Virus record (IMG/VR): IMGVR_UViG_3300035698_008285
Span: 1-23,631 of that record
Reading direction: 5' to 3' (one strand)
From: a virus
Length of the DNA stretch: 23,631 bases
In this document: in pieces, positions 1 through 23,631 of the stretch
How the letters are laid out: every line of letters starts with the position of its first letter
Numbering within the stretch: position 1 is the stretch's first letter
Notes under the pieces: generated by a model
The model's database searches: none
Seen by the model: only the letters and a program-made list of their open reading frames with translations
What the model was told of the DNA's origin: nothing
Translations under genes and position numbers: made by a program

Positions 1-2120
1 AGTCGCTTCTGTTCTTCTTGCAAAGCTAATTCAACAGCCCCGAGTTCACGCTTTGCAATATCAGGCCACGTTTTGATAGCACTTTCAAATCCATCTGTTA
101 GAGGTGTCCATTCAAAATTGAATCCATCACCCTTAATAAAGCTCCAGATAGCAGTCCAAAGATTTTGCAAGTTCTTTTTGATATTGCCTGCAACCGTCAT
201 AATAAAATTCAACAGTGTTATAAACAAGTCATGCCAATTATCCACCATCCACTTGAGTACTGTGGGAATCTGTTTGATTGCATGAATAATTTTATTGAAG
301 CTAGTCACAACAGTTAAAACCATAGTCGTCAAGGAATAGGATACCACCAATCTCCAATTCTTAAATGCAAACTCCATTGTATTAAGTGCATCCATTACTG
401 GTTTTTTGATTGCTTGGAATGCCTTACTAATGCTAGATGCCATTCCAATGATGAACGTTTTCACCTTAGTAATAATCGGCATCAAAAAATCATTTAGCTT
501 ACTAGCAATGAAAGATATAGCTGTCCAAATACCCACAGCTACAGCTTTGATCATTTCCCACACCATCTGCCAATATGCCACAATAACATTTAATACTTGT
601 TTAGCTACTGTACCCATTACTATAAATGCTGGAGTTAGCTTTCCAATAAGCGTAGTAACGAATTCCATTATTGAAGTATGTAGAATCATAAACTTTTCTT
701 TGAGCCACATAATAGCAGGAGCCAGAAACTGCATGATTGCTACGCCGATACTTTTTAATTTCTGTAGGAACGTGTCACCTGTCCCAAACAAGTAAACAAA
801 TGCGACACCTAAAGCAATTAAGATCGCAACTATGGGATGAGCTGCAATTAGTGATAGCACCATAAATACAGCTTTCAACACGAACACGAAAGCTCCTACA
901 GCTTTCGTTACTAAAAGCATAATCGCACTTCCGACGAGCATTACAGCACCGAGAGCAATCAATCCAGCAGCAATAATACCTATCGTTGTTATTAGTGTTT
1001 TATTCCTCTCAATGAATTCTGTGACAGGCCCAAGCAAATCCTTAATACGATCCATCAGAGTAGCAAGAGCAGGATTGATCTGTTCACCGATTGCGATCAT
1101 CACACCTTCTGCAGCACTCTTCAACATACGCCATGAACCACCAAGACCACTATCCATAATCTTTGCCGCTCGTGCGGCCGTGCCTGCTGCATTAGCTATC
1201 GCATCATTCAGTCCTTTGAAACCCTCCTGACCGAGTTTTAAGCCCGAAGCGACCGCTCTAGCACCAAACACCTCACCCATAAAACTAAGCTGGTCTGCCT
1301 GACCCATTGTTTGGAGTTTTCCATGGAGATCTTGGAGGATGCTGGTAAGATCCCGCATCTTACCTCCAACACCTGTCACCTCGACGCCAATGCCTTTTAG
1401 TTTCTTGCGGACTTTTGTTTTAACCAATCGCAACATCGCCATTCTCATGGACGTGCCTGCCATCGAACCTCTGATGGAAAAGTTTGCTAGTGTACCAACT
1501 GCTTTTGCTGTTTGACGCAGATCCATTCCAAAAGATTTAGCAACAGGAGCTGCATACTTCATAGACTCGCCTAGTTCTGAAAGTGTCTGTGCTGAATTAT
1601 TTGCTGCAGCTGTCAATACATCTGCAACATCCGAAGTCTGATCGGCAGATAATTCAAATGCTCTCAGATTACCAGAAGCGATCAAAGCAGCTTCCGCAAG
1701 ATCAGTACCAGTCGCACGAGCCATCGAAAGAATAGGGCCTACTGCAGCTTGTATCTCTTTCGGTTTGAAACCAGCACGAGCCAGATTCACCATAGCATCT
1801 CCAACTTGCAAAGCAGTAAAAGAAGTAGTCCGACCGAGTAGTTTGGCTTGGGTCGTGAGTGCATTCATAGATTCTGTTGTTGCATTTTGAATAACAGACT
1901 TGACAGTAAGCATAGAATCTTCAAACTTCATGAAGACGCTCGCTGCCTTTGCTAATGGTGCTGCAAAAGCAATACCAATCCCCAACGTCAACAATCCGCT
2001 AGTCTGAAGCTTCTTCTGCATAACTCCCAGCTTCTTTGCGACTTCAGATGCACCTTTATCTATTCCCATCGTGTTGAGGGAAACAAACGCTTGCATATTA
2101 CCAAGTGACTTAGGAATCAT
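1..2120 (-). CDS. Phage tail tape measure protein, TP901-type (partial, runs off left edge)
   Basis: The reading frame is open from the ATG at 2120 to the window edge, giving 706 codons and no stop. The first 300 or so residues read like the TP901/PhageMin_Tail core: a FEDSMLTVKS segment, then LGRTTSFTALQVGDAM, a repeated Ala-rich helix pattern and a GSMAGTSMRMAMLRL segment. Roughly residues 370-455 are strongly hydrophobic (GLIALGAVMLVG, VAILIALGVAFVYLFG), as in tape measures that also help DNA cross the membrane. The protein sets tail length and is packed inside the tail tube. The start overlaps the stop of the tail chaperone extension by ATGA, the standard neighbour order. The true C-terminus is outside the window. 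Confidence 0.9.
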   Translation of the reverse strand, partial: MIPKSLGNMQAFVSLNTMGIDKGASEVAKKLGVMQKKLQTSGLLTLGIGIAFAAPLAKAASVFMKFEDSMLTVKSVIQNATTESMNALTTQAKLLGRTTSFTALQVGDAMVNLARAGFKPKEIQAAVGPILSMARATGTDLAEAALIASGNLRAFELSADQTSDVADVLTAAANNSAQTLSELGESMKYAAPVAKSFGMDLRQTAKAVGTLANFSIRGSMAGTSMRMAMLRLVKTKVRKKLKGIGVEVTGVGGKMRDLTSILQDLHGKLQTMGQADQLSFMGEVFGARAVASGLKLGQEGFKGLNDAIANAAGTAARAAKIMDSGLGGSWRMLKSAAEGVMIAIGEQINPALATLMDRIKDLLGPVTEFIERNKTLITTIGIIAAGLIALGAVMLVGSAIMLLVTKAVGAFVFVLKAVFMVLSLIAAHPIVAILIALGVAFVYLFGTGDTFLQKLKSIGVAIMQFLAPAIMWLKEKFMILHTSIMEFVTTLIGKLTPAFIVMGTVAKQVLNVIVAYWQMVWEMIKAVAVGIWTAISFIASKLNDFLMPIITKVKTFIIGMASSISKAFQAIKKPVMDALNTMEFAFKNWRLVVSYSLTTMVLTVVTSFNKIIHAIKQIPTVLKWMVDNWHDLFITLLNFIMTVAGNIKKNLQNLWTAIWSFIKGDGFNFEWTPLTDGFESAIKTWPDIAKRELGAVELALQEEQKR

Positions 2121-2452
2121 TTTTTGCTCTTCCTTGCATTATTAGTCATTCCTTTTATCCAAGACATCACACGTGCTTTTGACTCTTCTGGTGTCAATGA
2201 CTCCGGTTGACCAAACTTCAAGAGAAAATCTTTTATTCGATATCTCTTGCCCTTTGGAGCATTCACTTGACAAATTGCCATTGCTATCTGAGCGAGGTAG
2301 TAGTCTGCCTTTTCATTTCGTTCATGTTCCGTACTAAAATAGGCTTCCCACAATCGTAGTTCGGTCATTGGGATGGTTTGTTCCAGCACATAAATGGGAG
2401 CACCTAAAGCACTCGCTAACCTGCACCAGAACAAACCACCTCGCTCATTTAG
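2117..2452 (-). CDS. Tail assembly chaperone frameshift extension (gpT-like part of gpG-GT)
   Basis: This frame has no convincing start of its own: the first start-like codon is a TTG at 2434 without a usable ribosome binding site. It is in the -1 frame relative to the upstream chaperone and becomes continuous with it if ribosomes slip at AAAAAAC (2452-2458). Reading on from the slip gives Leu-Asn-Glu-Arg-Gly-Gly, then FWCRLASALGAPIYVLEQ and a further 87 residues, 111 in total. Added to the 132-133 residue first product, this predicts a fusion of about 244 residues. Position directly before the tape measure matches lambda gpG-gpGT and its relatives, where the extension binds tail tube subunits. 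The frameshift is inferred from sequence. Confidence 0.8.
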   Translation of the reverse strand, partial: LNERGGLFWCRLASALGAPIYVLEQTIPMTELRLWEAYFSTEHERNEKADYYLAQIAMAICQVNAPKGKRYRIKDFLLKFGQPESLTPEESKARVMSWIKGMTNNARKSKK

Positions 2453-2847
2453 TTTTTTACTGCTTCCTGTTCGAGGGACGCTTCGGGCTGTTCCATCCCA
2501 TTCAATTCAGAAGCAATCTTCACAAGCTCTTCGATTAAGCCTGCTCGCCAATTGAGCAGGGTGCTTTTTTCGATTTGCTTTGCTTTGCCATCCTCATCGA
2601 TGACAAACATCGTTTGATGAAGAAGCGAAACTTGACCGCCACTCAACTGGAGGACGTCAACTTCCTTTTTCATTATCTCGTTGCCTCTTGCATCGTTCTT
2701 TCCGCTGCCTACCATTCGCACCTTCATCGTAGACGAAAGAGTCTTGAGATAAATGTCCCGGGAGGCCTGTGTCAGCTCACGTATTTCATAGAGTTGACTG
2801 TCAACCTTCACTTCTTCTTTTCTCATCACGCTATTGAATTCTTGCAT
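2449..2847 (-). CDS. Tail assembly chaperone, gpG-like short product
   Basis: This 132-residue protein lies between the tail tube and tape measure genes, the place of the gpG-type tail assembly chaperone, which holds the tape measure during tail polymerisation. It is charged and helical with no membrane segment or signal peptide, and its family could not be named from motifs alone. Two consecutive ATGs occur (2850 and 2847). The strong AAGGAG is 3 bases from the first and 6 from the second, so the second is preferred. The last sense codons hold the slippery heptamer, and a longer -1 fusion product is predicted. The call rests mainly on position and on the frameshift signal. Confidence 0.8.
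   Translation of the reverse strand: MQEFNSVMRKEEVKVDSQLYEIRELTQASRDIYLKTLSSTMKVRMVGSGKNDARGNEIMKKEVDVLQLSGGQVSLLHQTMFVIDEDGKAKQIEKSTLLNWRAGLIEELVKIASELNGMEQPEASLEQEAVKN
2452..2458 (-). promoter_or_regulatory. Programmed -1 ribosomal frameshift slippery heptamer A AAA AAC
   Basis: On the minus strand the chaperone ends GTA AAA AAC TAA. The heptamer A AAA AAC is a canonical X XXY YYZ slippery site in the correct zero frame and abuts the stop codon. Slipping back one base opens exactly the downstream frame that lacks a start. I did not find a clear downstream stimulatory stem-loop by eye. Confidence 0.8.
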
Positions 2848-2888
2848 CATAGTCTCCTTTCATCATGCAATAAAACTCACCGGATTAC

Positions 2889-3332
2889 TTATGCAGAATC
2901 TGCTGTGTAAACTGGAGCAGTCTCAGCTCCATCTTCATCAGCACACGTGAGAATGATCTCACATTCTGCTTCGGGTTGTTCACCGACTACGAGTTCGCCG
3001 GGAACAAAGTTCTTCAAGAACCCAAACACAGCCACAGTAACTCCATCAGGGAATGTGAATGTGATAAGGTTGATATCGTTGATAGCAGCAAGAGCATCGT
3101 CCCAGCAGTCAGGATCGTATGCAGCAGTAAAGCTACCATTCGTTATTTCCTTGAGGGACTGTGCTGCCTTCGTTTTGTACGCTGTGTTTGACAACGTAGT
3201 GGTATCTATCTCATCACCACCTTCGATTCCCAAGGGCGTGATGGAGATGGGATCAATAACCAAAAACAGACTTGCATGGCCTGCGAAGGTAATTGAAATA
3301 CCTTTTCCGTCTTTCAGTGTTCCAGCTTTCAT
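2889..3332 (-). CDS. Major tail tube protein
   Basis: This 147-residue protein follows the tail terminator gene and precedes the tail chaperone, the usual slot of the tail tube subunit that polymerises around the tape measure. Features seen include an early glycine-rich beta pattern (TFAGHASLFLVIDP), a GIEGGDEIDTTTLS segment typical of siphophage tube proteins, and an acidic C-terminus (about residues 120-147). AAGGAG sits 6 bases before the ATG, consistent with high expression. No extra Ig-like domain is present. The fold assignment is by pattern and context, not by alignment. Confidence 0.8.
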   Translation of the reverse strand: MKAGTLKDGKGISITFAGHASLFLVIDPISITPLGIEGGDEIDTTTLSNTAYKTKAAQSLKEITNGSFTAAYDPDCWDDALAAINDINLITFTFPDGVTVAVFGFLKNFVPGELVVGEQPEAECEIILTCADEDGAETAPVYTADSA

Positions 3333-3350
3333 TATAAGCTCCTTCTCTGT

Positions 3351-3860
3351 TTATGTGATACTTGTAATCACGAACGAGTATTCCAAATTGAATACCCACC
3401 TATTATTTTCATCTCGACCCAAGGGAAACACCCCTCGAAGCCTAAACGATGAATTCACAATAATAACTTGATCAAAATCAGCGTCTCCAACACCATTCCA
3501 AGTCCATTCGTTTATCTTATCCAACACCTGCATGATGCGTTTAATCTTATATAGACCAACATCTTGCTGAACCGAACGAACCTGAATAGAAATGGAAGGG
3601 TCATTCTCATTACCATTCTTAAGAGAGCGTGATCGAACCTGACTCGCTTCATCAAATATGGTAATCAAATTGACTGGTAAGTCTAACTGCGTATTCGTGG
3701 CAATAGACCAATCAGTACCTTCCACATAAGCAACACCAACAGCCTGCTCAATGAGGTAAGCACGAATAATCTTTGACATCGCATACCAAACCAGTTTATC
3801 CTTCTCAACTGGTGCAGCATAATCGACGGGCCAGGTTTTCACATTCCAATTAGCTACCAT
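3351..3860 (-). CDS. Tail terminator / minor tail protein (gpU-like)
   Basis: This 169-residue protein starts at the ATG at 3860, which overlaps the stop of the upstream neck gene as TAATG with AAAGG 7 bases before it. An upstream GTG in frame is less likely. It ends just before the tail tube gene. In siphophages this position holds the tail terminator, which caps the tube and joins it to the head. The sequence has an N-terminal helix (about residues 20-45), a central beta-rich part and a C-terminal FNLEYSFVITS strand. No enzyme motif is visible. The role comes from gene order, and a related connector role is possible. Confidence 0.65.
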   Translation of the reverse strand: MVANWNVKTWPVDYAAPVEKDKLVWYAMSKIIRAYLIEQAVGVAYVEGTDWSIATNTQLDLPVNLITIFDEASQVRSRSLKNGNENDPSISIQVRSVQQDVGLYKIKRIMQVLDKINEWTWNGVGDADFDQVIIVNSSFRLRGVFPLGRDENNRWVFNLEYSFVITSIT

Positions 3861-4246
3861 TATCGAACCTTTAACCACTTTCTGATATTACGACGTATAC
3901 TATCTATATTATCTACGATCCCTCGTTCAAGATATTTTCTTCCTCTCGGCCAAGCAGACTTAAAATGAACAGCTGGTGATGCCTCATGAACGAATAGAGC
4001 ATACGATGCTAAGAGATACACAACACCAGAAACCCTTCCCATTCCATATTTGAAAACCTTACTTCTATGGGATCCTTCGAGATTGCTTGTATCAATAGGC
4101 GTTCGCTTCATAGACTCTTTTTGAATAGTCGCAGTTGCTTCGACGAGTGCCGGATATGCATTCATCTTCATTCTCTTAGTGACGATATGCAGATTCCTAT
4201 TGACTGTTGCCAATCCTTTAATTACAAATTTACCTTTCTTCTTCAT
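3860..4246 (-). CDS. HK97 gp10-like head-tail/neck protein
   Basis: The 128-residue basic protein matches the HK97-gp10 pattern: an N-terminal helix with many Lys/Arg residues, then TPIDTSNLEGSHRSKVF (around residue 50), a beta segment VVYLLASYALFVHEA and a C-terminal helical stretch starting RGRKYLERGI. Members of this family act at the neck or in tail completion, between the head connector and tail terminator. The ATG overlaps the stop of the preceding gene by ATGA and its own stop overlaps the next ATG, so it is translationally coupled on both sides. Confidence 0.8.
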   Translation of the reverse strand: MKKKGKFVIKGLATVNRNLHIVTKRMKMNAYPALVEATATIQKESMKRTPIDTSNLEGSHRSKVFKYGMGRVSGVVYLLASYALFVHEASPAVHFKSAWPRGRKYLERGIVDNIDSIRRNIRKWLKVR

Positions 4247-4584
4247 ACTGATACCTTTTTCAAGAACTCAGTTGCTTTGAAATTAGGCATGTTCTTAAAT
4301 CCTTTGATTTCCACAGCACCTTGCACTTCCAACGGGCTAGTGCTACCGACCGATACTAATGTTCCCAAGTACAGATAACCACCAAGAACGACATCTCGAT
4401 CAACATAAATCACGGAGTCTGTCAAAGCACTACGATCCATCGGGTTAGGCACCTCTCCAGTGATGGTCGTCCACCTACACTCGATCTCCACAGCAGAAGG
4501 AAACGTTTGTCCACCGTCTCCATCATTTACTGGAGGCCCCCAGTAGACGCCTGTCTGCTTTCGCATTTTGCTGATGATGCTCAT
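4243..4584 (-). CDS. Head-closure / stopper-like protein
   Basis: This 113-residue protein lies between the head-tail adaptor and the gp10-like neck gene, where siphophages encode the head-closure (stopper) protein that seals the filled capsid. It is short and beta-rich, with segments VEIECRWTTITGEV and DSVIYVDRDVVLGGYLYLG that resemble the small barrel of connector proteins. It overlaps the genes on both sides by four bases (ATGA). No catalytic motif is seen. The assignment is positional plus general composition. Confidence 0.65.
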   Translation of the reverse strand: MSIISKMRKQTGVYWGPPVNDGDGGQTFPSAVEIECRWTTITGEVPNPMDRSALTDSVIYVDRDVVLGGYLYLGTLVSVGSTSPLEVQGAVEIKGFKNMPNFKATEFLKKVSV

Positions 4585-4994
4585 AAATTGTTATCCTCAT
4601 CCCAATCATCAGTTCCTAACCAGCCAGCACTTATGTTGACTTTTGCCTTACCTGTTTTGATCCGTCCGTTTAGTGCTGCTAAGTCACCGTCAGTATCGAT
4701 TAACATAGCTTGCTGTCCATAACGGGTTTGATCCAAAGCAAGATCAACTTTACCTAAGAATGTTTGACTGACCTCACCAGCTTTTTCAGTCTTAGTACGA
4801 GGATCACGTATTGCGTAAAAGTGAGCAGATAACCACCGTTCGATTAATTCCAACTTAGCAACGGAGTAATCTGTACTACAGATATCTGTCACCATCAGAT
4901 TCGCCACTTCAATGTATGGAGCAAGATCTGCTGAGACAGTAGTATCAACTTCTATAATCAAAGATACTGCTGCATATGTGGTTCTGTTTGCCAT
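4581..4994 (-). CDS. Head-tail adaptor-like protein (DUF4054-like)
   Basis: The 137-residue protein begins with a variable strand, then has the segment LIERWLSAHFYAIRDPRTKT (about residues 50-69), followed by EKAGEVSQTFLGKVDLALDQTRYGQQAML. This pattern is familiar from phage head-tail connector proteins of about this size, which bind under the portal. It is followed by the stopper-like gene with an ATGA overlap. The upstream ribosome binding site is weak, and the gene starts one base after the stop of the holin-like gene, suggesting coupled translation. The exact family is uncertain. Confidence 0.65.
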   Translation of the reverse strand: MANRTTYAAVSLIIEVDTTVSADLAPYIEVANLMVTDICSTDYSVAKLELIERWLSAHFYAIRDPRTKTEKAGEVSQTFLGKVDLALDQTRYGQQAMLIDTDGDLAALNGRIKTGKAKVNISAGWLGTDDWDEDNNL

Positions 4995-4995
4995 T

Positions 4996-5217
4996 TTACT
5001 TTTTCACCGGAGGTTCTGCAGCCAGAAGTTTCTTACGTCCCTTGATACTTGTAGCAATAGAAATACCTGCAAGTACCAAAGCACCTATCGCATTAGCCAT
5101 CTGACTTCCAGTATCCTGAGACGCCGTTGCAGACATGCCGAACCATCCAGCGAGGGCCATAGCAATTCCTCTTGCAGCTGCAGCAACAATCCATTTTATC
5201 ATTTGCTTCTTGTCCAT
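4996..5217 (-). CDS. Small membrane protein, holin-like
   Basis: The 73-residue protein has a short basic N-terminus (MDKKQMIKW), a first hydrophobic segment (IVAAAARGIAMALAGWFG, about residues 10-27), a polar loop, a second hydrophobic segment (ANAIGALVLAGISIATS) and a basic tail ending KGRKKLLAAEPPVKK. Size, two membrane segments and a charged tail fit small phage holins, which form membrane holes at lysis. The start is the second ATG because AGGA is about 8 bases upstream. An alternative ATG lies 9 bases earlier. No endolysin lies next to it, so a virion or membrane structural role is also possible. Confidence 0.5.
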   Translation of the reverse strand: MDKKQMIKWIVAAAARGIAMALAGWFGMSATASQDTGSQMANAIGALVLAGISIATSIKGRKKLLAAEPPVKK

Positions 5218-5257
5218 GATCCACATCCTAACTATAATCTTCCAAGCAGCCAGTAAG

Positions 5258-5596
5258 TTAAAGACCCACCGCGAGCAGTGCTATTGCGAGCACTCCCTTC
5301 ATAAGAGCGGTGATTGCAGACTTCTGTAATGCCAGTGATACAGCATTCTCTGTATTAGCATCATTGAAGCCTGCTGTAATTGCTTTGAACTCCGCTAGCG
5401 CATCTGGGCCGTCTTTCTGAGCCAGCACCAAACCCCATGCTTCAAGTTCTTTGCCGGATGCAATAAGCTCAATCAAGTTGATGATCTCCTTATTGCTCAT
5501 GGCCAAAATTGCTGGGCCGTACGCACTAAGAAAATCAGATGAAAGCCCTTTGGCTTTACCCTGAAGTTCTTCCATTGTCATTCTTGTTTCAGTCAT
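5258..5596 (-). CDS. Hypothetical protein with C-terminal membrane segment
   Basis: This 112-residue protein is not recognised. It is mostly alpha helical, with one hydrophobic C-terminal segment (ITALMKGVLAIALLAVGL, about residues 95-112) running to the last residue. This would make it tail-anchored or an inserted helix. AGGAG lies 8 bases before the ATG. It sits between a lipoprotein and a holin-like gene, so the three may form a small membrane-associated group, perhaps for lysis or superinfection exclusion. That grouping is inference from location. Confidence 0.55.
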   Translation of the reverse strand: MTETRMTMEELQGKAKGLSSDFLSAYGPAILAMSNKEIINLIELIASGKELEAWGLVLAQKDGPDALAEFKAITAGFNDANTENAVSLALQKSAITALMKGVLAIALLAVGL

Positions 5597-5654
5597 TTCA
5601 TTGTCTCCTATTTATTTTGCAAAGGAAAAGACATCGCTACGCTTTTTATAGAAG

Positions 5655-6089
5655 CTATCTACGAATGTCACTTCCTTTTAGTCCGTCGTTTGTTTGCACC
5701 AACCACTTATTCGTTTCAATAAATAGTTCCTTCAGTGCGTCACTATCATATTTATCTATGTTCTTTTTAACAACTCTGCTTGCCACAGATGCCTTGTTCA
5801 ATAATGTATAATAGGTAGCGGTGCAAAAAATTTGTTTCTCCGGATCAAACGCATAGGCAAACCAATTGATAGTAGAAGACTCGTGATACTCGGCAAATAC
5901 CGCCGCATTTAATACCAAGCCTTCTTTCGCCGATTCCGGCGTTTGCTCTGTCGCCAGCCTTACTTCAGCCACTGCAGAATTCATTTCGATCTTCTTTGTC
6001 ATTTCCGGCGTTGCTTGAATTCCACTGCAACCGGAAAGACTGCCGAGGAAAGCTAAAGCTAGAACCAAAATTAAAATTACCTTTTTCAT
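5655..6089 (-). CDS. Predicted lipoprotein
   Basis: The 144-residue product begins with a lipoprotein signal: MKK, a hydrophobic core (VILILVLALAFLGSL) and the lipobox LSGC, so Cys21 or nearby would be lipidated. The rest is soluble, with NWFAYAFDPEKQIFCTATYY in the middle and a helical C-terminus, and matches no family I recognise. AAGGAG stands 7 bases before the ATG. Phage lipoproteins act in lysis (outer spanins) or in blocking superinfection. This one is longer than most outer spanins and no inner spanin is adjacent, so the role is open. Confidence 0.7.
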   Translation of the reverse strand: MKKVILILVLALAFLGSLSGCSGIQATPEMTKKIEMNSAVAEVRLATEQTPESAKEGLVLNAAVFAEYHESSTINWFAYAFDPEKQIFCTATYYTLLNKASVASRVVKKNIDKYDSDALKELFIETNKWLVQTNDGLKGSDIRR

Positions 6090-6137
6090 TTCAAATCTCC
6101 TTCATTTCATTCTCAAATGTTTTGTTGGTGCTTCGTT

Positions 6138-6251
6138 TTATTTACCCTTCACTGGACAAGACTTTCCTGCCAGTTGTTTTTTACCTTTTGAACCAGTTTG
6201 CTTCTTTTGATAAGAACCATCACGTGGGCCTTTACCATTTCCATCAGCCAT
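6138..6251 (-). CDS. Small basic Gly/Lys-rich protein (37 residues)
   Basis: This short gene reads MADGNGKGPRDGSYQKKQTG and continues Lys/Gly-rich to a single Cys near the end (SCPVKGK). AGGAG is 8 bases before the ATG, and the gene begins 3 bases after the stop of the DUF115-like gene. The good ribosome binding site, tight spacing and biased composition (about one third Lys/Gly) argue that it is translated. Small Gly/Lys/Pro-rich proteins starting with a similar motif occur in many bacteria and phages without known function. No fold is expected. Confidence 0.6.
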   Translation of the reverse strand: MADGNGKGPRDGSYQKKQTGSKGKKQLAGKSCPVKGK

Positions 6252-6254
6252 TTT

Positions 6255-6866
6255 TTAATCTCCTAAGTAAGTGTTCAAATCCAAGCTCGGAAACATATCA
6301 AGAGCCGACTCTGGCCCAAGATTGATTATTTCCTTACCGGGAAACTCTGTTTCCAAATCTTTCGCCAATGCCTCAAACCCAGATGTAAATCGTTTGTACG
6401 CTGCAGCATCGGGGTTCCCCTTGTTATCATCATGCCAATTATGCTTTTCATCGTCGCCCACTTGCATATCAAAACCAAGCAAGAAAACTCGCTTAGCTCC
6501 AAGGATCAATGCAAGATTCACCGCGACGCATCCAGTATTTCCACCCCAGCCTAACGCTTCGTGATGCAATCCGGCCTTCTTTCTAGCCATCGTAAATATC
6601 CAATCAGGACTACCGACGTGCAATGAAGGCTGATTAGTGAAGATCGGGTTTTGAAAATACTTAATGTAGTCGTGATGACCGATATACCACTTCATGTCGC
6701 CAAAGACAACTACACTGCACACCTGCTCACCAAGCTGATAGGCGTCATTACAACCTATTGTTCGCTTAGAATGTAGCAGGCTCCAGTCAAACCCTCGCAA
6801 GGAAGACCCACCACCTATGATGATTACATCATCTCCTTGCCACCATTCTGTCGGAGTCCATCGCAT
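6255..6866 (-). CDS. DUF115 / sialyltransferase-like Rossmann protein
   Basis: The 203-residue protein opens with a nucleotide-binding-like strand and loop, DDVIIIGGGSSLRGFDWSLL (residues 12-31), followed by KRTIGCNDAYQL. This arrangement is seen in DUF115/MptE-like proteins and in GT42-type sialyltransferases (G-x-G-x-S-L then a CN motif). A second motif, WGGNTGCVAVNLALILGAKR, and FLLGFDM later in the chain also fit. Related phage proteins occur within structural gene blocks. The likely role is transfer or handling of a sugar or nucleotide group, but the substrate is unknown. AAGG lies 5 bases before the ATG, 7 bases after the preceding stop. Confidence 0.6.
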   Translation of the reverse strand: MRWTPTEWWQGDDVIIIGGGSSLRGFDWSLLHSKRTIGCNDAYQLGEQVCSVVVFGDMKWYIGHHDYIKYFQNPIFTNQPSLHVGSPDWIFTMARKKAGLHHEALGWGGNTGCVAVNLALILGAKRVFLLGFDMQVGDDEKHNWHDDNKGNPDAAAYKRFTSGFEALAKDLETEFPGKEIINLGPESALDMFPSLDLNTYLGD

Positions 6867-6873
6867 GTAAGCC

Positions 6874-7323
6874 TTATCCTAACTCTGCCAAGTAACTTTC
6901 CAATGCTTCTTTTTTCATTGGACTCTTCACAAGAGAAACATTCGGCAGATCTGCATCAGCTACAAAATACTTTGTTTTAGATCCTTGACCTTTTCGCAAC
7001 ACGATTACTCCAGCATCTTGGGCTTCTTTGTACCGACTGGTAAGGTTCTTACCTAAGACACTTTCAATGTCTGTGAGTGCTACTGGAGCAGCTTCAACTT
7101 TCGATTCATCTTTTGGAGATTCCTTCTTCGTTACCTTTGATGGAGCAGTCGCCGTAGAAGACGATGCTTCTTCAAACTTGAAGGGAAACAAAGATGCAAG
7201 ATTATATATACTGGGAACTCTGTCTCCAGCTACATAGGTCTTGCCATCTTCAACATGAGATCCGCACTTCTTTTCTTTGAAAACAAAATACTTAATCTTT
7301 TTTTTCAGTTCGTCGTTTGCCAT
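6874..7323 (-). CDS. Hypothetical structural-region protein, two-domain with Lys/Glu/Ser linker
   Basis: The 149-residue protein has an N-terminal piece (about residues 1-50) with GSHVEDGKTYVAGDRVPS and FPFKFEEA, a pattern recalled from small phage proteins encoded after the capsid gene. A low-complexity linker rich in Ser, Lys, Glu and Ala follows (about 52-85), then a C-terminal helical piece. The start is the ATG at 7323, with AGGAG 9 bases upstream; a GTG two codons earlier is less likely. It is the first gene after the capsid terminator. A connector or capsid-associated role is possible but not shown. Confidence 0.6.
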   Translation of the reverse strand: MANDELKKKIKYFVFKEKKCGSHVEDGKTYVAGDRVPSIYNLASLFPFKFEEASSSTATAPSKVTKKESPKDESKVEAAPVALTDIESVLGKNLTSRYKEAQDAGVIVLRKGQGSKTKYFVADADLPNVSLVKSPMKKEALESYLAELG

Positions 7324-7351
7324 TTTCACAGTCTCCTATGACCTCTCCATA

Positions 7352-7395
7352 TTAGAAAAGACTGGGTCGGGTTGAGGTCAAACCCCGACCCAGTC
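7352..7395 (-). terminator. Intrinsic terminator after the major capsid gene
   Basis: A 12-base perfect inverted repeat (7360-7371 with 7384-7395, arms GACTGGGTCGGG and CCCGACCCAGTC) encloses a 12-base loop. On the minus strand it is followed by TTTTC. It lies 36 bases past the capsid stop codon. A stable GC-rich stem with a short T run suggests termination or 3' end protection, with partial readthrough to the connector genes. Confidence 0.85.
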
Positions 7396-7431
7396 CATCA
7401 ACCAACTACCTGCGTCTAACAGGAGAAAAAC

Positions 7432-8487
7432 TTACGGAGTCGTTCCGTATACGATCCCGGTATTGCCATTCTGGTCAGCTCGGAACTGTGGAACCATAAT
7501 AGCCATCACCTTGAAGTTCTGCTGAAGTCCACCCGAGGACTCCCACTGAACAGTCGTTATTTCCATTCCAATGACTTCACGGACAACGTCCGAGGTCATT
7601 TGAACGAGAGCCAGATCATAATTCTGGAGGTAGTCCAGGCTTGTGACAGCCTGAATTCCAGCGACCTTTTCCAATCGTTCACGAACAGTGATATCCGAGT
7701 TCGCTTTGAAGTCCTCGTCCATGTAAATGTCCCAGCTTGGTGAGTGATAAATCATGAACGGCCCAAAGTGGTATGCTGCATGAGCCTGTGCTCGCATCGC
7801 AAGTACTTCGGTCAGCAGCGTTTCACCAACATCAGTCGCCCCTACAGGGGTAGTCAGCGTCTTGGTGAGGTTGTTGGTGTAGTTACTGAGACCGTAGATT
7901 GTTCCACCACCATAAAGGTATGTGCTTGACCTACCGAGGGCGAGTTTCTCAACCTGCTCCGCAACTTTTCTGCCTGCGAGTTCCGCTGTGGTGGTATCCA
8001 ACGGACTGCCACCATTTCGGCTCGCTGCAATCTGTCGTGCGGAATAGTGGAAATCCTTATGGATAATCGGCAGGGGCAAGTTCGTCAGCTCGAAGAGCGG
8101 ACGATCACCTTCGGAGGTGCGGAGCCCATCCATCGAGATGATTGCGTCATCCATGTCGCTCATCGTCTCGGTTTCCAAAACCGTCTTACCCATTCCATTC
8201 GGAATGCTGTAAGACAGACCCTGCGATCGGAGATCCCCAACAAACTTGAGGCGAGGCTGTGATACTCTTATGATTGCGTCATCAAGAGTTTTCCAGTCAT
8301 CTTTCCTCAATGTTGCCGTGGCATTTCCGACGGGGACAGCTTTAGGTTTGCCATCCACATTTCGTGTGACGTACGTACGACCGTCACTTCCGACATAAGG
8401 ACGAAGTACATCCGTGTCGAAGCCATTGTTCAGAAGCGTCAAAGCAACTTGACCAACAGCAGAACCATTATAAATGAAATCTTCCAT
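7432..8487 (-). CDS. Major capsid protein, encapsulin-like (HK97 fold)
   Basis: The 351-residue protein carries the family pattern LPLPIIHKDFHYSARQIAAS (about residues 140-160), then LDTTTAELAGRKVAEQVEKL and a GGGTIYGLSNY loop, as in the encapsulin-like group of HK97-fold major capsid proteins. It forms the icosahedral shell. The start is the ATG at 8487 with AAGGAAAA upstream; a GTG six codons earlier is less likely. It follows the decoration-like gene and the protease/scaffold gene, the normal order, and is followed by a strong terminator, in line with high expression. Confidence 0.88.
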   Translation of the reverse strand: MEDFIYNGSAVGQVALTLLNNGFDTDVLRPYVGSDGRTYVTRNVDGKPKAVPVGNATATLRKDDWKTLDDAIIRVSQPRLKFVGDLRSQGLSYSIPNGMGKTVLETETMSDMDDAIISMDGLRTSEGDRPLFELTNLPLPIIHKDFHYSARQIAASRNGGSPLDTTTAELAGRKVAEQVEKLALGRSSTYLYGGGTIYGLSNYTNNLTKTLTTPVGATDVGETLLTEVLAMRAQAHAAYHFGPFMIYHSPSWDIYMDEDFKANSDITVRERLEKVAGIQAVTSLDYLQNYDLALVQMTSDVVREVIGMEITTVQWESSGGLQQNFKVMAIMVPQFRADQNGNTGIVYGTTP

Positions 8488-8542
8488 GGTTTCTTTTCCT
8501 TTCACTTTCTTTCTTGAGCATTATATATGCCGTTGGTACTTG

Positions 8543-8986
8543 TTACCCTGCACGAACTGACAGCAATGTGTCAACCGCACCACCAGCAGAGAGATCTGAC
8601 GCTGCCTCAGCCCATGCCATGATCTGCTTGGTAGCTGAATCACTTGCACGACTGGTCTGAGCGATCAATCTTCCTGCACCATCTGAGATGAGAGCTTGAC
8701 CAATAGTCACATTCTCACCAGCTTTCAACAACGCTCTGAATCGAGTGCCCCGACGCTGGATGTGATAAATCACACGAGCACCGGAAGCATACTGATCATC
8801 GTCGTCATTGCCTTGCAACGCATCTTCCACGGCTACGGCTACTAAGCCATAACCACCTTCTTCGCTGTGCTTTTGAACCGTTCCCGCAGCAATCTCTTCG
8901 ATCAGATTGCCGGGATTGACCGCAGCAGCAGCAAGGGCTTCTTCGAGGATGTATCCGTCGCCATCCAGTTGAATCCTGTTTGCCAT
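8543..8986 (-). CDS. Capsid decoration / cement-like protein
   Basis: This 147-residue protein sits between the protease/scaffold gene and the major capsid gene, the classical place of a head decoration protein. It has a short N-terminal strand and helix, then a beta-rich body with VIYHIQRRGTRFRALLKAG and IGQALISDGAGRLIAQ, a pattern typical of small trimeric cement proteins. An acidic run (GNDDDDQY) lies near residue 60. AAAGGAAA is 7 bases before the ATG. The cement role is inferred from position and these strands. Confidence 0.7.
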   Translation of the reverse strand: MANRIQLDGDGYILEEALAAAAVNPGNLIEEIAAGTVQKHSEEGGYGLVAVAVEDALQGNDDDDQYASGARVIYHIQRRGTRFRALLKAGENVTIGQALISDGAGRLIAQTSRASDSATKQIMAWAEAASDLSAGGAVDTLLSVRAG

Positions 8987-9045
8987 TTGACTGTTTCCTT
9001 TCGTTATCTTTTTCTTTCGTCAACAACCAATGAGGTCAATCCTCA

Positions 9046-9648
9046 TTACTTTTTGCTTTTGTCGAAGTTCATGACTGGTGCTACCAGTGGCTCTTCTTCT
9101 TTTTCTTTGGTGGAATTGTCCACAGGGCCATTCCCACCATACAAAGGCTTCTTCACAACATCGTTCGTCGCAAAAGCAGCGATACCTTCGAGATCATCGA
9201 TGCTCTTGGCCTTCAACTGCTCTTCGGTGAACGTGTTTTTCTTGTTGGTCTTGATCCGTGCAATCAAGCCATCTCGCTTCTCTTGAAGCTGACGCTGCCC
9301 GAGTTCCAGCGACTCCCGAAATTCCGGGGGAGCATTCTGGATGAACTGGTTCACGGTGACGGGCTTGCCATTATCAGTGGGTGTATCAACTTTCGCAGCA
9401 GCTTCATCTGCATCAACTTTCGCAGCAGCTTCATCTGCATCAACTTTCGCAGCAGCTTCCGTCGCAGCAGCTTCATCTGCATCAACTTTCGCAGCAGCTT
9501 CCGTCGCAGCATCAGGTGCGTTCTCCACAGGCTTGCGATCCTGCAGATGCTTGAGAGTGTCTTCGTCAAGGTTCATGAGGAACTCATTATCCTCATCTGT
9601 CCAACTCGGGCCTTCGATCAGTGTTTTTACAACTTTTGCCTTATCCAT
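9046..9648 (-). CDS. Predicted scaffold protein from internal in-frame start
   Basis: Met277 of the protease is preceded by AAGGAG at 9655-9660, exactly 6 bases upstream. This is as good as any ribosome binding site in the window and unusual inside a gene. Initiation here would give a 200-residue protein made only of the charged, helical C-terminal part. Nested protease/scaffold genes of this kind are known for lambda C/Nu3. The product would guide capsid assembly and then be degraded or released. The internal initiation is predicted from sequence only. Confidence 0.65.
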   Translation of the reverse strand: MDKAKVVKTLIEGPSWTDEDNEFLMNLDEDTLKHLQDRKPVENAPDAATEAAAKVDADEAAATEAAAKVDADEAAAKVDADEAAAKVDTPTDNGKPVTVNQFIQNAPPEFRESLELGQRQLQEKRDGLIARIKTNKKNTFTEEQLKAKSIDDLEGIAAFATNDVVKKPLYGGNGPVDNSTKEKEEEPLVAPVMNFDKSKK

Positions 9649-10476
9649 TGTATTCTCCTTCTCATAATTGAGGGTATGGATTGTTTTCTTACCATTAACT
9701 ACCACGTATTCATATCGACGAACTACCCTTTGGGGCTCGCCAGAAAGTGACACAGCGTCACCATTAATAACATAACTCATCTGATATAACTGATTATTGT
9801 CTTCAAAGATAAAGATGTCTTCGTAAGCGTCTAATACATAAACATAATTATCCTTACCTCCATGTGTCTTAGCTATCAACCCCTGCAGCTCGTCTCTTAT
9901 CGTTTGATGACTAAGCTGATTTCGCATGAACCCACCACCAGCTTCAATGCTGCAGGCACCTATCTTATCCGGGAGTAATGCCAAGTGGTCAGGCTTATAG
10001 TTCCGCAACACAGCATCATATGCTACCTCTTTGAACGTTCCCGGCTTTGGGTCTACATCAGCGAACAGTCCCGTAGACAATTCCATCATGGTGTTGTCTT
10101 TAATAGCGGTAGCAATTCTGTCGTCTATCTTTTCAACCCGATCCATGTTGAGCCATGCATCAGCTTTGAGTTTGCCATCCTCTACACGTGTGTTCAGAAT
10201 GACCCCGACCTTACGGCTATTCAAAATATCAGGACTACAAGCAGAGACCCCCTTGCCATCAACTTCAGGATGATAGACAACGACAGGCTTATGATTCCAC
10301 ACTTCTGGGAACTTGTTTAGTTCCTCCTCAGGATAAAGTAATGGGCCTTCTGAGCCATTGAGAACCCCTTCAACGATCATCACCATAGGAGCAATAAGAT
10401 GTTGCACACCTTCTAACATGCCATAACTCACAGTACCTGAGAGATTTGCAGTCACTTTATTAAAGATCGTTTTCAT
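9046..10476 (-). CDS. DUF2213-type prohead protease with C-terminal scaffold region
   Basis: The 476-residue protein has an N-terminal domain (about residues 1-190) with GVLNGSEGPLLYPEEEL, WNHKPVVVYHPEVD and MMELSTGLFADVDP, the pattern of phage DUF2213 proteins, which act as prohead maturation proteases. Residues 200-275 form a strand-rich linker. From Met277 onward the chain is charged and helical with EAAAK-like repeats, then a helix-rich tail ending VAPVMNFDKSKK, as expected of a scaffold. The start is the ATG at 10476, with CGGAG 6 bases before it; an upstream GTG overlaps the terminator T run. A separate internal start is described in its own entry. The gene precedes the decoration and capsid genes. 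Confidence 0.8.
   Translation of the reverse strand: MKTIFNKVTANLSGTVSYGMLEGVQHLIAPMVMIVEGVLNGSEGPLLYPEEELNKFPEVWNHKPVVVYHPEVDGKGVSACSPDILNSRKVGVILNTRVEDGKLKADAWLNMDRVEKIDDRIATAIKDNTMMELSTGLFADVDPKPGTFKEVAYDAVLRNYKPDHLALLPDKIGACSIEAGGGFMRNQLSHQTIRDELQGLIAKTHGGKDNYVYVLDAYEDIFIFEDNNQLYQMSYVINGDAVSLSGEPQRVVRRYEYVVVNGKKTIHTLNYEKENTMDKAKVVKTLIEGPSWTDEDNEFLMNLDEDTLKHLQDRKPVENAPDAATEAAAKVDADEAAATEAAAKVDADEAAAKVDADEAAAKVDTPTDNGKPVTVNQFIQNAPPEFRESLELGQRQLQEKRDGLIARIKTNKKNTFTEEQLKAKSIDDLEGIAAFATNDVVKKPLYGGNGPVDNSTKEKEEEPLVAPVMNFDKSKK
9385..9510 (-). repeat. Tandem 27-bp coding repeat (four copies, EAAAKVDAD-type)
   Basis: Four near-identical units begin at 9385, 9412, 9439 and 9481. Each is 27 bases and codes for KVDADEAAA on the minus strand. 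The third unit has a 15-base in-frame insert, and the fourth diverges at its end. All units keep the reading frame, giving a helical, Ala-rich linker in the scaffold part. Copy number may vary by slippage. Confidence 0.9.
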
Positions 10477-10490
10477 GTCATTCTCCGTAA

Positions 10491-10528
10491 TAAAAAACAC
10501 GGAGCCTCAAAAAGAAGGCTCCGTGTTT
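10491..10528 (-). terminator. Intrinsic terminator just upstream of the protease gene
   Basis: A 12-base perfect inverted repeat (10495-10506 and 10517-10528, arm AAACACGGAGCC) with a 10-base loop is followed on the minus strand by a run of T. It would end transcripts coming from the glycan gene island and DUF2292-like gene. Only 18 bases separate the stem from the ATG at 10476, leaving no room for a promoter in between, so transcription of the protease gene must pass through it. Confidence 0.9.
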
Positions 10529-10560
10529 GGATGCTTCAATGCTTTTTCAACTTGAAGCAT
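10507..10560 (-). promoter_or_regulatory. Second leader hairpin and possible 17-codon leader ORF before the terminator
   Basis: An inverted repeat ATGCTTCAA (10531-10539) with TTGAAGCAT (10552-10560) and a 12-base loop lies directly upstream of the terminator on the minus strand. The same bases read as a 17-codon ORF beginning at the ATG at 10560 and stopping inside the terminator loop at 10507. No good ribosome binding site precedes that ATG. The pair of hairpins looks like a leader that could modulate readthrough, but the ORF may be chance. Confidence 0.4.
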
Positions 10561-10615
10561 ACGGAAATGACAAGTCTATCCAAAGGAAAAAATAAAAGTT
10601 TTATCAGAAATCTTT

Positions 10616-10789
10616 TTACTCTTTCATTCTTGTTGGAGGAAGAATCTTTTCTAGCTTATCAATATGCATGACTCTTCCCTTATGAAATTTGATTGTTATG
10701 TCTCCATAGAATAGTTCCCTCATTCGCTTTTCAACATAAGCCTGTAACCATGCGAGTTCTTGTGCAGCTTCCCTAGGATTCTTTGACAT
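10616..10789 (-). CDS. Small DUF2292-like protein (57 residues)
   Basis: The short gene starts MSKNPREAAQELAWLQAYVE and continues with LFYGDITIKFHKGRVMHIDK, then LEKILPPTRMKE. The segment F-G-x-I-T-I-x-x-x-x-G-R-V and the following I-D-K-x-E-K fit the small DUF2292 family, which has a helix followed by a beta hairpin and no assigned function. Its start lies 17 bases inside the end of the GT9-like gene, in another frame, with AGAG about 6 bases upstream. It is the last gene before the strong terminator. Confidence 0.7.
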   Translation of the reverse strand: MSKNPREAAQELAWLQAYVEKRMRELFYGDITIKFHKGRVMHIDKLEKILPPTRMKE

Positions 10790-11597
10790 TAACATCTCTA
10801 TTCTTCAAAATGAAATTGAGAATGGGTTCAATGCTGTGCCAGCAGTGATGAACTACATCTATTTGAGCATGAGCATGATTTTCAAAACGGAACCGCTCTA
10901 ACTTGATAGGCCAATAAGAATGACCTATATCATCAACACCATCAGCCACTAAGCCATTCGCATGAGAAATCATTACTAATGGCTTCCCACACATTAACGC
11001 CAGATGAGCGAGGCCATTGTCAGTTGCCACGACCAGCTCTGCATTTAACATGGCTTCTATTGTGCTGTCTAAATACCGTTCATTATATTTCGGATCCCAT
11101 GAACGAGAACAGAACTGTAGATCAAACGAAGTAGCTGGATGTCCAACAGCACAAGTACGTATACCTTTGTCTCGCAGAGAGGATACTAACAGCTGCCAGT
11201 GCTGCCAGTTCTTATCTGACCCATAGTCACGCTTTCGTGGACAAATGACAATAGCCTCCGAAGGAGCATTCATTGATATGACATGAGGTTGTGGAATAAA
11301 ATACTTCTTTGGTGCCTTCTGATTCGGTTCAACAAATTCAAAGTCACCAACTTTTTCTCTTAGCTCTGGTGCGAGTTCTTCTTTGAGCAGAGCCATCCAT
11401 CGGTTTTCTGTTCGTGCCCTGCGAAGCAAATCTGGTCGAGTCTTCACATAATGATAATGACAGTTCGGGTAGAGGGCCTCCATGCCCTCTTCAATCATCA
11501 CCATCTTCGGCCCATCAGCAGCATTCACTTGTGGAGCGTGATGCATGCATATAAACCCGAACTCCGCACGATAAGGTAAGAATACTTTTGTTGTCAT
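10773..11597 (-). CDS. GT9-like glycosyltransferase (heptosyltransferase family)
   Basis: The 274-residue protein has a C-terminal half with the nucleotide-sugar binding pattern of GT9/GT-B enzymes: AIVICPRKRDYGSDKNWQHW, then AELVVATDNGLAHLALMCGK and PLVMISHANG. The D-x-G-x-x-H-L-A signature is typical of ADP-heptose transferases and relatives. The N-terminal domain is shorter than in bacterial WaaF/WaaC (about 274 versus about 350 residues), so it may be a reduced or divergent form. The ATG overlaps the FkbM-type stop as ATGA. It closes the glycan enzyme island. The donor and acceptor are unknown. Confidence 0.75.
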   Translation of the reverse strand: MTTKVFLPYRAEFGFICMHHAPQVNAADGPKMVMIEEGMEALYPNCHYHYVKTRPDLLRRARTENRWMALLKEELAPELREKVGDFEFVEPNQKAPKKYFIPQPHVISMNAPSEAIVICPRKRDYGSDKNWQHWQLLVSSLRDKGIRTCAVGHPATSFDLQFCSRSWDPKYNERYLDSTIEAMLNAELVVATDNGLAHLALMCGKPLVMISHANGLVADGVDDIGHSYWPIKLERFRFENHAHAQIDVVHHCWHSIEPILNFILKNRDVNVKES

Positions 11598-12292
11598 TGT
11601 ATGATTCCTTTTTCTGCAGGGTACAGCACATAATCCCATCCATTATTACCTAACCACCTTATTTGATAATCCCACACAGATAAGAAGATTAAAATAGCTC
11701 TCATGTGTATGGTCTGACTAATTTCTGCAACTACTATAGGTCGTGTGGAAGTTATAACTTGAATGGCTCCTTTCAGTATCTCCAGTTCCTGACCTTCTGT
11801 ATCTATTTTGATAACACTTATAGTGGGCTTGCCTTCCTTCTCCCAAATGGAATCCAAAGTCATACCTACCACCATAACATCATCATCTTTGTTTTTTTTA
11901 GAACGACCACACGCACCTACATTCGGGTAATTTCCCAGCTCCATTCTATTCATAGGAAAGATGCATGGCTTATCTGTTGCTCCCACTTGAAATACGTCCA
12001 CCTTATCTCGTATGCAATTCAAGTCCAGATTTCTTTTTAACCAATCCTGAACCATAGGGTTTGGCTCAATAGCTATTACCCTGCGACTGTTACGAGCTAG
12101 TAAAACAGTTTGCATTCCTATGCAAGCACCAACATCAATTGACCACTTCTTTGGATTACTGTACTTTTCTAAAATCCTTCTCACGTGTGGTTCGTGGTGC
12201 CCATTTCTTATCATGTCACTCATACGTTCATTAGGTAACGTATCAAAAATACCTAAATGACTTTCTACACGCGTGTATTGCAATTTACTCAT
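11594..12292 (-). CDS. FkbM-family SAM-dependent methyltransferase
   Basis: The 232-residue protein has the SAM-binding motif WSIDVGACIGMQTVLLA (around residue 50), then RVIAIEPNP with the acidic residue ending strand 2. Later VIKIDTEGQELEILKGA is the hallmark of FkbM-type O-methyltransferases, which often methylate sugar hydroxyls. The start is the ATG at 12292, overlapping the upstream stop as ATGA, with AAGGA 7 bases before it. It lies between the GT-D/methyltransferase fusion and the GT9-like gene, so it probably modifies the same glycan. Confidence 0.85.
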   Translation of the reverse strand: MSKLQYTRVESHLGIFDTLPNERMSDMIRNGHHEPHVRRILEKYSNPKKWSIDVGACIGMQTVLLARNSRRVIAIEPNPMVQDWLKRNLDLNCIRDKVDVFQVGATDKPCIFPMNRMELGNYPNVGACGRSKKNKDDDVMVVGMTLDSIWEKEGKPTISVIKIDTEGQELEILKGAIQVITSTRPIVVAEISQTIHMRAILIFLSVWDYQIRWLGNNGWDYVLYPAEKGIIQ

Positions 12293-13728
12293 AACGGCTT
12301 CCTTGCTACCCACACTTTATTTCTATAAGATTCTTTCTTGCTCTCATATTGAATAACCTCATGGTAACGTTCAAATTTGAAACCTACATGCTCCAGCAGT
12401 TCGATGAAGGTTTCCACCGAAGGACAGAACAGATGAGCAGGCATACTTCCCATTCGTTTATGTGTTTCGAACTCCATGATGCGTACACGTCCATTCGCAT
12501 TCGGCATTACAATACATAGCCATCCTCCCGGCTTAAGTGAACGATGCATCTGACCCAATGCAATATACGGAGCGGGTGAATGCTCCATCACATGACTCCC
12601 AAAGACCAAACCATACCTCTCGACCCATGCATTCGACATGCAATGCATATCACCAACGTGAACCCGCTTAATTCCATTCTTATGGAGTAGTTCTTTTTCT
12701 TCTTCAAAAGGAGTGAGACATTCAATACAGTCTCCAAATTTCTTTTGTAGTTCCAGTGCTTCCCATCCTCCTGCAGCACCAACGTCCAGCACAGGGCCAT
12801 CAATCTTTGACGGTATTAAATCCATGATTGCTAATCGTGGGCTTAGTGCTCCAGGCGTCTTCTCTAGTTTTATTGGCAAACCCTCATCCATGTTTGGAAG
12901 CTTCTGAAGAAACGACGGTATAAGATCTGCATGACCCACACACCATTCAGGTCGAGGATTTTCATCTACTCCATCAGCAACCGCAAGACTCTTCTCCATG
13001 GATTGTGTATGTTCAGGCTTCTTATATGCCGACCTGCTTTTCACTCCAACCCATGGATCCCATATTGCTCCCATATCAAGCAGATGGCATGCTCGTCGAT
13101 CTTCAGCTAACTGTGAAATCATAGGCTTCGCTGCCATTCCGCAACAGAAGAGAACGATCTGTGGTCTATCCTTGACTATTGCAGCACGAACCCGTTCTAA
13201 GGTCTTCTCATAGTCATTCCACATATTCACCGCGAGTGTTTCAATAAATGTGAATGGAAAAACAGGTAGATCTTTCAGGTGAGGCCCTCCAACAATCATC
13301 ATCTTCCGTTCACGGAATAGTTTTATAAGTGGCCCCATCCCTCCATGACAGTTAGCTGCAGCTGTTATCTCTTTATGAACCCAAGGAATGTTTATGCAGC
13401 CTTCCGGTGAAGAAACTTCAATATCCATACCCCATAGTTCTGGAATGGACGAATTCAATCTTTGAAGCCATTGCTTTACTTCGGGATATAGCTTCTGCCC
13501 ACAGTTGAATCCATAATACGTCAAATTATTGCGTGTTAAGCATCGTCTCAGAGCTGTGCTCAGTTCCATATAATAAACACCACCCTGACTATTAGCTCCC
13601 TTCTTCCCTAATAAGCAACTGAACTCACCATCACCGAAGTTAGCTTGACTGATAAACTGATCGCTCGCTAACATGCTCACGTAATGTTGGATAGACTTTG
13701 GATGGTAAATTAAATCAAGTTTAGTCAT
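12289..13728 (-). CDS. Bifunctional GT-D glycosyltransferase (DUF1792-like) fused to SAM methyltransferase
   Basis: The 479-residue protein has two domains. Residues 1-250 carry the FGDGEF motif (31-36) near the start and IVLFCCGMAAKPMISQL with LLDMGAIWDPW near the end, the pattern of GT-D fold (DUF1792) glycosyltransferases such as SP_1767. Residues 300-479 are a class I methyltransferase of the Methyltransf_11 type: GPVLDVGAAGGWEAL (311-325), GLVFGSHVMEHSP and a SLKPGGWLCIVMPN loop. The linker is Pro-rich (about 255-300). The fusion suggests that one polypeptide adds a sugar and methylates it or a neighbour. AGGAG lies 9 bases before the ATG. The order of activities is inference. Confidence 0.8.
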   Translation of the reverse strand: MTKLDLIYHPKSIQHYVSMLASDQFISQANFGDGEFSCLLGKKGANSQGGVYYMELSTALRRCLTRNNLTYYGFNCGQKLYPEVKQWLQRLNSSIPELWGMDIEVSSPEGCINIPWVHKEITAAANCHGGMGPLIKLFRERKMMIVGGPHLKDLPVFPFTFIETLAVNMWNDYEKTLERVRAAIVKDRPQIVLFCCGMAAKPMISQLAEDRRACHLLDMGAIWDPWVGVKSRSAYKKPEHTQSMEKSLAVADGVDENPRPEWCVGHADLIPSFLQKLPNMDEGLPIKLEKTPGALSPRLAIMDLIPSKIDGPVLDVGAAGGWEALELQKKFGDCIECLTPFEEEKELLHKNGIKRVHVGDMHCMSNAWVERYGLVFGSHVMEHSPAPYIALGQMHRSLKPGGWLCIVMPNANGRVRIMEFETHKRMGSMPAHLFCPSVETFIELLEHVGFKFERYHEVIQYESKKESYRNKVWVARKPL

Positions 13729-13741
13729 TACAATGTTCTCC

Positions 13742-14308
13742 TTATGTTTTCGTTATTACAAATCCTATTTCATGATCGGGTCTGGTTGACCCTCTATCAG
13801 TTATCATCAATCTACGAAGATGGAATGACTGAATAGTCAATGCTCTATTGATCAACTCTTTCAACGACAAAGTATCATAAGCCCACTTATGAGTATCTTG
13901 ATGAATAGCCCAATTCAATCGGTCGGCGAGGGTATGTCCAGGCCATATTTCTTTCTGTCCTTTATGCAGATGTCTCTTACCAAGGAACTCTATATCCATA
14001 TCCATATAAGCCTTACAAAGTCTAAAGAGGTCAGGGCAGGTAATTGTCATTGTCGCATTAGGTTTGAGAAGCTTAAATGCTTTACGAACCAATATCTCCC
14101 CGTCCTCTGGCATCAAATGCTCTATTATATGCAAAACCAGAATCTCATCAACCATCCCATCCTTCCAAGGCAGTTTCTCTTCTTCAATGAAATCCATTCG
14201 CACGTATTCTTCTTTAGTCTTGCCTTCTGGCAAAGGCCAAGTATCAATTCCAATAAAACCTTCTTGACAACTTCCTCGACCCCCACAACCAATATCCAAC
14301 TTTAGCAT
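13742..14308 (-). CDS. SAM-dependent methyltransferase, Methyltransf_11-like
   Basis: The 188-residue protein starts LKLDIGCGGRGSCQEGFIGI, with the SAM-binding motif I (DIGCGG) right at the N-terminus. This is followed by an acidic residue at the end of strand 2 (GIDTWPLP), then EILVLHIIEHLMPEDG and LLKPNATMTITCPD, the motifs of sugar or small-molecule methyltransferases. It lacks an N-terminal extension, which is common in gene-cluster glycan methyltransferases. The ATG overlaps the upstream glycosyltransferase stop, with AAAGGAG 8 bases upstream. Confidence 0.85.
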   Translation of the reverse strand: MLKLDIGCGGRGSCQEGFIGIDTWPLPEGKTKEEYVRMDFIEEEKLPWKDGMVDEILVLHIIEHLMPEDGEILVRKAFKLLKPNATMTITCPDLFRLCKAYMDMDIEFLGKRHLHKGQKEIWPGHTLADRLNWAIHQDTHKWAYDTLSLKELINRALTIQSFHLRRLMITDRGSTRPDHEIGFVITKT

Positions 14309-14973
14309 TTCACAATCTCCTTTAATTCTTTTATCCTTTGCTGTCTAGCTTCATTCGTCTTGCCTTTGGATTGGTCTTTATTTTCCCGGGACGCTATTAG
14401 GTGTTCGATAATGCAGGGTTCTCCTTCGGGATACCCCCACGGCTTGTCAAACACGTAGCAATATCTTCCGGGGATCTTACCTACCCATAATCCAGGAACA
14501 CTATTCTCCTGCGAGAACACCTCACGAAGATTGGTTTGGCCTCCCCCTTGCATATTCCCCATGGATCTTTGTCGTTTGTTATATGCTGCCCATTCAATAA
14601 GAAGCAGACGTGCTGCCTCATTATCATTCCAGAACATTGTTCCACTCAAGAACTGATTATCATTTCGTTCTTTGTTATAACCACATGCAGGGCCTTGAAA
14701 CCAGTGTGCAGCAAAATCACATTTCAAATTATCAAAATACTTACTTGGATCTTCATGGAAGAATGCATCCACATCTACACTTACTAACGGCCCAGAGTAA
14801 TGACGCCGACACATCGCAATAAATAATGGTTTAATACTTACAGCTTCATGCCAGTCGCCTATTCCTTGGTAGACTTCGATATGGTAATCAATATTCAATC
14901 GTTTGAGAGAGGCCTCCAGCAAATCTGCTTCCGCTTGGTAGGTGCCCCCTGTATGAAACGCTATTACTTTCAT
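14302..14973 (-). CDS. GT-A type glycosyltransferase with DxD motif
   Basis: The 223-residue protein begins with a beta strand (KVIAFHTGG) and an A-D-L-L helix, then VSVDVDAFFHEDPSKYF (about residue 65-81) with a D-x-D metal and nucleotide-sugar site. A later FLSGTMFWNDN segment is typical of GT-A enzymes of the nucleotide-diphospho-sugar transferase group. The C-terminal tail is highly charged (SKGKTNEARQQRIKELKE). It shares its architecture with the glycosyltransferase at 15396-16088. AAGGA lies 8 bases before the ATG. Donor sugar and acceptor are unknown. Confidence 0.75.
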   Translation of the reverse strand: MKVIAFHTGGTYQAEADLLEASLKRLNIDYHIEVYQGIGDWHEAVSIKPLFIAMCRRHYSGPLVSVDVDAFFHEDPSKYFDNLKCDFAAHWFQGPACGYNKERNDNQFLSGTMFWNDNEAARLLLIEWAAYNKRQRSMGNMQGGGQTNLREVFSQENSVPGLWVGKIPGRYCYVFDKPWGYPEGEPCIIEHLIASRENKDQSKGKTNEARQQRIKELKEIVKC

Positions 14974-14995
14974 GTGGGATCCTTCCCGTTATAAT

Positions 14996-15388
14996 TCATT
15001 CGTGTCTGTTTTCGTCTTCTATTTCAGCATCGAGAATTATTCGTTGCTTTATATCATACATCATCTGTGATTGGAAGTTCACCAATAACGCCGTTATTAA
15101 ACTAACAGACATTTCCCTATCCTGTAATTCCAAACCATAACACGACACAGATTCAGACAACTCCTCAATGAGTAACCTATTCTTCTCTCTAGCAATTTCA
15201 TCCACTGGAGCAGGGCCTCTCTCAATCAGTTGCTTTGACAGTTCCTGATTGTTTTTCTGCAGTGCTTTGATTACTTCTTGTGCAGCTTCCCATCGGGTTC
15301 CCCAGACAGCAAGGTTCCTTGAGTCTAATGCATCCTTAGGGAGAGGGTGCTGTTCTTCGATCTTCTGTACTATTGTTTGTTTGCTCAT
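14996..15388 (-). CDS. Hypothetical helical protein between two glycosyltransferases
   Basis: The 130-residue product is rich in Glu, Gln, Leu and Lys and looks largely alpha helical, with a coiled-coil-like stretch AAQEVIKALQKNNQELSKQL (about residues 34-53). No known domain is recognised. Two starts are possible: ATG at 15406, overlapping the upstream stop with AGAGG 4 bases ahead, and ATG at 15388 with GAGGT about 11 bases ahead. The second is given because the overlap with the upstream stop is then avoided, but the choice is open. Confidence 0.55.
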   Translation of the reverse strand: MSKQTIVQKIEEQHPLPKDALDSRNLAVWGTRWEAAQEVIKALQKNNQELSKQLIERGPAPVDEIAREKNRLLIEELSESVSCYGLELQDREMSVSLITALLVNFQSQMMYDIKQRIILDAEIEDENRHE

Positions 15389-15395
15389 GATTGAA

Positions 15396-16088
15396 CTATA
15401 CCTCATCGTTCCTCTGTGTTAAATAACTTTTTCTGCTTTGAACTAAAGTTTCTGGCGGGTCATGCCGTGGTTCTGTGTGCTTGCGGAATTCTCTGCTCGC
15501 TTGATAATGCTCCACGATTGGCTTTATGTCCAGCCCGAATCGCTTTGGAGAAGTGTCAAAGATCCACGTCCATTCCGGTGACAATTCCTTGCAGACATCA
15601 TCCACATACGTGAGGACACTTTGAGGCTGACGCACTCCAGTACGCTTTACGTCTTCGATACACCATTGCTTGAGCGTGTGATATACATCTTCATGAGTTA
15701 GGAGTGGAGGACAGATTACCGTTCCACTCATGGGTCTACCACTCATGCTTGCAACCGATACAGGAGGAATCTTTTCACTAAACCACGTATTCGGCAAGAA
15801 TAGACGGGGATCTTGCCGTATAACAGCGTCAGCATCCACAAATAGTATTGATTTAGTCGGGTGATATGTTGCGAAATACATAATCATCCAAGGCTTCTCT
15901 TTTACGCATTCAGTCCACGTCTTTCCTTCGAGATGATGAGCTGTAATCAGATGGGAGGTCAGCTCAAACTCTTCGAGGCTTTCTTGCAGTCTGAGTGCTT
16001 CCTGCTCATACTCACCGGGAGTGAAGTATGAACACACTACTAAGTCACGCCACCATCGCTCACGTCTGTTTTGAATCATATCATTCAT
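15396..16088 (-). CDS. GT-A-like glycosyltransferase with DxD motif
   Basis: The 230-residue protein carries ILFVDADAVIRQDPRLFLP (around residue 80), a D-x-D motif like that of the neighbouring GT at 14302-14973, and WMIMYFATYHPTKS just before it, which matches the strand and helix leading to a GT-A active site. After it comes VASMSGRPMSGTVICPP, comparable to the acceptor-side loop. The start is the ATG at 16088, overlapping the upstream stop as ATGA; a further in-frame start 39 bases earlier would lie inside the previous gene. The two GTs may act in sequence on one glycan. Confidence 0.7.
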   Translation of the reverse strand: MNDMIQNRRERWWRDLVVCSYFTPGEYEQEALRLQESLEEFELTSHLITAHHLEGKTWTECVKEKPWMIMYFATYHPTKSILFVDADAVIRQDPRLFLPNTWFSEKIPPVSVASMSGRPMSGTVICPPLLTHEDVYHTLKQWCIEDVKRTGVRQPQSVLTYVDDVCKELSPEWTWIFDTSPKRFGLDIKPIVEHYQASREFRKHTEPRHDPPETLVQSRKSYLTQRNDEV

Positions 16089-16681
16089 AATACTCTCACT
16101 TTTTCGTAAAACCAAATCAAAGTCCATACTCGGTCAGCATAGTCCTGTGCGTCAGGCATGAGATAACCACAGCACCCGCCACTATACATAGCAGCTGCCC
16201 AGAAAGTACTCATCTGTTCACCTGTCTCATTATAAAGTTTGTCTGAATACCGTTCACTATAAGCCACAATCAATGTAGAAATATCTTTTGGGTTTGTCAA
16301 ATCAAAAGACTTCGGATCGCGGCCTAACTGCTCTGCAGCATCCTGACAATAAGCCCACGTCATGCAATACGGGTTATCTGGAAGACCTTTTTCCTGTGCT
16401 AAAATAGCAGGTAAGAAAATCCTGCAACAGTCAGTCTTCCAGATAACCCGTATACAAGGCATCTTAAGAATCTTTCGTTGTTGCATTGTTATCACAGGAT
16501 TGGTAATCATGATTGCATCGGCTATCACAACTGCATCTGTTTCGATTGGTTTTTCTATCTCTTCCACAAACACAAAACTCAATAACAAACATACAGTGAA
16601 AAAGATGACAGAGGATACCCATCCTAACGTGGTAAAGATGTTTCCTGATTTTCCGTGCTTTACTTTTTTATCATGCTTCAT
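16085..16681 (-). CDS. Membrane-anchored protein, possibly transglycosylase-like
   Basis: The 198-residue protein has a basic N-terminus (MKHDKKVKHGKSGN) and one transmembrane segment (about residues 17-40, VSSVIFFTVCLLLSFVFV), so the rest probably lies outside the cytoplasm. The distal part has an order reminiscent of lytic transglycosylases: helix, DPKSFDLTNPKDISTLIVAY, then WAAAMYSGGCCGYLMPDAQDY ends resembling the A-x-Y-N-x-G loop. The usual Glu-Ser catalytic motif was not found with confidence, though a Glu occurs in LAQEKGLP. Six Cys residues suggest disulfides. The enzyme role is a weak hypothesis. Confidence 0.45.
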   Translation of the reverse strand: MKHDKKVKHGKSGNIFTTLGWVSSVIFFTVCLLLSFVFVEEIEKPIETDAVVIADAIMITNPVITMQQRKILKMPCIRVIWKTDCCRIFLPAILAQEKGLPDNPYCMTWAYCQDAAEQLGRDPKSFDLTNPKDISTLIVAYSERYSDKLYNETGEQMSTFWAAAMYSGGCCGYLMPDAQDYADRVWTLIWFYEKVRVL

Positions 16682-16737
16682 ATCAAACTCTTTTCTCCGA
16701 TTCCATTATTCTTATCGGCATTATTGGTTTGAGTACT

Positions 16738-17007
16738 TTAATAATTATTCTTTTTCTTCTTCGCTTTCTTTACTACTTTCTTCTTCGACCTGAACCTACT
16801 CTCCTCAATACCCATTCCCAAACGCATCCCGGCATCTTCCAAACTCCTACGACTGGTGATTGCTTCTCGCAAGGCTTCTTCAGCTTCAACAAGAGCAATC
16901 TGTGCTCCCATAGCATGGGCACTTCCATAAGTACCGAGACGGAATTGGAACTCCGCTTTGATCCAATGCTTGACGGCTTTGCGTAATTGAATGTTTTTAT
17001 CGGTCAT
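16738..17007 (-). CDS. Small helical protein with Lys-rich tail
   Basis: The 89-residue protein has a helical N-terminal two-thirds (RKAVKHWIKAEFQFRLG, then ALVEAEEALREAITSRRS) and a very basic C-terminal tail (RSKKKVVKKAKKKKNNY), which could bind nucleic acid or a phosphorylated surface. It is not recognised. The ATG at 17007 follows an in-frame TTG; a weak GGGA precedes it. It lies between two other unrecognised small genes. Confidence 0.55.
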   Translation of the reverse strand: MTDKNIQLRKAVKHWIKAEFQFRLGTYGSAHAMGAQIALVEAEEALREAITSRRSLEDAGMRLGMGIEESRFRSKKKVVKKAKKKKNNY

Positions 17008-17065
17008 CAATTGTCATTCCCATTTTCTACAATCATTATACGACGAGAGGTGAGTGTCAATCCAA

Positions 17066-17569
17066 TTATAATCGTGACGCTTCCATTTTCGCTTTGGAGA
17101 AGTAGCATGTTTCCACAAGTTCGGAATGCTCAAACCCTCTGAAAGCAGCTCTCCACCCACAATTAGAAAGACTGGTTGCTTCATAATATATCTGAATAGA
17201 ACACCCTTTATAATCAGGATGCCATACACGATTATCAATTGCAGAATTTATATTCAAAAGCACATCGTCCTTTGTCTTGGCGCGCGGTCTCTTTTCCTCG
17301 TCATCATATTCTTCTGAAATGACAGGGACAGAAACTGCTGCCTTCTCTCCTAAATCCTTCAGAATATCCAAAAGCCTTTTATTGGTATCATCCATTTCCC
17401 GCCTGCGTGAATTGATGATGTTGAGATAGGAATTTTCCAACGCATCCCTCATCCGATCTTCCGACTCGCTATCAAACATGGGCATCATTGCGAGGATCCT
17501 ATCACGCAATCGATTCAATGACATGATCCAATCTTCTCCCTCAATAAACGGATTTCCTTTTTTAATCAT
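17066..17569 (-). CDS. Hypothetical protein, 167 residues
   Basis: This protein is not recognised. Its N-terminal half is charged and helical (RLRDRILAMMPMFDSESEDR, RRREMDDTNKRLLDILKD), and the C-terminal half has strand-like segments with aromatic residues (CSIQIYYEATSLSNCGWRAA). It starts 3 bases after the stop of the zinc-ribbon membrane gene. Another frame of the same strand is open over 17014-17238, but it lacks a good start and is taken as a shadow. Confidence 0.55.
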   Translation of the reverse strand: MIKKGNPFIEGEDWIMSLNRLRDRILAMMPMFDSESEDRMRDALENSYLNIINSRRREMDDTNKRLLDILKDLGEKAAVSVPVISEEYDDEEKRPRAKTKDDVLLNINSAIDNRVWHPDYKGCSIQIYYEATSLSNCGWRAAFRGFEHSELVETCYFSKAKMEASRL

Positions 17570-17572
17570 CTC

Positions 17573-18133
17573 TTATTTTCCTTTCTTTTCATTCTTCAAA
17601 CCCTCTGCTGCCTTCTGCATCGGGCTTGATTCCATATACACTTTGCCCATAGGCACAGACACAGGCTTTTCTTCAAGCAATTTGATTTCTGCCTGCTTTA
17701 ATTCCTCCACCAGTGCAAACGGAACTTCTGGTGGAGAGTACTTCTGAACGGTGATGGGTTGAGTGTTCAACTTCTTCAACTCCACCCCGATAACCACCAA
17801 TGCAATGGAAGAAGTAATTATTGACAGAATGATAATGGTCACACATACGTGAGGCCACCAGCTTTCAATCCACTTGCATATTTCCTTGAACCCTTCAATC
17901 TGAGCTGTTCCAACTTTCCGCACAGCATCCCGGAAATTCATGAGAGCTTCGGCTGTGGTCTTTTTCGTTCTCCCAACCTCTTGCCACAAATCACGATTCA
18001 TAACAAACGCGCGGTTACAGTTCCAGCACCAATACTCTTTCTTAGAACGGAGATGATTAAACCGTTTCTCCCTTACTGAACCATTCCGACCACACCGTGG
18101 ACAATCCCATACTTCTATTTCATTTTCTTTCAT
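17573..18133 (-). CDS. Zinc-ribbon and transmembrane protein
   Basis: The 186-residue protein begins with a zinc-ribbon-like pair, CPRCGRNG (Cys11 and Cys14) and CWNCNRAF (about Cys36 and Cys39). A helical region follows, then one transmembrane segment near residues 95-120 (VCVTIIILSIITSSIALVVI), and a polar tail with Pro-rich and Lys-rich stretches. A zinc ribbon on the cytoplasmic side of a membrane anchor suggests a scaffold or sensor. No catalytic motif is visible. AGGAG lies 7 bases before the ATG. It belongs to the block of poorly known small genes after the head protein. Confidence 0.65.
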   Translation of the reverse strand: MKENEIEVWDCPRCGRNGSVREKRFNHLRSKKEYWCWNCNRAFVMNRDLWQEVGRTKKTTAEALMNFRDAVRKVGTAQIEGFKEICKWIESWWPHVCVTIIILSIITSSIALVVIGVELKKLNTQPITVQKYSPPEVPFALVEELKQAEIKLLEEKPVSVPMGKVYMESSPMQKAAEGLKNEKKGK

Positions 18134-18154
18134 CGTTGGTCTCCTATGGTTTAA

Positions 18155-18355
18155 TTATTTCTTTTTGCTGAATACAATTCCGTTATCACCCTCAATGGGT
18201 TTGAGATGTTTGTTCTTTCCATAAGCGATGTCTTCCGGGATTCCGTTCGGGAAGGCTCTGCAATAATTTACTTGGGTTATCTCACTCTCTCCCAAGTTAC
18301 GGACACCCATAAAATGAACGCATTTTCTTTTGGAACATTCAGGTTGTTCTAGCAT
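18155..18355 (-). CDS. Small Cys-containing conserved protein (66 residues)
   Basis: The short protein has CSKRKCVHFMG near the N-terminus, then NYCRAFPNGIPEDIAYGKNK and HLKPIEGDNGIVF. The pattern C-x-A-F-P-x-G-I-P with a later H-x-x-P-x-x-G-D-x-G-I-x-F is shared by many small bacterial and phage proteins of unknown function. The Cys residues may bind zinc. The start is the ATG at 18355, 9 bases after AAGGAG; a TTG two codons earlier is less well placed. Confidence 0.65.
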   Translation of the reverse strand: MLEQPECSKRKCVHFMGVRNLGESEITQVNYCRAFPNGIPEDIAYGKNKHLKPIEGDNGIVFSKKK

Positions 18356-18385
18356 TTTCAATTTCTCCTTCTATCATCATTATAC

Positions 18386-19945
18386 TTATGGCCCGAGGAG
18401 TCCGACGAAGAAATCATGGATTTCTTTCGGAAGTAATTTCCCATTCACACCATAGTCCTTATGGGTAAATGAACAGAAAGACTCAGCAAACAGTTCTGAT
18501 GAGCTGCTTGCTCCATACTCTGAAACATTCTTAATCACAAAATCAGCTCCATCTCGAAATACTTCATCTTGAACTATATCCCATACACTGCGATCCCACC
18601 TTTTTAATTGGCGTTCCGCACAATGACCTAGTTCATGCCGAAAACTTCCAGACGATGTATTATCAACATTATACTTACCAAACCGTAGCCCACGATTAGG
18701 TTTACTATTACCAAAAGGAATTCTCATCTCCTGCATAGAATCCCACCACGTACCAACAGTTCCTTTCTCAACTACATACCGTGTCGGTGCAGCTTGCATC
18801 TCCTTTATAAAATTGAGGATGGGTTTAATCGCATCTTTTTTGATATACTCATTGCCCTTTCTCATCCTATAAATTTCATCTGTAATATCGTCTATTCGCT
18901 TCTTAGTCTCTTTTGAAACCCATCCAATATCCTTAATCTTTTTCGTATCAACCCCTTCTATTACTTTTATAAATGGTTTTTTTGGATCACACGCTGCTTC
19001 CATTCTTGCCAAAGATTCCGCACAGTGTATATTACCTGTGCTCTTCTCTAGTTCTCTGATCCGAGCTATAACTGGATCCCGACGCGATATAGCACCTGCC
19101 AGATCTTTCTTTGACTTAGCCATCCGTTTATCTTTAGCCTTCTCAAGTTCTTTCTTTAGATCCTTTGTCCTTTTTGGAGGTTTACGAACAACTGGTTTTT
19201 TCTTTGGATATCGTTTACGCTTTGGCTTCGGGGTTTCTATTGGAGGTTTAGTTTTCTTCTTTGGTATTGTTTTCGGTACTGCTGTGGATGTAGGGGTTTT
19301 CTTTTTCCGAGGATATTTCTTTCTTGGAGTGACCAGAGTGCCATCCGGGTTTCTTTTTCTTGGGTAATATTTACGCTTCTTCTTCGACCGTAGTGGGTTT
19401 AGCCCACCCGGAACAACAGGAGACACAGGCTGAACCGTCGGTGGTAACTCAGTAGGCAAAATGGATTCAACTCGCTGGGCAGGTTGTCTCTTTGGAAACT
19501 TTACTTTCTTTGCTTTTGCTGGAGCGGTCTTTTTACCTCGGAGGAGGTCTTTTCCGGCCCAAGTGCTTTGACGCTTCTTGCTAGCGAGAGATCCCTTGAC
19601 CCGTTCCTTATCGATACTTCGGTTGACAGCATCACGCAAGTCTTCCTTCGGGGTTGCAGCTGTGATCGGTTCCGGAACCCAAGCACATCGACAGCTCGGA
19701 TGACGAGGAATCAGGCCTCGGGCCTCTTCCACCTTCATGATCTCACCTTCCATCGACGCACACATCCCACAATTATGTACCAATACATCATCCACATAAT
19801 ATTCAGGATTACTATCAACTTTCTTGTTGTAAACATATACCCTTCCATGTATAATGGATACTATCAGATGACAAACACGAAGGAGATTATAGAAATGGCG
19901 TTTGAATTTACATGCAATCAATGTGGTGTTGTATTTACAAGACAT
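18386..19945 (-). CDS. Mu F/SPP1 gp7-like head protein, C-terminal half with C-intein and zincin-like domain
   Basis: The 519-residue product begins with a C-terminal intein fragment (about residues 27-58), ending DDVLVHN just before Cys59, the first residue of the rejoined head protein. Residues 59-91 complete the Mu F motif (CGMCASMEGE, then PRHPSCRCAW). Next comes a long basic low-complexity linker with repeated Y-P-[KR]-K units (about 130-260). The C-terminal domain has HELGH (437-441) and, later, SSSELFAESF, the zincin pattern of an HExxH metal site plus a downstream Glu. Spliced to the first half it gives about 710 residues. The start codon is uncertain: ATG at 19945 is chosen, with a TTG two codons earlier; neither has a good ribosome binding site. 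Confidence 0.75.
   Translation of the reverse strand: MSCKYNTTLIACKFKRHFYNLLRVCHLIVSIIHGRVYVYNKKVDSNPEYYVDDVLVHNCGMCASMEGEIMKVEEARGLIPRHPSCRCAWVPEPITAATPKEDLRDAVNRSIDKERVKGSLASKKRQSTWAGKDLLRGKKTAPAKAKKVKFPKRQPAQRVESILPTELPPTVQPVSPVVPGGLNPLRSKKKRKYYPRKRNPDGTLVTPRKKYPRKKKTPTSTAVPKTIPKKKTKPPIETPKPKRKRYPKKKPVVRKPPKRTKDLKKELEKAKDKRMAKSKKDLAGAISRRDPVIARIRELEKSTGNIHCAESLARMEAACDPKKPFIKVIEGVDTKKIKDIGWVSKETKKRIDDITDEIYRMRKGNEYIKKDAIKPILNFIKEMQAAPTRYVVEKGTVGTWWDSMQEMRIPFGNSKPNRGLRFGKYNVDNTSSGSFRHELGHCAERQLKRWDRSVWDIVQDEVFRDGADFVIKNVSEYGASSSSELFAESFCSFTHKDYGVNGKLLPKEIHDFFVGLLGP
19772..19867 (-). other. C-terminal split-intein fragment (blocks F and G)
   Basis: The 32 residues from LIVSIIHGR through VYVYNKKVDSNPEYY to VDDVLVHN match intein block F (V-Y-x-x-x-V) and block G (V-H-N followed by Cys). 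The last Asn would cyclise, and the next residue, Cys at 19769-19771, is the C-extein nucleophile. This is close in size to known split C-inteins of about 35 residues. Confidence 0.85.
19827..19855 (+). promoter_or_regulatory. Predicted sigma-70-type promoter for the endonuclease gene
   Basis: TTGTAA (19827-19832) and a perfect TATAAT (19850-19855) are separated by 17 bases, about 40 bases before the endonuclease ATG and pointing the same way. On the other strand these bases code for the C-intein segment (the two Ile of SIIHG are the -10 box). Such a promoter would express the endonuclease independently of the late operon. Confidence 0.6.
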
Positions 19946-20758
19946 AGTCAATCCCGTTCAAACAGGTGTAAAATAACAAACCACTATTATTGTAGTGGTG
20001 TTTGTTATCATAAAGCATGCCAAAAGCAGAAAACAATAAAATGTATTGAATGCAGAAAGGTGTTTTTGCCATCAAGACCCAGAAAGTTCTGTTCATGGGA
20101 ATGCTATAGTAACCATAAATCAAGAAATGGAAGAGTCGAAAAAATATGTGTGTTATGTGGCTCCAAATTCTCATGTAAACAATCATCATCAAAAAAAAGA
20201 ATTCACTGCCAAAAATGTGTGAAATATATTTCAAATCACCGCAAATACTCTTGGATAAGGTGTCAAACATGTGGGAAGCGGACACAACAAAAACACTCTG
20301 ACATCCAACGCGGTAATATACGAACCCACTGCTCTGAAGAATGCAGGAGACCTCCCCAATACACAAATTGTAAAACTTGTGGAAAGAGATTCCGACACAC
20401 CCCCTCAAAGAAAAATCCATTCTGCTGTTTCTCATGCTACCGTAAATACAAAGGAGAAACAAAACCAGAAGCAAAAGTACGTCGGGCTTTATCATCACTT
20501 GGTATCTCCTTTATCCAAGAACATGCAATCGGACGGTACAGTATTGATTTTTTCCTGACCGATTTGAATCTTGCCCTTGAAGTAGACGGGGAGTATTGGC
20601 ATGAGCAAACCAAAGAACGCGATCTGAAGCGAGACAAAAGTCTTTTGAAAAAAGGAATACCGACCATACGAATCACCGACACAGAAATTGAAAACATGAA
20701 TAACCGCAGACGATGTATTATGAGTATTCTGAAGAAGCATTCCCGGAATAATCTTTGA
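19895..20758 (+). CDS. Zinc-finger EDxHD (Vsr-like) homing endonuclease, antisense to the head gene
   Basis: The only convincing plus-strand gene, 287 residues. Residues 1-185 contain five Cys pairs of the C-x-x-C ... C-x-x-x-C kind (for example CNQCGVVF, CIECRKVF, CVLCGSKF, CQTCGKRT and CKTCGKRF), likely zinc fingers for DNA binding. Residues 190-287 form a Vsr/EDxHD-type nuclease: EAKVRRALSSLGISF, YSIDFFL, LALEVDGEYWHEQ and ERDLKRDKSLLKKG with a final IPTIRIT strand, showing the Asp, Glu-x-Asp-Gly and Trp-His of that family. AGGAG is 9 bases before the ATG, with a promoter-like pair upstream. The gene is richer in A/T and AAA/ATA codons than its neighbours, as expected of an acquired mobile element. 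It lies exactly between two split-intein halves, so it probably spreads that insertion by cutting empty copies. Confidence 0.85.
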   Translation: MAFEFTCNQCGVVFTRHSQSRSNRCKITNHYYCSGVCYHKACQKQKTIKCIECRKVFLPSRPRKFCSWECYSNHKSRNGRVEKICVLCGSKFSCKQSSSKKRIHCQKCVKYISNHRKYSWIRCQTCGKRTQQKHSDIQRGNIRTHCSEECRRPPQYTNCKTCGKRFRHTPSKKNPFCCFSCYRKYKGETKPEAKVRRALSSLGISFIQEHAIGRYSIDFFLTDLNLALEVDGEYWHEQTKERDLKRDKSLLKKGIPTIRITDTEIENMNNRRRCIMSILKKHSRNNL

Positions 20759-21721
20759 TGCCTCTACCCATGTATCCCCCACAAAAATAGGGTGATCTTT
20801 CGTACAGATAACCACACCATTCATTGTATTTATTATTATCATTTCACCTGTATAACATCTACAATGACTTTTTAATACTTTTCTAATGCCTCTTCGAGTT
20901 AGAGCATTCTCAATTTTCTTCTGAATAGGAACTAACCCACTCCCAGAATCAATTAAAGTCCACCTTGGAAAACATACCCGATTGTCTCCCGCCGTTAACC
21001 ACTCGGCAAGGACTGTTACCTTACCGACGCCAAGTTCCTTATAGGCATCCAACTGTCCTTCTGCATGAGCAGCAACAACCTCCGTCCGTGCTATCATTCT
21101 TGCACGAGTACGGGTCAAACCTCCAATGCTCTTCGTCATCTTGCGAGCCATAGTCAAAGGGCTTTCTCCATTCGCAAGACCGAGAGCAAGTGTTCTGCTT
21201 ATATCGTTTGCCATCGTGTCAGTAACACCTTTGAGGGAATTGAATGCTCTAGTATATATTGCTTCAATCCGTTTAGTTTCTTCAGCACCTTGAAAACTCA
21301 CTCCGAGCACGTTCCCTGATGGTTTGAGTCGCTGTGCTTCGGGCGTTTTTAAGACATCACCGTACACCTGCTGGTATGCTCTGTTCTGTCCTTTTTTATA
21401 TGCACTCTCAACATAAGGTGCGAGCCATGGGGTTCCCGTAGTATTGCTTGTGGAGAGGATATTCGTATTGACTTGCTGGTCGAGCCACTTACGAAAGGAT
21501 GTGATCTTTTGTGCATCGGTACTGAATCGCCAGACCTGTCGTTCGACGATGTTGAGCTTGAGTGTTGGTGCAGGTTTGAGTCCGAAAGCATCATCCTTAA
21601 TGAGCAGCTCCCGAACGTTCCGAGCGACTATTGCAAATCGCTTATTCATTTCCCGAACGAACCGTAACCGAAGCACAGTTGTTTGAGTGGGATCTCTTTG
21701 GAGTGCTTTTAACTTAGCCAT
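20495..21721 (-). CDS. Mu F/SPP1 gp7-like head protein, N-terminal half with N-intein
   Basis: The 408-residue product has a helical head-morphogenesis N-terminus (1-249), with ARMIARTEVVAAHAEGQLDA and then WLTAGDNRV, the first part of the Mu F motif. At Cys250 it switches to an N-terminal intein fragment: CFPRWTLIDSGSGLVPIQ (block A) and GVVICTKDHPIFVGDTWVEA (block B with T-x-x-H at 307-310). The conserved intein sequence ends near residue 331. The last 77 residues are the reverse reading of the endonuclease gene and look like a chance tail. The ATG overlaps the preceding stop as TAATG. This protein binds the portal or DNA path inside the procapsid in related phages. It needs splicing with the second half to be complete. 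Confidence 0.8.
   Translation of the reverse strand: MAKLKALQRDPTQTTVLRLRFVREMNKRFAIVARNVRELLIKDDAFGLKPAPTLKLNIVERQVWRFSTDAQKITSFRKWLDQQVNTNILSTSNTTGTPWLAPYVESAYKKGQNRAYQQVYGDVLKTPEAQRLKPSGNVLGVSFQGAEETKRIEAIYTRAFNSLKGVTDTMANDISRTLALGLANGESPLTMARKMTKSIGGLTRTRARMIARTEVVAAHAEGQLDAYKELGVGKVTVLAEWLTAGDNRVCFPRWTLIDSGSGLVPIQKKIENALTRRGIRKVLKSHCRCYTGEMIIINTMNGVVICTKDHPIFVGDTWVEASKIIPGMLLQNTHNTSSAVIHVFNFCVGDSYGRYSFFQKTFVSLQIAFFGLLMPILPVYFKGKIQIGQEKINTVPSDCMFLDKGDTK
20729..20974 (-). other. N-terminal split-intein fragment (blocks A and B)
   Basis: From Cys250 (codon 20972-20974), 82 residues fit an intein N-domain: block A with Cys1, block B with the T-x-x-H motif, then WVEASKIIPGMLL, the W-x-x-A...G-x-x-L end of the Hint fold. 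The final part overlaps the 3' end of the antisense endonuclease gene (stop at 20756-20758), so these bases serve both proteins. Confidence 0.85.
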
Positions 21722-21963
21722 TATAAATTATTCCAATCATAGTCTCCCCCGTACTGTCTTTGATGCAGAGCTACCTCATCTACTTTTATGCTATTCGATG
21801 TTTCAGGTGATGCTAACACCGGGATAGCTCCATGAACTATCTCATCATGGCATTCTTCGCAACAGTCCGTGAGATGCTGTTGACATATCCTGCATATCAC
21901 AGGAGGAAATAATTCACCGCAATGGAGGCACTTGTTCATTCGTTTTTCTTTCATGCTAAGCAT
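21721..21963 (-). CDS. Small zinc-ribbon protein between portal and head gene
   Basis: The 80-residue protein has CLHCGELF, CRICQQHL and CCEECHDE in its first 40 residues, a double C-x-x-C arrangement that probably binds one or two zinc ions. The rest is polar and ends DYDWNNL. The stop overlaps the ATG of the Mu F-like gene as TAATG. Three in-frame Met codons occur near the start and none has a strong ribosome binding site, so the start is uncertain; the first is given. A role in head assembly is inferred only from position. Confidence 0.6.
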   Translation of the reverse strand: MLSMKEKRMNKCLHCGELFPPVICRICQQHLTDCCEECHDEIVHGAIPVLASPETSNSIKVDEVALHQRQYGGDYDWNNL

Positions 21964-22004
21964 ACATACTATTTATAGAAAGCCTCTGATAAACCATTAT
22001 ACGA

Positions 22005-23516
22005 TTAGTCTTCTTCGTCATCTTCAATATCTTTTTTATTCGGGTCAATACCATCAGGGTTGTTTTTAGCTTCTTCCTTTGCTAACTCCGCAGCTTCTTC
22101 CTCTTCTTCTGCGAGGTACTTTTCAATTTCATCCTGCATATCCTTAACCAGATCTGCATCCAGTCCAATAATATTGATCAAGTACTGGTCAGTCGTCATC
22201 AATCCTTCGACTCCACCCTGCACATATGACTTCATTGCTTCCGTCAGCACCTTAGCCACGTCCGCTTGTTCCTTCTCTGATGGTTCTAGCATGCTTGGCC
22301 ATAACACTTTGAACTTGTCTTCTCCAGGCTGTGGTAGCACAGCTAGATCAATCAATCGCTGAATGAAAGGCCTCACTACGTATGGAGTGAGGTATTGTTT
22401 TTGCCGGGATGCCATACGCTTGGCCCATGCTGTGGCGTCTTGTCCTCCTGCAAGTTTTCCTTCTTCAGTACCCATGAAGATTCTGAACGGAATTCCTTTT
22501 GCAAGTGCTATCAACTTCAACTGACTGGTTATCTGCGGATTCGGATCGACAACCTGTGGAGCAAGCGAATGAACTTTCACACCGACTGTTTTGAGTGCTC
22601 GTTGGAGTCCATTCGTATAATCGAGGAGTTCTGTTTTGAGTGCGTCCGTATCGATCGCATCTGCACCCTGCTCAAGCAATGCAGGATCTACTTCAAAGTT
22701 GAGACCTGGAAAAGCACCCTGCCAATACATTTCTGCGGAACCCCCTGCAACCTTTCGTAAATCTTGAAGGCGATTGAAAACATCACGGAGTCTGCTGATG
22801 CCCACTATGTCACTCATTCGACGGTTATCCGCTAGATGAACGACGCGTGAGAAATGAACTTTCTGTTTGCTTAAGCTGGTAGCTTGCTTGGTGTCGTTAG
22901 CAAAGGTCACAGTATATATAGTCGGTTGTCCGAACCGTTCATTCGTCACATCTTGTTCCGTTGCATCAATCGTTAATACGCTTTCATCAAACACACGAGT
23001 ATATAGCAACTGCAATCCTTCTGAGGGTTCAACAGGTTCATTGAGTTGCTTGCCATCACTGAAGCCAAGCAGAATGATACCATAATCACCAAGACCACTA
23101 AGTATATCCCCACGTGCCATGATCGAGTAGAGATCTTTCTGTTCTTCAAGTTCCCTCCATGCAGTTTCGAATGGAGATTCGTCGGAGGTTTCATTATCCA
23201 CAATATCGGGGTCTTCTTGCCAGCACTCCTCCGGAATGATATGGACTACTCGCTTTGCAAACCCTTCCTTAGTGTACATATCATTATAATCGTTGGATGT
23301 GGGATTGACTACGTAACCACAATCTTCATCGAGGTTTCTACGGGGATCAAGCATCTTCCTCCACAGTTCACTCCTCGTGCTGAGTTCATTTGTCAGCACC
23401 TCTGCAGTACCGCTCAGATGATTGCCCATTAGTCGTGCAGCAATCATTTTCTTTTTGTTTGCAATTACTGCTAGAGCTTTTGTCGAAGGTGTGTTTTTCT
23501 TTGCTTGCTTTGCCAT
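22005..23516 (-). CDS. Phage portal protein, DUF1073-type
   Basis: The 503-residue protein has the length and pattern of DUF1073 portals: an N-terminal helical part, then YTKEGFAKRVVHIIPEECWQ, GDILSGLGDYGIILLGFSD, KVHFSRVVHLADNR, and later GIPFRIFMGTEEGKLAGGQD with ATAWAKRMASRQKQYL, the conserved block before the C-terminal clip and wing segments. The last 60 residues are strongly acidic (AEEEEEAAELAKEE and a DDEED end). It forms the dodecameric ring through which DNA enters. The ATG follows the terminase stop by one base, with AGGAG 13 bases upstream inside the terminase end. Confidence 0.88.
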   Translation of the reverse strand: MAKQAKKNTPSTKALAVIANKKKMIAARLMGNHLSGTAEVLTNELSTRSELWRKMLDPRRNLDEDCGYVVNPTSNDYNDMYTKEGFAKRVVHIIPEECWQEDPDIVDNETSDESPFETAWRELEEQKDLYSIMARGDILSGLGDYGIILLGFSDGKQLNEPVEPSEGLQLLYTRVFDESVLTIDATEQDVTNERFGQPTIYTVTFANDTKQATSLSKQKVHFSRVVHLADNRRMSDIVGISRLRDVFNRLQDLRKVAGGSAEMYWQGAFPGLNFEVDPALLEQGADAIDTDALKTELLDYTNGLQRALKTVGVKVHSLAPQVVDPNPQITSQLKLIALAKGIPFRIFMGTEEGKLAGGQDATAWAKRMASRQKQYLTPYVVRPFIQRLIDLAVLPQPGEDKFKVLWPSMLEPSEKEQADVAKVLTEAMKSYVQGGVEGLMTTDQYLINIIGLDADLVKDMQDEIEKYLAEEEEEAAELAKEEAKNNPDGIDPNKKDIEDDEED

Positions 23517-23517
23517 G

Positions 23518-23631
23518 TTATCTCAATGCTCCTATGTATTTTCTTTTCGCAACTAAGTAAGCGAATGCTCCTGTTGAAGCATCGATCTGATCTTTGTATT
23601 TGCTCTGCTCCCGGAACGCCCGCATCTCATC
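23518..23631 (-). CDS. Terminase large subunit, C-terminal end (partial)
   Basis: Only the last 37 codons are in the window, reading DEMRAFREQSKYKDQIDAST, then GAFAYLVAKRKYIGALR and a stop at 23518. A D-Q-I-D-A stretch followed by an Ala-rich helix is typical of the end of the nuclease domain of large terminases, and the gene is immediately upstream of the portal. The rest, including the ATPase motifs, lies beyond the right edge, so the call rests on this pattern and on gene order. Confidence 0.7.
   Translation of the reverse strand, partial: DEMRAFREQSKYKDQIDASTGAFAYLVAKRKYIGALR

What the first reader, a model, noticed from the sequence alone, without database searches (positions are those of the whole stretch)
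18386..21721. Fractured head-morphogenesis gene: split intein halves flanking an antisense EDxHD homing endonuclease
The Mu F-like gene is in two separately coded pieces. The first ends in intein blocks A and B with Cys1 and T-x-x-H; the second starts with blocks F and G and VHN followed by Cys. Joining GDNRV to CGMCASMEGE rebuilds the conserved Mu F motif perfectly. Between them sits a Vsr-like endonuclease on the opposite strand. Established knowledge: split inteins in fractured genes paired with free-standing Vsr-like endonucleases have been described from environmental phage sequences, but I do not recall one in a Mu F head gene, nor with this orientation. Trans-splicing is inference.
Basis: partly seen in the sequence, partly recalled or inferred. 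Interest (0 to 1): 0.9.

Follow-up and report, generated by a model that had tools for sequence, protein, structure and literature searches.

The report
Split intein from a broken double-coded gene
A phage head gene is cut into two separately translated pieces that very probably rejoin by protein splicing, and its relatives suggest how this arose: in them the splicing element and its DNA-cutting enzyme are written on opposite strands of the same DNA, and here that shared message has broken.

Summary
Confirmed and extended. The Mu F gene is split: N-half 20498-21721(-) ends in intein blocks A and B, and C-half 18389-19945(-) starts with blocks F and G. Joining V249 to C+1 gives a 710-residue protein that aligns end to end (45% identity) with an unbroken relative. 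The EDxHD (Vsr-like) endonuclease at 19895-20758(+) is intact. At the same insertion site, relatives show an empty gene, a mini-intein, an intein with a sense endonuclease, and several CONTINUOUS inteins whose antisense endonucleases are orthologous to the window's (about 40% identity). There, intein and endonuclease share the same DNA in the codon-aligned antisense frame. All 39 endonuclease loci with an opposite-strand intein lack the TTA, CTA and TCA codons that would stop the intein; all 33 sense or free-standing relatives contain some. The window has the same site, strand and phase but 15 such codons, so its intein is fractured. Best reading: a trans-splicing intein derived from a double-coded one. 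Splicing is untested; polarity is by parsimony only. Split inteins with Vsr-like endonucleases in phages are known (Dassa 2009). The head gene, the antisense double coding and the link between states appear new, but a 2025 preprint I could not read may report overlapping endonucleases.

The parts
20975..21721 (-). N-extein: first 249 residues of the Mu F-like head protein, ending GDNRV
   Evidence: PF04233 and TIGR01641 3-72; 70% identity to L006 over the N-extein
20732..20974 (-). Intein N-part (81 aa): Cys1, block A CFPRWTLIDSGSGLVPI, block B TKDHPIF
   Evidence: Profile E=3.9e-12; 37-41% identity to same-site inteins L175, L176, L178
20498..20731 (-). Tail of the N-half ORF read from the antisense of the endonuclease, up to the triple stop at 20497
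   Evidence: Translation; resembles the continuing sense frame of L252 (FLDKGNTKFVQ versus FLDKGDTK***)
19895..20758 (+). Homing endonuclease, 287 aa: Cys-rich zinc-ribbon repeats plus EDxHD (Vsr-like) nuclease domain
   Evidence: Vsr, DUF559, 3r3p; 40% identity to antisense endonuclease of L176 over the full length, E=5e-67; catalytic E, D, ED, H conserved
19880..19885 (+). AAGGAG ribosome-binding site of the endonuclease
   Evidence: Sequence; Shine-Dalgarno cores precede 19 of 28 homologous antisense starts versus 15 of 108 internal ATGs
19827..19855 (+). Sigma70-like promoter TTGTAA-17-TATAAT in front of the endonuclease, inside the IntC coding sequence
   Evidence: Consensus scan 10 of 12; number of sites in the region is no more than chance, so suggestive only
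19935..20498 (-). Candidate translational bridge ORF (187 codons, other antisense frame): GTG 20498/ATG 20495 overlaps the N-half stop (TGATGA), AAAGGAG 7 nt upstream; its stop overlaps the C-half ATG
   Evidence: run of at least 187 open codons in 0.16% of synonymous shuffles; post hoc
19868..19945 (-). Leader of the C-half from in-frame ATG 19945, antisense of the endonuclease start
   Evidence: Last in-frame stop at 19960
19772..19867 (-). Intein C-part: LIVSIIHGRVYVYNKKVDSNPEYYVDDVLVHN (blocks F and G)
   Evidence: Profile E=1.2e-4; aligned with same-site inteins
18389..19771 (-). C-extein, 461 aa starting C+1 GMCASMEGE...HPSCRC; C-terminal region with HELGH motif
   Evidence: TIGR01641 72-108; fused product aligns end to end with L006

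Best explanation
The Mu F head gene is interrupted, before the first Cys of its CxxC...HPxCRC motif, by an intein that is now encoded as two polypeptides. The N-half ends in IntN plus a short run-out tail, the C-half begins with a leader plus IntC, and the two associate and trans-splice into a ~710-residue Mu F protein, releasing the intein halves. Between the halves on the other strand lies an EDxHD homing endonuclease, presumably expressed from its own promoter and ribosome-binding site, which would cut intein-less Mu F alleles so that the whole locus is copied in. The likely origin is a continuous double-coded intein, as in L175, L176, L252, L254 and L261, in which the endonuclease gene occupies the codon-aligned antisense frame and must avoid TTA, CTA and TCA. 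Once the C-part had its own start, that constraint vanished and stops accumulated. Shown here: split coding, intein motifs, intact orthologous endonuclease, same site, strand and phase as continuous relatives, release of the codon constraint. Inferred: trans-splicing, endonuclease activity, polarity, coupling of translation.
For: Junction optimum exactly at V249|C+1 and 45% end-to-end identity of the fused product to L006. Profile matches for both halves. Same-site continuous inteins with orthologous antisense endonucleases. AlphaFold model of the same-site mini-intein L178 (pLDDT 94.5) is a Hint fold, with gp41-1 and CthBIL4 among the best matches. 28 of 28 continuous antisense endonucleases lack TTA/CTA/TCA (L252 expected 18.8); the window has 15. 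39 of 39 opposite-strand versus 0 of 33 other loci lack these codons. In double-coded cores, substitutions fall mostly at sense position 1, which is endonuclease position 3, and antisense identity exceeds sense identity in all 7 pairs. An antisense endonuclease model (L099) matches Vsr at Z 10.9 and I-Bth0305I at Z 9.0. All splice-site residues (C1, T-x-x-H, HN, C+1) are kept although 15 stops have accumulated, which points to continued function.
Against: No splicing assay. IntC has DD where relatives have NG, and IntN has a 2-residue gap in the strand after block A. The C-half has no strong ribosome-binding site at ATG 19945. Only one fractured locus was found, so the state is not confirmed by a second phage. 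The endonuclease tree is unresolved, so polarity rests on parsimony. The antisense endonuclease's placement between halves could also come from a fresh insertion into a mini-intein.
Confidence: 0.8

Rival explanations
1. Gene fission without splicing: the two Mu F halves work as separate subunits and the intein remnants are bystanders.
For: Genes-in-pieces caused by homing endonucleases are known in phages (a nucleotide reductase split by an endonuclease, cited in PMC10448857). Both halves are translatable ORFs.
Against: The split falls inside the CxxC...HPxCRC motif, conserved across relatives. The C1, TxxH, HN and C+1 residues persist despite 15 accumulated stops. Every same-site relative examined is continuous.
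Confidence: 0.08
2. Decayed locus: the intein frame broke and Mu F is dead in this genome (defective phage or prophage).
For: 15 in-frame stops relative to double-coded relatives; single locus.
Against: Both exteins, the intein motifs and the endonuclease remain intact; no frameshift in N-extein, C-extein or endonuclease. The window endonuclease uses TCA and TTA at or above the codon-usage expectation (15 versus 8.4), which suggests the break is old, yet the halves stayed intact.
Confidence: 0.07
3. RNA- or ribosome-level rejoining (intron, bypassing or frameshifting) instead of protein splicing.
For: The two halves are in the same frame, and an open ORF in another frame bridges them.
Against: No group I/II intron or other credible Rfam match. 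Rejoining RNA at the splice points would have to remove the intein coding sequence itself, whose motifs are conserved.
Confidence: 0.03
4. Same split intein, different origin: the endonuclease gene inserted afresh into a mini-intein and fractured it at once, without a double-coded ancestor.
For: Mini-inteins exist at the same site (L178, L179). The classic fractured-gene model is insertion of an endonuclease gene into an intein.
Against: The endonuclease is orthologous to those of continuous same-site inteins and sits in the same strand and codon phase. The N-half tail still resembles their sense frame.
Confidence: 0.25

Closest known systems
Fractured genes with split inteins and Vsr-like endonucleases (Dassa et al. 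2009, NAR, doi 10.1093/nar/gkp095; recalled from memory, paper not held)
   Same: Conserved phage gene broken in two by a split intein with a free-standing EDxHD/Vsr-like endonuclease gene in between
   Different: As I recall, hosts there were DNA synthesis and repair enzymes; here it is a structural head gene, the endonuclease is antisense, and continuous double-coded relatives exist. Orientation in the 2009 loci could not be checked.
Mu F/minor head inteins of cultured phages (E. coli vKMB36, PMC11162368; fEg-Eco06; Salmonella LSPA1; Aaphi23)
   Same: Inteins in the same gene family; all 11 fetched intein-bearing phage records also carry an antisense endonuclease ORF
   Different: Those are continuous and mostly at other sites such as HPN^CRC; their antisense endonuclease is not annotated in the fetched records
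ShiLan insertion with hidden out-of-frame HNH endonuclease (PMC11855218)
   Same: An endonuclease overlaps an open host frame in another reading frame
   Different: Same strand, HNH, no intein splicing domain
Antisense homing endonuclease genes in group I introns (I-DsqI, PMC9548176)
   Same: Endonuclease gene antisense to its host element
   Different: RNA intron, no coding constraint from the opposite strand
I-Bth0305I and Vsr endonucleases
   Same: EDxHD nuclease domain by sequence and fold
   Different: Different DNA-binding parts (zinc ribbons here, HTH in the second-site family)

Membership tests
Split intein in a fractured gene | Conserved gene divided exactly at an intein insertion point | tested here: met
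Split intein in a fractured gene | IntN with blocks A and B on one ORF, IntC with F and G on another | tested here: met
Split intein in a fractured gene | No continuous reading frame between halves | tested here: met
   15 stops
Split intein in a fractured gene | Endonuclease gene between the halves | tested here: met
Split intein in a fractured gene | Trans-splicing activity | not testable with these tools
   Needs co-expression
EDxHD (Vsr-like) homing endonuclease | Nuclease domain homologous to I-Bth0305I/Vsr with conserved catalytic residues | tested here: met
EDxHD (Vsr-like) homing endonuclease | Cleaves the intein-less allele | not testable with these tools
   Empty-site alleles exist (L006-L009) but no assay
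Double-coded antisense-endonuclease intein (group defined here) | Endonuclease on the strand opposite the intein, codon-aligned | tested here: met
   Phase 2 as in L066, L030 and the antisense endonucleases
Double-coded antisense-endonuclease intein (group defined here) | Intein frame open through the endonuclease | tested here: not met
   15 stops in the window versus 0 in 39 loci: it is a relative, not a member
Phage Mu F / SPP1 gp7 head protein | Family domain over both halves | tested here: met
   PF04233 E=5.5e-6; TIGR01641 3-72 and 72-108, below the curated cut-off for each half alone

The most novel reading that the evidence does not exclude
Natural split inteins can arise from continuous inteins that are double-coded with an antisense homing endonuclease: once the C-part acquires its own start, here possibly through a chain of translationally coupled ORFs laid across the endonuclease's antisense strand, the stop-codon ban on the endonuclease is lifted and the intein becomes obligatorily trans-splicing.
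Probability: 0.55. Interest if true: 0.9.

Novelty: new variant of a known kind. Interest (0 to 1): 0.8.

Why it matters
It offers a concrete, testable route to natural split inteins, whose origin is debated. One insertion site shows empty, mini, sense-endonuclease, antisense double-coded and fractured states. It also uncovers a widespread two-strand coding arrangement, including in cultured Salmonella, Klebsiella, Vibrio and Gordonia phages, where the antisense nuclease is not annotated in the records fetched. The substitution pattern there shows selection on both strands. The window intein and its relatives are also candidate new split and cis inteins for protein engineering.

Tried and rejected
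Pfam/NCBIfam alone do not detect the intein convincingly (PT-HINT E=0.15); purpose-built profiles were needed. Intron search: nothing credible. Two compensating indels or an assembly error: rejected, because the endonuclease frame aligns full length with L175/L176. A second fractured locus: not found in three viral scans and one genome scan aimed at Mu F and its inteins; loci with stops in the endonuclease antisense frame proved free-standing or sense. Endonuclease tree: unresolved. A genome-contig scan with the endonuclease gave only two weak partial hits. Dassa 2009 and the Gosselin 2025 preprint (doi 10.1101/2025.01.02.630785, cited in PMC11855218) were not held, so priority for overlapping or antisense endonucleases in inteins could not be checked.
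Full report
What is in the window. The window is a 23.6-kb virus record. Portal (22005-23516) is followed by a small ORF and the Mu F-like gene, all on the minus strand. The Mu F gene is in two ORFs in the same frame, separated by 15 in-frame stops between 20497 and 19960. The first ORF ends in IntN, the second begins with IntC. The SPP1 gp7 model is covered 3-72 by the first and 72-108 by the second. Removing IntN and IntC gives 249 + 461 = 710 residues that align end to end with the 766-residue Mu F of L006 at 45% identity, with no gap at the junction. Sliding the two cut points over 80 x 60 positions puts the optimum exactly at V249|C+1. Profiles made from 28 other Mu F inteins plus 7 at the window's own site hit the halves at E=3.9e-12 and 1.2e-4.

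The endonuclease. ORF 19895-20758 (+) has AAGGAG 9 nt before its ATG, Cys-rich zinc-ribbon repeats and an EDxHD domain (Vsr, DUF559, 3r3p). A TTGTAA-17-TATAAT promoter-like site lies just upstream within the IntC coding sequence, but the number of such sites in the region is what shuffles give.

Relatives at the same site. Searches with Mu F alignments gave a series at the window's insertion point TAGDxRV^CxxC. Empty: L003, L004, L006-L009 and many others. Mini-intein: L178, L179. In-frame sense EDxHD endonuclease: L198, and L215, which runs off its contig. Continuous intein with an antisense zinc-ribbon EDxHD gene: L175, L176/L177, L251-L253/L255, L254, L261. The antisense genes are orthologous to the window's, 37-40% identical over nearly their whole length. 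An AlphaFold model of the L178 mini-intein is a confident Hint fold, matched by BIL2, CthBIL4 and gp41-1.

Double coding. In the continuous inteins the endonuclease lies in the codon-aligned antisense frame, so every TTA, CTA or TCA in it would be a stop in the intein. 28 of 28 such genes contain none, where local codon usage predicts up to 18.8 (L252, 32% GC, P=4e-14); the window's contains 15 against 8.4 expected. A scan with the endonuclease alone gives an internal control. Of 72 classified loci, the 39 with intein motifs on the opposite strand have zero such codons, while 13 with the intein on the same strand and 20 without a detected intein all have at least one (Fisher P=3e-21; loci are related and some duplicate one phage, so the P value is only indicative). 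The intein motifs were found independently of whether the frame between them is open.

Are both strands selected? In seven pairs of second-site inteins, substitutions in the exteins and in the IntC end peak at sense position 3 (51% and 57%). In the core they peak at sense position 1, which is endonuclease position 3 (46%), and antisense identity (60%) exceeds sense identity (46%) in every pair. In HintN the pattern is intermediate (39/17/44) and both identities are high (62% and 56%), as expected when both strands are constrained (the core was aligned by the antisense protein, which favours it somewhat). Start codons of these antisense genes are preceded by Shine-Dalgarno cores in 19 of 28 cases versus 15 of 108 internal ATGs. 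A model of one antisense product (L099) matches Vsr at Z 10.9 and I-Bth0305I at Z 9.0. The arrangement occurs in cultured phages (Aaphi23, LSPA1, AH01, KpTDp1, MSW-3, fEg-Eco06, several Vibrio phages, Sedona), where none of the fetched records annotates the antisense gene.

The window as the fractured end member. It shares site, strand, codon phase and an orthologous endonuclease with the continuous inteins, but the shared frame is broken and the codon ban is lifted. The N-half tail still resembles the relatives' sense frame up to the triple stop. That all splicing residues persist while 15 stops have accumulated argues that the halves still work. The direction continuous-to-fractured is parsimony; the endonuclease tree is unresolved.

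How the C-half might be translated. ATG 19945 has no strong ribosome-binding site. A 187-codon ORF in another antisense frame starts at GTG 20498/ATG 20495, overlapping the N-half stop, with AAAGGAG 7 nt upstream, and ends overlapping ATG 19945. A run of at least 187 open codons in that frame occurs in 0.16% of synonymous shuffles, and the complete bridge in 0 of 5000; relatives do not have it. The test was framed after seeing the ORF, so translational coupling is a hypothesis.

Known and new. Fractured genes with split inteins and Vsr-like endonucleases are established (Dassa 2009, from memory; not held). Inteins in minor head genes have been noted (PMC11162368, PMC7468147), hidden same-strand endonucleases too (PMC11855218), and antisense endonuclease genes in group I introns (PMC9548176). 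I found no description of antisense, double-coded endonucleases in inteins in the library, but a preprint on actinobacteriophage inteins with 'non-canonical architecture' (cited in PMC11855218) could not be read and may contain it. Verdict: new variant of a known kind, with high interest because it ties the two arrangements together.

Noticed in passing
L066, L099-L111, L119, L136 and phage loci L086-L096 (mostly the HPN^CRC site of Mu F): Second intein site in the same gene, with a different antisense endonuclease family (HTH plus EDxHD) double-coded across nearly the whole intein; the endonuclease stop lies opposite intein residues 2-23.
   Followed up: yes
L271, L274, L296, L315: Single Mu F genes that carry inteins at both sites.
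   Followed up: partly
L280, L283, L287, L288, L311 (opposite strand, next to the end of Mu F): Free-standing relatives of the window endonuclease lie convergent with, and right beside, an intact Mu F gene. L280 and L298 still have long open codon-aligned antisense frames (226 and 242 codons), perhaps relics of former double coding.
   Followed up: partly
L198 and L215: Same-site inteins with an in-frame sense EDxHD endonuclease domain.
   Followed up: partly
L030 versus L031: Near-identical loci; L030 lacks the IntC end and start of the C-extein, so the frame is lost. Strain deletion or assembly chimera.
   Followed up: no
window 18389-19771 (-): Mu F C-terminal part has an HELGH (HExxH) motif, also present in L006 and Hardycor1 Mu F in similar form; possible metallopeptidase domain.
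   Followed up: no
window 12289-13728 (-): Protein with a GT-D-like region and a methyltransferase domain among the phage genes.
   Followed up: no
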